From: Kiritimatiellia bacterium
GTDB taxonomy: Bacteria; Verrucomicrobiota; Kiritimatiellia; RFP12; UBA1067
DNA length: 61,508 bases
Assembly: GCA_017563185.1 (NCBI GenBank)
Contig: JAFXIL010000123.1
Location: 1-61,508, forward strand
Direction: 5' to 3'
Part shown: piece after piece, positions 1 through 61,508 of the stretch
Layout of the letters: every line of letters begins with the position of its first letter
How positions within the stretch are numbered: the stretch's first letter is position 1
The notes under the pieces: model-generated
Database searches by the model: none
What the model was told of the DNA's origin: nothing
Seen by the model: the letters and a program-made list of their open reading frames with translations, nothing else
Program-made: the position numbers and the translations under genes

Positions 1-2
1 CC

Positions 3-2630
3 GAGACGATGGTCGAGACGTCCACCACGTCCTCTCCGGCGTTTGGAACGCGCGTCTCGCGCGGCGTGTGCGGGCTTGTGCTGGAGGAGGAGACGGCGGA
101 CGAGACGATCGCGCACATCTACGATCCGCACGGACGCGAGGAGCGCACCGACAGGCGCGCGCACGGCGAGGCGGACTTCAGGACGGTCGCCGAATTCGTG
201 TACAATGCCATGGGCGACATAGTCGAGCGGCGCACGTACACGAACGCGACGGACTACGTGACGGAGCGCTTCGCGTACGACCACGAGGGCCGCGAGATTG
301 CATCCACCAACGCGCTCGGCAGCGTGGTCACGACGTCATACGATCCGCGCGGCAACGTGACCGCGGTTGACGGCGCCACGTATCCGCTCCGCATGGAGTA
401 CGACCTCAAGGGACGGCGCACGTCCCTCAAGACCACGCGCGACGGCGAAAGCTGGGACGAGACGCGCTGGGCCTTGGACCCCGCCACGGGCCTCTGCCTC
501 TCCAAGACCTACGCCGACGGCTCCACCATCTCCTACACCTACACGCCAGATGGCCTCCCCGCCCGCACCACGTGGCCAGGCGGACGCTGGCAGGAGAACG
601 GATACAACGCGAGGCGGGAGGTCGTCTCGACGGAGCGGTCGGACGGGGAAGAGACGGCGTTTGCATACGACGCGTATTCGTGCGAGATTGTCGTGACAAA
701 CGATTCCGCTTCGATCGAATTCACGCGGGACGACAGGGGCAGGGCGACTAACGTCACGACGACTGTTGCGGGCACGACTCATTCGCTGATGCGGGAGTTT
801 GACAATGCCGGACGCCTTGCAAGAAGCGGTGATTTGTTCTATGAATACGATTCCGAGGGACGGCTTGCGGTGGTCTCCAACTCGATCGCGGCGGTGGAGT
901 ATCAATACGCCGCAGATGGGCTTGACGCGGGATATTCGCTGACGCTTCATAACGGCAGCGTGTTCGCCCGAAGCGTGGCGCGGGATGCCATGCGCCGCTC
1001 TCTGGTGACGGGGATCACCAGTTCAATGAACAACAACCCGGTGGAGAGCATTGCATATTCATACGATGCGCTCGGAAGGCCGACAAACAGAAACAACGAC
1101 GCCTTCGGCTACAACGAGCGCGGCGAGGTGACGTCGGCGTCGATCATGGGATGGTCGCCCTCCCCGTCGACCGCGTCATACGGCTACGACGACATAGGCA
1201 ACCTGCAATTGTCCTCGTTCAACGCCGCGACGAACGCCTACACGGCCAACGGCCTCAACCAGTACACTTCCATTCTCTGTGACTCTGTGACTCTGTGTGA
1301 GCCGACATACGATACAGACGGCAACATGCTTTCCGACGGCGTCCTGTCGTTCACATACGACGCCGCCAGTCGGCTGAAGACGGTTTCGTCGAACGGCGTT
1401 ACGCTCGTCACGAACTTCTACGACGCGAAGTCGCGCCGCGTGAAGAAGGTGACGCCGAATGCCACGACCACGTTCTTCTACGACGACTGGAACCTCGTGG
1501 AGGAGCGAATCGCCTACGCGGACAATACGACATCGACGATCCGCTACTACTGGGGTGATGACCTCTCCGGCACGTTGCAGGGCGCGGGCGGCGTAGGCGG
1601 GCTTCTGTGGCTTACGGTTGACGGCACGATCTACATTCCATGCTACGACAGCAACGGCAACGTCACGCGCTATCTCAGCGTCAACGGTGGTGCCTTGGCA
1701 CGGTACTCATACGATGCCTTCGGCAAGCTCATCGCCAAGTCCGGCAGGCGCGCCAGCTTCTTCCGCCATCGCTTCTCCACCAAGTACTTTGACACCGAGA
1801 CCGGCCTCTACTACTACGGCTACCGCTTCTACCATCCAGGCCTCATGCGCTGGCTCAACAGAGATCCAATGGGGGAGGAAGGGGGGATAAATCTGTATGT
1901 GCCATGTGGAAATGACGTGTTCGGAAAATTTGACTATTTGGGACTCAGTTGGCTTATATTACGTAGTGGAGACACGTTCGCATATGCAGTGCCAACAGCG
2001 CCAGATGATACGTTCAGTGGCCTTGCCGAGGTCGTACAGCTTGATGAATCAGATTGCCAAAAATGGGCTCACACAACGGACGAACTGCCAATCAAATGCA
2101 AGTGGTATTTGATTCCAAACACGAAGGTATATCATAAGGGAGTGCGTCGGTTTTACGAAAATTGGTCTAACAGCGTCATAGGCAATTGGGATCGGCAGAA
2201 TGCGCAGCAAATGTCGCAAGATAAAAATGACGGGTTTAATGTTGTATTGAAGGACAACATCACAGATGTGGACGTTCGGTCAGCATTGGGTGCCGACGGG
2301 CTTTATGAATATGTATTTACAGGGCATGGCTCTGGCGGTGGAGATATTGTAACTGAAGATTTTGATTCTTTTTTTAGCCCATCGCGCATCACTTTATATG
2401 GGATTCACAGACTCACGATGCAGGGATGCGATACGGCAAACGATGTCATAATAAACGGCACTGTCAATCTGGCAGGATGGAGTGCCAATGTTGCAGTCGC
2501 GGGAAGATTTGTTGGTTATCTGGGTGCAGTCAATATATTCTCGGCCTCCGGGAATATGATAATCCGAGCAGGAACTAATTCAGGCGACATCTTAACCACA
2601 AGGAATATGCACGGAGGGAAAGAGAAATGA
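3..2630 (+). CDS. RHS/YD-repeat protein with variable C-terminal tip (5' end outside window)
   Basis: The frame is open from the first bases, so the gene probably begins upstream; the first ATG is at 9. Numbering from that ATG, residues 1-600 are tyrosine-rich YD repeats (many YD-x-x-G-R/N units). The RHS core ends at about 614-640 with RWLNRDP and GGINLY. RHS cores form a shell that encloses a C-terminal toxin. The last ~230 residues are unrelated to the core and are encoded by AT-richer DNA. They contain a hydrophobic strand followed by GHGSGGG (His773) and LTMQGCDT (Cys807), spaced like the His-Gly/Cys pair of caspase-fold (clan CD) peptidases. The stop overlaps the next gene by ATGA, so the two are translationally coupled. 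The RHS call is certain; the tip activity is inferred from the motif only. Confidence 0.9.
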   Translation, partial: ETMVETSTTSSPAFGTRVSRGVCGLVLEEETADETIAHIYDPHGREERTDRRAHGEADFRTVAEFVYNAMGDIVERRTYTNATDYVTERFAYDHEGREIASTNALGSVVTTSYDPRGNVTAVDGATYPLRMEYDLKGRRTSLKTTRDGESWDETRWALDPATGLCLSKTYADGSTISYTYTPDGLPARTTWPGGRWQENGYNARREVVSTERSDGEETAFAYDAYSCEIVVTNDSASIEFTRDDRGRATNVTTTVAGTTHSLMREFDNAGRLARSGDLFYEYDSEGRLAVVSNSIAAVEYQYAADGLDAGYSLTLHNGSVFARSVARDAMRRSLVTGITSSMNNNPVESIAYSYDALGRPTNRNNDAFGYNERGEVTSASIMGWSPSPSTASYGYDDIGNLQLSSFNAATNAYTANGLNQYTSILCDSVTLCEPTYDTDGNMLSDGVLSFTYDAASRLKTVSSNGVTLVTNFYDAKSRRVKKVTPNATTTFFYDDWNLVEERIAYADNTTSTIRYYWGDDLSGTLQGAGGVGGLLWLTVDGTIYIPCYDSNGNVTRYLSVNGGALARYSYDAFGKLIAKSGRRASFFRHRFSTKYFDTETGLYYYGYRFYHPGLMRWLNRDPMGEEGGINLYVPCGNDVFGKFDYLGLSWLILRSGDTFAYAVPTAPDDTFSGLAEVVQLDESDCQKWAHTTDELPIKCKWYLIPNTKVYHKGVRRFYENWSNSVIGNWDRQNAQQMSQDKNDGFNVVLKDNITDVDVRSALGADGLYEYVFTGHGSGGGDIVTEDFDSFFSPSRITLYGIHRLTMQGCDTANDVIINGTVNLAGWSANVAVAGRFVGYLGAVNIFSASGNMIIRAGTNSGDILTTRNMHGGKEK

Positions 2631-3037
2631 ATCGGGGCACCAAATGTCGTAACTTAGTCGTCAGTACAGTGGCAGCAATTCTATTAGGATATGTTTTCCT
2701 AATGTTTTTTGTTGCATTTAAGAGTCCGTTTACTGTACTTGGCGAACGAGCAAGGCGAGAAAAATGTAGGCGTCTAATGAGGGTGCTACTATCAGCCACA
2801 AATTTGTTTGACACGGTTCAGGAAGCCGCTGATCAGTTTCGGCATTTTGAGGATCCGTGGGGGCATAATTATAATGCCATTGTATCTGATGAGTTTTCCA
2901 ACGTTAGTTTTGGAAATATTTCAGGCTGTTCTATTATAATGTGGTCTTCGGGCCCAAATGGTATCAACGAGAATGGACAGGGGGATGATGTGATGGTTGG
3001 AGATGGGCGAGTCGGGTTCAATAAAGGAAATGATTAA
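2627..3037 (+). CDS. Small membrane-anchored protein with GspG-like C-terminal fold, candidate immunity protein
   Basis: 136 residues. One membrane segment lies at about residues 9-32. A soluble domain follows with DPWGHNY near residue 77 and SSGPNG...GDD near the end. That pairing (DPWG-x-x-Y, then a G-P-N/D-G...DD loop) is typical of the calcium-binding globular domain of type II secretion major pseudopilins. The FTLxE prepilin signature is absent, so it is a membrane-anchored relative and not an ordinary pseudopilin. The start overlaps the RHS stop (ATGA) and its own stop overlaps the next start (TAATG). That coupling is how RHS toxin/immunity pairs are usually arranged. The immunity role is inferred from position. 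The whole gene is AT-rich like the tip before it. Confidence 0.65.
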   Translation: MNRGTKCRNLVVSTVAAILLGYVFLMFFVAFKSPFTVLGERARREKCRRLMRVLLSATNLFDTVQEAADQFRHFEDPWGHNYNAIVSDEFSNVSFGNISGCSIIMWSSGPNGINENGQGDDVMVGDGRVGFNKGND

Positions 3038-4380
3038 TGATGAAGTACGCGGCCAGTCCAGTAGTGCGCACGGTCGAACACATCTACGACGAGCTGGGAG
3101 AGCGCGTCGGCTCCGTGCAGGACGGAGTGGACTGGATCGAAGAGGAAACTCACTCCTTCGCGTGGGACGGCTGGAACATGGTGCTTGAGAGAATTGACTA
3201 TGCGGACTTTACAACGTCGTCGCGCGTCATAGAATACTATTGGGGTGACGACCTCTCCGGCTCGGAGCAGGGAGCGGGAGGAGTGGGCGGAATTCTCGCG
3301 GTCACGTGCGACGGCAAGTTCTACGTGCCGATCTACGGCGGCAATGGAAACATCATGGGCTATGTCGATGATAGCGGTGCATTCGTTGCAAAGTTCGTGT
3401 ACGATCCGTTTGGAGGTGTTGTGTCCATAGAGGGCGACATCGAGGAACCTCCTCCTCCGATGTCAGGCGAGGAGCCGCCATACGTTGACCGCACTGGCCT
3501 ACACGGAAGCGAATTCTCCTTCGGCTTCTCGACCAAGTACCACGACCGCGAGGTGGGCCTGATCGCCTACCAGCTGCGCAGCTACAGCCCCCGCCTCGGC
3601 CGCTGGCTCAACCGTGATCCGATTGAGGAAGAGGGCGGGGTGAATTTGTATGGGTTTGTAGATAATGAAGTGGTGTACAGAATTGATGCATATGGTTTGT
3701 GGAAGGGCACGAAGGAAAGTTATGGGTTCAAGCGTCGCGTTTACAAGAAATCACGAGACGTGAAATCGTTGAAATCGCTTGCGAATAGGGTGGGTTTGGA
3801 CATTGAATCAATATCTGCATGGGGACGTATAGAGACTTCTCCTGTTGCGTCAGAGACTTCTTCTTCCCCAATTACCCCTACAACGCCATCGTCTAAATAC
3901 TGTTATGTATCAGTGCCAAATATTTGGATAGAAGCAGATCTTTTGCGCGGAGGTAATGTTTACAATCGTGTGATAGTCAACCCTGGTGGCACTATAGGAT
4001 CGTTTTTTGGACAGACCTTAGGGCGTTGGGGATATCACACTGTTAAACCTAAAACGCCAAAAGAGTTGTTCCGAATAGTTGGAGAAAGCGGAAAGAATCT
4101 TTATGGGTTAACAGTTTACGCACATGGTAGTACAAATGGGTATATTGTGTCCTCAGACGAGAGAATGATTCATCAAACGAGATTGACGACATCAATTCGT
4201 AGTAAAGGTTATAGGATTGCCAGAGCAAATATGATGCAATGTTATAGTGCGATTCCTTTTGGATCTATACCAGTTGAACAATATAAAGAGATGCCGTTTG
4301 ACTATACTGCCGAGTGGACGAAAACCGCTGTAAAATTTTTTGGTTATGAAGGGATGAATATCATTGGTATAGATTTCTAA
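3037..4380 (+). CDS. RHS-core fragment with a second C-terminal tip (orphan RHS cassette)
   Basis: 447 residues with no signal peptide and only a short stretch of YD repeat (HIYDELGERVGS onward). The RHS core runs from about residue 60 to 210 and ends with RWLNRDPIEEEGG and NLYGFVDN. It resembles the 3' end of a larger rhs gene displaced behind the previous cassette, as in known Rhs orphan tips. The tip (about 215-447) is AT-rich and unrelated to the first tip in overall sequence. It also has a hydrophobic strand plus AHGS (His363) and a later MMQCYS (Cys402), again a caspase-like His/Cys pair. It is followed 10 bp later by a lipoprotein gene. It may be silent until recombined onto the long RHS gene. 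Function is inferred. Confidence 0.8.
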   Translation: MMKYAASPVVRTVEHIYDELGERVGSVQDGVDWIEEETHSFAWDGWNMVLERIDYADFTTSSRVIEYYWGDDLSGSEQGAGGVGGILAVTCDGKFYVPIYGGNGNIMGYVDDSGAFVAKFVYDPFGGVVSIEGDIEEPPPPMSGEEPPYVDRTGLHGSEFSFGFSTKYHDREVGLIAYQLRSYSPRLGRWLNRDPIEEEGGVNLYGFVDNEVVYRIDAYGLWKGTKESYGFKRRVYKKSRDVKSLKSLANRVGLDIESISAWGRIETSPVASETSSSPITPTTPSSKYCYVSVPNIWIEADLLRGGNVYNRVIVNPGGTIGSFFGQTLGRWGYHTVKPKTPKELFRIVGESGKNLYGLTVYAHGSTNGYIVSSDERMIHQTRLTTSIRSKGYRIARANMMQCYSAIPFGSIPVEQYKEMPFDYTAEWTKTAVKFFGYEGMNIIGIDF

Positions 4381-4390
4381 AGGAGTTATT

Positions 4391-4840
4391 ATGAATAATC
4401 GGAAGTTCTTCTCCCTAGTCACATTTCTGCTGATATTTACATCAGGGTGTGTAATACCTATTCCACATAAAAGAGTGTCGCGTGTGGGATGTGAAGGAGT
4501 AGTCCTTGATGCTAGAACTGGTAACCCAATTAGGGAGGCTACAGTTTGTGTCATGTATGGGGGCGCGACAAATATTGAGGCGCGAACAGATGCCAAGGGC
4601 CATTATAGAATCTGTGACGAGACAACTTGGCATGGGGCCTATTTTATTGGTGTCCCTGTAAGTTTCTCGTTATTTCCAACGCTTGACGCACCTCTGTATC
4701 CGCTCGCAATATCCGTGAGTGCGGAAGGGTATGACCGCTGGAAGTGGCAAGCTTGGATTGATATTGATTCCAACAGTGCATTTTCCGATGAATCAGCAGA
4801 AATTTTTCCTTCAACCATGCGGTTGAATTCAATTGAATGA
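4391..4840 (+). CDS. Lipoprotein with carboxypeptidase-regulatory-like fold
   Basis: 149 residues, preceded by a good AAGGAG ribosome site. The N-terminus is a lipoprotein signal: basic start, hydrophobic stretch, TSGC with the lipidated Cys at position 20. The mature part reads like a small beta-sandwich of the carboxypeptidase-regulatory/CnaB type: G-x-V-x-D-x-x-T-G-x-P-I-x-x-A near 36-52, then a TDAKGHY turn. Such folds are common in surface lipoproteins. Its place directly after an RHS tip suggests an outer-membrane or periplasmic immunity role, by inference. Its stop overlaps the next frame by ATGA. Confidence 0.6.
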   Translation: MNNRKFFSLVTFLLIFTSGCVIPIPHKRVSRVGCEGVVLDARTGNPIREATVCVMYGGATNIEARTDAKGHYRICDETTWHGAYFIGVPVSFSLFPTLDAPLYPLAISVSAEGYDRWKWQAWIDIDSNSAFSDESAEIFPSTMRLNSIE

Positions 4841-5889
4841 GAGTGTACCTAGAACGTATGAGTAGTAGATGTGCCATAGAAAAAAGAGCCGCTGACTTAA
4901 GACGAGGATCGGGCGGGCGCTGCATGCGGCGACCGCGTGGGTGGCGTGTCGCTCGAAGTCTGAAGTCCGAAGTCGGAAGTCGTGAAAACGCGCGGGTACT
5001 GTCCCCGAGGAGGCTGTTTTTAACGCAGAGCCGCAGAGGCGCGGAGGATGCGGAGGTATGTTTGAAGAAGCGCACGGGGAAAGTCCCTGCTGGGTTAATT
5101 TCCATCGAGAACGTCCTGTCTGCGCCTATGCCGTCGCTGGACGGCTCGCCGGTCCCGATTCCGGTAGGCCTTCACGGAAGAGAGTTCTCCTTCGGCTTCT
5201 CGACGAAGTACCACGACCGCGAGGTGGGCTTGATCGCCTACCAGCTGCGCAGCTACAGCCCCCGCCTCGGCCGCTGGCTCAACCGGGATCCGATTGAGGA
5301 AAAGGGAGGGGTGAATCTGTATGGGTTTGTAGATAATATGCCATCTGGCCTTTTTGATTTATCCGGAATGCATTCATTTAAATTTGTTGACCTTGGGTGG
5401 AGCTACGCCAATATTTTATCTGGTAACATAGTGGATATGTTAGGTACACCGATTACCGATCACATCGGAGTTACGCCATATTTTTTGATAGCAGAATCTA
5501 GATGTCTTTGTGAATCAGGTAAATACGTTCCAGACTATACTTTTAAGTTATTGGTTTATAGTTTGATTCAGGATTCAAATGATCCAGTCTGGACTAACAA
5601 TGCGTATGGCACAAAAATCGACGATCCTCGGGTTAAGAACAAGTGGAACTCATTTTGGTTTTTCACGGTAAGAAGGCGTATCAATCTTGTTTTGGAGCAT
5701 GAGGAACGGCATAGAAAACATGCTCGTGAGAGTTACGATGACATAATCGCTGCGTTAAAAGTGAAAGAAGAATTCCTCATGAGAGAAGAGTGCGAAAAGT
5801 GGGCTAAGGAAAAAATTAAATCTGCAAAATGGCTTTACGAAATGATCGAGAAAGAAAAAGCAGCGAATGTCGAGAAAGGTAGGAGGTAG
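4837..5889 (+). CDS. RHS-core fragment with a third, HExxH-containing tip (cassette with repeat-derived N-terminus)
   Basis: 350 residues in one open frame. The first ~85 residues are translated repeat DNA, including the widespread 'acgcagagccgcagagg' type repeat, and are probably not a natural protein start. From about residue 110 the RHS core (GLHGREFSFGFSTKY to RWLNRDPIEEKGG and NLYGFVDN) is nearly identical to the previous cassette. The AT-rich tip starts near residue 167. It carries LEHEERHRKH with His288, Glu289 and His292 forming HExxH, the zinc-binding signature of zincin metallopeptidases, in a helical, charged C-terminal half. A lipoprotein gene begins 3 bp after the stop. The true start is unknown. 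Metallopeptidase function is a motif-based guess. Confidence 0.65.
   Translation: MRVYLERMSSRCAIEKRAADLRRGSGGRCMRRPRGWRVARSLKSEVGSRENARVLSPRRLFLTQSRRGAEDAEVCLKKRTGKVPAGLISIENVLSAPMPSLDGSPVPIPVGLHGREFSFGFSTKYHDREVGLIAYQLRSYSPRLGRWLNRDPIEEKGGVNLYGFVDNMPSGLFDLSGMHSFKFVDLGWSYANILSGNIVDMLGTPITDHIGVTPYFLIAESRCLCESGKYVPDYTFKLLVYSLIQDSNDPVWTNNAYGTKIDDPRVKNKWNSFWFFTVRRRINLVLEHEERHRKHARESYDDIIAALKVKEEFLMREECEKWAKEKIKSAKWLYEMIEKEKAANVEKGRR
5022..5056 (+). repeat. Dispersed 'cgcagagccgcagaggcgcggagg' type repeat
   Basis: Purine-rich sequence with several near-repeats of gcagag/gcggagg. It matches a repeat style known from intergenic DNA of many environmental PVC genomes, where it is translated into spurious SRRGAEDAE-like peptides. 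Here it lies inside the open frame that precedes the third RHS core. Confidence 0.5.
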
Positions 5890-5892
5890 GCT

Positions 5893-6768
5893 ATGAAAAA
5901 ATTGGTGTCGTATGTTTTCTTGTGGACGGCAGTGGTGACTATCACGTCGGGCGGATGTCAGAGCATGACAGACGAGGCGCCAACGTCCTCTTTGCGAGAG
6001 CACTATTACTTTGTAAAAAAAATCGAACACAGGGCTTTGTCCATGGGGAGCGTTGCGACTAATGAGGTTCCAGATGTATGGCAAGGAAAAATATCGGACT
6101 ACTTTGGCATTCAGGATGCACTTGAGGCCTATAATATAGGCAGAACCATAACCCGTGAAGCCGCTTTCAGTCGGTCTGTTGCTTCATTGCCAGCATATAG
6201 CGAAACGAATATTGTCCAGCAGGCGTTCAAGGACGGAATCGACGATGGCACCGTAAATGACGTGAATGTCTTAAGACGCAGAGATCAAAGCCGAAGGCGG
6301 CTCCAGGAGAAGTTCTGGGGATGTGGAGTTGCCTCAGAGGAGGATGATCCTGAGGCTTGCGCTACTACGGATGGTGGTGTGGCAACTAATTATTATTCTG
6401 AATTGGCAGCTTCATATACATCTGGATATAAAAATGGGTGGCGTGTGGTCAATAGACTTAAGAAGTCGCCGATTTCCACGGTGGTTGGTTGTGGTGGGCC
6501 ATATCTTGGTCCGGATGCTATGAGGCGTGCGTATGTTTACGGGTGGTATTCGGCTTGTCATGATTATTTCGTCTTGCATGGTGATGAAGTACATTATGTC
6601 GATCAGACTGGTTGTATTCTTCAGGTAGGTCTTGATCCTTTTGATTATTACAGGATGAAGGTCGACCGTTTTAAAGAAAGGGAATTTGAGTTTCTACTTT
6701 TCTGTGCAAGGCAACGGCAAGGATTTTATAGTCAATTGTGGCAGTTGCTGTTCGTTTGCAGAAAATGA
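5893..6768 (+). CDS. Lipoprotein of unknown function following the third RHS tip
   Basis: 291 residues with a strong AGGAGG ribosome site. The signal sequence ends in SGGC, giving a lipidated Cys22. The rest is soluble and mixed helical, with several Cys and Gly-Tyr rich patches (for example YTSGYKNGW, YVYGWYSACHDY). I recognise no domain. The gene is AT-rich like the tip before it and starts 3 bp after that gene, so the two are co-transcribed. By position it is a candidate immunity protein for the HExxH tip. 291 residues is long for an immunity protein, so it may have another role. Confidence 0.6.
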   Translation: MKKLVSYVFLWTAVVTITSGGCQSMTDEAPTSSLREHYYFVKKIEHRALSMGSVATNEVPDVWQGKISDYFGIQDALEAYNIGRTITREAAFSRSVASLPAYSETNIVQQAFKDGIDDGTVNDVNVLRRRDQSRRRLQEKFWGCGVASEEDDPEACATTDGGVATNYYSELAASYTSGYKNGWRVVNRLKKSPISTVVGCGGPYLGPDAMRRAYVYGWYSACHDYFVLHGDEVHYVDQTGCILQVGLDPFDYYRMKVDRFKEREFEFLLFCARQRQGFYSQLWQLLFVCRK

Positions 6769-6856
6769 ACACGAACCACGTGTGGCGAAGGAAAAGAGAT
6801 TTGAGTAGAAAAGTAACAGAAGAGAGGAATTCCGACTTCAGACGTCGGACGTGGGC

Positions 6857-6938
6857 AGGATCGGGCGGGCGCTGCATGCGGCGGTCGCGCGGCGCGCGCG
6901 TTGTCGCCTCGCGAGGCCAGGAGTTGGAAGTCACGAAT
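6857..6938 (+). repeat. Dispersed GC-rich repeat, second copy of the block at 4905-4985
   Basis: The block beginning aggatcgggcgggcgctgc occurs here and at 4905. In both places it is followed by a 'gaagtc/ggaagtc' tail, and a shortened version (gtgcgctgcatacggctacc) occurs at 7163. Each copy lies between RHS cassettes, so the element marks cassette borders. Confidence 0.55.
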
Positions 6939-7002
6939 CGGGGAAGCGGCACTCTTGCCGCTTATGCATTGGCGCGTCATTGTGAAGCGACAAGAGTGTC
7001 GC
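6939..7002 (+). repeat. Palindromic element, copy 1 (right arm shortened)
   Basis: It contains the perfect hairpin aagcggca-ctct-tgccgctt and, 20 bp later, a second hairpin gcgaca-agag-tgtcgc. The right end is interrupted after gagtgtcgc, where RHS-type coding sequence resumes. Its sequence is almost the same as copy 2 at 7230-7300. Confidence 0.7.
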
Positions 7003-7156
7003 ATGACGCGCTTGGACGGCCTGTCTCCACGGCTGATTCGGAGTCCGTCGCGCGTATCTGGACGTACAACGAACGCTCCGAGATGACGGGATGCACTTCG
7101 AACGACGGCAGCTACTCGTACTTCTACGATTCGATCGGCAACCGCACGTCGGCTGG
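7002..7156 (+). pseudogene. RHS-repeat remnant between two palindromic elements
   Basis: The translation reads HDALGRPVSTADS, WTYNERSEMTG and YFYDSIGNRTS, which are typical YD/RHS repeat units. They have no core, no tip and no start. Both sides are repeat DNA. The frame stays open through the repeats and into the following lipoprotein, giving one 349-residue open frame (6738-7787) that is very unlikely to be a real protein. Confidence 0.65.
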
Positions 7157-7229
7157 ACTGGGCGTGCGCTGCATACGGCTACCACGCGGTGGGCATGTCG
7201 TTGGAAGTCGGAAGTCGGATGTCCCGAAT

Positions 7230-7300
7230 CGGGGAAGCGGCACTCTTGCCGCTTCTGCATTGGCGCGTCATTGTGAAGCGACAGGAGTGTCGCTTCCCCG
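7230..7300 (+). repeat. Palindromic element, copy 2 (71 bp, complete)
   Basis: The outer arms are cggggaagcggcactc at 7230-7245 and gagtgtcgcttccccg at 7285-7300, complementary over 16 positions with one mismatch. Each arm can also fold alone: aagcggca-ctct-tgccgctt on the left and aagcgaca-ggag-tgtcgctt on the right. The layout resembles REP/BIME elements. A related hairpin is found inside leuS at 45619-45644. Confidence 0.75.
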
Positions 7301-7349
7301 AAACGCGTGGGAACTGTCCCTGAGGAGTTCGGTCATAAGAAGATTCTTA

Positions 7350-7787
7350 TTGAACGGCTTAAGTTGTATCCTGTTGTCTGTAGCGTTAGGATGTAGACCG
7401 CAGGAAAGAGTTGAGTTGGATCATGCGCACGGCTGTGATCTGCTCGTCGAAACGAGTTCCAGTCCGCTTCAATATCGCGACATCCGCTATGTTGCCAAGG
7501 GAACGGAGAACCTGTGCAAATTGGTTGAACATTCCGTTACGAATTTTAAACAGAAGCGATTTGCATATGTGATGTGTCCATACTATCTTAAATATCGCAA
7601 TAGGATGATTGGTGTGACAGGGGATGGTGAGCTTGATGTCTCTCCTACGGATCCTTCAAAGCTACATGTTCGGGCAGATCATGTTCTAGTTATTCCGGAT
7701 TCTGTTACTTGTACACAAATAGTTACAGAAATTAGAGGAATTCTAAAAGAAGGGCAATATCCTTTCTTGCCTAGGAGTAAGCCATGA
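7350..7787 (+). CDS. Small lipoprotein after the degraded RHS cassette
   Basis: 145 residues from a TTG at 7350. The start is uncertain, because the frame continues upstream into repeat DNA and RR residues just before it could belong to the signal. The hydrophobic segment ends in ALGC, a plausible lipobox. The mature part has no domain I recognise. The DNA is AT-rich like the other tip/partner regions. In position it matches the lipoproteins after cassettes 2 and 3, but its RHS tip is missing, which suggests an orphan immunity gene. A tiny frame (7784-7873, 29 residues) starts at its ATGA overlap. Confidence 0.5.
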   Translation: MNGLSCILLSVALGCRPQERVELDHAHGCDLLVETSSSPLQYRDIRYVAKGTENLCKLVEHSVTNFKQKRFAYVMCPYYLKYRNRMIGVTGDGELDVSPTDPSKLHVRADHVLVIPDSVTCTQIVTEIRGILKEGQYPFLPRSKP

Positions 7788-7873
7788 AGCGAACGCAGAA
7801 TACGACTATCAACCGCTTGAAGACCAACGCGCGTGGACTGTTCCCGGCGAGTTTCGCTCTTCACTCCCTTTAG

Positions 7874-8138
7874 GACACACGACGACGAGATGCATTCGCT
7901 CGATCCATGCGACAGCTCCAACGAGAACGGCGCAGACGAGAACGAACCGGTGGAGCATGTTGCCGCAGACCGCGAAGCGCGCAGCGCGTTCTTCTTCTGA
8001 AGGCGGTCCGGCGAAATATATGTGACGCGATCGTCCCATGCCTCGGCGTCCATATATTTGTGGCAACTGCAAGATTTCAACATTAAAGTCACCGCAGAAT
8101 ACTAGCCACGAACCACGGCCCACTGGCTGCAGACCACG
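7874..8138. other. Intergenic region at the end of the RHS island
   Basis: No convincing gene. A minus-strand frame (7809-8123, 104 residues) contains one hydrophobic stretch but shows no ribosome site and no family resemblance. The convergent end of ung follows. Confidence 0.4.
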
Positions 8139-8816
8139 CTACCACTTCACGGGCGAGATGCCGTGGGCTACGAGATATTCATTGGCCATGCGAAAGTGGT
8201 TGCATCCGAAGAAGCCGCGCGCCGCCGAAAGCGGCGATGGGTGCGGCGACTCGAGAACGCAATGGCGCGTACGGTCGATCACGGCGCCCTTCTGCTGCGC
8301 GTAGGAGCCCCAGAGAAGGAACACTAGATTCGAGCGCCTGGCGGCAAGTGCCGCCACCGCCGCGTCGGTGAACCTCTCCCACCCGCGCCGCTGATGGCTT
8401 CCGGCGCGTCCCGCCTCGACGGTGAGAGTGGCGTTCAGCAGCAGCACGCCCTGGTCGGCCCAGGAAAGAAGATCGGGAATGCGAAGCGGCGCACCAAGCG
8501 CAGCCTCCTCTGGATACTCCGCGGCGAGCTCCTTCGCGATGTTGTAGAGCGAAGGAGGCGTGCGCACGCCCGGCGGCACGTAGAAGGCGAGCCCCTGCGC
8601 CTGGCCGGGCTCGTGATACGGATCCTGGCCAAGCACCACCACGCGCACCTTGTCGATCGGCGTGCGGTTGAACGCCTCGAAGATGAGGCGGCCGGGCGGA
8701 TAGACAGTTCCGCGCGCATACGCCGCGCGCACGAAGCGCACGAGCTCGGCGAAGTAAGGGCTGTCGAACTCGCCCTGCAGCGCCTCGCGCCACGAAGGCT
8801 CTATCTTCACTTCCAT
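8139..8816 (-). CDS. ung: Uracil-DNA glycosylase (family 1)
   Basis: 225 residues, the usual length for Ung. It removes uracil from DNA as the first step of base-excision repair in the cytoplasm. The catalytic water-activating motif GQDPYH is at residues 63-68 with the catalytic Asp. The DNA-intercalation motif HPSPLSA is at 192-198, and LLLNATLTV, the uracil-binding strand, is near 125. I chose the start at 8816 because GAGGG lies just upstream; an in-frame ATG at 8840 would overlap the preceding gene. It lies 8 bp downstream of the Gfo/Idh gene, so the two may be co-transcribed. Confidence 0.95.
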   Translation of the reverse strand: MEVKIEPSWREALQGEFDSPYFAELVRFVRAAYARGTVYPPGRLIFEAFNRTPIDKVRVVVLGQDPYHEPGQAQGLAFYVPPGVRTPPSLYNIAKELAAEYPEEAALGAPLRIPDLLSWADQGVLLLNATLTVEAGRAGSHQRRGWERFTDAAVAALAARRSNLVFLLWGSYAQQKGAVIDRTRHCVLESPHPSPLSAARGFFGCNHFRMANEYLVAHGISPVKW

Positions 8817-8824
8817 GACTGCCC

Positions 8825-9979
8825 TCACAGACGAGTCCACACGCCGCCCGCCTTGGACGAGGCGACCACCGCGTCTATGAACCTTAGCCCGCGCACGCCG
8901 TCGCGCGCGTTCGGGAAGTCGAGCATCGATGGGGTGGGACGCTTACCTGCGTCCACCGCGCGTATCGCGTCGCAGAAGTTGAGGTAGTGGTTGGCGAAGC
9001 CCTCGATGTAGCCTTCGGGATGGCCGGCCGGCGGACGCGATGCGCGCATCGACGCCTCGCTCACCTCCGCCACGTACGGATTCGCCCGCTTCCACGTCTG
9101 CTCCGGCTCGCGCTGCGCCCGCAGTCGCAGCACATTGGGATCCTCCTGCATCCACACGAGCCCCTTCTTGTCGCCATACACCCTAAGCCGCAGGCCGTTC
9201 TCCTCGCCCGTCGCGATCTTCGACGCCGTCAATACGCCCTTCGCGCCGCCGGAGAGGCGCAGCAGCACGTTGCCGTCGTCGTCCAGACCCTTCGGCGCTA
9301 CGAAGGACGACAGGTCGGCCAGCACCTGCCTTATCTCAAGCCCCGTCACGAACTCCACGAGATTCGCGGCATGTATTCCGATGTCGCCCATGCAGCAGCT
9401 CTTGCCGGAGCACTTCGGATCCATCTTCCACTTGTTGCGCTTGTCGAGCGGCACCGAGAAGTCCATCTTGCGGAACGACCCCTGACAGTACTCGACAGTC
9501 ACCTTGCAGATCTTTCCAAGGTCCCCTCTCTTCACCAGGTCGCGCGCAAGCTTCACCATCGGATATCCGGTGTATGTGTGCATCAGTCCGAACACGCGCT
9601 TTGTGCGCTTCACGAGATCGGCTATCTCGTTCGCCTCCTCAACAGTCAGCGTCATGGGCTTCTCGCACATCACGTGGAACCCGGCCTCAAGAGATGCCTT
9701 GGCGATGGGGTAGTGGAGGTGATTGGGAGTGCAGACGGCGATGAAGTCGGCACGGTCGGCGAGCGCCGCCTCGCCCGCCACGAGAGCCTGCCATGTGGGG
9801 TAGGTGCGGTCTGGCGTGACGCCAATGCGCTCGGCGATCTCGGCGTTCTGCGAAGGGTCGCGGTTGAACATTCCCGCCACCACCTCAACGCCGCCGTCCA
9901 TTCTCACGGCCTCGCGGTGAATCTTGCCGATGAAGGCACCAACGCCACCACCGATCATTGCCATCTTTAACTTTTTCAT
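8825..9979 (-). CDS. Gfo/Idh/MocA family oxidoreductase
   Basis: 384 residues. The N-terminal Rossmann fold has GGGVGAFIGKIH at 10-21 for NAD(P) binding. CEKPMT at 105-110 contains the conserved EKP lysine of the family. The C-terminal alpha/beta domain follows, with GDIGIHAANLVEF near 200. Members oxidise or epimerise sugars, inositols and related polyols; the substrate cannot be told from sequence. There is no signal peptide, so it is cytoplasmic. It is transcribed toward ung. Confidence 0.9.
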   Translation of the reverse strand: MKKLKMAMIGGGVGAFIGKIHREAVRMDGGVEVVAGMFNRDPSQNAEIAERIGVTPDRTYPTWQALVAGEAALADRADFIAVCTPNHLHYPIAKASLEAGFHVMCEKPMTLTVEEANEIADLVKRTKRVFGLMHTYTGYPMVKLARDLVKRGDLGKICKVTVEYCQGSFRKMDFSVPLDKRNKWKMDPKCSGKSCCMGDIGIHAANLVEFVTGLEIRQVLADLSSFVAPKGLDDDGNVLLRLSGGAKGVLTASKIATGEENGLRLRVYGDKKGLVWMQEDPNVLRLRAQREPEQTWKRANPYVAEVSEASMRASRPPAGHPEGYIEGFANHYLNFCDAIRAVDAGKRPTPSMLDFPNARDGVRGLRFIDAVVASSKAGGVWTRL

Positions 9980-10038
9980 TGGATCCTCACGACAACAGGT
10001 AATAGGTAAAAGTGAATAGTGAATAGTTTTTTAGATTC

Positions 10039-10716
10039 TCAAACTCTCAACAGCTCGCTCAGGCGGTCCATAAGCCCGCACGCGAACGATTCGGGCGAAA
10101 GGGCTGCGGCCTCAGGCACGCCCATTCTGCCCGCGCAGTCACGGAACATCCGCGTAAGCACATATCGCGGCTCGAGGGCCACCACTCTTATTCCCTTCGG
10201 CGAGAGCTCGGCATCAAGCGCGCGAGCCGCCGCCGAAAGCGCGCCTTTCGCAGCGCAGTACGCCGTGCCGCCCGGCCAGCCTTCGCCTGCTGAGACGGAC
10301 GACACCGCCACCGCCGCCGCGCGCCGCGTGTGCGCGCCCTGCGCGGCGAACGCCTTCATCATCATCACGAAGCCAGTGCAGCCAACGCGAATCGTCTCCT
10401 CGAAGAACGAGCCCCCTAGCAGCGCGAGCGGCTTCACCGGACAAGTCCCCACGGCGTACACCACCGCGTTTAACGGACCCTCCGCCGTGAAGATGCGCAT
10501 CAGGTCAAGCTCCAGCGAATCCGCGTTCGCAAAATCGACCACAGCAGTCTTGTGAAGTTCAGGCTGCGGCAGGGCGGCTCTCACCGCCTCCACCGCAGCC
10601 CAGTCGCGTGCAACAAGCACGCATTCATATCCACGACGCGCGGCCTCGGCGGCCACGGCGCGGCCGATGCCGCCCGTGGCCCCTGCGATAAGAATCTTCT
10701 CGCCGCGCGCCGTCAC
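10039..10716 (-). CDS. Short-chain dehydrogenase/reductase
   Basis: 225 residues, a classical SDR. The cofactor motif GATGGIGR is at 12-19, AVVYAVG stands in place of NNAG near 84-90, Ser139/140 are the catalytic serine candidates, and Tyr153 and Lys157 form YxxxK. The substrate is unknown. It follows the 614-residue secreted protein by only 12 bp and may share its transcript. It ends about 60 bp before the Gfo/Idh gene. Confidence 0.9.
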   Translation of the reverse strand: MTARGEKILIAGATGGIGRAVAAEAARRGYECVLVARDWAAVEAVRAALPQPELHKTAVVDFANADSLELDLMRIFTAEGPLNAVVYAVGTCPVKPLALLGGSFFEETIRVGCTGFVMMMKAFAAQGAHTRRAAAVAVSSVSAGEGWPGGTAYCAAKGALSAAARALDAELSPKGIRVVALEPRYVLTRMFRDCAGRMGVPEAAALSPESFACGLMDRLSELLRV

Positions 10717-10728
10717 CGCAGAGCGGCC

Positions 10729-12573
10729 TCACTCGTCATCGTCGTCGTCATCGCCGGCGCTGCCAAGAGCAGTAACCACCGCGCCGAACGTCTTGATCTC
10801 GTCGGCCGTGAGGCGCATGGCGAACTTCAGCGCGCCGTCCTTGCGCACCCACGTGGCGCCCGCGAACGCTCCGCCAGGAGCAGCCGGAGGAAGCGCGGCC
10901 AGGATGGCGTTGTACTGCTGCCTCTCCTCGGGCGACGTGAACTTCAGGTAGATGGGCATGCCGACGTCACGCACGAGGGCGTAGGGCGTGGTGTAGAAGT
11001 AGCCCAGCACAGCGGCCTTGTCGGCTTCGGGCACTGCGGCGAACAGGCGCTGCGCGCCCTGACCGGCGGGAGCGGGGGCGATGGAAACGCCAGGCGCGGC
11101 GAGCTTCGCACACCCGCTCTTCGGACCGTTCTGGAACGAGAATTCGGTCACCGTGCCGCCGAGCACCTTCGCGATGGCGTCCTTGACCTCTGCGATCTCC
11201 TTGGGATCCGTCTTGCTCTTGCCTTCGGAGCAGGCGTCGCTCTCCTTTGCCGCGAGATCGACGAGACGCGCCCAGTCGAACGCGTACTTGCCGTCGGCGA
11301 GCTTTCTGAGGATGCCGTTCGCCGGCCACTGGCGCTCGAGGATCGCGATTATGCGATCAAGGAACTTGCCAGGAGCGGCAATGACGGCCGGCGGAATCTG
11401 CGAGCATTCGCCCTTCACAAGCACGGCGGGACGCTTCTGCGCGTCGAACGCGAAGGCAGTCGAACCCCAGTCCTGTGGACCCACCTTGACACCGTCCAAG
11501 GACTTGTACAAGTCGATCAGGGCAACCAGCAGATCGTCGAGCGTCTGCTTGTACTTGGCGAGACGTTCATCCTTGTTGTCCTTCAGGAGCGTGCGCAGCG
11601 TGCCGAAGAGGTCGGTGACCATCTTAGTGTAGTCGCCAATCTCCTTGCCCTGCAGCTGAGCGAGCGAGTTCTGCACAATCGTGAGACCCGCGCCGGCGGG
11701 AATCTCGTCGAACGCCTTGCCGGTAATGGCCGCGCCGGCGGGAACGAACAGCGCCGCGCCCTTGCGGAGGCTCGCGCCACCCCAGAGGGCGAGGCCCTTG
11801 TCGTCGAAGCCCAGCGCCACCTTCAGGCTACCGATGGAACGCAGAACATCGAACTGATTCTTGCGAATGGCCTGAATTGAGGCGAGGGTCTTGGCAAGGC
11901 CGGCGTCCATCTCGGCGGACTGCAGCTGCTTCTCCTGAGCGGCCTGGGCCTTGTCGACAATCGTGGCGATCGCGTTGACGCCGCGCCCGTTCACGAAAAC
12001 GCGCGTGAGCGCGGGCTTGGGCGACTTGAGCCAGTCCTTGGCCCTGGCCACGTCGCCGGCGGCGCGCAGCGCGATGGCGGTGCTCTTCGCGAACGCGCAG
12101 TACCTGCCGTCATCGGTGAACCTGGCGTACTTGTAGGTCTTCTTCTTGCCGGAGAGCATGATAACGCCGGATGCGCTCTTCACCGCGCCGGTGTTGACGG
12201 CCATGAATGCGCTTTCGCCGCCTGCGACGGGATAGAGCAGAGCGCCGTCGGCGATGTCGTCCAGGTCGTTCTTCCTCCCGGCCGCGAAGTCGAGCGCGGC
12301 CACCTTCGCCGTGTCAAGGTACACAAGCGCGTAGACGGGCTGAGCGCCGTCTATCGGACCATAGTCCTTGGCAAGCGCCTGCTGGGCGGCCGCCATTGCC
12401 ATGACAGGCATCATAGGCTGGTTGAACATCGTGCCGACTGCTGTCGCGGTCTGCGTGATCTCGCTGAAGGGAGCGATATACGCCGCCGCAACGAGATGCT
12501 GTTTTGGGGCGGCCTCTGCGGCCACCAGCCCGGTGGCCACGGCCATCCAGGCTATCATCATCAGTCTCTTCAT
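10729..12573 (-). CDS. Secreted protein of unknown function with acidic tail
   Basis: 614 residues. A signal peptide (MKRLMMIAWMAVATGLVAAEA) is cleaved near residue 20. The mature protein is Ala/Lys-rich and mixed alpha/beta, with no membrane segment and no recognised catalytic motif. It ends in a run of Asp (GDDDDDDE). Such proteins are probably periplasmic; the general look recalls DUF3352-like periplasmic proteins, but I cannot assign it. An AAGGAATTC ribosome site precedes the ATG. Confidence 0.75.
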   Translation of the reverse strand: MKRLMMIAWMAVATGLVAAEAAPKQHLVAAAYIAPFSEITQTATAVGTMFNQPMMPVMAMAAAQQALAKDYGPIDGAQPVYALVYLDTAKVAALDFAAGRKNDLDDIADGALLYPVAGGESAFMAVNTGAVKSASGVIMLSGKKKTYKYARFTDDGRYCAFAKSTAIALRAAGDVARAKDWLKSPKPALTRVFVNGRGVNAIATIVDKAQAAQEKQLQSAEMDAGLAKTLASIQAIRKNQFDVLRSIGSLKVALGFDDKGLALWGGASLRKGAALFVPAGAAITGKAFDEIPAGAGLTIVQNSLAQLQGKEIGDYTKMVTDLFGTLRTLLKDNKDERLAKYKQTLDDLLVALIDLYKSLDGVKVGPQDWGSTAFAFDAQKRPAVLVKGECSQIPPAVIAAPGKFLDRIIAILERQWPANGILRKLADGKYAFDWARLVDLAAKESDACSEGKSKTDPKEIAEVKDAIAKVLGGTVTEFSFQNGPKSGCAKLAAPGVSIAPAPAGQGAQRLFAAVPEADKAAVLGYFYTTPYALVRDVGMPIYLKFTSPEERQQYNAILAALPPAAPGGAFAGATWVRKDGALKFAMRLTADEIKTFGAVVTALGSAGDDDDDDE

Positions 12574-12707
12574 CTTGAATTCCTTTTTGTTTGTTGTTTT
12601 TGGGGTAAAACTCTTTGCTTTCCGTAGTGGCCTCCCGTCAGGGAGGATGCTGTAAAGAATATCAAACCTGCGTTAAGCGTCTGTTAAAGAACTTCAGAAG
12701 GCTGCTC

Positions 12708-14291
12708 CTACTTTGCGTACTCCACGCACCTCAGCTCGCGCACAACCGTCACACGGATCATGCCGGGGAACTTCAGCTGCGCGGAGATGTCGCGGCATAT
12801 CTCGCCGGCGAGCTCCGCGGCGGCCTTGTCGCCAACCGCGTCGGGATCCACCATCACCCGCAGATCGCGTCCGGCCTGGACGGCGAATGCGTTGGCCACG
12901 CCAGGATGCGACTTCGCGATCTTCTCGAGATTCTCTAGGCGCTGGATGTAGTCGGCGGCCTTTTCCTGGCGTGCGCCAGGCCGCGCGCTCGAAATCGCAT
13001 CCGCCGCCGCGCAGATCACGCCGTACACTCCGCCGTCCACGCCCGCTTCGGAATGGTGCGCCGCCACGGCCGCGCAGACTCGTGCGTCTTCGCCGTGCGC
13101 CGCGAGGAACTCTGCGCCAAGAGCGGCGTGTGCGCCCTTCTTCTCCGCGGTGATGGCCTTGCCGATGTCGTGCAGGAACCCAACGCGCCGCGCAAGCGAG
13201 CCATCGAGCTTCATCTCCGCCGCGATGGTGCCAGAGAGAATCGCCACCTCCACCGAATGGCGCAGCACGTTCTGCGAGAACGACGTGCGGAAGCGCAGTT
13301 CGCCCATGAGGCGCAGCACCTCCGCAGGAAGGCCCGACACGCCCGCCTCCGCCGCGGCCTCCGCGCCGCATTCCTCGTTTTCCTTCTCCACGTTCTCACG
13401 TGCGGTCTCAACTGCGTGCTCGATGGAGGCGGGATGTATGCGCCCGTCGGCCACGAGCGCCTCGAGCGCGCGGCGCGCCACTTCGCGCCTGTGGGGGTCG
13501 AACGCGGAAAGCACCACCGCGTCGGGCGCGTCGTCCAGAAGCAGCGTCACGCCCGTCGCCGATTCGAACGCACGCACGTTGCGCCCGTCCCTGCCCACGA
13601 TGCGCCCCTTCATCTCGGCGCTCGGCATCAGCACCGCGGTTGTCGAAAGCTCGTTCACGTGGGCCACCGCGCAGCGCTGCACCGCCTCCGCCACGATCTT
13701 CGCGGCTATCGCCTCGCCCTGCTCGCGCGCGGCCTCCTGGATGCGGCGGCTGAGAATCGCCGCGTCGGCGCGCAGCTCCGCATTGGCGCGTGAGAGAATC
13801 TCGCGCCTCGCCTCGGCGTGCGTCATGCGCGAGAGCTCCTGCAGGCGGCGATCCGCGGCGATGTTCTTCTCCTCCGCCTCGCGGAGGCCCTTCGCGGCCT
13901 CGGCGCTCTTTGCGGCGGCCGCGGTCTCGCGCTCGTCGAGCGTAGCGGCCTTGCGGTCGAGATTCGCCTCGCGCTGCGTCTGGCGGTCTTCGATCGCCTG
14001 CAGCTCGGCGCGGCGCTTCTTTGTGGAGGCCTCGAACTCCTCGCGCACCTTCACCACCGTCGCGCGCGCCGCGATGTCGGCCTCCTTCAGGCGGGCCTTG
14101 ATCTCGGCCTCGGCCTCTTCGTCGCGAAGGCGCATCTTCTTCTCTATCGACTCCGCCTGCCAGCGGCCCACGAGACCGCGCAGAGCGTAGCCCAGCAGCA
14201 GGCCAAGGAGCAGCAGCACCGCGATGATGAGAATCGCGACGCCGTCAGAAAGGCCGTCCCACGTACTGCTGGATAGAGCGAAGAAGAGCAT
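12708..14291 (-). CDS. rny: Ribonuclease Y
   Basis: 527 residues, the usual length. It is a membrane-tethered endoribonuclease that initiates mRNA decay. Domains in order: a membrane anchor at 17-38, a long charged coiled coil at about 45-200, a KH RNA-binding domain with GRIVGRDGRN at 229-238, and an HD domain with LRHSVEVA at 343-350 and LHDIGKA at 373-379 (metal-binding His374-Asp375). The stop of the upstream GHKL ATPase gene is 6 bp before this start, so they are co-transcribed. Confidence 0.95.
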   Translation of the reverse strand: MLFFALSSSTWDGLSDGVAILIIAVLLLLGLLLGYALRGLVGRWQAESIEKKMRLRDEEAEAEIKARLKEADIAARATVVKVREEFEASTKKRRAELQAIEDRQTQREANLDRKAATLDERETAAAAKSAEAAKGLREAEEKNIAADRRLQELSRMTHAEARREILSRANAELRADAAILSRRIQEAAREQGEAIAAKIVAEAVQRCAVAHVNELSTTAVLMPSAEMKGRIVGRDGRNVRAFESATGVTLLLDDAPDAVVLSAFDPHRREVARRALEALVADGRIHPASIEHAVETARENVEKENEECGAEAAAEAGVSGLPAEVLRLMGELRFRTSFSQNVLRHSVEVAILSGTIAAEMKLDGSLARRVGFLHDIGKAITAEKKGAHAALGAEFLAAHGEDARVCAAVAAHHSEAGVDGGVYGVICAAADAISSARPGARQEKAADYIQRLENLEKIAKSHPGVANAFAVQAGRDLRVMVDPDAVGDKAAAELAGEICRDISAQLKFPGMIRVTVVRELRCVEYAK

Positions 14292-14297
14292 GGCAGC

Positions 14298-15458
14298 CTA
14301 CGCTTCGCCTTTCCCCGCCTTGGGCGGCGGAGCTATGGATTTGAGGAGGAGTCCGAAAAGATAGGTGCGCTCGGCCGGCGGAAGCGCGTCGAAACCGTCA
14401 AGATGCGAACGCATCTCGGCCACGCCCTCGTCGAAGCGCGCGCGCGCGGGCGACGCGTCGTCCGCCGCGAAGGGATAGCTCTTCTCGGCGATCCACTTGG
14501 CGAGGCGCTCGGCGGCGGCGGACTCCGCGCGCTGGCGGAAGTGCTCCTTGAGAATGCGCCGCACCGCGTCCAGCCACGATCGCACCTCCGGGTGCAGCTC
14601 GTCCATCACGAGCGCGTTCTCGGCGGCAAGCTCGTCGAAGCGAGCACCAACGAGGTAGGCCGTGTAGCTGAAGGGCAGCCCGCTGCGCACTCCGGACGGC
14701 CTTTCGTGCAGCGTGAAGCCGTCGCGCCCGCAGAAGACGATGCGCCCCTTCCCCGAGAACTTGCGCCGCCACTCGATCACCTCTAGCTTCGCCTCTACGC
14801 CCGAGTCGATGCGCACCATGTACGGAGTCGAGACGCGCTGCACCACGACGGGCGAAACGGGGATTCCGCAGAACCACACCCGCACACCGGGATACGCCTT
14901 GAGATAGAGGGCGAACTTCGAGGCGAGCGTCTGCACCACGTGCTCGGCGTTCGTGAGAACGTCCACCGCCGCGCGCACCCCGGTGACGTACACCTCAGTG
15001 CCGGTGGCTGGGCCGGCGGACGCGTTCTCCAGATGGAACACTCCTGGATTGTCGGCGTCGCCAGATATCGTGTAGGAAAGCAGCTCGCCGCCGGCGTTCA
15101 TCGTGGTGCGCCACTCGACGTGCGAACCAAGCGCGAACGCCTTGAACCGGCCGCGTCCGTGGCGGCCGTGGAGACGGCGGTGCGCGGTTGGCGTGGTGCC
15201 TCCACCCGCCATCTTCCAGCTGCCGCCTAGCGAACCGAACGTCTCCTCAAGGCGCAGAATGTCGATGCCGGTACCATCGTCGGACACGCGCACAGCCTCC
15301 ACGCCGCCAAGAGGGTTCTGCACAACGTCCACCTTGACCTCGCGCGCGTCGGCGTCAAGAGCATTCCACACAAGCTCCTCAACTGCGGAAAGCGGCGAGG
15401 CGCTCGAGAGAGAAGCCACATGGTCGGCACGGGCCTGAACGTAGATGTCTTTTGTCAT
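14298..15458 (-). CDS. GHKL-type ATPase (HSP90/MutL-like ATP-binding domain)
   Basis: 386 residues. The Bergerat ATP-binding fold is clear: N-box EELVWNALDADA at 27-38, DDGTGI at 60-65, and a glycine lid HGRHGRGRFKA near 97-107. The rest looks like a transducer domain followed by a charged helical tail. This layout is found in MutL-like and HSP90-like proteins and in ATPase parts of some defence and stress proteins, where the protein is often longer. No partner enzyme is next to it other than rny, so its role is unknown. Confidence 0.75.
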   Translation of the reverse strand: MTKDIYVQARADHVASLSSASPLSAVEELVWNALDADAREVKVDVVQNPLGGVEAVRVSDDGTGIDILRLEETFGSLGGSWKMAGGGTTPTAHRRLHGRHGRGRFKAFALGSHVEWRTTMNAGGELLSYTISGDADNPGVFHLENASAGPATGTEVYVTGVRAAVDVLTNAEHVVQTLASKFALYLKAYPGVRVWFCGIPVSPVVVQRVSTPYMVRIDSGVEAKLEVIEWRRKFSGKGRIVFCGRDGFTLHERPSGVRSGLPFSYTAYLVGARFDELAAENALVMDELHPEVRSWLDAVRRILKEHFRQRAESAAAERLAKWIAEKSYPFAADDASPARARFDEGVAEMRSHLDGFDALPPAERTYLFGLLLKSIAPPPKAGKGEA

Positions 15459-15497
15459 AAAATCAGAATATACCGCTAGGTTTGAACTATGATTATA

Positions 15498-15887
15498 TCA
15501 AAATACCCTTCCTGCTGACAAATGTGAAAGTGTAAAAGTTTCATGACTAGGTTTCGGGTTTCTGGTTTCTAGTTTCGGGTTTCTGGCTTCTATTGTGCTG
15601 GAAGCATATAATGGGTACTGCGGCACGTTGACGTCGGTAACCACCACGTTGCTCTGGTTGAGCTCGTGCTCGAGGAACTTCATCGGCCTGTCGGAGACCT
15701 TGAACGGTATCTTGCCTTCGGGCCATATCTTGACGTCGCGCGACACATCGTGGCGCCATAGCTTCTCGGTGAGGGCTGCGCGCTTCTCGGGCGTGGAGGC
15801 GTCGGCGCCCCACGGCGCGGGATATGGACGCTGGGCGTTGGCGGCGATGCAAGCGGCGCATGCGCACACAAGGACTTTCGTTTTCAT
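15498..15887 (-). pseudogene. Truncated secreted protein, C-terminus replaced by repeat sequence
   Basis: The first ~95 residues look natural: a signal peptide ending AANA, then a soluble stretch with WGADASTPEKRAALTEKLW and KIPFKVSDRPMKFLEHE. From about residue 100 the frame runs into low-complexity repeat DNA (caisson-like ARNPKLETRNPKP). The start of a secreted enzyme is therefore kept while the body is lost. The original family cannot be named safely; the opening recalls secreted polysaccharide-modifying hydrolases. Confidence 0.5.
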
Positions 15888-16029
15888 GGCATTTACCTTT
15901 CCCTAGCTGTCAATTTAGAGTTCAGAGTTCAGAGTTTAAAGTTTAATGACAAAGGATGGTGGATGTTGAACGCAAAGCGCCTTCCAGACCAGCCCTCTGT
16001 CTCTTGTCTTCTGCCCCCGAAACTCCCCC

Positions 16030-16136
16030 ACCTTCACACCTTCAAACCCTCAAACCTTCAAACCCTCACACCTTCAAACCCTCACACCTTCAAACTTTCA
16101 AACTTTCAAACCTTCGAACCTTCGAACCTTCAACCA
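16030..16136. repeat. Tandem low-complexity repeat of cttcaaaccctca-like units
   Basis: About ten imperfect units of 8-14 bp built from ccttcaaac / cctcaaac / ccttcgaac, with no coding frame of its own. It fills the gap between the end of the TPR membrane gene and the truncated gene. A short related stretch (gtttgaaagtttgag) occurs near 53715. Confidence 0.75.
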
Positions 16137-16138
16137 TC

Positions 16139-18559
16139 CTACTGGGGCAGCATTTCAGGCTCTTTCTGCTGTTCATCCTGCGGCTTGCTCGCCGCTTCCT
16201 TTGCTTCCTGCATCTTCTCATGAATGGCCATGATGGTCTTGCGCACGGCCTGCGACTTGGGCAGCGCGCGCGCGGCGAGCATCGCGTTCGTCTCGGCCTC
16301 GTTGTACTTGCCCTGGCGCATGAGGGCGATTGCGAGGTTGTTCAGCGCGGCGGCCTCTTCGGGATTCTTCTCGAGGCTTCTCTTGAGATACTCCTCGGCC
16401 CGTGCGTACTGCTCTTCCACGAAATAGCCCATTCCGATGGCGAAGTTTGCAGCCGAATTCTGCGGATCGCTTGCCAGCACCTGCTGCGCGTATGTTCGCG
16501 CGAGGCGGAAGTCGGCGCGGTCGAGGCCGATCTTCAGACCCTCGCGAAGCGTGAGGCGCGCGCCGCGCTGCATTCCCACCCAGTCCATCTGCCGCTTGAG
16601 ACGGTTGTAGGCATCGTTGCGGGCGTCGAGGCTGTTTGCGAGAGTGGTCTCGGCCATCGCCTCGGCCTTGCGCCCCGCAATGTCAGCCGCGTCGGCGCGC
16701 ATTCTGCACATCCGCGCAAGGCGCCACTGCATGAAGAGGAAGCGCTGCCTAAGGCCGACGTCGTCGGTGGACATCGGCTCGCCATCATCGTAGAGCTCCA
16801 CTATCCGGTGCGCGAGGTTGGTGGCCGCCGTCACGCCGCGCGCGATGACGTCCTTCGCGATGTCGGCAGAGGGGTAGGCCACGAAGCCGCCGCAGACGGG
16901 CATGGGCAGCTTGTCGTGGCGCCACAGCTCGAAGCCGAGCTGGATGGCGCAGTCCTTCATCCGCTGCGGCTTGTGGCGTACCCACGTGCGCATGGCGTCG
17001 GCGGCTCCGCTCGCGAGAGCAAGGCCGTCCTCCTCGTCCATGGCGCCGCGCGTGCGCAGAAAGACGTCGCGCGGAGCGCTGCCGGACATCATCGAGAGCG
17101 TTCGGAGCGTGCGTCCCTGCATGAACGCCGCAAGCTCCATTCCCGCGTCGAGCGCGCCGTCAGTGAACAGCGTCTTCACATTCGAGCACTCCTGCGCCGT
17201 GAACCGCAGGTACTCGTCGAGCATCTCCTTCATCTGGTGCTCCGTGGGCTTCATCCGCATGGGCAGCACGAGCGCGAAGACGAGAATCGGCTCGCAGCGC
17301 ACAAGCAGACGGCGCAGACGGTTGACCTTCTGGAACGATTCCACCACCGGATCCGCCGCGGCGTCTTCCTCCACGGCGTCCTGAAACCGCGTGACCGCGA
17401 TCTTCCTGAAGTTGCGGAAGTACACCTCAACGCCCAGCACGCAGAGCGATAGCGAGAGCGTTATGGCGCTAAGCACGGACGAGATGCAGAGAAGGTACGG
17501 CGAGCTCACGTTCTGCGGCGTCGTCCAGGCCCAGAACCAGAACACGCGCCAACCCGCGAGCTGCAGAAACGCGACGGCGCCCACGAAGACGTAGAATATG
17601 CCGGACGTGAGCGGCATGAACTGGTCGTCGTCCGTCGCCTTGCGCAGCAGCGAAGCAGCCAGGACGAGCGGCAGCAGGGCAAACACAACGAGAAACACCC
17701 ATCCCATCACGGACGCCGCCGTGGCGAAGAGCTGCACGTAGCGCGCCACCACATGGAGGACGTACTCGAATCCGTTCCACGCCTGCGCCTCGAGCCCGTC
17801 ATGCGCGCAGAAGAACACCACATTAAGCGCCACGGCCGGCAGGAACCCGCAGAAGAACGAATACGTTATGCGGCGCACCACCATCGTGCGAACGAATGGA
17901 TTGATCAGGGGGTCGGGATCGCCCGGCACTGAGGTGCGCCCGCCCTTCCAGCATCCATAGACGATGAGGCCGATTGGCAACACGATTCCCACAGGCGTCT
18001 CGGCCGCCAGCACGCCCAGCATAGCGGCGGCGGCGTAGAGATGGCGCATGACCTTCAGGCGGAACGCGCGCACGCACAAGGCCGCCGCCGCCACGGTGAT
18101 GATGAACTGCAACGTGGCCGGCGAGAAGAACCGGCATGTGTTCCACACTGGCTCGGAGCATGCGAAGCACACCGCCCCCTGGGCGAGCACGATGCGCACG
18201 ATGAAGCGGCTCCAGCCTGCCAGCTGCATCCGACCTCGCAGGACGGCCGGCACAAGCTCGTATAGGAGGATGAACCCCACGCCCGTGGCAATGCCGAGGG
18301 CGATCGGACCCGCAACGCGAAGAAACGCGAGACCGGCGTTCACGCCGATAGATCCGAATATCCCCTGCACCATCGCGTGCCATACGCATGGAAACGGAGC
18401 AGTGGGTGGACGCAGCCCCGCCGCCACGGAGATTTCCTCCCACATGTCGGACGGCGTTCCCGCGTCGCCCCACCACCATGCTAGCACCGACATCAAGACG
18501 CCTAGCATGACTGCCCACATGAAATCACTCCACGTAAGCTTCTCGCGCTCATTCGTCAT
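16139..18559 (-). CDS. Large membrane protein with C-terminal TPR repeats
   Basis: 806 residues from ATG at 18559, preceded by AAAGGAATTTTACTG; a longer frame begins at 18592 but has no ribosome site. The N-terminal half has roughly ten hydrophobic segments. The C-terminal third is soluble and contains TPR-like units (for example ARTYAQQVLASDPQNSAANF and YLKRSLEKNPEEAAALNNL), ending in a Lys/Gln-rich tail. It probably sits in the inner membrane with the TPR part as a docking platform. No family could be named. Confidence 0.7.
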   Translation of the reverse strand: MTNEREKLTWSDFMWAVMLGVLMSVLAWWWGDAGTPSDMWEEISVAAGLRPPTAPFPCVWHAMVQGIFGSIGVNAGLAFLRVAGPIALGIATGVGFILLYELVPAVLRGRMQLAGWSRFIVRIVLAQGAVCFACSEPVWNTCRFFSPATLQFIITVAAAALCVRAFRLKVMRHLYAAAAMLGVLAAETPVGIVLPIGLIVYGCWKGGRTSVPGDPDPLINPFVRTMVVRRITYSFFCGFLPAVALNVVFFCAHDGLEAQAWNGFEYVLHVVARYVQLFATAASVMGWVFLVVFALLPLVLAASLLRKATDDDQFMPLTSGIFYVFVGAVAFLQLAGWRVFWFWAWTTPQNVSSPYLLCISSVLSAITLSLSLCVLGVEVYFRNFRKIAVTRFQDAVEEDAAADPVVESFQKVNRLRRLLVRCEPILVFALVLPMRMKPTEHQMKEMLDEYLRFTAQECSNVKTLFTDGALDAGMELAAFMQGRTLRTLSMMSGSAPRDVFLRTRGAMDEEDGLALASGAADAMRTWVRHKPQRMKDCAIQLGFELWRHDKLPMPVCGGFVAYPSADIAKDVIARGVTAATNLAHRIVELYDDGEPMSTDDVGLRQRFLFMQWRLARMCRMRADAADIAGRKAEAMAETTLANSLDARNDAYNRLKRQMDWVGMQRGARLTLREGLKIGLDRADFRLARTYAQQVLASDPQNSAANFAIGMGYFVEEQYARAEEYLKRSLEKNPEEAAALNNLAIALMRQGKYNEAETNAMLAARALPKSQAVRKTIMAIHEKMQEAKEAASKPQDEQQKEPEMLPQ

Positions 18560-18783
18560 GCAGTAAAATTCCTTTCTACTTCTTTCTGGCACGGCATAGA
18601 CATCTCACCTTGCCTTCCCATCCGCAATGCATCCTTGCGCCTCACCATAGCGCGCACTAGAACGCCCTGCGCTTACAATTATATCAAAGAATCCCGCCTG
18701 AAGCACGTTCAAGTTGTTCGTGGTTCGTGATCCGCGGTTCACGGGGGCTTGCGCCTTCAGACGGCATTTGGTATTCTATCGGC

Positions 18784-20463
18784 ATGAAGCACGCAGTTAT
18801 TGTCTCGTTTGCAATGATGGCCGCAGTGGCGGCCGCAGAAGACGTCGTAAAGGCGTCTTCGTTTGGATTCGACTCCGTTGACTCGACGGACGCACTTCAA
18901 AAGGCGCTCGACTCGGGCGCGAAGAAAATTGTCATCGACGCCCAGTCTTCGCCGTGGATCACGCGCCCGCTCTTCGTGCGCTCGAACTGCGAGATCGTGT
19001 TCGAGCGCGGCGCGGAGGTAGTGGCGAAGAAAGGCGAATTCCTCGGCAAGAACGATTCGCTCTTTACGCTCAAATGCTGCGAGAACGTCAAGATCAGCGG
19101 CTACGGCGCCGTTCTGCGCATGCGCCGTGCGGACTACGCGGCGGCTCCATACGTCAAGGCAGAATGGCGCATGAGCCTCAACCTCCTCAGCTGTCGCAAC
19201 GTCACGATCGAGGGCCTCGCGCTCGTGGAGTCGGGCGGAGACGGCGTATACCTGGGCGTGGCGAGAGAGAACGGACCCTGCCGCGACATCGTTCTGCGCG
19301 ACATCGTGTGCGACCGCCACTACCGCCAGGGCATCAGCGTGATCTCCGCGCGCAACCTGCTAATCGAACGTTGCACCCTTCGCGGCACTGCCGGCACAGC
19401 TCCCGCCGCGGGCATCGACTTTGAACCGAACCGCCCCGGCGAGGAGCTTTCCGACATCGTAATGCGCGACTGCATCGTCACCAGCAACCACGGCGCCGGC
19501 ATACAGTTCTACCTCGGCCAGCTCAACGCCTCGTCAAAACCCGTCTCCGTCAAGATTCTCAACTGCATCTCAACCGGCAACTCGCGCGGCTTCTGGCTGG
19601 GGAATGGACGCGAACACGCCTTCGTGCGGGGCAGCGTGACGTGCGAGAACAGCTTTTTCGCAACGAAGAACGCGCCCGCAACATACATCCCTCCAACGTC
19701 TGGCGACTCAGTCGCCGTCTCGTTCAAGAACTGTCGCCTCGTTGACTTCCAGGCTCTGCATTCGCTCCTCGAAAAGGCCCCGGCCCGCCGCGAGTTCAAC
19801 CCAGCCGCCGCACATCCTTTCGATGCCCGCCCCGGTGAACTCGTGCGCCTTAGCCCCTTCCGCTTCCGCAACGGCGTCACATACCGTTTCTACATGACCG
19901 CACCCGGCGAGGCGAAGTTCTCCGGACGTTTCACAAAGGTCGGCAAGCCGGACTTCAAGGCCGAGCCCGTGGTGTTCAAGGACGCGGAAGGCAAAACCTG
20001 CGCCACCGCCTCCATCAACGGCACCGATGAAACGCCGTTCTCTTTCAAGGCGGAGAAAGCAGGCTTCTACACGATGACCGCAAAAGCCGGATCGCACGCC
20101 TTCGGCCTTTCAGCCGCTTCCGTGCCGATAGCGGTTGTGCCGTCCGGACCCGTCCGCTCCATCTACGCAACCACGGGGACGCTTTTCTTCCGCGCCGCGG
20201 AGGATACGCCGTTCGTCATAGCCGTCTCGGGCGACAACGCCAAAGAGCGAGTGCGCGCGAAGGCGGCGGATCCTTCGGGGAACATGGTGTGGGAGGCAGA
20301 CCAGATCTTCGACTGGACGGCGTACTCCTCGGGCAAGCGTCCCGCTGCCGGCCTATGGCAAGTCACGTTCGCCCACCCCACGGGACACGCCTTCGAAGAC
20401 TTCTCGATTCTGCTTCAGGGCGCCGTGCCTGAATTCTTCCTCACTCCCGAAAAATGCTGGTGA
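18784..20463 (+). CDS. Secreted right-handed beta-helix (pectin lyase-like) protein
   Basis: 559 residues from the ATG at 18784 (an upstream in-frame ATG at 18727 lies in repeat-like DNA). A signal peptide ends at AVAAAEDVV. Residues ~25-330 show the rungs of a parallel beta-helix: VKISGYGAVLRM, NVTIEGLALVESGGDGVYLG, DIVLRDIVC, DIVMRDCIVTSNHGAGIQF. That fold is used by polysaccharide lyases and GH28-type hydrolases. The C-terminal part looks like one or two beta-sandwich domains. A periplasmic or secreted carbohydrate-active role is likely; the substrate is unknown. Confidence 0.75.
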   Translation: MKHAVIVSFAMMAAVAAAEDVVKASSFGFDSVDSTDALQKALDSGAKKIVIDAQSSPWITRPLFVRSNCEIVFERGAEVVAKKGEFLGKNDSLFTLKCCENVKISGYGAVLRMRRADYAAAPYVKAEWRMSLNLLSCRNVTIEGLALVESGGDGVYLGVARENGPCRDIVLRDIVCDRHYRQGISVISARNLLIERCTLRGTAGTAPAAGIDFEPNRPGEELSDIVMRDCIVTSNHGAGIQFYLGQLNASSKPVSVKILNCISTGNSRGFWLGNGREHAFVRGSVTCENSFFATKNAPATYIPPTSGDSVAVSFKNCRLVDFQALHSLLEKAPARREFNPAAAHPFDARPGELVRLSPFRFRNGVTYRFYMTAPGEAKFSGRFTKVGKPDFKAEPVVFKDAEGKTCATASINGTDETPFSFKAEKAGFYTMTAKAGSHAFGLSAASVPIAVVPSGPVRSIYATTGTLFFRAAEDTPFVIAVSGDNAKERVRAKAADPSGNMVWEADQIFDWTAYSSGKRPAAGLWQVTFAHPTGHAFEDFSILLQGAVPEFFLTPEKCW

Positions 20464-20501
20464 CATTTTCAGATGGCGCAATGATCTCCACATTTCCGCC
20501 C

Positions 20502-22508
20502 TCAGCGCATGCGGCGCAGGACGAGCGCGGTGCGAGCGGGCAGGTACAGGCGCACATAGGCAGCGCGCGCGCCGTCTTCTTCGATCACTTCCGGCGTGAA
20601 CGTCTGGCCTGGCACGATGCGCCCTTCTCCGCCGAAGCGCGGCTCGTCGGTGTCGAGCGCTAGGCGCCATCTGCCGCCCTCCGGCACGCGTATGCCGTAG
20701 CCGGTGAACGACTGCGACGGATTGAAGTTGAAGACGAAAAGCAGCTTCCCCCGCCTGAACGCAAGCACCTTGTCGCCTTCATGGGCGCATACGCGCTCGG
20801 GCTCGCCAAGGGCGCAGCCAACTGTTTTCAGCATCGCCGCGTCAAAGTCGCCGAGGGCCTTGAAGCGAAGGCGCGGGTCGTCGCGCAGCGACCATTGCCG
20901 GCGAGCATGATGGTAGCTCCAGCCGTTCTCGGCGCGCGGGAAGTCGATCCACTCGGGGTGGCCGAACTCGTTGCCCATGAAGTTGAGGTACGCGTCGCGC
21001 GCAAGACCGCGCGTGGCGAGGCGCGCCATCTTGTGGAGGGCCATGCCGCGAGCGATCACAAGGCTATGCTGGTCAATGCCCATGCCGTCGTACACGGCGG
21101 CGTCCACAAGCTGGAAGAAGAACGTCTTGCCGCCCACGAGCGCCTGGTCGTGGCTCTCGACGTACGACACCACCTTCTCCTCGGCGCGCTTGTTGGTGAG
21201 CTCCCAGTAGATGCCGCCCATGCTCCAGTCCTCGTCGCGCACCTTCTCGGCGATACGGAACCAGTAGTCGGGCACGCCCATGGCCATGCGGTAGTCGAAG
21301 CCGAGACCGCAGTCGGAGAGAGGTGCGGCGCAGCCGGGAAGGCCGCTAACGTCCTCGGCGATCGTGAGGGCGGCGGGATTGACCTCGTGTATGACGCGAT
21401 TGGCAAGAGCGAGATAGCACCATGCGTCGTCGTCCATCGAGCCGTCGAAGTAGTGGGCGTAGTCGGTGAAGGCGCGGCCGAGGCCGTGGTCCCAGTAGAG
21501 CATCGACGTGACACCGTCGAAGCGGAAGCCGTCGAAGCGGTATTCGTCTAGCCAAAAGCGGCAATTGGAGAGGAGAAAGTGCAGCACCTCGGTCTTGCCA
21601 TAGTCGAAGCAGCGAGAGTCCCACGCCGAATGCCAGCCCTTGGGCCCGTCGTGGAAATACTGGTACGGCGTGCCGTCGAAGAGGGAGAGTCCGTCGCGCT
21701 CGTTCTTCACGGCGTGGGAGTGGACGATGTCCATTATCACCCTAAGGCCCATTCCGTGCGCCTCGTCCACGAGCGATTTGAGGTCCTCCGGCGTTCCGAA
21801 GCGCGAGCTCGCCGCGAAGAAGCTCGACACGTGGTATCCAAAGCTGCCGTAGTACGGATGCTCCATCACGGCCATGAGCTGCACGGTGTTGTATCCGGCC
21901 GCCTTGATGCGGGGAAGCATGTTGTCGCGGAACTCGGCGTATGTGGCCACGCGCCCTTCTTCGGACGCCATGCCGACGTGCGCCTCGTAGATGATCGGGG
22001 GGCCAGGAACCCTGGGTGGAGAATTCTTCCAGACGTATGGCTGCTTCGGCGCCCACACCTGCGCGCTGAAGAGATTGGTGGAGGCGTCCTGCACAACGCG
22101 CCGCGCGTAGGCGGGGATGCGCTCTCCGCCGCCGCCTGGCCAGCGCGTCTCAAGGCGGTAGAACTGACCGTGGAGAATGGCGCGCGCGGGGAAGGTGCCG
22201 GTCCACACGCCGCTGCGTGCGCGCCTGAGCTTGAAGCGCGGCTGGAGCTGCCAGCCGGAGAAATCGCCCACAAGCCACATCTCGGTGGCGTTTGGCGCCC
22301 ATTAGCGGAACGTCCAGCCGCGTTTCGTGCGATGGAGCCCGAAGTACTCATGGGCGCTTGCCCAGTCGGCAAGCGACGTGCCGCCCGCCACAAGCTCGGC
22401 CGCGCGTGAGCGGGCATGCGCGGCTCGTCCGCGCACTGCCTCCGCGTAGGGGGCGAGATAGGGGTCGTCAAGCAGATATGGACGCTTCCTCTTAGAATCA
22501 CGCTTCAT
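20502..22508 (-). pseudogene. glgB: 1,4-alpha-glucan branching enzyme (GlgB-like), interrupted by an in-frame stop codon
   Basis: The enzyme transfers glucan chains to form alpha-1,6 branches in glycogen. Start chosen at ATG 22508 with GGAG upstream. The N-terminal piece ends AHEYFGLHRTKRGWTFR, then TAA at 22302-22304, and the same frame continues WAPNATEMWLVGDFSGW, the CBM48 domain. Family members normally have Glu at that spot (FREWAPNA), so one G-to-T change explains it. The GH13 domain is intact: DIVHSHAVKN, FRFDGVTSMLYWDHG (nucleophile Asp), TIAEDVSG (acid Glu), ESHDQALVG. Without read-through the protein would have to restart at 22280 or lower and lack the N-terminal region. A sequencing error is possible. 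Confidence 0.85.
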
Positions 22509-22597
22509 GTGCTTCTCCATTCGGCGCATATTCTACAAAATCCCCGGTCCTCATGTCAACATTGCCATTGCGCCGCGGAATGTGCTAAAATAGTGCC

Positions 22598-24613
22598 ATG
22601 AATAACTTTCGCATCATAGCGGCCGCGCTTCTGACGGCCGCCGCGGCCGTGGCGCAGACGGCGAAGCCGACTTCAATATGGGCCATGCCCAACATCTGGC
22701 CGCGCCATCGCCAGCTGCGCGCCGAGCTGATGGCCGCCATCTACCGCGGCGACATTCCCGCTATGGAGGCCACATGCCGCGCCGCCATCCTGATCATGCC
22801 GGACGACGCGACCTGGCACTACAACCTCGCCTGCGCCCTCGCATACCGCGAAGATCCCACCGAGGCGCTCGACGAGCTGGAGAAGGCCATCGACTTCGGT
22901 TTCCGCAAGGCGGACGCCATCGCCGTCGACAAGGACTTCGCCCGCATCAAGGACAATCCCCGCTTCCAGACACTCGTGGAAAAGGCGCGCTCCCTCGCCG
23001 GCAAGCCATTCGTGAATCGCCCCACGCCCACCCCTCGCTACGCCACCGCCGGCGCCAGCGTCACCCTCTCCGAGACAAACCTCGTCTGGAATTTCGACGC
23101 CGGCGTGTTCGACGCCCTGCTAAAGCTCAACCATCCCACCACTCCAGTCGCCCAGCTTGCGCCTTCCTTCTCCAAGTCAAGGCCCGCCGCACCAGAAGTG
23201 CCCTTCGTTGTGAAGTACCTCGGCGACGAGACCGGCGCAGGAAACGCCGGCGACATATACATCAACCGCGATCGCGGCCACTCCGTGATCCCCGTAGGCG
23301 ACTACCCGCAGCTGACGACGGTGCGCTATCCGAATTCCGCACGCGCCACCGATGCGGACATCAACCACCCCAACGCCCTCTTCTCCAACCCCGTCTTCGG
23401 CAACATCTCGCGCGGCTACACCCAGGGTCCCTACTGGCGCTCCATGGCCAGGCACACCTTCACCGAACCAGGTCTCGCCGCGCGCATGGACCTTCTCTAC
23501 CGCAACAACCAGTTCTGGGTGATTCCCTGCGTGAACGACTTCGGCAAGCCGCAAATCGGCGACATCTTCCCGGCAAACGCTCCGTTCCAGTTCGTAACCG
23601 TGGGCGCGTCCTGGACCGACAAGCCCTTCGTCTGCGCCGCCCTTGCCGCGTCAGCGTCCTTCCAGCCCGTCACCAAGGAATCCATCATCCGCCGCCACCT
23701 CATGGGCCCCACCATCCAATGGCTTCTGCGCAGCACGCAGAAAGGCGTCTACACAGAAGAGGCGTATCTCACATCCATCGCCCATCCCACCGCATTCGCC
23801 CTCAGCCGCCTCGACACAGTGCGCCTTGTGAAGACCGCACACGACCTCACCCCCGACAAGGTGCCGCCTACAGTGTCGCTCTCCATCATCAACTCGCGCC
23901 TATTCCCCGTAAAATTCTACCGTCCCGGACGCGACTATCCAGACGTGATGCCGGAGCTTCTGATGTCCACCCCCTCCGCCATCGCCTTCGTGATGCGCGC
24001 CCCCGAGCGCCGCCGCACTTTCCTATTCCGCGCGCAGTCATTCCCCGAGAAGGATCCAGAGACCGTGTTCGCATGGCGCGTCATCAGCGGACACTCCTCC
24101 TGCGTGAAGATCACCGCCCCCACCGGCGAGACCCTCAACACTCCTGAACGCGGATTCGCGCAGATCGAGATCGACCGCCTCTCCGTCACAAGCCGTGTGG
24201 ACGTTGCCTGCTTCGCGAAGTCGCGCGGCACCACGTTCGGCGCCCCGGCCATCATATCGTTCAATCCCGTCTCGCTCGAAAAGCGCGCCTACCGCGCAGA
24301 CGGACAGATCGACTACATCGACTACGAGAACAGGGCTTACAACTACTGCGACCCGCGAATCGCCATGCCCCGCAACTGGAAGGACGTGTACGACTACTCG
24401 CCCGAAGGCAAACCGCTCGGCTTCACGCGCTACATCGCCAAGAAGGCCACGGCCTCGTTCACGCGCACAGGCGAACGAATCGTTGAGAAGAACGAAGACG
24501 GCACACCCAAGAAACTTGTGCGCGTACGCTACCTCATGCGCAAGACAGGCGACAACTTCCAGCCCTATGAGCTCACCTACACCGACGAAGGCGAGCCGTT
24601 TGACGCGAAGTGA
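22598..24613 (+). CDS. Secreted protein with N-terminal TPR-like segment
   Basis: 671 residues. A signal peptide (MNNFRIIAAALLTAAAAVAQ) is followed near 60-130 by a TPR-like helical pair (AILIMPDDATWHYNLACALA, ALDELEKAIDFGF). The rest, ~500 residues, is soluble and rich in beta structure, with no recognised motif. It is divergent from the branching-enzyme gene, with about 90 bp between. A periplasmic location is likely. Confidence 0.65.
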   Translation: MNNFRIIAAALLTAAAAVAQTAKPTSIWAMPNIWPRHRQLRAELMAAIYRGDIPAMEATCRAAILIMPDDATWHYNLACALAYREDPTEALDELEKAIDFGFRKADAIAVDKDFARIKDNPRFQTLVEKARSLAGKPFVNRPTPTPRYATAGASVTLSETNLVWNFDAGVFDALLKLNHPTTPVAQLAPSFSKSRPAAPEVPFVVKYLGDETGAGNAGDIYINRDRGHSVIPVGDYPQLTTVRYPNSARATDADINHPNALFSNPVFGNISRGYTQGPYWRSMARHTFTEPGLAARMDLLYRNNQFWVIPCVNDFGKPQIGDIFPANAPFQFVTVGASWTDKPFVCAALAASASFQPVTKESIIRRHLMGPTIQWLLRSTQKGVYTEEAYLTSIAHPTAFALSRLDTVRLVKTAHDLTPDKVPPTVSLSIINSRLFPVKFYRPGRDYPDVMPELLMSTPSAIAFVMRAPERRRTFLFRAQSFPEKDPETVFAWRVISGHSSCVKITAPTGETLNTPERGFAQIEIDRLSVTSRVDVACFAKSRGTTFGAPAIISFNPVSLEKRAYRADGQIDYIDYENRAYNYCDPRIAMPRNWKDVYDYSPEGKPLGFTRYIAKKATASFTRTGERIVEKNEDGTPKKLVRVRYLMRKTGDNFQPYELTYTDEGEPFDAK

Positions 24614-24651
24614 GCGGTTCGCGGCCCGGGGGTCAGAGCCACACTAAACAA

Positions 24652-25446
24652 TTACTTGGCTGGTTCCCAGCGCAGGCCGCCGAGACGCAACGCGAAGCGG
24701 CGCACGCCGTTGAAGCGGGTGTTGCGCTTTGACCAGTCGCGGTCGTTGCGGCAGTTGCGCAGATAGCTTGCAACGGCGACGACGCGCCCGCGGGTGTCGA
24801 TGACGGGGCTGCCGCTGTTGCCCGCCGTGAATGCGGCGTCAATCTCTATCTCCGCGGGGCCAACGCCGAGGATGCGTCCGTTGATCTCGGTGATCACGCC
24901 TCGTCCGTCGCTGTTGCCCAGCACAGTCACCCGCTCGCCCACGCCAGGAAGGCCAGGACGCAGCTCCAGAGCGGGGCGCGCGGCGATCGCGAAGCGTGCG
25001 AGGTCGCGCCCCACGGCATACTCGCGCGCACCGAGGGCAAGCGTTGTACCGTCGAGCATCGTGGCGCGCACGACAGGACGGTCCCGCACAACGTGCGCAT
25101 TCGTGTACAGCCAAGTGCGGTTGCCCTCGCGCAGCACGAAACCAGTGGCGGCGTTGGGACCGGAAACGACCACGGCCAGCATGTTCTTCGCTGCGTCGAA
25201 TGCGTCATGGCGCTTGCTGCGGAAGGCCTCGCCGGAGAACAGCCCCGGGCCGTCGCCCCATTCCCAGCGGATGCTGCCGAAGATGTTCGAGATTGTGGCG
25301 CCGAAGTCGGCCGTGACCGCGGGTCTGCGCGGCGGAGGCGCAGGCTTGGCGCGCACGGGAACGGCGCTCATGCGCGCGGGCTGCTGCGCCGGCACGGACG
25401 GCGCAACGGCCAGCACGAGCGCCGTCAACATGAAGAGGCGCTTCAC
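24652..25446 (-). CDS. Secreted trypsin-like serine protease (S1C type)
   Basis: 264 residues starting at GTG 25446, which overlaps the preceding stop by GTGA; ATG 25431 is an alternative. A signal peptide VKRLFMLTALVLAVAPSVPA is followed by a Pro/Ala linker. The protease domain shows YTNAHVVRD (catalytic His), a conserved strand with RDLARFAIA (Asp candidate), and FTAGNSGSPVID (catalytic Ser). There is no PDZ domain, so it is shorter than DegP/HtrA. It probably acts in the periplasm. Coupling to a Gfo/Idh gene is unexplained. Confidence 0.8.
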   Translation of the reverse strand: MKRLFMLTALVLAVAPSVPAQQPARMSAVPVRAKPAPPPRRPAVTADFGATISNIFGSIRWEWGDGPGLFSGEAFRSKRHDAFDAAKNMLAVVVSGPNAATGFVLREGNRTWLYTNAHVVRDRPVVRATMLDGTTLALGAREYAVGRDLARFAIAARPALELRPGLPGVGERVTVLGNSDGRGVITEINGRILGVGPAEIEIDAAFTAGNSGSPVIDTRGRVVAVASYLRNCRNDRDWSKRNTRFNGVRRFALRLGGLRWEPAK

Positions 25447-26864
25447 GCCTTTGCCGGCGCGGCGGGCGCCGGTGCTGCGGGGGCTGCAGGAGCAGGCGTC
25501 GCGGCAGGACGCGGCGGCACCTTGAAGTCCTCGGGCTTGAAGTAGTGGGTCTTGTGCGTGTCGGCCGAGACGTTGGCGGCAAGCACTGCGACTGCGCTCT
25601 CGTATGCGAGCTCTGCAGGGCAGTTGAGCTTCTCGCCGTGGCGGCACGCCGCAAAGAAGTTCTCGAGATGCGGCATGTGCGCGGGCTTGTTCAGCTCCAC
25701 GCTGATGGGATTGCCTTCCGAGAGCGCGGTGATGCGCGTGTCAACCGAGACGTCCTTGGGCGTGTCTTTCTTGATCTTGTCGTCCGCGCCGGGAAGGATG
25801 AGGCCCCTGTCGATGAAGCCGCGCCACTCCTCGTTGGTCCATCCGTTTACGGAGTTGCCGAGGTCGCGCTGCACGGCATTGCCGCGGGCCGTGATCTCGG
25901 CGATCGTGAGGGCGGCCTTCTCGCCCATGAACTGCTCGTAGAATCCTCCGCGCGCGTTGGACGAGAGCACCTGGTAGTACGCCTCGTTCTTGGTGCCGTC
26001 CGGCAACGTGAACTCATAGATGCACATCACGCGGTCATACGCCTCGCGGCGCGGAGAGAAGGCGTCCTTGCCGCCGATCGCGGTGACGCTGGAGGGCGGC
26101 ACGCCCATCGCCCAGATGAACATGTCGATCTGATGCGAGCCGAGGTCGACCATCGAGCCGCCGCCGTGCTTGTAGAACCAGCGCCAGTTGAGGAACTGCT
26201 CGGGGTTCTTGTAGCCGTACTTGTCCAGCACCGACTGCTTCGGCGGCTTCTTGACGGTGTTGAACGGCAGAAGGGAGCGATTCCACTGCGCGTATGCGTT
26301 CGTCACGCGCCCCAGCATCTGGGGGATTACCTTCTCGAAGCAGTGGCGGTAGCGGGGATTGGAGCGGCGCTGGTGGCCGATCTGCAGCAGCCTGCCCGTC
26401 TCCTTCTGCACGCGGCACATCTCGGCGGCGAGCTCGAGGCGGTTGGACATCTCCTTCTCGCAGTAGACGTGCTTGCCGGCGCGCATGCACGCGCAAGCAT
26501 GCTCGCAGTGCATCCAGTCTGGCGTTGCCACCACCACGGCGTCGATGTTCTTGTCCTCCTTCTCGAGCATCTCGCGGTAGTCTTCGTACGTCTTCACCTC
26601 GTGGCCGTAGCTCTTGAAGAAGCCCCTTGCGCGCTGCTGTTCGAACTTCCAGATGTCGCATACTGCGCGCACCCGCACGCCAGGTATGCGCACAAGCGAC
26701 TCAGAAAGCACCTTCGCCTCGGCTCCAAAGCCGATGAGCGCCACGTTGATGTCGTCGTCCTTCGGGCCGATGGTGATGTCCTTGGCGCTGAGAATGCTAA
26801 AGCTGGGCAGGAATGTGGCCGCGGCTGCGGCGCCCTTCATGAATCCACGTCTGCTTGATTCCAT
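25443..26864 (-). CDS. Secreted Gfo/Idh/MocA family oxidoreductase with Tat-type signal
   Basis: 473 residues from ATG 26864 with AGAGGAAAAG upstream. The N-terminus SSRRGFMKGAAAAATFLP is a twin-arginine signal, so the folded, cofactor-bearing enzyme is probably exported. The Rossmann part follows (VALIGFGAEAKVL), then YCEKEMSN, with Glu-Lys in the EKP position. SSVTAIGGKD and GSMVDLGSHQIDMFIWAMG belong to the catalytic domain. Such exported Gfo/Idh enzymes are typical of PVC bacteria and are thought to act on glycans. The last 25 residues are Ala/Pro-rich. Confidence 0.85.
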   Translation of the reverse strand: MESSRRGFMKGAAAAATFLPSFSILSAKDITIGPKDDDINVALIGFGAEAKVLSESLVRIPGVRVRAVCDIWKFEQQRARGFFKSYGHEVKTYEDYREMLEKEDKNIDAVVVATPDWMHCEHACACMRAGKHVYCEKEMSNRLELAAEMCRVQKETGRLLQIGHQRRSNPRYRHCFEKVIPQMLGRVTNAYAQWNRSLLPFNTVKKPPKQSVLDKYGYKNPEQFLNWRWFYKHGGGSMVDLGSHQIDMFIWAMGVPPSSVTAIGGKDAFSPRREAYDRVMCIYEFTLPDGTKNEAYYQVLSSNARGGFYEQFMGEKAALTIAEITARGNAVQRDLGNSVNGWTNEEWRGFIDRGLILPGADDKIKKDTPKDVSVDTRITALSEGNPISVELNKPAHMPHLENFFAACRHGEKLNCPAELAYESAVAVLAANVSADTHKTHYFKPEDFKVPPRPAATPAPAAPAAPAPAAPAKA

Positions 26865-26889
26865 GGTCTTTTCCTCTTTCGGTTTTCGT

Positions 26890-28494
26890 TTACATTCGCG
26901 TGTAGCGCGGCCCGTCGCCGCCCTGGGGGAAGGTCCAGTCGATGTTCTCGAACGGACACTTGATCTTGCACGTCTTGCAGTGCAGGCAGTTCGAAAAGTC
27001 GATCTGCAGGCGCTCGCCCTCGCGGCGGTACACCTCGGCCGGGCAGAAGCGCGTGCAGGGCGAGCCGTACGTCGCCTCGCACTCGGCGCACTTCGACGGA
27101 TCGCGCAGCCTGAGGTGGCATGGCTGGTCCTCTTCATGCACGGTGCCGCTCATGAAGACGTCGGTAAGACGGTCCGGCTGCGTTGGCGCCGCCTCCACGT
27201 CGTCCGCCGCCTCGCGCTCGAGCGCGCCCTTCTCAAGCGGCTTCATCGCCTTCGCGTCGCCTTCGTCGCAGCCCGGCACGCGGAAGTTCGGGAACTTGCC
27301 GCACGTCATCCACGCGAGGCCCGCCGCCATCACGCCGTACGGCATGCCCCAGGAGAACGACGCGCGCACGTTCCTCACGCGCTCCATCTCCTTCCACCCA
27401 GTCGTGGACTTCAGAAGCTCGAAGTACTTTGGCCCCGCCTCGCCCGAGCCCGCAAGCTCGCCGAGCATCGCCGCCGCCGCTACCTGCGCGCTCTGGAACG
27501 CGATGTGCACGCCCTTGATGCGAAGGGAGTCCACCAGCCCCGCGCCGTCGCCCACGATCAGACAGCCCGGCACGTAGGGCGTGGGCACAGAGTAGAAACC
27601 TCCCTCGGGAATCACCTTCGCGCCGTATGCCACGGACTTCCCGCCCTTGATGTGCGGCGCAACCGCGCTAGACGACTTGAAGCGGCGGAAAAGCCTGAAC
27701 GGATCGATCTCGGCGCGCGCGTAGTCGAGCGCGTACGCATAGCCCACCATCACCTGCGTCTCGGAGACGTGGTACACGAACCCGCCGCCGTACGTGTTGA
27801 AGTCGGCCGGCCAGCCGAACGTGTGCATCACCTCGCCAGCGGTCTGCGTGCCGGACGGCACCTCGATCAGCTCCTTGATGGCGATGGCGTATGTTGGCGG
27901 GCGCACGCCCTGAAGCTTCTTTTCCGCGATCAGCTTGTCGGTGAGGATGCCGCAGCCGCCTTCCGCGAGAACCGTGACCTTCGCGCGTATCTCCTCCGAC
28001 GCGAGATAGTTGCTCTTCTTGGCGCCGTTCTTGTCGAGCCCCTTCTCGCCCGTGCGCGCGCCGACTATGCGCCCGTCCTTCTCAACGAGCTCCGTGACCG
28101 CGTAGCCCGTGTAGAACTCCGCGCCCTCCTTCTGCGCTATCTGCGCGAGATAGGCCGTCACCTTCGTGAGCGACACAACAGGGAAGTCCTTCGAGCTCAT
28201 CAGCTGCGGCACCCAGGGAATCTTCACGGAGAAGCCGCGCGTCATGTTGCAGCGGAACGACTCCTTCACCACCTTCGCCTCGCACGGCAGCTTCGCCACC
28301 TCCTCGTCGGTGAGCAGACCCTTGAACCCGCTTGGGTCTATGATGGCGCCGGAAAGGACATGCGAACCGGGCGAACGACCTTTGTCAAGCACCACGACGC
28401 GCGGCTTCTCGCCGCTTGCCCTGCGCCTGAGCGCGATCGCGGTGGCAAGCCCGGCGGGCCCCGCACCTATGACAAGTATGTCTGTTTCAATCAT
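26890..28494 (-). CDS. Electron transfer flavoprotein-quinone oxidoreductase
   Basis: 534 residues, close to the usual ~550. It passes electrons from ETF to the membrane quinone pool through FAD and one 4Fe-4S cluster. The FAD motif VIGAGPAGLATAIALR is at 8-23. A quinone/membrane-binding region lies mid-protein. The C-terminal ferredoxin-type domain has CTRFCPAEVY and CLHCKTCKIKCP. The partner EtfAB is encoded about 12 kb away in the same orientation (40803-42855). It sits between coaX and Gfo/Idh with gaps of 22 and 25 bp, so all are in one transcript. Confidence 0.9.
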   Translation of the reverse strand: MIETDILVIGAGPAGLATAIALRRRASGEKPRVVVLDKGRSPGSHVLSGAIIDPSGFKGLLTDEEVAKLPCEAKVVKESFRCNMTRGFSVKIPWVPQLMSSKDFPVVSLTKVTAYLAQIAQKEGAEFYTGYAVTELVEKDGRIVGARTGEKGLDKNGAKKSNYLASEEIRAKVTVLAEGGCGILTDKLIAEKKLQGVRPPTYAIAIKELIEVPSGTQTAGEVMHTFGWPADFNTYGGGFVYHVSETQVMVGYAYALDYARAEIDPFRLFRRFKSSSAVAPHIKGGKSVAYGAKVIPEGGFYSVPTPYVPGCLIVGDGAGLVDSLRIKGVHIAFQSAQVAAAAMLGELAGSGEAGPKYFELLKSTTGWKEMERVRNVRASFSWGMPYGVMAAGLAWMTCGKFPNFRVPGCDEGDAKAMKPLEKGALEREAADDVEAAPTQPDRLTDVFMSGTVHEEDQPCHLRLRDPSKCAECEATYGSPCTRFCPAEVYRREGERLQIDFSNCLHCKTCKIKCPFENIDWTFPQGGDGPRYTRM

Positions 28495-28516
28495 CTGCCT
28501 ATCTCCGAGTGACGAT

Positions 28517-29326
28517 TTATTTTACCATATTCCGCCGCGAATTGCGAGAACGGCTTGCAGAGCGGAGAACCTCGGGCGAGCGGGACGCCAGAAGCCCCGC
28601 GCCATGCAGGGTGAGGGTGGCGTCCACCGTGAACGGCATTCCGCTGCCCTTCAGCACCCACTTCGCGAACCCGCCCGTGGCCACAAGCCGGAAGTCCGTG
28701 GAGAAGTTCGCCGCGAGCGTGCCCACTATCTCCCGCACCATCCCCCTGTATCCCACGTACGCGCCGAAGCGCATCGCCTCCTCAGTGGACCTTCCGATGC
28801 GCGGGCATCTCCCGCCCAGCTTCATGCGCGGCAGCTTCGCCGTGCGCTCGTAGAGATAGTCGCGCATGAGCGGGAACCCGGGCGCGATCACGCCTCCGCG
28901 CCACATGCGGTCTGCCGTGACGGCTGCCGCGGTGAACGCAGTTCCGAAGTCGCACACCACCACCGGCGCGCCGTAGCGGTCAACCGCCGCCGCGGCGTCG
29001 GCAAGGCGGTCCGCGCCAATCGTCTCGGGACGCGGATAGTCTAGCCGCAGCCCCAGCAGAGGCGGCGCCACCTGAGAGAAAAGCTCGTGCGTTATCGGCA
29101 CGAAGGGGAGTGCGAGCGTCTTCGCGAGGCGCCGCCACGCGGCATCGGCCTTCGGCACCACAGAGAGGTAGGCCATTGCGCACGCGCCGGCGGACGCCAT
29201 CGCGCGCACCTTCGCAGACGCGCCCGCGAAACCGTCGTCGCAGTGCGCAACGCAGGTCACGCGGCCGTCGGACCATTTGCCGACGGCCGTGGAGGTGTTG
29301 CCCACGTCAACAACGACAAGCTTCAT
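28517..29326 (-). CDS. coaX: Type III pantothenate kinase
   Basis: 269 residues from ATG 29326 (the frame opens at 29374 but overlaps the previous gene). It phosphorylates pantothenate, the first step of coenzyme A synthesis. It has the ASKHA fold: phosphate loop VVVDVGNTS at 4-12, the conserved GADRLADAAAAV near 105, and CDFGTAFTAAAV near 129. It is a monovalent-cation-dependent dimer in known members. It is 16 bp from the GDPD gene and 22 bp from ETF-QO. Confidence 0.92.
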   Translation of the reverse strand: MKLVVVDVGNTSTAVGKWSDGRVTCVAHCDDGFAGASAKVRAMASAGACAMAYLSVVPKADAAWRRLAKTLALPFVPITHELFSQVAPPLLGLRLDYPRPETIGADRLADAAAAVDRYGAPVVVCDFGTAFTAAAVTADRMWRGGVIAPGFPLMRDYLYERTAKLPRMKLGGRCPRIGRSTEEAMRFGAYVGYRGMVREIVGTLAANFSTDFRLVATGGFAKWVLKGSGMPFTVDATLTLHGAGLLASRSPEVLRSASRSRNSRRNMVK

Positions 29327-29342
29327 CGCAAGTCGCCCTTTT

Positions 29343-30281
29343 CTATTCAAGCGTATGGCGACCAATGGACTCAAGATACTTGATGCAGTCGGCGGGGCGG
29401 TCGGTCTGGATCATCGTGGCGCCCTTGTCAAGACACCATCCCCAGGAGCCCTTGGCGTCGCCACCATGCCCGCGCTCGTCGGTGTGACCGGCGCAGAGAG
29501 AGTCCCAGAGCGTGTTTATCCAGATGCGCGGGCCGGCCTTGTCCTTGGCAAGCGCATCAAGAACGTCGATGGGCTTCTCTGCCTTGAAGCAGAGCTCGTA
29601 GGCGATCGGCTTGCGGGCCTGGGTCTGCCAGTCGTTGAACTTCTCCATCGCGCCCTCGCGGTTGATCCAGATGATGGGCATGAAGCAGAGCGAGCCGTTC
29701 ATCACGTCGTCCCAGCTCTTGCCAAACGTCGCCTTCACCTGCGCGGGCGACATCTCGCCCTTGAGAATCACGTACTTCTCCATGTTGTTGCGCTTCACGC
29801 ATTCGAGTATCTCGGTGGGCCAGAAGCGGAACTTGTCGATGTTTATGAGGATCTTGCCGCGAGCGATCTCAAAGGCCTCTTCGAGGGATAGCACTTCGTA
29901 CTTCGTGACCTTGGCGTTCTTGCCGCCCTGGTTCTCCCTGAGATGGAACTTCTTGATCTCGGCGAGGGTGTGGTCGGCCACCTTGCCCTTGCCTTCGGTG
30001 ACGCGGTCGAGCTTGCGGTCGTGAAGAAGCACGAAACGTCCGTCCTTGGTGCGGCACACGTCGAGCTCCACGATGTCGGCGCCGTGGTTGATGGCGCCAA
30101 TGATGGCGTCGCGCGAGTTCTCTGGGTAGTGGCGCCAGTCGCCGCGGTGCATGGTGACGAACACGTAGTTGCGGTCGTTGCCGTCGAGCTTGGCGCGGAT
30201 CTTGTCGGCGCGGGTGGCGCCTTCGGCGGAGGCGCCGAACGCAAGCGCGGCGCACACGAGAGATAGCATGATCTTCTTCAT
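29343..30281 (-). CDS. Secreted glycerophosphodiester phosphodiesterase
   Basis: 312 residues. It hydrolyses glycerophosphodiesters from lipid turnover. A signal peptide ends GASAEG. The TIM-barrel motifs are present: MHRGDW (His-Arg-Gly), PENSRDA, VELDVCRTKDG (metal ligands Glu and Asp), VLLHDRKLDRVT (His-Asp pair) and INIDKF. It is first in the transcript that continues through coaX, ETF-QO, Gfo/Idh and the protease. A 187-bp gap with an inverted repeat lies upstream. Confidence 0.9.
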   Translation of the reverse strand: MKKIMLSLVCAALAFGASAEGATRADKIRAKLDGNDRNYVFVTMHRGDWRHYPENSRDAIIGAINHGADIVELDVCRTKDGRFVLLHDRKLDRVTEGKGKVADHTLAEIKKFHLRENQGGKNAKVTKYEVLSLEEAFEIARGKILINIDKFRFWPTEILECVKRNNMEKYVILKGEMSPAQVKATFGKSWDDVMNGSLCFMPIIWINREGAMEKFNDWQTQARKPIAYELCFKAEKPIDVLDALAKDKAGPRIWINTLWDSLCAGHTDERGHGGDAKGSWGWCLDKGATMIQTDRPADCIKYLESIGRHTLE

Positions 30282-30373
30282 TTGTCTTTTCCTCCTTGTG
30301 GGTTGGCTTTATTCTATCAGATTCTGTCGCGGTGCGCAATCGGCTTGGCTGTAACAACGCGGAATGCCAGTAT

Positions 30374-30415
30374 CCAGTTCCGATTCCCAATTGGAAACAT
30401 TGGCATTGGAACTGG
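30374..30415. repeat. Inverted repeat upstream of the GDPD gene
   Basis: The arms ccagttcc (30374-30381) and ggaactgg (30408-30415) are exact complements, with ccaattgg as a smaller palindrome in the loop. TGCCAG at 30366 and CTGGCA at 30412 can extend it in an alternative pairing. No T-run follows, so it does not look like a simple terminator; it could be an operator or transcript structure. Confidence 0.4.
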
Positions 30416-30468
30416 CAGCACTTCCGAATTGGCAACATTCACATCTCATGGGGACGGTCCATGCAAGT

Positions 30469-33123
30469 TCATTCAATCGAGACGATGCGGTCGAATTCGC
30501 GCTGCGACATCTTCATGAGGAAGCTTTCGCCGCCTGAGATCACTTCGCCCGCGATGAAACGCTTCGTCTCTAGAAGTTCGTCCACATGATCTTCGAGCGT
30601 GCCAGCGCAGATGAACGTGTGCACGAACACCGTCTTCGTCTGCCCAATGCGGTGCGCACGGTCGGTCGCCTGGTTCTCCACCGCCGGATTCCACCACCTG
30701 TCGAAGTGCACCACATGCGTTGCGCGCGTGAGGTTGAGGCCGAAGCCGCCTGCCTTGAGCGAAAGGATGAACACATTAGGCTCGGCTGACGCGTTGAACG
30801 CCGCAATCTCCGCCTCGCGCTGCGCAGGCGAAAGCGAGCCGTGCAGAAACGGGAAGAGACGCCCGAACGTCTCCTGCAGATGAGCGCGGATCATCCGCCC
30901 CACCTTCGCGTACTGCGTGAAAACGAGGCACGACTCGCCGCCATCGAACATCTCCGCGAGCAGCTCGTCGAGGCGCGCGAGCTTCCCTTCGCCGTCGCAG
31001 ACGAGCTTGAGCTCCGTGAGAAGCGCAAGCATGCGCCCGCGCGACGACTCGCCACCCGCTACGTCAGTGCGATACGACGCAAGCGCCGTCTCGTACTGAC
31101 GACGCTGCTCAAACGAGAGCGGACAATACTCGCGCACCTCCCTCTTCTCGCCCAGCTCCGCCGCCACGCCAGGATCCGTCTTGAGCCTTCGAAGCATGAA
31201 CGGCTCAAGCACATGCCTCAGCCGCGCCGCCGCCCCTCCCTGAGAGTCAGTGCGGATCGACTTCGTGAAATCCTCCTCGAAACTCTTCCGTTCGCCAAGA
31301 AGCCCAGGATTCAATATCTCCTCCAGCGACCACAGGTCGTTCGCGCTGTTCTCGAACGGCGTTCCCGTGAGCGCCACCTTTACCGGAACGTCCAGGGCGC
31401 GCGCGGCCTTCGCGGCGCGCGTATCGGGATTCTTGACGGTCTGCGCCTCGTCCAGAACGAGTGCCGAGAATCCTACGGACGCGAGATCGGCGAAGTCGCG
31501 CACGAAAAGCGAATATCCCGTAACCACCACGTCGGCCGCCTTGCACGCGCGGCGCAGCGTGCCGCCGATAGACCTCTCGCCGCCCTGATGCAGCAGCACC
31601 TTCAGCCCAGGCGCGAAACGCCTGAACTCGCGCGTCCAGTTCGTTGTAACGGAAACAGGCGCCACCACCAGCACGGGACGCGTCTTGAGACTCAGAATAA
31701 AGGCAATGGCCTGAATCGTCTTGCCGAGGCCCATGTCGTCCGCAAGGCACGGACCAAACCCCCACCTCGCCAGGAACGCTAGCCACGAATACCCTCTCTG
31801 CTGATAGTCGCGCAGCGCGCCCTTGAGTCCATCCGGCGGTGGCAGTATCTTGAACTGCTGCTCGCCGCGCAGTTCGTTGAGAAGGCCACGCAGCCACCCG
31901 TGCGCACTCACCTTCGCCACGCGCAGTCGCCCTGCACGCCCCACGCCGAATGCGAACGACGCCGCCTCGCGCATGGTGAGCTTCTTCGACTTCGTGGCCT
32001 TGATCGCGCGCATCGCCTCGCGCAGCACATTGCGGTCCACCTCGATCCACCTGTCGCGGAAGAAGACGAGCGAACTGCCCTGGTCGAGAAGGAACTGCAG
32101 CTCCCTCTCCGTCACCTTCTCACCGTCAACGCGAATCGTCAGCTTCGCCGCCACCTTCTGCGATGCGGCGGGCGAAGCGCCTTCTGCCCCGCCGCCTCCC
32201 TTCGGCGATGCTGCCGGCGAAAGGTCGGCCTCGGCCGTGAGGTGCTCACCAGTAACGCCGTCCGGCATGTCAACTGCGAAGCCTGCTGCCGAGAGGACCT
32301 GCGCTCCCGTGCGCAGGAACGCCTCGGCCTCCGAAAGCGTGAGCGGCGCCGCGCCGCCGCGCATCCCGCCGAGCGGCGGGAAGAGAGCGGCGGCCTGGCC
32401 TAGCGAAACGAGGCCGAGCCGCGTGACGGGAGGGGCGGCGAGCGTGAGAAGCCACGGCGAATCAGCATTGTGCGGAGGCACGAGGGCGAAACGCAACGCG
32501 GCGCGGTCGGCAGCCGACACCACAAGCGGCGCGCGCCAAGCCTCTAGATCGCGCGCGAGAGCAAGAGCGCTCTCGCGATCGCTCCACCTAAGGCGTCCTG
32601 AGTCGCTGCGAAGAGCCGCCACCCAGGCATCATGCACGGTATCGTGCGCCGAATCGTCCGCCTCCAAGACAGTACGATGGGCTCGGCGCGCCAGCTCGTC
32701 GACGCACCACTCAACAAAAACCCTTTCGCGCGGAGTGCAGTCAGGAACCTCCGCCACAGCACGCCATCGCGCCGCAAAGGCGCCGTCCTCCTCTTTGATC
32801 GAAGGCAGGTAGCACCCGGCGGCGATAATTCGGGCTGCGGAACGGAAAAGCTCCGCCGCGCGCAGCGTGTCTCCACCGAGAAACACGCCGCGCTTGAAGC
32901 GACGCACGCGAACGTCAGAGAGGAACATCAGCAGGTTCGGCGGCGTTGGACGCAAAAGCGAATCGTCTTCAGCTTCTTCAAAACCATCCGCATACCACAC
33001 AACCTCGCGCACAGCGGTCGCAAGCGCCTCGCCGCGCAGTGGCTTCAAGTCGCCGCCTTCGCCCGCCTCGGCACGAAACGCGGCGCGGCCATCATCGGCA
33101 ATCTCGACGTGCAGCTCAAACAT
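30469..33123 (-). CDS. SNF2 family DNA helicase/translocase
   Basis: 884 residues from ATG 33123, overlapping rpe by 8 bp; a longer frame from 33216 lies inside rpe. It is an ATP-driven DNA translocase of the Rad54/HepA superfamily. The first ~420 residues are a family-specific N-terminal region. Then come the Walker A motif DDMGLGKT near 462-469, the Walker B motif DEAQ near 557, LTGTPFENSANDLWS, and the C-terminal RecA domain with FTQYAKVGRM and NPAVENQATDRAHRIGQ. No nuclease domain is visible. It is likely involved in transcription recycling or DNA repair. Confidence 0.92.
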   Translation of the reverse strand: MFELHVEIADDGRAAFRAEAGEGGDLKPLRGEALATAVREVVWYADGFEEAEDDSLLRPTPPNLLMFLSDVRVRRFKRGVFLGGDTLRAAELFRSAARIIAAGCYLPSIKEEDGAFAARWRAVAEVPDCTPRERVFVEWCVDELARRAHRTVLEADDSAHDTVHDAWVAALRSDSGRLRWSDRESALALARDLEAWRAPLVVSAADRAALRFALVPPHNADSPWLLTLAAPPVTRLGLVSLGQAAALFPPLGGMRGGAAPLTLSEAEAFLRTGAQVLSAAGFAVDMPDGVTGEHLTAEADLSPAASPKGGGGAEGASPAASQKVAAKLTIRVDGEKVTERELQFLLDQGSSLVFFRDRWIEVDRNVLREAMRAIKATKSKKLTMREAASFAFGVGRAGRLRVAKVSAHGWLRGLLNELRGEQQFKILPPPDGLKGALRDYQQRGYSWLAFLARWGFGPCLADDMGLGKTIQAIAFILSLKTRPVLVVAPVSVTTNWTREFRRFAPGLKVLLHQGGERSIGGTLRRACKAADVVVTGYSLFVRDFADLASVGFSALVLDEAQTVKNPDTRAAKAARALDVPVKVALTGTPFENSANDLWSLEEILNPGLLGERKSFEEDFTKSIRTDSQGGAAARLRHVLEPFMLRRLKTDPGVAAELGEKREVREYCPLSFEQRRQYETALASYRTDVAGGESSRGRMLALLTELKLVCDGEGKLARLDELLAEMFDGGESCLVFTQYAKVGRMIRAHLQETFGRLFPFLHGSLSPAQREAEIAAFNASAEPNVFILSLKAGGFGLNLTRATHVVHFDRWWNPAVENQATDRAHRIGQTKTVFVHTFICAGTLEDHVDELLETKRFIAGEVISGGESFLMKMSQREFDRIVSIE

Positions 33124-33787
33124 GACTCCCCGCGAATGCCTTCTCGCAGGCATCGCGCAGAGCAGCCACGCCGAGCGCCATGTCGGCCATTTTGAAGAGG
33201 TGGCTGCCGGCCACAAACTGGTTCGCGCCAGCCGCTGCGGCCAGCACTCCTGTTTCGGCGTTCACGCCGCCGTCCACCATGATGTCGAGCTGGGGACGCA
33301 ACGCGCGCGCCTCGGCTATCTTCGGCAGACACTCCTTGATGAACGCCTGCCCGCCGTAACCGGGATGGACGGTCATCACAAGCAGCTCGTCACACTCGTC
33401 CAGATACGGCATAACGCGCACTATGGGCGTCTCGGGATTGACGACAAGGGCCGCACGCGCGCCGAGCGCGCGGATGCGCGCAAGCACGGCATGCAGATCG
33501 CAGTCGGCCTCGATATGCACCTGCACTGTCTGCGCGCCGGCGGAGACGAACTTCTCGAGATAAAGATCTGGCCGCGTCATCATCAGATGCACATGACGGT
33601 AGAAGCCAGGCTCCACTCGCCTGCACATCTCCACCACTGCTGGACCGAACGAGAGATTCGGAACGAAGTGGGCATCCATCACATCAAGGTGAAGTGCGTC
33701 TGCGCCAGAAGAGGCGGCGCGCGAGACGTCCTTTGCAAGGGCGCCCTGGTCGGCCGCCAGAAGAGAGGGAAGTATCTGTATGCGCAT
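33116..33787 (-). CDS. rpe: Ribulose-phosphate 3-epimerase
   Basis: 223 residues from ATG 33787, preceded by GAAGGGAACA. It interconverts ribulose-5-P and xylulose-5-P in the pentose phosphate pathway. TIM-barrel signatures: ILPSLLAAD at 4-12, HLDVMDAHFVPNLSFGP near 35-51 (metal-binding His and Asp), HLMMTRPD near 69, VMTVHPGYGGQAF near 142, and DIMVDGGVN near 173 (catalytic Asp). Its stop lies inside the start of the SNF2 gene, so the two are coupled. Confidence 0.95.
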   Translation of the reverse strand: MRIQILPSLLAADQGALAKDVSRAASSGADALHLDVMDAHFVPNLSFGPAVVEMCRRVEPGFYRHVHLMMTRPDLYLEKFVSAGAQTVQVHIEADCDLHAVLARIRALGARAALVVNPETPIVRVMPYLDECDELLVMTVHPGYGGQAFIKECLPKIAEARALRPQLDIMVDGGVNAETGVLAAAAGANQFVAGSHLFKMADMALGVAALRDACEKAFAGSHV

Positions 33788-33813
33788 AGTTGTTCCCTTC
33801 TCCGCCACAAAGG

Positions 33814-36800
33814 CTATTCCATGATGAGACGCACGGGGCCGACGAGACCGGACTTCACGAGCTTGGTGCCTTTGCCGCAGCAGGGAATGCTCGTCCATGT
33901 GGGACGCTTCGCCACGTCGTTGTCGCCCACAAGACGGTTGATCCACAGGTCGCACACCTCCACCTCGAGCTCGTTCATTCCCTCGCGCACGAACTTCGTG
34001 ACATCAAGGCGATAGGGCTCGAAGCAGACGCCGCCCGCGTACTTGCCGTTCACCTTCACCTTTGCGGTCACCGCCACGTCGCCAAGATCGAGCACAACGC
34101 GCGCGCCCGGCTTGCCGCAGCGGAACTTCGTGCGGTACGTGATGCGGCCAGAGTAGTGCTTCACGGCGGAATCATCCGAAGTGGAGAGATCGAAGAGCCT
34201 GGACGTCTTCAGAGGACGCGACGGACCGCGGTGGAGGGCGTCGCTCTGGAACTCGAGCGTCCAGGGTCCGGCGATCTCGATGGGCGCCTTGGCTGGCACT
34301 GCTGCGTTTCCGGTGCGTCCCGCGGCGTCCTTCGCGAACACCACGAACACGCTTCCATGACGTGCGAGCGAGAGGTTGACAAGCGTGCGCCCGTTTTCGA
34401 AGCGCCAGGTGTCGGCCTCGCGCATCTCGCCGGTTGCTGCGTCCCACAGCTCGGGCACGCGCCCGCTCACGCGGAACGACACATCCACTGACGGAGCTGG
34501 CTTCCCGCCGAAGCAGGCCACAAAGTAGATTTCTGCATTGGGCATCGTGCGGTGCGCGTGGATGAGGTGGCTGCGCCCGTCGTGCAGAAGGTCCGTCTCG
34601 ACGCCGCGCATGGCGAACGCCTCGTCCATCGAAAGGCCCCAGGCGATGGTGCCCTTGCCGCGGCGGGCGCTCTTCACGGTCTTTCCGTCCACCTCGCCCC
34701 AGAGACGGTCGGCGATTTCCTTCACGCGCGCATCGGCCTGCGGCTGGCCCGCGAGCGAAGGAGAGCGCAGCGGCTTCGGACCCATCACGAACGCTCCTGC
34801 GTGCACAAGCTTCTCGATGCGGGCAAGCAGTTCGGGGCGCATCGTCTCGAGCTTCGGAAGCACCAGCACCTCGTATGTGGTGCCATGCGGCAGCACGATG
34901 CGCCCTTTCGCGTCCACGCCCGCCGTCTCGCGCAGCACCTCGGCGTTGATGTAGTCGAGCTGGCGGCCGCGCGGCACGGGGGGATCCATAACGCCAGTCA
35001 TCTTCGGCACGTCCTCGCCGATGAAGTATGCGGCGTCGGCAACGTTGAGTCCCTGCTGGAGCATGTAGCCGGTTCGCTTGAGGTAGCCGGTGAAGAGATC
35101 GAAATGCTCAAACCATGTGTTGTGGCGGTTGAACTCGTTGCCGAACCAGGCGATGAAGCCAGGTGCGCGGTCATCGGGCTGGTGGATGTAGAGATGCAGG
35201 ATGGTGGCGTTGATGCCGTCCGCGAAGAAACGGTCGGTGCGCGACTTGAGGTCCATCGGCGTACGTGCGTATGGACGGCCGCCGCAGGTGTTGGATTCGG
35301 CCCATATCTGGCGCTTGCCGTAGATGTGGCCGCAGCTTGAGGCGGCGCGGTTCTCGATGTCGCCGAGCGAGCCCTCGCTCCAGAACTCGCCGCCAATACC
35401 GTCCGACTGGCCGCCGTACTGCAGGAACTCGCCGGGAAAACCCCAGTGTCCGTAGCATTCAAGCCATGTGCGCAGGCCATGGTGGTTGCTCGCTGCGCGC
35501 AGGCCGCCCACGTAGGAGTACGCGACTTCATCGGCGATGAAGCGGCGGAGGTCCCAGAGGAAACGGTTGGAATCGGCGCGGCTAGCAGCGGGCATTCCAA
35601 AGAATGCGGGAAGATACGGAGTGGGGTCGTAGCCGAAGGAGGCCTTGAAGCGAGCGGCAAAGTCGTCCGTGAAGTTCTGTCCGCCCATTTCGTAGCTGTC
35701 GAGCACCGTGTGGCGTATGGCCTTGCGGTGGGCGGGCGGCGTGCGGGCGAGGATCTTGCCGAGGTAGGCGTCGAAGTGAGCGGCCACATGGGCACGGCTC
35801 ATCTTGTCCACCTCGTATCCCGTGGCTTCGGGATTTGCGGGACCGTTCTTCGTGCCGGTGGGAGCGGCGGCGAAGCGGTAGATGACCCACTTGCCGGCGG
35901 GCACCTGCCAGTCGAGCGCGCCGTCAGCCGCCACCTTGCCACGCAGCACAACGGCCTTTGCGGGATCGAGCGCGGTGCCGGGAGCGTTTTCGGGCTCGGC
36001 AGGCCACTGGTATTCGTTCCACATCGGCAGCGGGCTTTCGAACATCTTCGCGAGCGTCTTCTCGTATGCGCGCGCCACGAGCGGCGCGCCGCAGACTGCA
36101 ACGGATGCGAATCGGGACTGGTGGCGGCCCTGAGGCGCCACTGTGACACGGAACTTGTTCGCCGTCACAGGCGCGAAAGAGGCGAGAATGGGCGCGTGAG
36201 GGGCAAAGCCAACATTGCCTGAATGGTTCACACGGCTGAACGGCATGTCACACAGCGTCTTCCATGCGCCGTTCTTGTCCGCAGCCTCCACCTTCACGCG
36301 GCCAGCTATCTTACCATCGATGAAAGCGAGTTCGGCCGACTGCGCGGTGAACGGCGCTTGGGATGCCAACTCCACCACGAGCGGTTTCCCGGCTAGCTGC
36401 AAAAGAGAGTCGTTGACGTCCTTCGTCTCAATTCTGTCGGCGAAGCCAGCCGGCATGGGATATGCCACGGCAAGGACGTCGCGGCAGTCCTCGGCAGGCG
36501 CACACTCAAACTTCGGCGCGGGCAGCTTCACGCCCGACCTCGGACCCTCCACCACCACGCTGCTCGCCACTAGGCGGCGCATCGCCTGTTCGGGCTTCAC
36601 CCAGGGTCCGCCGCTCTGGCTCCACCCGGGCGAGTTGAACAGCCCTATCTCGATGTCGAGCGCGCTCGCCGTCTCGAACGCCGTCGCGAGAGCCTTCTCC
36701 CATTCTGGGGAGAAGGTCTTCACCGGACCCTGCTTGTTTCCGCCGCCGCCGATGTCGCCGATGTAGGCGCGGTCGATGCCGGCGCGCTTCATCGCCTGAA

Positions 36801-37035
36801 GGTCTTTCTTCACGCCCTCGCTGGTGACGTTGCCGGCCATCCAGTACCAGTATGCGCCGGTGCGCACCTTGCCGAACGGGTCGCGGAAGTCGGCCGCCAT
36901 CTCGGCGTATGCGGGATTGGTGGGCTTCTCGTTGGTGGATTCCGGCATGTCGTGCGAGAAGCGTCCGGGCGACATCTCGCCCGCGCAGACGCCGGCAAGC
37001 GCGGCGGCCGCAAACAACGAGTAAGATCTTTTCAT
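33814..37035 (-). CDS. Secreted glycoside hydrolase family 106-like (alpha-L-rhamnosidase)
   Basis: 1073 residues, the usual length of GH106. A signal peptide MKRSYSLFAAAALAGVCAGE directs export. The N-terminal part carries the GH106 hallmark stretches: YWYWMAGNVTSEGVKKDLQAM near 62-82, RAGIDRAYIGDIGGGG, and GLFNSPGWSQSGGPWV near 131-146. The C-terminal part has beta-sandwich domains, with a galactose-binding-like fold near the end (YRTKFRCGKPGARVVLDLG). It probably removes rhamnose from plant or bacterial glycans such as rhamnogalacturonan. It starts 12 bp after the lysS stop. Confidence 0.85.
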   Translation of the reverse strand: MKRSYSLFAAAALAGVCAGEMSPGRFSHDMPESTNEKPTNPAYAEMAADFRDPFGKVRTGAYWYWMAGNVTSEGVKKDLQAMKRAGIDRAYIGDIGGGGNKQGPVKTFSPEWEKALATAFETASALDIEIGLFNSPGWSQSGGPWVKPEQAMRRLVASSVVVEGPRSGVKLPAPKFECAPAEDCRDVLAVAYPMPAGFADRIETKDVNDSLLQLAGKPLVVELASQAPFTAQSAELAFIDGKIAGRVKVEAADKNGAWKTLCDMPFSRVNHSGNVGFAPHAPILASFAPVTANKFRVTVAPQGRHQSRFASVAVCGAPLVARAYEKTLAKMFESPLPMWNEYQWPAEPENAPGTALDPAKAVVLRGKVAADGALDWQVPAGKWVIYRFAAAPTGTKNGPANPEATGYEVDKMSRAHVAAHFDAYLGKILARTPPAHRKAIRHTVLDSYEMGGQNFTDDFAARFKASFGYDPTPYLPAFFGMPAASRADSNRFLWDLRRFIADEVAYSYVGGLRAASNHHGLRTWLECYGHWGFPGEFLQYGGQSDGIGGEFWSEGSLGDIENRAASSCGHIYGKRQIWAESNTCGGRPYARTPMDLKSRTDRFFADGINATILHLYIHQPDDRAPGFIAWFGNEFNRHNTWFEHFDLFTGYLKRTGYMLQQGLNVADAAYFIGEDVPKMTGVMDPPVPRGRQLDYINAEVLRETAGVDAKGRIVLPHGTTYEVLVLPKLETMRPELLARIEKLVHAGAFVMGPKPLRSPSLAGQPQADARVKEIADRLWGEVDGKTVKSARRGKGTIAWGLSMDEAFAMRGVETDLLHDGRSHLIHAHRTMPNAEIYFVACFGGKPAPSVDVSFRVSGRVPELWDAATGEMREADTWRFENGRTLVNLSLARHGSVFVVFAKDAAGRTGNAAVPAKAPIEIAGPWTLEFQSDALHRGPSRPLKTSRLFDLSTSDDSAVKHYSGRITYRTKFRCGKPGARVVLDLGDVAVTAKVKVNGKYAGGVCFEPYRLDVTKFVREGMNELEVEVCDLWINRLVGDNDVAKRPTWTSIPCCGKGTKLVKSGLVGPVRLIME

Positions 37036-37047
37036 GTCAATTCTCCT

Positions 37048-38502
37048 TTACGCCTTCTTCATCTGCGGGAACAGGACGACGTCGCGAATCGAGTCGCAGC
37101 CGGTGAGCAGCATCACGAGACGGTCAACGCCGAAGCCGAGTCCGCCCGTGGGCGGCATGCCGCACTCAAGAGCGGAGATGAAGTCTTCGTCAATCTTCTC
37201 GGTGTCATCGCCTGCCTGATGCTCAAGGGCCCTGCGCTGTTCAAGGGGGTCGTTCTGCTCGGTGTAGCCAGGGCACAGCTCGCGGCCCGCGATCACGAAC
37301 TCGAAGACGTCCACGAGGGACGGATCGTCGGCGCACGTCTTGGCGAGCGGCACGAACTCGTGCGGGATGCGCGTGACGAACGTGGGCTGGCGGAGGTTGC
37401 GTTCGATGAGCTTGTCATAGACCTCGTGCGTGAGCATCAGCTCGGTCGTCACACCGTCGAGCTCGAGGTTCGTGTCGGTTTCGCGTCCCTTGGCCTTCGC
37501 CTTCTCGAGCTGTGTCTCGAACGGAAGGTCGAACCAGTCGTCGCCCATCAGCTCCTTCACGAGATCGCGGTATGCCACGCGGCGGTAGGGAGGCGTGAAG
37601 TCGATGATCTCCTTGTCGTCGCCGTACTCGATCTTGCGCGTTCCCACCACCGTGTCACAGAGGTGCGGCAGCAGGCCCTCCATGATGGCCTCCATCGAAG
37701 TGCGGTCTCCGTACGCCTCGTAGATCTCGCACACGGTGAACTCCGGATTGTGCGAACGGTCGATGCCTTCGTTGCGGAAGTCCTTGCCGAGCTCGAACAC
37801 CTTGTTCATGCCGCCCACTATCAGGCGCTTGAGGTAGAGCTCTGGGGCGATGCGCATCACGCAGTCCTTGTCGAGGGCGTTGTAGTGCGAGAAGAACGGC
37901 TTGGCGGCGGCGCCGCCGGCCTGGTCCTGGAGGATGGGCGTTTCCACCTCGTGGAAGCCGAGGCCCCAGAGATATTTGCGGATCTCCATGATGAGGCGGC
38001 TGCGCATGAAGAAGCGCTGGCGGCTCTCGTCGTTCGTCATGAGGTCCACGTAGCGACGCCTGTAGCACTCCTCCTGGTCGGCGAGGCCGTGGAATTTCTC
38101 GGGCGGCTGCTCGAGCGCCTTCGCGAGCATGGCCCATTCCTGCACCACCACGCTCTTCTCCCCCTTCTGGGTGGTGAAGAGCTCGCCCTCAACGCCGACG
38201 ATGTCGCCGAGGTTGAGCAGCTTGAAGCCGGCGAACATCTTCTCGGAAAGGACGTCGCGCTTGAATATGAGCTGGAAGTGGTCGGTGCCGTCGTTGAGCG
38301 TGCAGAAGTTCATCTTGCCCATGCGGCGGATCATAAGCAGCCGGCCAGCCACGCGAACCTTCTTTCCCTCCTCGAACGTCTCGCGCACCTTCGCGAGGTC
38401 TTCATGCGGATAGGCGTGCCCGTACGGGGTGAAGCCAAGTTCTGCGAGCGCCTTCATGGACGCGATGCGGTTGTCGCGGTACTCGTTTGTATTCTGTTCC
38501 AT
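37048..38502 (-). CDS. lysS: Lysyl-tRNA synthetase, class II
   Basis: 484 residues, typical for LysS. It charges tRNA-Lys. The N-terminal OB-fold anticodon-binding domain runs from about 45 to 135 (VRVAGRLLMIRRMGKMNF). Class II motif 2, FRNEGIDRSHNPEFT, is at 242-256, followed by EIYEAYGD. Motif 3, GLGFGVDRLVMLLTG, is near 455-469. It sits between the DnaQ-like exonuclease (25 bp) and GH106 (12 bp) in one directional run. Confidence 0.96.
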   Translation of the reverse strand: MEQNTNEYRDNRIASMKALAELGFTPYGHAYPHEDLAKVRETFEEGKKVRVAGRLLMIRRMGKMNFCTLNDGTDHFQLIFKRDVLSEKMFAGFKLLNLGDIVGVEGELFTTQKGEKSVVVQEWAMLAKALEQPPEKFHGLADQEECYRRRYVDLMTNDESRQRFFMRSRLIMEIRKYLWGLGFHEVETPILQDQAGGAAAKPFFSHYNALDKDCVMRIAPELYLKRLIVGGMNKVFELGKDFRNEGIDRSHNPEFTVCEIYEAYGDRTSMEAIMEGLLPHLCDTVVGTRKIEYGDDKEIIDFTPPYRRVAYRDLVKELMGDDWFDLPFETQLEKAKAKGRETDTNLELDGVTTELMLTHEVYDKLIERNLRQPTFVTRIPHEFVPLAKTCADDPSLVDVFEFVIAGRELCPGYTEQNDPLEQRRALEHQAGDDTEKIDEDFISALECGMPPTGGLGFGVDRLVMLLTGCDSIRDVVLFPQMKKA

Positions 38503-38527
38503 TTTTCTTCGCTTTCGATTGCAATCT

Positions 38528-39319
38528 CTACGCCTTCGGCGGATCGGGCAGTATTCCCTTATCCAGCAGGTCCTTCACTATCATCCTTGCGTCCGCCTCG
38601 AAGTCGCCCTTCACGAACCATTTCAGCCACTTCTGCTCGTTTGTGAACATGTCCTTGAGCCTCATGCCTCTCTTCTGCCCGAAGTTGACGCAAAGCTCGC
38701 CGTTGATCCACCTGAAGAGCCCCCTGCGGTCGGCGTTGAGCGGATCGTGGGGGACGAGATACTCGTCCATCGCGGCCGTAGTCCTTGGCAAGTCGGGGTA
38801 CTTCTCCATCTGGGCCTTGAGCACGTCGAGCGTCGCGCGCGCGTCGGCTTCCGCGCCATGCGCGCCCTCATGGGCGCGGCCGCAGTAGAAGCGCACTGCG
38901 GCCGTGAGGTCGCGCGGCTCCATCTTGTGGTAGATGCGCATCACGTCAACATGGCGGCGGCGGCTCTCTCCGAAGTTGCGTCCGGCGCGGGCAAACTCCT
39001 CTTCGAGGCAGGGAACGTCGAAACGGTCGGAGTTGAATCCGGAGAGGTCGCAGCCGGCGAAGAACGCCTCAATCTCGTCGACCTTGTCGGCGAACGTGGG
39101 GCAGTCCTTGACGATCTCGTCCGTGATGCCGTGTATGGCCGTGGTCTCGGGCGGAATCTTGACTCCAGGATTAAGAAGCCAGCACTTGGAGGTCTCCGTG
39201 CCGTCCGGCTCGACGCGTATCGCGGCGAGTTCGATTATGCGGTCCTGGCGCGGGTTGACGCCTGTCGATTCAATGTCGAAGACCACAAGCGGGCGGTCAA
39301 GCTGCAGCGGGAAACTCAT
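38528..39319 (-). CDS. DnaQ-family 3'-5' exonuclease
   Basis: 263 residues. It degrades DNA or RNA from the 3' end with two metal ions. Exo I: FDIESTG with Asp15 and Glu17. Exo II: SGFNSDRFDVPCL near 94-106. Exo III: HGAEADARATLDV near 152-164, giving the His and Asp. The C-terminal ~80 residues (GLFRWINGELCVNFGQKRG) are a conserved extension of stand-alone DnaQ-like exonucleases, and not the polymerase III epsilon tail. It may act in repair or RNA trimming. Confidence 0.88.
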   Translation of the reverse strand: MSFPLQLDRPLVVFDIESTGVNPRQDRIIELAAIRVEPDGTETSKCWLLNPGVKIPPETTAIHGITDEIVKDCPTFADKVDEIEAFFAGCDLSGFNSDRFDVPCLEEEFARAGRNFGESRRRHVDVMRIYHKMEPRDLTAAVRFYCGRAHEGAHGAEADARATLDVLKAQMEKYPDLPRTTAAMDEYLVPHDPLNADRRGLFRWINGELCVNFGQKRGMRLKDMFTNEQKWLKWFVKGDFEADARMIVKDLLDKGILPDPPKA

Positions 39320-39349
39320 CTTTGCAAGGTGTCCTTTTCTGGAAGCGCG

Positions 39350-40792
39350 TCAGCGCGCAATGCGGTAGCGCAGGGTCTCGCCTGCGGCGTGACGGCCTGA
39401 GACCGGCACAAGCACGAAACGGTCGTTCACCACGGCGCGGGGCACGTCCTTGCCGTCGGCGTCAATGAGGCGCGTCCCCTTGGGCGGCGTATCGGCAAGC
39501 ACCATCACGGGGCGGGCGCTCTTAACATCGGCGAGCTTGCCGAAGTTAAGCTCCTTCAAGAACGTGATCTTGACTTCATCCCCATTTATCTCCGTCTTGA
39601 GCGTGCGCCGCTCGGCGGGGAAATTGACGCTCTCGGCCGGATCGCCGTAGAAGGCCACGATGTCGCGGTCCCAGAGGAGTCCCAACGCCGTTTGGTCGAT
39701 GCCTGTGACCACGCCGCCGGTCACACCGGAGTCGAGCACCTCTGAATGTACTTCGATGAACTTCCGTGTGCTGGAACGCCCGTTGCCGAAGTCCTCGACC
39801 GCGATCTTTCTCGCCGGCAGCTCCGCATCCACCTGCGCAAGAGCCCAGAGAAGCATCTGGTTCTGCAGGTAGTACGCCTCGGCGAACGAGCAGCGCCCTT
39901 CCTCGAGGTGGCTCTTCACGCCCCAGCCCATGAAGCCGAAGAACGTCACGGCCGTGTAGCCGCACATCTGCTCCGCGCCGCCGGTGTGCATCCACGCCGT
40001 GGCCATGCAGGCCTTGCGGTCCACGTTGCCGATCAGGCAGTTTCCGGCCGCGAGGTAGATCTTGGGCGAGGCCTTGGTGACGGGGTATATGCCGCCCTCA
40101 GGGTTCATGAAGGCGAGGCGCGCCTCGCTGTCATGGCGGAGGGAACCTTCGTTTCTGTTGTAGATGATCTGCCAGTCATGCTGCGTGGCGTGTCCGCTAG
40201 TCACGAAGTAGTCAACGTCAATCGTGTTGAACGCATCTGCAAGAGCCTTTGCGGGGTTGCCGTCGGTGGGGACCTTCTCCACCTCGCCGCCCGGAAGCTT
40301 CCGCCAGAAGTCGTTCTTGTTGCCTTCGTTCGAGGCAAAGCCCGCGCTCCACCCCTTGACCGCGCCTTCCGAACCCATGCTCGTCGCGGCACGGCGAATC
40401 ACCCTCTCGCGCGGCGCCTTGACGATGCGCATCGCGTCCGCCGCCTCGTATCCCGTGAGAATTCCCCAGAATGCGTCGCCGTACGGATCGTCGTCTATCC
40501 TGCGCAGCAGCTGCGCGGCGCCCACCACGAGGTCGCGGCCTGCGGTCTCGGGACGCGAGACGAAGCACACGTACTTGGGACGCGCCTTCTTCAACTCCGG
40601 CAGAATCGAATCGAGCTTCTCGTTGCCGTCGTACTCGAGGCGCGTCGCGGAATGCTTCGCCACAAGGGCGTCCGCAACCTTCTTCCACTCGGGATCCGCG
40701 TACGTTTCCTTCTCAACGGCAACCACGTAAGAGCCGAACAGCGCCTGACTGGCTGCCGCCAGGGCGAACAGAATCAAATTCTTTGCATTCAT
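39350..40792 (-). CDS. Secreted protein resembling clan-CD (gingipain/caspase-type) cysteine peptidases
   Basis: 480 residues from ATG 40792. A signal peptide ends near SQALFG. The middle of the protein reads VDYFVTSGHATQ (His201) and, 50 residues later, KIYLAAGNCLIGN (Cys252). That matches the hydrophobic strand-His...strand-Cys-x-x-G plan of C25-like peptidases, except that the residue after His is Ala, not Gly. The C-terminal part looks like a small beta domain. Activity is unproven. It is 10 bp downstream of etfA. Confidence 0.55.
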   Translation of the reverse strand: MNAKNLILFALAAASQALFGSYVVAVEKETYADPEWKKVADALVAKHSATRLEYDGNEKLDSILPELKKARPKYVCFVSRPETAGRDLVVGAAQLLRRIDDDPYGDAFWGILTGYEAADAMRIVKAPRERVIRRAATSMGSEGAVKGWSAGFASNEGNKNDFWRKLPGGEVEKVPTDGNPAKALADAFNTIDVDYFVTSGHATQHDWQIIYNRNEGSLRHDSEARLAFMNPEGGIYPVTKASPKIYLAAGNCLIGNVDRKACMATAWMHTGGAEQMCGYTAVTFFGFMGWGVKSHLEEGRCSFAEAYYLQNQMLLWALAQVDAELPARKIAVEDFGNGRSSTRKFIEVHSEVLDSGVTGGVVTGIDQTALGLLWDRDIVAFYGDPAESVNFPAERRTLKTEINGDEVKITFLKELNFGKLADVKSARPVMVLADTPPKGTRLIDADGKDVPRAVVNDRFVLVPVSGRHAAGETLRYRIAR

Positions 40793-40802
40793 GTGTTGAA
40801 CC

Positions 40803-42047
40803 CTATTTTTCCAAAGCCTTGACAAGAGCAGGAAGAATCTCGAAGAGGTCTCCGACGATGCCGAGATCGGCCACGCCGAAAATCGGCGCGTTGGGATCGG
40901 AGTTGACGGCTATGATCGTGTCGGCCCCGCGTATGCCTTCGAGGTGCTGTATCGCGCCCGAGATTCCAAAGCACAGGTAGAGGCGCGGCGCAACGGTCTT
41001 GCCGGTCTGGCCGACCTGGCGCGATACGGGGCACCACCCGGCGTCCACGCACGCACGCGAGCACGACACCTCGCCGCCCAGCAGCTCCGCGAGGCGGAAG
41101 AGGAGCTTGAAGTTCTCCTCCTTCTTGAGGCCGCGTCCGCCGGAAACGAGAATATCGTGCGCCGCTATGTCGATCGCCGCAGGATCCTTCACCTTGCGAA
41201 CGAGCTTCGTCTGCGGCGCGATTAGCTTGAGCGCCTCGACAAGCACCTGTCCTTTCCGCTTTGGATCTGACGGCGCCTTCTTGAACACCTTAGGGCGCAC
41301 GGTGGCCATCTGCGGGCGGTGGTTCGGCGTCATGATGGTGGCCATGATGTTGCCGCCAAAGGCCGGACGCGTCTGGTGGAGCAGCATCTGCATCACGCCC
41401 GTGTCCTTGTTCTCCGTCTCTGCCACCTTGAGCATCGTGCAGTCCGCCGTGAGACCGGTGCGCACCTTCACCGCGACGCGCGCGAAGAACGCGCGCCCCA
41501 CGGCCGTAGCCCCGGCGAGCACCACCTCGGGCTTGTGCTTCACGATGAGCTGGCTCACGGCGTCCACATAGACGTTGGCCTCGTACTCCGCGAGCTCTGG
41601 AGCGTCCACCTTGTACACCACGTCGGCGCCTGCCGCCACGAGCGACTTTTCGGCCGTCTCGGGCAGGGAGCTTCCCAGCAGTACTGCACACAGCCTCGCG
41701 CCGCCGCCGCGCTGCGCCTTCAGCTCAAGTCCCTTCGCGAGCAGCTCGTATGCGACTTCCGCCACCGTTCCGCCGCTCTGCTCCGCAAACACCCAGATGT
41801 CGCGGTAAGACTCCACGTTTTCGGTGCCGTACACTTTCTGGCGCACTTCGCTGATGGCCTTGAACGGACACGCCTTCACGCAAGCGCCGCACGCCTTGCA
41901 CGCGGAGGCGTCCACCACGGCGAGCTTCCCCGCCTTGTTCGCGCCCTTCGCCTCGACCATCGAGATCGCGCCGAAGCCGCACCCCTTCACGCACTTTCCG
42001 CAGCCCTTGCAGAGCTTTGGATCGATGAAAACCGGCGCGTCAGCCAT
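40803..42047 (-). CDS. etfA: Electron transfer flavoprotein alpha subunit with N-terminal 2x[4Fe-4S] ferredoxin domain
   Basis: 414 residues. Residues 1-65 are a bacterial ferredoxin domain with cysteines 13, 16, 19, 23 and 50, 53, 56, 60 in two C-x2-C-x2-C-x3-C sets. The ETF alpha part follows, with the FAD-binding end ISGAIQHLEGIRGADTIIAV near 365-384. EtfAB carries electrons from acyl-CoA or other dehydrogenases. Ferredoxin-fused EtfA occurs in anaerobes and is compatible with bifurcating or ferredoxin-linked electron flow. The start overlaps etfB by 8 bp. Confidence 0.92.
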   Translation of the reverse strand: MADAPVFIDPKLCKGCGKCVKGCGFGAISMVEAKGANKAGKLAVVDASACKACGACVKACPFKAISEVRQKVYGTENVESYRDIWVFAEQSGGTVAEVAYELLAKGLELKAQRGGGARLCAVLLGSSLPETAEKSLVAAGADVVYKVDAPELAEYEANVYVDAVSQLIVKHKPEVVLAGATAVGRAFFARVAVKVRTGLTADCTMLKVAETENKDTGVMQMLLHQTRPAFGGNIMATIMTPNHRPQMATVRPKVFKKAPSDPKRKGQVLVEALKLIAPQTKLVRKVKDPAAIDIAAHDILVSGGRGLKKEENFKLLFRLAELLGGEVSCSRACVDAGWCPVSRQVGQTGKTVAPRLYLCFGISGAIQHLEGIRGADTIIAVNSDPNAPIFGVADLGIVGDLFEILPALVKALEK

Positions 42048-42855
42048 TGCCCTTCACCAGACCTTTCTTCGCGAGGAAATCTACTATCGCCTTCGCCCCC
42101 GCAGCTGCATCGCCGCGCGCATCCACCTTCTCTCCGCCGCTCTTCGCGGGCGGCGGGAATATCGTGACCACCTTCGTGGGCGAGCCCTTGAGCCCGATTC
42201 GGATCGGATCGGCGTCAAGCGCCTTCTCGTCAAGCACCTTCACATCGGCCTTGGCGGCCTTCATCCAGCCCGCGAGCGGCGCGAAGCGCGGCGTGGAGGC
42301 CTCCTTGAGAACCGTCATCACACACGGGAACGAGCCCTCGATCACGTGTTCGCCGTCGTCCATGACCGTCGTCACTGAAAACGTCTTCGCGTCATCGCCG
42401 ATGGAAAGCTCCTTCACGTACGTGACGAGCGGCACGCCGAGGAACTCGCTTACGCCGGGTCCGACCTGCGCGGTGTCGCCGTCGATTGCCTGCTTGCCGA
42501 AGAGGACAAGGTCGGGCGCCTTTCCGCCGCACGCCTTCTTGATCGCCTGGGCGATCGTGTATGAGGTGGCAAGGGTATCCGCACCGCCGAAGGCGCGGGA
42601 CGACACCAGATACGCGTCGTCCGCGCCACGCGCCAGCGCTTCGCGCAGCACCGCCGTCGCCTGAGGAGGTCCCATCGAGACCACCGTCACCTTCGCGCCG
42701 ACAAGGTCCTTCAGGCGCAGTCCCTCCTCGAGGGCGTATTCGTCGAACGGGTTGACGATCGACTCGACGCCCTCGCGCATGAGGGTGTTCGTCTTGGGGT
42801 TTATCCGGACGTTCGTGGTGTCCGGAACCTGCTTTATGCAGACGACGATATGCAT
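42040..42855 (-). CDS. etfB: Electron transfer flavoprotein beta subunit
   Basis: 271 residues, the usual size. It begins MHIVVCIKQVPDTTNVRI, the standard EtfB opening. It has NPFDEYALEEGLRLKD near 36-51, the AMP/FAD-binding region SMGPPQATAVLREALARGADDAYLV, and DLVLFGKQAIDGDTAQVGP near 114-132. It forms the ETF heterodimer with the ferredoxin-fused EtfA encoded directly after it. The probable acceptor, ETF-QO, is encoded at 26890-28494. Confidence 0.93.
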   Translation of the reverse strand: MHIVVCIKQVPDTTNVRINPKTNTLMREGVESIVNPFDEYALEEGLRLKDLVGAKVTVVSMGPPQATAVLREALARGADDAYLVSSRAFGGADTLATSYTIAQAIKKACGGKAPDLVLFGKQAIDGDTAQVGPGVSEFLGVPLVTYVKELSIGDDAKTFSVTTVMDDGEHVIEGSFPCVMTVLKEASTPRFAPLAGWMKAAKADVKVLDEKALDADPIRIGLKGSPTKVVTIFPPPAKSGGEKVDARGDAAAGAKAIVDFLAKKGLVKGNG

Positions 42856-42874
42856 GACAACAGCACGCTATTCT

Positions 42875-44113
42875 TTACTTGTCCACGCCGAAGCGGTACT
42901 CGGTGTGCGACTTGAACGTCTCGCCGGGCTTCAGCACGGTGGAGGGGAAGTCGGGGCGGTTGGGAGAGTCGGGATAATGCTGCGTCTCGAGCGCAACGCC
43001 GGCGAACTGGCAGAGGTGCTTGCCGGGCGTCTTGGCAGGAACGGTGTCGTCCATGTTCTGCGCGCCGTACATCTGCATGCAGGGCTCGGTGGTCCATATC
43101 TCCATCGTGCGGCCGGACGCGGGATCGCGCATCTTCACGGCCTGCTTGAGCTCGCCGGGCTTGCCGCGCAGCACGAAGTTGTGGTCGTACCAGTTGTCCA
43201 TGGGCGCAAGCGACTTGTCGGCCTTCATGAGATCGGCCTTGGCGCCGATCGGACGAAGCTCCGTGAAGTCGAAGCCGGTGCCCTTGACGGGGGCGTTCTT
43301 GGTGGGAATCAGGCCGGGCGTGGTCTGCGTGTACTCGTCGGCGAAGATCTGGAGTTCCTGCTTGAGCACGTTGCCGCTCGCTTCGCCGGCGAGGTTCCAG
43401 TAGGAGTGGTGTGTGGGATTGATGACGGTGGTCTTGTCGGTGGTGGCCTCGTAGTCAACGGTCCAGGTGTTGTTCGGCAGCACCTTGTACGTGACCTTGC
43501 AGGTGACGGTGCCGGGGAAGCCCATCTCTCCGTCTTTGGAGACGTATGTGAGCTCGAGGCCCTGCACGAAGCCCTGGCGGATCGGGCGAGCCTTCCACAC
43601 CTTCTTGTCCCAGCCTTCGGGACCGCTGTGGAGGTTGCAGTGGCGTTGCGTGGCCGCGGTCTTCTTGTCCTCGTTGATCGGCAGCTGACACACTTTGCCG
43701 TCGAGCGTGAACTTGCCGTCGGCGATGCGGTTGCCGTAGCGGCCGATGAGCGTGCCCATCGAGAAGCCGAGCTTTTCGTACTCGCCGGGCGTGTTCCAGC
43801 CGAGCGTCACGTCGGCGAGGTTGCCGAACTTGTCAGGCGCGTAGCAGCGCACGACGCGCCCGCCGTAGTCGGAGACGTCGAGGATGAGCCCGCCCATCCC
43901 GCGCAGGCGGTAGATCTTCACCTCGGTGCCGTCGGCCAGCTTGCCGAACGAACGCACGAAGCCGTTGCGCGGCACGAAACCGGAACGCGCGCGCTGCATG
44001 GGCGCACCTGGACGGCGGGGGACGACGGGGCGCGCCGCCGGGCTGGGCGCGTTTTGCGCAAGGCACGCACAGGCCGCAAGGGCCATGCAAAAAGCGATTG
44101 TTGACTTCTTCAT
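42875..44113 (-). CDS. Secreted aldose 1-epimerase (galactose mutarotase)
   Basis: 412 residues including a signal peptide (MKKSTIAFCMALAACACLAQ) and a Pro/Arg linker; a cytoplasmic GalM is ~345. It interconverts alpha and beta anomers of hexoses. It has NRIADGKFTLDGK, HSGPEGWDKKVW, NPTHHSYWNLAG (catalytic His) and VALETQHYPDSPN (catalytic Glu) near the C-terminus. The export signal suggests action on sugars in the periplasm together with the secreted glycosidases. It is 21 bp after leuS. Confidence 0.9.
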   Translation of the reverse strand: MKKSTIAFCMALAACACLAQNAPSPAARPVVPRRPGAPMQRARSGFVPRNGFVRSFGKLADGTEVKIYRLRGMGGLILDVSDYGGRVVRCYAPDKFGNLADVTLGWNTPGEYEKLGFSMGTLIGRYGNRIADGKFTLDGKVCQLPINEDKKTAATQRHCNLHSGPEGWDKKVWKARPIRQGFVQGLELTYVSKDGEMGFPGTVTCKVTYKVLPNNTWTVDYEATTDKTTVINPTHHSYWNLAGEASGNVLKQELQIFADEYTQTTPGLIPTKNAPVKGTGFDFTELRPIGAKADLMKADKSLAPMDNWYDHNFVLRGKPGELKQAVKMRDPASGRTMEIWTTEPCMQMYGAQNMDDTVPAKTPGKHLCQFAGVALETQHYPDSPNRPDFPSTVLKPGETFKSHTEYRFGVDK

Positions 44114-44134
44114 GATATGCTTCTCCTTGTTGTT

Positions 44135-46795
<2,661 letters not shown>

Positions 46796-46812
46796 TTTTC
46801 CTCTTCTTGAAT

Positions 46813-49800
46813 CTACTCGGAATAGATGGAGTTCTTGTTCAGCATTTCGGCCGTATCATAGTAGGCGGGTTCGCCGTCGAGACGGTACTTGTACCACACC
46901 GGCACGCCCGGGAAGTCGCCCCAGCCATAGAACCAGCCGGGCGAGTTGCGGGAGTGGGGATCCCAGATGTCAATCGTGGCGGTGAAGTCGTCGTCGAAGG
47001 AGTCGGGACCGAACACGAACCAGCGCAGAGGCAGGTAGAGCGACTGCACCTCAGCGTCGCCGTTGCGCAGCGCGCCCACGATCTTGAAGGTGACGCTTGT
47101 CCACGCAGGCGAGTAGAGGTTGTAGTCGATGCTGGAGCTTCCCGGCTCCAGGCCGAGCAGATGATCTGGCTTGCGGGCCACGTTTGTTATCCTGTTCGTG
47201 ATCATCATCGTCACGGTAACGCGGTCATTGGTGTAGACAATGTCATTGCCCAGATCGTAAATCGGCTGCAAGACGGGCTGCACCGGGGCAGAGCCGCCGC
47301 CCATGCCGGACTTGAACACCCAGCCGTCCTGGGTGGGGTCGATGTCGAGCCAGTACATGTCCTTGAGTTCAAGCATGCCCAGCTTCTGGTTGGAGAGGCT
47401 CCAGTCCTCGGCCATGTAGAGTCCGCCAGAGTCGTCCTTGTCCCCCAGCCAGGCCATCACTGCGGGGAAGTACGGGTCGCTGGCGTCCATGCCGAGATCG
47501 GCCACGTCGCTTCCGGCCTCCGCCTTTGCGTACACCGTCACCGTCTCGTTCACGTCGGGGAGATGAAGCGTCCAGGTGTGGTTGTCGGCTCCGCGGTCGC
47601 CGCGGCCCTTCGCCTCGGCCACAACAACGCCGTTGGTCGTCACCTCGCCCATGCGCCACCACTTGTCGGTCGTGTACACGATGTTGGTCGAGGTGCCCTT
47701 GCGGATGATGAAGACCTCGCTGTCCTTAGTCTTGTTGCCGATGGCCTGGTGGAGGTGGCCGCCCAGCACGGTGGCGTAGATCCACACGTTCGTTCCGTTG
47801 GGCTTGAGGAACCAGTTGGCGTCGATTATCTGGCGGGTGTCGTCCTCGAACTTGTTGAGCTCGGACGCAGTGGAGACGAGCACGTTCGTCCAGCACGACG
47901 CATCCTCGCCGTGGCTCTTGAACACGCCCAGCGTCTTCGGCGTGTCGTCGCAGCCGACGAAGAACCACTGCGCGCCTGGCTCGACGGAGAGCACGTCGTT
48001 CAGCATGTTCGTGCCGGAGCCCCACCACTCCCAGCTCGTGCCAGCGTAGGGGTTCGTGCCCTGCACTATGATCTGGTGCTCGATCACGCCGCTCGGGCGC
48101 ACAAGCTCGATGCCGTAGGTGCTGGAACTGTAGAAGTTGCCGCCCCTGGCGAGACTGAGCATGTTGCAGGTGTCAACGGAGAGCGTATCCCACGTGCCAT
48201 CGGCTGCCGCAACGCCGCTTATGACGCCCTGGCTGTCGCGCGTGCCCGCAGCGGGGCTGCGCAGAGCCACCACCGTGTAGTCGTTCGTCCAGTCCTTGCC
48301 CATGCAGGTGCCGAGCTTGGGATTGGGGTTGATCTTCGCGTCGTAGTAGCCGAACCGCGCAATCGATCCCCTGTTCAGGCGCTTGACGCCGTCGCTTCCC
48401 GTCACGATCGTGTTCGCGACGACGTTTATGTACCAGTTGGAGAGGTCGGCGCCGCGCGGCACGGCGACCTCGATGAACTGCTGCTTGGCGTCGTCGTTGG
48501 ACATGCTGTTCCCGGCGTCGTCGCAGATGTTCACCTCGTTGATCCACGCGCGCTTGGGCGAGATGGTGTCCAGAATGGTGTAGCCGGCGAAGCCCTGGCT
48601 TCTATACGTCTCGTTGAGGTCCCTGATGCCCCAGTACCAGTCGGGCACGGTCCAGTCCAGGCTGTCGAGGCTGTGGCGATGCTTGTTGCCGTCCTTGTCC
48701 TTGAATTCGCACCACAGATAGTACTGCCACACGTTCTCCGGGTAGAAGGAGCTGGGCGTGTCGGCCGGGGAAATGATGCTGTCGGGGGTATTGTAGGTGG
48801 AGCGGAACGTGAGCGTGCCGGGAATGCGGTCGAGGCGCACCGCAGCCACATGGTTGCTCCAGTTCGCATAGCCCCAAGGCGAAATGCCGCGCTTGAACGC
48901 CGCGTACACGACAAGGCTCGAGTCATCCAGCTGGTCGCTCATCTGCTGCGGCTCGATTGTGCACTGGAGGCCCCAGCTCTCGCCGAGAAGCGGCTGCTCG
49001 CTGAGGTCGGTGACGTTCGGCACCACCTTGGCGGGGATGTCCACTAGGCCGGAGCGGAACGGACGCACGTTGCGGAACACGATGCGCGGCTGAATGGGCT
49101 CGCCAACGGATATCTCGTCGATAAACACGCGCTGGAGCGGCGTGGCCTTTGGCTTCTCCCAGTCGGCCGAGGACGAAATGCTGGGGCTGCGCCCGTGGCG
49201 CGAGCCGGCCACCTCCAGGCGTATGGCCTTGAACTGCGACGTGTCGTCGGTCGTGGCCCACGAGAACGTCTGGTATGTGGTGTTGGTGATCTCGAAGTCC
49301 GTGATGCGCTGCCAGCTTTCCGGCGCCACCACCTGGTCGTCGTCGGGCTCGAACGAACCGTAGAGCGTCACCCACGAGCTCTTGCGGTTGGCCGCAGTGT
49401 CGAACGTGCGGGCGCGGAAGCTCACGCTGCCGATGCCGTTCGTGAGCGGCGGGCACTGCACGAAGGAGTTGTTTGCGGCGTATGCGGCGAGATTCGCCTG
49501 GTCGGTGAGGCCGATGCCCTGCGCGGCCTCGGTGTTGTTGTCCGAATTGAGCGCCGAGAAGTTGAGCGATCCGGAAATGCCGTCCGGCGAGTCGAAGAGA
49601 TATGCAAAGCGCTTGTCGGCGGTGTTCCAGCCGGCGGTGTGGAAGTTCCAGGCGTACCACGAGCGCATGTCGAGGGCGGGCTCGTCGTAGCAGTAGGCGC
49701 TCTCGATCATGATCTGGCCATAGTTGATGTCGCGGGTGGGAAGGGTTTCCGTCTCGCGGCAGTGCCTGATCACCGACTCGTCCACCACAAGACGCACAAG

Positions 49801-52800
49801 GCCGTGCACCGGCGCGCGGAAGCTCATGTAGTGCGTGAGAGTGCCCCTCTGGCGCGCGGTGGCGCTCATCGCCGAGAAGTCGAAGTTAGTCACGGTGGTC
49901 CAGTTGTAATTCGACGACGGGTACGTGGTGAGGGACTCGCTCACGCCGCCCACGCTCGTCAGGTTCGTGCACACCTGCAGAAGCAGCTTGGCGTGCGAAT
50001 CGGCGTTGCGGTAATTGGCGCTGAACATCGAGATGCCGTTCTCAAGGTACGGCGAGCGTATGCCCATGGCGTACTCCTCCACGCCGCGGCTCGGCTGCAG
50101 ATGCACAAGCTTCGTACCGGCGACGTTCGTGACCACGCCGCACATGTACACCCACCTGCCGGACTGGCCGTTGTAGTAGGCAAGGCCGGGATAGTCCGGC
50201 GCGCGCCAGCTGCTGACCTCTAACTCGTCCACCACGACGTCCGTGCGCACGTCGTCGTACGAGTTGCCGCCGGTGCGCAGACGCACCTGGTAGTTCGGCG
50301 ACACGCGCGAGACGAACTGGAACACGTTGGTGCCGAAGCTGTTTATCGTCATTTCCTGGCCGCTGGGCTGCCAGCCGTTTCCGCCGGTTGCGCTCTTGAA
50401 CTCAAGTCTCACCGTCTGGTTCGTGGGCAGCGTAGCCTCGAGATTCGACTTGCCGCCCGGAGTTATGGAAAAGCTCGGATCGAACGTCCATCTGTCGCGG
50501 TAGAACGCCCAGTCCCCGCTCTCCAGACCGCCCACATACGAGCCGGCAGTGTTGATTTCCACGGTCGTTCCACTGACTATCAGAGGATGCTTCTGCATAG
50601 CCATGAACGAAGCCATGCAGTCCGTGGAGCCGACGCCATACGTTCCCTTTGAGAAAGCATTCTGCGTGTCGGTAATCTCGACAAGCGTCTTCAGATTCTT
50701 GTCCGCGCTGACAATGTCGCTTCCGTACCCCGAACTCAACACGCCGCGCAGACGCACGGTCGAGCCAGTCCTGTGTATGAGCAGATACGCATTGGAGCCG
50801 TTGGCTCTCGCCGATTTATTGCTGCCGCTCGGAACAAGATAGTTTCCGAAGCTGGTTATGGCTGTCTGATTTGGCCCCGGACGCGCGTATGCGGTGTTGT
50901 CGCTCACGGCAACGACGTTCGATGCAAGAAGCGTGGCAGTCATGCCACTCGACTTGGGAAGCCATTTGTATATCGCAGCGCACAGCTGCTCCGGCCCGCA
51001 GCGGGTTATCCGGAACTCGTAGCACCCAACGGTCGGGCGATAGTAGCCGACAAGCGAAACGGACGGCGTTCCGGGCGATATGTCCTTTGCGTTTCCAAGT
51101 GTGCCGCCTTCGTGTCCCATCGCGAGACGAGCGCTGATCGCGTAGTTCGTAAAGGAGGTGCCGTCCATATACCATGCGAAGTCCTCGAAGCGCGGCTCCT
51201 GCGCGACGCGCGCCTTGAACTTGACGGTGTCCACGCCCTTGGGCATGACGTCCTCCGTGAAGCCCTCCATTCCGATCCAACCCTGTCCGCGTCCCTCCAT
51301 CTGGAGGGACATGTTGCCTTCCAGGCCGCGCACCGCGCGCACGAACTGCCCATGGCCGGCGGTCCAGCCGTTGGGGGTGCGGTGCTCGTCGAATATCTGG
51401 TTGAATGGATAGGTCTTGTAGTCGGTCGTGTCGAACGCCACGCGCCACTCGTCGCGCACGAAGGACGATGTGGCCCAGCCGCCCTCGCCGTCCAGACCCC
51501 TCAGCTCGTCGTCCATCACGAACTTCTGTTTCTTGTCCGATACGCCGATCGCGCCCATGCCGTTCCAGTTGGTGTGGCCCACGTAGCCGACGGTGGCGTC
51601 CGTCCAGGCGTTGAAGCTCTGGTACGCCGCATGGCAGATGCTGAACGAAAGGAGCTCGTCGTTGAACTCGATCAGCAGGTGCGTGGCCGCATCGTCCAGC
51701 CGGCACGAGATGTCGTTGTGGTAGCCAAGGCCGGCGGCGGAGGTGTATGGAATGTACGGCAGCTCCTTGAGGTCGCAGTACCAGGTGTTCGTGCGGCTGT
51801 GATAGCCGACGTCGACCCTGTTAGTGTACAACTGCTCGCCCTGGAAGTGGAAAGAGAACGTCTCGCCCACCATGTTCGTGGGCACGTAGTAGTGCGTGCG
51901 CCAGGTGTGGTCGCCCACCAGCTCCATGCGTATGTCTTCGCTCTTAACGCCTTCCGCGCCGTTGGTGGTCACTGTAGTGCACAGCTTCACCCACTTGTAG
52001 TCGCTTATGCCTTCGCGTATTCGCGTGAAATGATGGTTTCCAAGGGCCGGCGTCCGGAAATCCTCTGCGACTTCCAAACGATTGGTAACATACTTAATCT
52101 CTTCAGACCATGCAGTATTGGCACCGGGATTCTTTCCAAATACTGTCGCACTGTCATTTGCATAATCGCGAATCCTGTAGTATGGACAACTTGTCCTGGC
52201 CGTATAGTAATACTCCAAATCTCCAACTCCATCCGCAAGCTTTATGCCGGCCACAGAAACCAATTGCGTTATGGTGGAGTCTTCTTCAAACTCAATGTAC
52301 GCAGAATCGGTAGCACTGTTGTTTTTATCCGTAGTAAGGGGAATGCTCTGCCAGTCATTGACTTTCTGGTCAAGATATCGCCACCGATACCAGAATTCGG
52401 GCTCGGACAATCTCAAATCCTGTGCTATCCCCTGAAAATTGGTCACCCATGAAAAATGGAGTTGCGTGTTAACCTTCTGGTCGGCATACGAAAGAAATGG
52501 TCTGTCAAAATCCCCTGTACAGCCAATAACGCTCGTCCCTCCAAGTTCCGGATCGTAAGAATCGCCGTATCGCTCCAGTTTGACTGTCGTAGGAGGATAC
52601 GATGCAATGACGTTGTCAATCAATATAAGACCGGTGTTGTCAACGTTGGAGCCAGAATCTATTGCCGTGCGGCAAATCCTAAATCGCATGGGGCCATAGT
52701 AGTTAAACCGCGTGCGACATCTGTAATAACCCTCAGAGCTGCTTGACTTGACTGCCATCACCAGATTTGTAGTCTCGACAGTATTGGTTATCGAAGTCCC

Positions 52801-53601
52801 CTTGACATACAGAATCGTCATAGGAACCGTTTTCCATTCATAATAGTCATTCCACTTCTCGAAGGGAACTTCCTTATGGACATTCTCAAAGGAAACATTT
52901 CCTACTGCAATGGCCTCCTCCGTCAAATTAGTGCATATCTGCAATGCAATTGCCCCTTCTGAAGCATTGACATGCGAATTTACCGTGTCAAAATAAATTG
53001 TCCCAATTCCATCGGTGTAAAAGGGAGAGTAAACCCTAGCCTGCATTGTGTTGCGCATGACAATGGTTGCATTGGCTGCATTGTCATAGCAGTCAACCCA
53101 TTCGCCGTCCTCGTCATACACATGATCTACCGAAGAGACACTCGGCTGGGCATAACGGGAATAGGGCAATGTATTACGATTTCGCGCTCCTACTTTAACA
53201 TATCCCGCTCTACAATCCTCCAGTCGCCACAGCGGTTCATCTTCAGGACTGTAAAGGACGTGTTGGGTACCATGAAGAAGAAGCCCCGTGGTCGTCCTTC
53301 GATTGTCCAAAGCCGGTTCATGCGTCCAGTATGTAACATTTCGCGCCACACCATTGACTAGCACCGTCCTATTTGTGTCATAGTAGCCCTGGTACTCTAT
53401 TCGCCCATTATTGACCGACCGTGAATCGTTGTTCATGAGGAGAATGCGGTCGTTCCCCATGTTTTGATAAGAAGCTGCCAGGGCGCGGCGCGGCGCGGCC
53501 GCGAGGCCGAGCGCCGCGAGCACGACGAGCATGGCGCGGAAGCCAACACCGCGCCGGCGCGTCCCTGCCGGGAAGAAGATGTTTTTCAGTCTGTTTTTCA
53601 T
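46813..53601 (-). CDS. Giant secreted protein with lamin-tail-like domain
   Basis: 2262 residues from ATG 53601, with AGGGGAACAG upstream. A signal peptide ends RRALAASYQ. The body is made of beta-rich domains. Two ~200-residue modules share the order 'SPF/Y...GI...LQI/VCTNL...RFRIC/RLVV...IDN/ESA', one near residues 160-340 and one near 1180-1370. Near residue 1700, [12 protein letters not shown]...[19 protein letters not shown] matches the lamin-tail (LTD) fold. There is no LPxTG or PEP-CTERM tail. It is probably a surface or secreted structural or adhesive protein. The 5' ~1.6 kb is visibly less GC-rich than the rest. Confidence 0.8.
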
Positions 53602-53761
53602 GTCTGTTCCCCTGAAATCGGCCAATCGGCGCACTGTGCCCGCCGGAAGAGGGCACACTACACCTATCGTTCGGTCAAGATTTTACCATAATCTGACCGA
53701 TGTGTGAATGAAAAAGTTTGGGAGTTTGAAAGTTTGAGCGTCAGGTTCTCAACCTGGCCAC

Positions 53762-54676
53762 TCAGCGCTCCTGAAGGTCGGTATACACGCCGCTGCGGTA
53801 GGAGAGCTCGTGGCCGTCGCAGAGCTTCTGCGTTAGCTTCTCGAGGTTGATGGAGCCTTTTTCGGGCACGAGGAATCTCTGCACATGGCCGTCGACGAAG
53901 GCAACGTGGCCTGCCCAGTGGCCGACCTTCTGCTTGTGGTTGAAGCCGATGACCTCCTTGTCGTCGTACTGCAGCACGGAGTCCCCCTTGTCGCCCTTCT
54001 CGTTGAGGTTGGCCTGCAGGTTGAACTCGGGATCGTCCACGCCCTGGATTTCCGCGAAGAGCAGCACGCGGTCGGGCGAGCCAAAGGAGCCGTGGCACTT
54101 TCCGCTCCACGATCCGATGGGGTCCTTGCCATTGCCTGCCCATCCGAACTTTGCGTTCATGACGTAGCTCCAGCCCGGATTCCTCTTGTTCTTCTTGTAG
54201 CAGGCCGCCGCGTGCACCGGGCACTGGTAGAGCTTGCGGCTGCCGTTGACGTGGCTCCAGAGCCTGCCCTGCGTGAGCGCATAGCGCAGACCGTCGGTCG
54301 CGTTCTTGTTCTTGAAGTTGTCCTCGTCCGAGAACACGATCTGCGCGCCAACCTGCTTCGCGCCGAGCGGACGGGCGATCCAGCCGTGACGCTTGGCGAT
54401 TCCCTTCCCGCCCATGCCGTACGTGTAGTACAGGTAGGAGCCTGCCGCGGGATAGGCGCCCGTGTGCGGCTGTTCAAGGTCCTGCATCGCGTAGCTGTTG
54501 GCCGCCTGGGCGAGAGCGCGCATGTTGTTCATGCACTCCGTCGCGCGCGTCGCCTCGGTGGTGCCGCTGAAGAAGCCCAGCATCACCGTGGCGAGAATGC
54601 CGATTATGGCAATCACCACGAGAAGCTCAAGAAGCGTGAACGCGGACTTCGAGCCGGAGATTGACTTGCCTTGCAT
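53762..54676 (-). CDS. Prepilin-like protein with N-terminal methylation motif
   Basis: 304 residues from ATG 54676; the longer frame from 55180 overlaps the ATPase gene. The N-terminus SGSKSAFTLLELLVVIAIIGIL is a type IV prepilin/pseudopilin signal with Ala, not Gly, before Phe. The C-terminal part contains GHVAFVDGHVQRF, similar to the H-X9-DG processing-associated motif found in the many pseudopilin-like proteins of PVC bacteria. It is probably matured by a prepilin peptidase and exported by a type II-like system. It starts 11 bp after atpK and lies before the giant secreted protein. Confidence 0.85.
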   Translation of the reverse strand: MQGKSISGSKSAFTLLELLVVIAIIGILATVMLGFFSGTTEATRATECMNNMRALAQAANSYAMQDLEQPHTGAYPAAGSYLYYTYGMGGKGIAKRHGWIARPLGAKQVGAQIVFSDEDNFKNKNATDGLRYALTQGRLWSHVNGSRKLYQCPVHAAACYKKNKRNPGWSYVMNAKFGWAGNGKDPIGSWSGKCHGSFGSPDRVLLFAEIQGVDDPEFNLQANLNEKGDKGDSVLQYDDKEVIGFNHKQKVGHWAGHVAFVDGHVQRFLVPEKGSINLEKLTQKLCDGHELSYRSGVYTDLQER

Positions 54677-54687
54677 GTGAGCTCCCC

Positions 54688-55134
54688 TCACCCGACCTTG
54701 CCGAGGGCGATGATCGTGAACACCATTGTGAAGATGGCCACCGTCTCGACGATGCCGAGCGCGCCGAAGTAGTTGGTGAGGCCCTGCCCGGTCTCGGCCT
54801 GCGCATCGCACGCCGCCGCCGCCGCGCGCCCCTGGAAGAGCGCCGAAAGGCCGATTCCAAGACCGGCGAAGATGCCGAGCAACACGCACGCGAGGCCCGC
54901 GCCGGCGGCCTTGTCCTTGCCGAGCATGATGAACATCAGGATCATTCCGTACAGCGTCTGCGTGATCGGCGCGCCCACGAGGCCGAGCAGAATGAACGGC
55001 GCCGGCTTGTTCGCCGCATAGCATTTCTTCCACGCGCCCACGGCGGACGACGCCGCGAAGCCAGTTCCGAATGCGGACCCCGCCGCGCTGAGACCAAGGC
55101 ACGCAATCGCGCCAGCTACTATCATTGGATCCAT
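54688..55134 (-). CDS. atpK: V/A-type ATP synthase subunit K (proteolipid ring)
   Basis: 148 residues with four hydrophobic helices, as expected for a duplicated proteolipid. GSAFGTGFAASSAVGAW appears near 16-32 and again, modified, as GIFAGLGIGLSALFQGRAAAAACDAQAETG. The second half has LGIVETVAIFTMVFTIIAL, where Glu is the likely ion-carrying residue. It forms the membrane rotor with subunit I as stator. It is 17 bp from subunit I. Confidence 0.92.
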   Translation of the reverse strand: MDPMIVAGAIACLGLSAAGSAFGTGFAASSAVGAWKKCYAANKPAPFILLGLVGAPITQTLYGMILMFIMLGKDKAAGAGLACVLLGIFAGLGIGLSALFQGRAAAAACDAQAETGQGLTNYFGALGIVETVAIFTMVFTIIALGKVG

Positions 55135-55151
55135 TGTCTTTTTCCTTTCTG

Positions 55152-56831
55152 TCAGTTTTTCCTAAATGGACTGAATGCATATCCCGCCCACGACACGCCC
55201 TTGTGGTTCGAGAACTCGAGCGTGTTCAGGCGCACCGCATGCACAAGAATCGAAAGCCCGGCCATCGCCAGGTTGAGCCCGTGCCCCACAAGGAGTATCG
55301 CCACCATCGCCACGCACATCACCGCCTTGAGGGCCATGGAATCCGCACCCGCCACGAGCCCCGTGGCCATGCTGTTGAAGTTCTCCGCCACCTTCACGCT
55401 CGCAAGGCCCACCGCGAAAAGGCGCACGTAGCTGATGATGTCGCCAAGCGCGCTCATGATGTTGAGCGGCAGCATCCCAAGCTCGATTCCCCTCGACTTC
55501 AGCTCGCTTCCCTTCAGCGTGAAGCCAAACACCATCACAAGCGACACGCCGAACATCCAGAACGCCCACTGCGGCACACCGCCGAATATGCCCACGATCG
55601 AGTTCGTGACGATGTACATGAAAAGGAGCACGCCCGCCCATCCGAACTGCGCTATGCACGTGCGGTCGTTTATGATCTGGATTCCGCTCCAGATGCGCGC
55701 GAGCATCAGATGCGACACGCCTATCGTGAAGCAGAGCAGCATCATGTTGGAGTAGCTGGGATCGGCAAGCCACTTCACCGTGGGCCAGTCCTTAGCGAAC
55801 GGAAAGCCCGCGCCGAACCACGTGTTCGAGAGAAGTCCCCACACGACGGTCGCCGACGAGAACACGGTCAACAGCGTGAGCCAGCTGCGCACAACGCGCG
55901 GACGATGCCCCACGCCCTCCTTCGGCTTCGTCTTGCGCCACCCCCACAGCGTGGCCGCAAGGAAGATGAGGCCGTACGCGCCATCGCCCACAAGCATCGC
56001 GAAGAAAAGCGAGAAATAGCACATGAACGGCACCGAAACGTCGCTTTCCGTGTACCCAGGCGCAATCCCAAGACCGGCGAATAGCGCCGCCACGGGGCGG
56101 AACAGCTTTGGCGGACGTATGAGCGTAGGAGGCGTCTCATCCCCCTCCGGATCGCGTAGCAGAAGGCCCCATGCCTTTGTGACGGCCTTCGCCCTCAGGC
56201 GCGGAACGCTTTCCACCGGCACCCATCCCTCGATCCACGACACCGCTCCTTGAGTCTCAAGCACATCGCGCGCCGCCTCGAAGGCAACACGGTCCTTCAG
56301 CTCCGGACTGCGCGCCGTGATCCACGTCTCGTCCGTTGCGGCAAGCTCCGCCTTCAGCGCCACAACCTTCGCCTCTACCTCCGCGAGAAGCCTCTTCGTA
56401 TCAGAAAGACGCACCTTCGGAAGAGGATCCGGCAGCTCGCAGACTTTCGAGAGGTCGATGCCGCGCGCGATCAGACTGCGCGCGAGCTCGGGATCGAAGT
56501 CGCCGTACGGCTCGTAGAGCGCGATCTGGCGGCGAAGTTCGTCAGCCTCGGAAACGGCCTTCTCGCGTGCCGCCGCCAGCCGGCGCACGTCATCCACCGT
56601 GCGGCGCACTGCGGCAGTACCGGCCTTCGGCGGCGCCTCACGCTTCACCTTCTGCACGGTCCTCACCGCCTCCGCTGCGCGCTCGAGTTCGCCCTTCGCC
56701 TCCGCGAACTCGTTCGACGAGCCGCGAGAAAGGTCAACATGCACACAGCCGAGATCGCGCAGCGCCTCAAGCGCCTTGCCGCTTTCGCCCGCCACGCAAA
56801 GGAGCGTGAGATGCTTCATCGGCACGATCAT
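55152..56831 (-). CDS. atpI: V/A-type ATP synthase subunit I (membrane stator)
   Basis: 559 residues, slightly shorter than many homologues (600-650). The N-terminal half is soluble with coiled coils, the stalk part (GELERAAEAVRTVQKVKREA). The C-terminal half has about seven membrane segments, including FAMLVGDGAYGLIFLAATLWGW, and SYVRLFAVGLASVKVAENFN, the typical 'YxRLFAxGLA' helix with the ion-channel Arg. The start overlaps the subunit D stop by ATGA. Confidence 0.92.
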   Translation of the reverse strand: MIVPMKHLTLLCVAGESGKALEALRDLGCVHVDLSRGSSNEFAEAKGELERAAEAVRTVQKVKREAPPKAGTAAVRRTVDDVRRLAAAREKAVSEADELRRQIALYEPYGDFDPELARSLIARGIDLSKVCELPDPLPKVRLSDTKRLLAEVEAKVVALKAELAATDETWITARSPELKDRVAFEAARDVLETQGAVSWIEGWVPVESVPRLRAKAVTKAWGLLLRDPEGDETPPTLIRPPKLFRPVAALFAGLGIAPGYTESDVSVPFMCYFSLFFAMLVGDGAYGLIFLAATLWGWRKTKPKEGVGHRPRVVRSWLTLLTVFSSATVVWGLLSNTWFGAGFPFAKDWPTVKWLADPSYSNMMLLCFTIGVSHLMLARIWSGIQIINDRTCIAQFGWAGVLLFMYIVTNSIVGIFGGVPQWAFWMFGVSLVMVFGFTLKGSELKSRGIELGMLPLNIMSALGDIISYVRLFAVGLASVKVAENFNSMATGLVAGADSMALKAVMCVAMVAILLVGHGLNLAMAGLSILVHAVRLNTLEFSNHKGVSWAGYAFSPFRKN

Positions 56832-57448
56832 GCGGCACCCTCCTCTTCATCGGACCCGCCGGGCGAACGGCTCTTTGCGATCTTGCCGCGCGTCACGGCA
56901 GCGGTCTGCTCGTCGCCGATCGCGATCTTGATCACTCGGATGTTCTCCCGGCATTCGGGGATCTTCACCTTCTCGAAGAGATTCACGCGCTGCGATGTCG
57001 TGCGCAGCTCCTCGGTGACGAGCTCACGCTGGCGCTCAAGGATCAAACGCTCGCTGCGAAGTGAAAGTACGTCCGTGAGCGCCTGCGCTGCATCGTCCAG
57101 CCAGGCCGGCGTCTCCCACAGGTCAAGATCCTTCACCTCCACGTCGATGCCGTCGAACACGGGTATCTCGACGCCGGCGATGTTCGCGGCGCCGCAGCGG
57201 ATCTCCTTCACGGACACAAGCCCGTCGAGCGCATCGCCACCCGAGGCGAAGAGAGCCACCCACCCGTCCAGACGCTCCCGCACGGCACGTTCGCGCGCCG
57301 CCACGGCCTCGGCCTTCGCCGATATGCCAGCGATTTCGCCCTGCAGCTGCTGCTTCTTCAGCTGCAGCATGGGCAGAAACCGGCAGAAGCGCTTCAGCGC
57401 ATCCATCTGGGCCTTTAGCTCGGTCTTTGTGAGTTTGATTCTCGCCAT
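56828..57448 (-). CDS. atpD: V/A-type ATP synthase subunit D (central stalk)
   Basis: 206 residues, typical length. It starts MARIKLTKTELKAQMDALKRF, the subunit D opening, with long N- and C-terminal helices that form the rotating shaft (LKKQQLQGEIAG, and LRTTSQRVNLFEKVKIPECRENIRVIKI near 155-182). The catalytic subunits A and B are normally directly upstream of D. Here queA lies there, so the complex is encoded in at least two places. Confidence 0.93.
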   Translation of the reverse strand: MARIKLTKTELKAQMDALKRFCRFLPMLQLKKQQLQGEIAGISAKAEAVAARERAVRERLDGWVALFASGGDALDGLVSVKEIRCGAANIAGVEIPVFDGIDVEVKDLDLWETPAWLDDAAQALTDVLSLRSERLILERQRELVTEELRTTSQRVNLFEKVKIPECRENIRVIKIAIGDEQTAAVTRGKIAKSRSPGGSDEEEGAA

Positions 57449-57509
57449 GGACTCTCTTCTTTGGAAAAAGTTCGCCTTACATTATACACCATTCGCGCGC
57501 GAGAATCAA

Positions 57510-58622
57510 TCATACTATGAGCATGCAGTCGCCGTAGCTGAAGAAGCGGTACTGGGCCTTCACGGCGAGCGCATAGGCGATGAGCATGCGCTCGCGCCCC
57601 GCCAGCGCGCTCGTCATCATGAGAAGCGTGGACTGCGGCAGGTGGAAGTTCGTGAGCATGCAGTCGCACACCTTGAACTTGTACGGCGGGTAGATGAATA
57701 TGTCGCTCGCGCCGCTTCCCGGCACCACGAGCGGCTCGCCCTCGCCCCTCTCGCGCGACGCCACCGCCTCGAGCGTGCGCACGCTCGTGGAGCCCACGCA
57801 GAACACGCGTCCGCCGCGCGCCTTGCACGCGTTCACCGCCTCGGCCGTCTCGGGCGGCACCGAGAACGCCTCGAAGTCCATCACGTGCTCCTCGATGTTC
57901 TCCGCCTTCACTGGACGAAAAGTGCCCGGCCCCACATGCAGCGTCACAGCCACGCGCCGCACGCCTTTCGCGTCAAGCGCGGCGAAGATCTCAGGCGTGA
58001 AGTGCAGCCCCGCCGTGGGCGCTGCCACGCTCCCCACATGCTTCGCGTAGATCGTCTGGTAGCGCTCGCGGTCCGCAGCCTCCTCCTCGCGCGTCCCCTC
58101 CCGCCGCACGTACGGCGGCACAGGGGTGCGGCCGAACTCGTCGAGAAGCGATGCGAGAGGCCGCCGCCCGCGGAATGCCGCACGCCACATTCCGCCGCCC
58201 AGCTTCTCCTGCAGCTCCACCTCAAGCTCGCCTTCCGGGCCGAACACCGCCACCTGTCCCTCGCGGCTCGGCCTCCCTGAGCCGATCATGCAGTTCCACA
58301 CCGTCTCCTCGCCCGCAAGCGAAGTCTCGGCCGCGCTCACCGCCTGCTCCGCATCCACTGCGGCGGCGCTCACCATCAGCACCTCCACCGCGCCAGGCGA
58401 GTCCTTCCACACGCCAACCAGCCTCGCGGGGAACACCTTCGTGTCGTTCACCACCAGAAGGTCGTTCGGCGTGATGTACTCCACGAAATCGCCCACCATC
58501 CTGTGCTCGAGCATTCCCGTGTCGCGGTGAAGCACCATCATGCGGTCTTCGCCGCGCTTCTCCGAGGGATGCTGCGCTATGAGCCGCTCGGGAAGCGGAT
58601 ACCAGAACTGCCTAGTCTTCAC
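57510..58622 (-). CDS. queA: S-adenosylmethionine:tRNA ribosyltransferase-isomerase
   Basis: 370 residues from GTG 58622, which overlaps the aminotransferase stop by GTGA. It makes epoxyqueuosine in tRNA from preQ1-tRNA and SAM. It begins VKTRQFWYPLPERLIAQHP, with VNDTKVFPARLVG near 70, AAPTAGLHFT near 198, HVGPGTFRPVK near 230, and NFHLPQSTLLMM near 335. The N-terminal frame extension up to 58838 is out of character for the family. Confidence 0.95.
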   Translation of the reverse strand: MKTRQFWYPLPERLIAQHPSEKRGEDRMMVLHRDTGMLEHRMVGDFVEYITPNDLLVVNDTKVFPARLVGVWKDSPGAVEVLMVSAAAVDAEQAVSAAETSLAGEETVWNCMIGSGRPSREGQVAVFGPEGELEVELQEKLGGGMWRAAFRGRRPLASLLDEFGRTPVPPYVRREGTREEEAADRERYQTIYAKHVGSVAAPTAGLHFTPEIFAALDAKGVRRVAVTLHVGPGTFRPVKAENIEEHVMDFEAFSVPPETAEAVNACKARGGRVFCVGSTSVRTLEAVASRERGEGEPLVVPGSGASDIFIYPPYKFKVCDCMLTNFHLPQSTLLMMTSALAGRERMLIAYALAVKAQYRFFSYGDCMLIV

Positions 58623-59833
58623 GCCCCGCGCCCTCCGCGCGCGCAGCGAAGGCCGCGCACGAAATCCGCCAGGCGCTTCATCGCAAGCTCGATCTTCTCG
58701 TAGCTCGTCGCGTAGCTCATCCGCACGAACCCCTCGCCGCACGCGCCGAACGCTGAGCCCGGCACGCACGCCACCTCGTGCTCGTTCAGAAGGCGCAGGC
58801 AGAACTCCTCGGAAGAGAGGCCGGTGGAGCGTATGCACGGGAAAACGTAGAACGCGCCCTTCGGCATGAACGTCTCAAGCCCCATCGCGTTCAGCGCGCC
58901 CACGATGAAGTCGCGCCGGCGCTGGTATTCGCGGCGCATGCGCTCCACGTCGTCGTCGCCGCGGTTCATGGCCTCCACGCCCGCATACTGCGCGAGAGTG
59001 GGCGCGCTCATGATACCGTACTGGTGGATCTTCATCATCATATCCACCACCTCGGCCGGGCCGCACGCGTAGCCGAGGCGGTAGCCAGTCATGGCCCAGG
59101 CCTTCGAGAATCCGTTCAGAAGCACGAGGTTGCCGCGCAGCTCCGGCAGGCTCGCGAACGAAATCGGCTTCGGCGCCTGCCTGCCGCCCGCAGCAGGCGG
59201 ATACACGAGCTCGCCGTACACCTCGTCCGCCAGCAGCAGCAGGTCGTGGCGCAGCACGAACTTCGCTATCGCCTTCAGGTCGGCGCGCGTGAGCGTGGCG
59301 CCGGTGGGGTTGCACGGGAAATTCAAGAGCAGAGCCTTCGTGCGCGGCGTCACCTTCGCCTCGAGGGCATCGACCGTGAGACGGAACGAGTCCTCCGCGC
59401 GCGTCTCAACGCGAACGGGCACGCCGTGCGCAAGGCGGATCGTGGGCGCGTACGACACGAAGCACGGCTCGTGGTAGAGTATCTCGTCCCCCTGCGAAGT
59501 GATGGCGCGCACGGCGAGGTCTATCGCCTCGCTCACGCCCACCGTGACAAGCACCTCCTTCTTCCAGTCGTACTCCGCGCCGAGGCGGCGCTTGACGTAG
59601 GCGACGATGGACTGCCTGAGCTCGGGGGTGCCGAGGTTGGACGTGTAGTGCGTGGCGCCATCCTCAAGCGCCGTCACCGCGGCGCGCGAGATGTGCCAGG
59701 GCGTGTCGAAGTCGGGCTCGCCCACGCCGAGCGAGACCACGTCCTTGCGCTGCGCCACTATGTCGAAGAACTTGCGGATGCCGCTTTTCGGCAGCTCCGC
59801 CACATGCGGGGCGATGAAGCTTCTTCCTGCCAC
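58619..59833 (-). CDS. PLP-dependent aminotransferase (class I/II)
   Basis: 404 residues from GTG 59833, preceded by GAGGTG; other starts upstream lie in the Lrp-like gene. It is a fold-type I aminotransferase: VSLGVGEPDFDTP near 33-45, NFPCNPTGATLTRADL near 178, ADEVYGELVY near 207, and SKAWAMTGYRLGY with the PLP lysine near 245. It resembles the aspartate/alanine/aromatic group. The Lrp-like gene directly before it suggests amino-acid control of its expression or activity. Confidence 0.9.
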   Translation of the reverse strand: MAGRSFIAPHVAELPKSGIRKFFDIVAQRKDVVSLGVGEPDFDTPWHISRAAVTALEDGATHYTSNLGTPELRQSIVAYVKRRLGAEYDWKKEVLVTVGVSEAIDLAVRAITSQGDEILYHEPCFVSYAPTIRLAHGVPVRVETRAEDSFRLTVDALEAKVTPRTKALLLNFPCNPTGATLTRADLKAIAKFVLRHDLLLLADEVYGELVYPPAAGGRQAPKPISFASLPELRGNLVLLNGFSKAWAMTGYRLGYACGPAEVVDMMMKIHQYGIMSAPTLAQYAGVEAMNRGDDDVERMRREYQRRRDFIVGALNAMGLETFMPKGAFYVFPCIRSTGLSSEEFCLRLLNEHEVACVPGSAFGACGEGFVRMSYATSYEKIELAMKRLADFVRGLRCARGGRGA

Positions 59834-59843
59834 TTGCGCCACC

Positions 59844-60161
59844 TCACACAATCGGCAGCCGCCCGTCTTCCGCAAACGCGGCCAGCACGCCCTTCGCCTT
59901 GTACGTCTTGAGCATGAAGTGCGTGGCGGTGGAGAGAACGCCGTCGATCGTGGAGAGCTCGGCCGAGACGAAATGCGCCACATCCTGCAGCGAACCGCCG
60001 CTCACGAACACGAGAAGATCGTACGCGCCGCTCATCAGAAAGCACGCGTCCACCTGCGGGAACTTCGCGATCCGCTGCGCGATCTTCGCAAAGCCCGTGT
60101 CTCTTGCCGGCGTGATCTTCAGCTCGATCACCGCCGTCACCTTCTCAACCTTCTTCTTCAT
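59844..60161 (-). CDS. Lrp/AsnC ligand-binding (RAM) domain protein
   Basis: 105 residues from ATG 60161 with AGGAGACAG upstream. It matches only the effector-binding half of Lrp/AsnC regulators: VTAVIELKITPARDTGF, FPQVDACFLMSGAYDLLVFV. The DNA-binding helix-turn-helix is absent. Such stand-alone RAM domains sense amino acids. It ends about 10 bp before the aminotransferase start, so the pair is probably functionally linked. Confidence 0.85.
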   Translation of the reverse strand: MKKKVEKVTAVIELKITPARDTGFAKIAQRIAKFPQVDACFLMSGAYDLLVFVSGGSLQDVAHFVSAELSTIDGVLSTATHFMLKTYKAKGVLAAFAEDGRLPIV

Positions 60162-60203
60162 TGCCTGTCTCCTTCGTTGCACGCCGTATATTATAGCATT
60201 TAT

Positions 60204-60262
60204 AGTGCCTAGTGCCTAGTGCCTAGTGCTTAGTGCCTAGTGCGGGAGTGACTAGTGCTTAT
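60204..60262. repeat. Tandem heptamer repeat (agtgcct)n
   Basis: Five clear units of agtgcct/agtgctt in a row, followed by degenerate ones. It lies in the intergenic region upstream of the Lrp-like gene. Confidence 0.75.
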
Positions 60263-60334
60263 TCGGCTGGCCGGTTGACCGCTCGGTGTCTACTGGCACT
60301 CGTCATCAAAGGTCAAGCGCCAGCGGAGCGAGCA

Positions 60335-60366
60335 ATCAGCCGATCAGCCGATCATCCGACCAGCCG
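60335..60366. repeat. Tandem octamer repeat (atcagccg)4
   Basis: Four successive octamers, atcagccg, atcagccg, atcatccg, accagccg. The rest of 60162-60417 holds no gene I can support. Confidence 0.65.
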
Positions 60367-60417
60367 AAAGCCTGGAGGCCGTCCCCCAAAAGTTCAAACG
60401 AAGCATAGGCCCTTGGG

Positions 60418-60597
60418 TCACGGCATTGGCAATAGAGCGACCCGTTCGCCCTCCGGCAATCCGGCGTTGATGATCTCCGCCGCCAATGCCGCCGCATTCA
60501 CCGTGTTTGTCTCGGCGCACATGTGAAGGACAAGGTTCTTGTAGATCAGGACATCTCTAACACTTGGGTTTCCATGCGATGAACATAAAAACAACAT
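60418..60597 (-). CDS. Short open frame, probably the continuation of the preceding secreted protein
   Basis: 59 residues, too short for most gene callers. It reads natural protein: SVRDVLIYKNLVLHMCAETN, then NAAALAAEIINAGLPEGERV. There is no ribosome site before the ATG. It lies 19 bp downstream of the gene at 60617-60979 in another frame, so it could be the C-terminus of the same protein after a frameshift. Confidence 0.4.
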   Translation of the reverse strand: MLFLCSSHGNPSVRDVLIYKNLVLHMCAETNTVNAAALAAEIINAGLPEGERVALLPMP

Positions 60598-60616
60598 ATT
60601 TGTGGCCGAGTCAAGA

Positions 60617-60979
60617 TTACGGAGCAGAAAGATTAAGTGCCTGCGTCAGGGACGTCCCTGCTGTTATCAAGGCCTTACGCTGGGCGAAGCTTATGACATT
60701 CGTGTCCAGACCCATTCTGACTGCATATTCCCTGTTTGAGGCCATGATTTCTGCCAATACTGGTATTCTGTTTGTAACCTGGAACGCTTCGTACTCCATA
60801 ATCACGTTTGTTGGAGGTTTCATAGATTCCAGTATGCCGGCCCACACTTCATCAAGATTGGCCTCGCTCCCATACCACAGATTCGTCTGATCATGCATTT
60901 CGGCATCTGTGTAGGCAATACACCGTAACAAAATAATCAAACTGGCAACGAAAAGAAAGAATGATTTGTGGCGTACCAT
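60617..60979 (-). CDS. Small secreted protein of unknown function, possibly frameshifted
   Basis: 120 residues with a good GGAG ribosome site. A signal peptide (SFFLFVASLIILLRCIAYTDA) is followed by a soluble stretch with no recognised motif. The AT-rich composition differs from the neighbouring genes. The frame ends abruptly after LTQALNLSAP, and plausible coding resumes in another frame at 60597. Confidence 0.5.
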   Translation of the reverse strand: MVRHKSFFLFVASLIILLRCIAYTDAEMHDQTNLWYGSEANLDEVWAGILESMKPPTNVIMEYEAFQVTNRIPVLAEIMASNREYAVRMGLDTNVISFAQRKALITAGTSLTQALNLSAP

Positions 60980-61045
60980 GGCAGCTCCTTCACTTTCACT
61001 TTAGATTGTAGTTGAACTTTGGACTGGCATCTTCAAGCTTGACAC

Positions 61046-61289
61046 CTATCTGGTATCTTCAAATTCCTTTTCGTGGTACTGGTTGTAGAGGATCCCCCAC
61101 TCCACCTTCTCCATGCCCTTGCGATATGTGGGGAAGAGGCGCTTTGTCCACGCGATGACGTCCTGGAAATACCGCCACAGCGGCTTGGTGGCGGAAAGAC
61201 GCTGGGCGGGGGAGTTTGTGCGCGAGAAGTAGCGCTTCAAGTCCGTCAACCACCTCGCGCACCGTCACTTTAAGAGGCTTGATGTTCAT
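61046..61289 (-). pseudogene. Decayed DUF262/HNH-type nuclease gene
   Basis: Three pieces remain. They start at ATG 61289 with NIKPLKVTVREVVDG, like the opening of DUF262 proteins. A frame change follows, then LKRYFSRTNSPAQ, which recalls the internal AKRYFSKTGCPA segment. The gene ends with LWRYFQDVIAWTKRLFPTYR and EWGILYNQY, which recall the family's C-terminus. The ~300 residues normally between these pieces are gone. Family recognition is from memory of conserved phrases and needs a profile search. 61290-61508 holds no clear gene. Confidence 0.45.
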
Positions 61290-61508
61290 GCGGAACATCA
61301 TACAAACTTCTTTGATTGAACGCAAACACGTTCTTTGCCCTGTTCGAAGTTGGGCGCATCCGCGAATGCACGGCGATTTCAGATAGTTGAGCAAGGTCCA
61401 ATTTCGTATTGAGTTTCCGCCCCCTATTGACAAACAGGCCGATTTTTGAGATACTACACTTGCCGCGCCATAAGGCGGGCAGGGAGTGTCGATGAACATA
61501 ACAGTGCG

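What the first reader, a model, noticed from the sequence alone, without database searches (positions are those of the whole stretch)
6939..7300. Palindromic element of ~70 bp with nested hairpins
Copy 2 (7230-7300) has 16-bp outer arms with one mismatch, and each arm forms its own 8-bp hairpin with a 4-base loop. Copy 1 (6939-7002) is the same with a shortened right end, where RHS coding sequence resumes. It resembles REP/BIME elements moved by TnpA-REP enzymes.
Basis: seen in the sequence. Interest (0 to 1): 0.55.

Follow-up and report, generated by a model that had tools for sequence, protein, structure and literature searches.

The report
Mobile REP hairpin pairs with transposase
The repeated 73-base palindrome is a small mobile DNA element (a pair of facing REP hairpins) spread through a rumen-type Kiritimatiellae genome, probably by a single-strand transposase whose gene lies among the same hairpins; one hairpin pair even sits in frame inside an essential gene.

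Summary
Window 7229-7301 is a 73-bp inverted pair of 27-nt hairpin units with a 19-nt spacer; 6938-7002 is the same element cut at its right end. It is a REPIN (REP doublet) whose unit, TCGGGGAAGCGRCACTCYTGYCGCTTC, lacks the canonical GT[AG]G head. The genome holds seven places covering at least 65 of 73 nt, plus single units and other doublets. Its likely transposase gene, a RAYT (TnpA_REP-like), lies on contig C164 between two five-unit arrays of these hairpins; 99% identical genes in two congeners are flanked likewise. Seven more distant RAYT homologues (33-51% identical) carry other repeated hairpins with other heads, one canonical GTAG/GTGG. Copy 2 has three paralogous sites lacking exactly 73 bp. 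A third doublet (45580-45642) lies in frame in leuS, in a loop absent from the Thermus enzyme. Against: other congeners carry the hairpins with no adjacent RAYT found, and part of the spread may be passive, inside a larger repeat.

The parts
7229..7301 (+). REPIN copy 2, complete 73-bp element
7229..7255 (+). REP unit, left (27 nt, GGCA/TGCC stem variant)
7256..7274 (+). 19-nt spacer; same or nearly the same in the 14 non-redundant 19-nt-spaced doublets held
7275..7301 (-). REP unit, right (inverted; GACA/TGTC stem variant)
6938..7002 (+). REPIN copy 1, lacking the last 8 bp
6998..7151 (+). RHS-like fragment abutting the cut end of copy 1
   Evidence: (94% to G000:C169:23106-23259)
6825..6937 (+). 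larger GAAGTC-type repeat that carries copy 1 at its 3' end
7143..7228 (+). second, diverged copy of that larger repeat, carrying copy 2
   Evidence: (D2, 73%)
4911..5012 (+). paralogous empty site: the larger repeat without a REPIN, continuous across the insertion point of copy 2
45580..45642 (.). REP doublet (units 45580-45606 minus, 45616-45642 plus) in frame inside leuS
44135..46795 (-). leucyl-tRNA synthetase gene (886 aa); the REP doublet codes for residues about 385-406

Best explanation
The element is a REPIN, a non-autonomous mobile unit made of two inverted 27-nt REP hairpins around a spacer. Shown: the family, its sharp 27-nt unit with compensatory stem changes, the doublet architecture, a RAYT gene lying inside an array of the same units, and paralogous sites with and without the element. 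Inferred: when the strand is single (for example lagging-strand template), the unit folds; the RAYT (a Y1/HUH single-strand transposase) recognises the hairpin plus its 5' head, nicks through its tyrosine and strand-transfers the unit to a new site without duplicating the target. Copy 2 would be such an insertion into a larger GAAGTC-type repeat; copy 1 was later cut when an RHS-like fragment joined it; the doublet at 45580-45642 would be an insertion into leuS that kept the frame.
For: Genome copies. Unit: 22 of 27 positions are at least 95% one base in 289 units and conservation stops at both ends; in 290 units (75 distinct) the variable stem positions pair: 12/21 is G-C 161, A-T 116, G-T 8, unpaired 5; 14/19 is A-T 245, G-C 41, G-T 3, unpaired 1. 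RAYT at L133:13362-13991(-): PF01797 over cut-off, NF047646 REP_Tyr_transpos 1.7e-16, best solved relative 4er8 'TnpArep' (E 0.0019); HxH and Tyr align with E. coli RayT. Ten units flank it within about 0.3 kb. 99% identical RAYTs in G005 and G013 are flanked by 8 and 6 units. Flank test: 10 of 13 RAYT-search loci hold 3-12 copies of one hairpin stem within 500 bp of the gene; 24 of 2,930 random 1.6-kb stretches do. Empty sites: three, with no base gained or lost at the junction. Two copies (C6 and G013:C128) have neither flank like the larger repeat, so the REPIN itself is a unit. LeuRS: query residues 384-422 face 12 residues of the Thermus enzyme, where the doublet lies.
Against: Only 1 of 35 REPIN queries gave such empty sites, and they are paralogous repeats at 76-82% identity, not orthologous loci. 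In 11 of 14 REPIN sites the left flank resembles the larger repeat, so some spread may be passive; in several sites about 15 nt follow the REPIN before that repeat resumes (two by BLAST; two by eye), so the inserted length varies. Only 3 of 13 loci found with this RAYT carry this REP, while G007 (35 matches) and G014 (32 matches) carry the REP and none of 20 Y1-gene stretches fetched from them does. The RAYT is below the NF047646 cut-off (60.4 of 80 bits). The head is not GTAG. The genomes are draft assemblies.
Confidence: 0.85

Rival explanations
1. The palindrome is a passive passenger: the larger GAAGTC-type repeat, RHS cassettes or recombination spread it, and the RAYT no longer moves it.
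For: 11 of 14 REPIN sites have left flanks like the larger repeat; several copies sit at the same point of it; in two congeners rich in the REP none of the 20 Y1 stretches fetched carries it.
Against: C6 and G013:C128 show neither flank of the larger repeat; the unit ends are sharp over 289 units; a doublet lies inside leuS; sister RAYTs keep repeated hairpins beside them.
Confidence: 0.1
2. The hairpins are kept as RNA structures (terminator or mRNA-end stabiliser) and are multi-copy for that reason.
For: Strong RNA fold, z -8.9; such roles are named for REPs in the abstract of PMC3733652.
Against: No T run follows copy 2; 0 Rfam matches at gathering score in the window; a doublet inside leuS and arrays round a Y1 gene are not explained. 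A later RNA role would not exclude mobility.
Confidence: 0.03
3. It is a MITE of a DDE transposon or the remnant end of an IS200/IS605 element.
For: Inverted arms; NF033573 transpos_IS200 also matches the RAYT weakly (27.3 of 55 bits).
Against: No target duplication at the three empty-site comparisons; each arm is itself a hairpin; the linked gene scores higher as REP-associated (60.4 against 27.3 bits).
Confidence: 0.02

Closest known systems
REPIN (REP doublet forming a hairpin), Pseudomonas fluorescens SBW25, Bertels and Rainey 2011 (PMC3116915, passages read)
   Same: Inverted pair of REPs around a spacer, single-strand hairpin, RAYT association, doublet proposed as the mobile unit
   Different: Head TCGGGG instead of GT[AG]G; far fewer copies; Kiritimatiellae host
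REPtron / TnpA_REP of E. coli K-12 (rayT, b0228; solved as 4er8)
   Same: Y1 HUH enzyme with aligned HxH, W, Q, R and Tyr; gene flanked by inverted REPs of two subtypes
   Different: Longer N-terminal part (209 aa against 165); the positions aligned with E100/H101 are D/T; regular stems without a bulge; no GTAG
TIRtrons with GGGGWSAS motif (PMC3733652, section 16 read)
   Same: Tyrosine transposase flanked by non-GTAG inverted repeats, many organised in dimers or clusters
   Different: The unit reads GGGGAAGC and does not fit GGGGWSAS; the repeats here are REP-like hairpins, not long TIRs
Subclass 2.6 and class 3 TnpA_Y1 genes with atypical REP-like structures (PMC6006769, section 12 read)
   Same: No GT[AG]G head at the REP-like structure
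   Different: Those are said to have weaker structures; here stems are strong and the W/Q/R contact residues are kept; the subclass was not assigned here

Membership tests
REP / REPIN | Short palindromic unit repeated at many places | tested here: met
   but 46 units held in the own genome, fewer than the usual over 100 per genome named in the abstract of PMC2817692
REP / REPIN | Inverted doublet with spacer that folds as one hairpin | tested here: met
REP / REPIN | GT[AG]G tetranucleotide at the hairpin foot | tested here: not met
   each of the six head positions TCGGGG is at least 96% that base in 289 units (the pattern used to collect them biases this)
REP / REPIN | Linked RAYT gene | tested here: met
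REP / REPIN | Extragenic position | tested here: inconclusive
   not surveyed; one doublet lies inside leuS
REP / REPIN | Moves as a unit | tested here: inconclusive
   three paralogous empty sites for 1 of 35 REPIN queries; no orthologous pair
RAYT / TnpA_REP | HUH motif and single catalytic tyrosine | tested here: met
   10 of 10 aligned homologues keep HxH and the Tyr aligned with E. coli RayT
RAYT / TnpA_REP | Score over the NCBIfam NF047646 cut-off | tested here: not met
   60.4 bits against 80; PF01797 is over its cut-off
RAYT / TnpA_REP | Nicks and joins its cognate REP | not testable with these tools
   needs purified protein
MITE of a DDE transposon | Target-site duplication | tested here: not met
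   junctions show none
TIRtron with GGGGWSAS | GGGGWSAS motif | tested here: not met
   unit reads GGGGAAGC

The most novel reading that the evidence does not exclude
Within this one genus a single RAYT clade has repeatedly changed the head (guide) sequence of its hairpins: TCGGGG, YTGGGG(G), GTAG/GTGG, CTGGGA, ACGTTT and CGTA-type heads flank homologous RAYTs. The residues aligned with E. coli W94-R104, part of which PMC6006769 reports as GTAG contacts, change in step: WQ..YDH with GTAG/GTGG, WQ..WD[TR] with the GGGG heads, WM..YDR with CTGGGA, WM..Y[NS]R with ACGTTT and CGTA. This would be a natural series of retargeted single-strand transposases.
Probability: 0.4. Interest if true: 0.6.

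Novelty: new variant of a known kind. Interest (0 to 1): 0.42.

Why it matters
REPs and their RAYTs are best studied in Proteobacteria with a GTAG head. Here a REPtron without that head is found in Kiritimatiellae, together with related RAYTs that each keep a differently headed hairpin. That makes the open question of how RAYTs choose their guide and cleavage site testable by comparing natural pairs. The leuS insertion shows that such a doublet can be tolerated in a gene expected to be essential.

Tried and rejected
Rfam over the whole window: no match. Orthologous empty sites: window 5900-8300 has no long colinear match in the genus. C14, C142, C182 and G013:C128 flanks were searched in close congeners: C168/G005:C283 and C182/G013:C2 are filled on both sides, C142/G013:C211 is filled with the upstream flank colinear only, and in G005 synteny stops on both sides of the C14 and C182 elements, so no clean pair came out. 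I considered that all hairpins belong to one RAYT and rejected it: other RAYT homologues carry other hairpins. Two single-unit junction hits were weak and are not used. Literature: Kiritimatiell with 'REP element', 'REP sequences', or 'transposase' plus 'palindromic repeats' gave 0 papers; 'REP-associated tyrosine transposase' with Verrucomicrob gave only PMC3733652. The library is open-licence PMC only.

Full report
What is there. The window is contig C75 of a 3.2-Mb draft genome, G000. The taxon of the window itself is inferred from these. Window 7229-7301 is a 73-bp element: two inverted 27-nt units, TCGGGGAAGCGRCACTCYTGYCGCTTC, 19 nt apart. Copy 1 (6938-7002) lacks the last 8 bp and abuts an RHS-like fragment. 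Both fold far better than shuffles, and 5 units occur in the window where 0.00 are expected.

The family. BLAST of the 73-mer against the own genome lists seven places covering at least 65 nt (C75 twice, C168, C142, C139, C14, C6), a 45-nt partial (C182), doublets with another spacer at C164 and C107, and single units or pairs at C46, C61, C78, C85, C95, C111 and window 45580-45642. In 178 non-redundant loci (1.21 Mb, many of them chosen because they hold the unit) 290 units were found with up to 4 mismatches. Conservation is confined to 27 positions, and the variable stem positions keep pairing. Doublets with tails inward are most often 17 or 19 nt apart. The 19-nt spacer is nearly identical in all 14 non-redundant cases, and the 17-nt type is the one beside the transposase gene.

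The transposase. A search with PF01797 finds four Y1 genes in the own genome. One, L133:13362-13991 (-), 209 aa, lies between five units on one side (13156-13351) and five on the other (14067-14262). It matches PF01797 over cut-off and NF047646 REP-associated tyrosine transposase below its cut-off (60.4 of 80 bits); its best solved relative by sequence is 4er8, TnpArep. The HxH motif, W, Q, R and a tyrosine align with E. coli RayT (that this tyrosine, Y115, is the catalytic one in E. coli is recalled). The other three Y1 genes have none of these units in the stretches fetched.

Relatives. Of 16 genomes of the genus, own included, 13 match the 73-mer at E 1e-6 and 10 match the RAYT protein at E 1e-5. 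The RAYT search gave 13 places. The three at 99-100% identity (G000, G005, G013) carry 10, 8 and 6 of the units; the other ten carry none. Seven of these ten, aligned over most of their length at 33-51% identity, carry another hairpin repeated 3-12 times within 500 bp; the three partial matches do not. In total 10 of 13 loci have such repeats, against 24 of 2,930 random 1.6-kb stretches, drawn mostly from loci that already hold REPs. The locus with three copies (G014) is the weakest, and one of the three other own-genome Y1 genes (C146) also reached three. The hairpins and heads differ: TCGGGG (own), YTGGGG(G) (G003), GTAG or GTGG (G006:C19), CTGGGA (G014, G010:C98, G015; the last two nearly alike), ACGTTT (G010:C24), CGTA-type (G006:C409). 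So each RAYT keeps its own REP, as described for Proteobacteria (PMC2817692, passages read; PMC6006769, section 12 read).

Movement. Joining the flanks of copy 2 gives continuous alignments to three sites with no gap at the junction: window 4911-5012, G005:C489 (L199) and G005:C376 (L194). These are other copies of a larger GAAGTC-type repeat, so they are paralogous. Only 1 of 35 REPIN queries and 2 of 113 single-unit queries (weak, not used) gave junction-spanning hits. Left flanks resemble the larger repeat in 11 of 14 REPIN sites; C142, C6 and G013:C128 do not, and at C6 and G013:C128 the right flank does not either. Hence part of the spread can be passive, but the REPIN also stands alone with the same ends. 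In some sites about 15 nt lie between the REPIN and the resumption of the larger repeat (G005:C489 and C200a by BLAST; C200b and C139 by eye).

A doublet in leuS. Window 45580-45642 lies in an 886-aa leucyl-tRNA synthetase (PF13603 2.7e-53, PF00133 8.8e-45). It encodes residues about 385-406. In the two alignments printed, both with the Thermus enzyme (species recalled), query 384-422 faces residues 368-379 of that enzyme, and 16 of the 17 listed hits are split into two stretches. The doublet thus sits in a lineage-specific loop of the editing-domain region and keeps the frame. No leuS of a congener was among the loci held.

Results against. G007 and G014 carry 35 and 32 matches to the element, many of them single units among the rows listed, but none of the 20 Y1 stretches fetched from them has the unit; their RAYT may be lost, unassembled or elsewhere. 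In G005, synteny stops at both the C14 and the C182 elements, which may be rearrangement or assembly. Copy number is lower than in classic cases.

Comparison and verdict. It works like a REPIN with a REPtron. Strict membership in the GTAG-headed REP superfamily fails on the head (tested, not met), while RAYT linkage and doublet form are met; non-GTAG REP-like structures at Y1 genes are known (PMC6006769; TIRtrons, PMC3733652). REPs are known in Verrucomicrobia (O. terrae, PMC3733652, passages read). I found no paper on Kiritimatiellae REPs. I rate it a new variant of a known kind. The most interesting lead is the in-step change of hairpin heads and contact residues within one RAYT clade: eight RAYT lineages, few independent points, and no phylogenetic test made.

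Noticed in passing
window 45580-45642 in leuS (44135-46795): REP doublet in frame inside leucyl-tRNA synthetase, in a loop absent from the Thermus enzyme.
   Followed up: partly
window 6825-6937, 7143-7228, 4890-5030: Larger GAAGTC-rich repeat with inverted ends, MITE-like, with copies at C121, C36, C177, C139 and in G005/G013; nature unknown.
   Followed up: partly
window 3040-7787: Series of RHS-like C-terminal frames each followed by a small ORF, separated by the repeats; possibly RHS tip cassettes.
   Followed up: no
L019 943-2292 (G000:C146): Y1 transposase-like protein with a long C-terminal extension; its N-terminal frame reads about 20-aa repeats, so repeated DNA lies upstream.
   Followed up: no
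L005 and L239 (G000:C14, G013:C41): Where G000 has about 220 bp with a REPIN, G013 has about 10.3 kb between the same flanks.
   Followed up: no
L133 right end and L134 (G000:C164, C107): Both contigs end in similar REP arrays (97% over 196 bp), so the REPtron may continue into C107.
   Followed up: partly
L096 (Opitutales MAG, JAFSAO010000021.1): Single exact core unit in a contig labelled Opitutales; transfer, binning error or chance.
   Followed up: no
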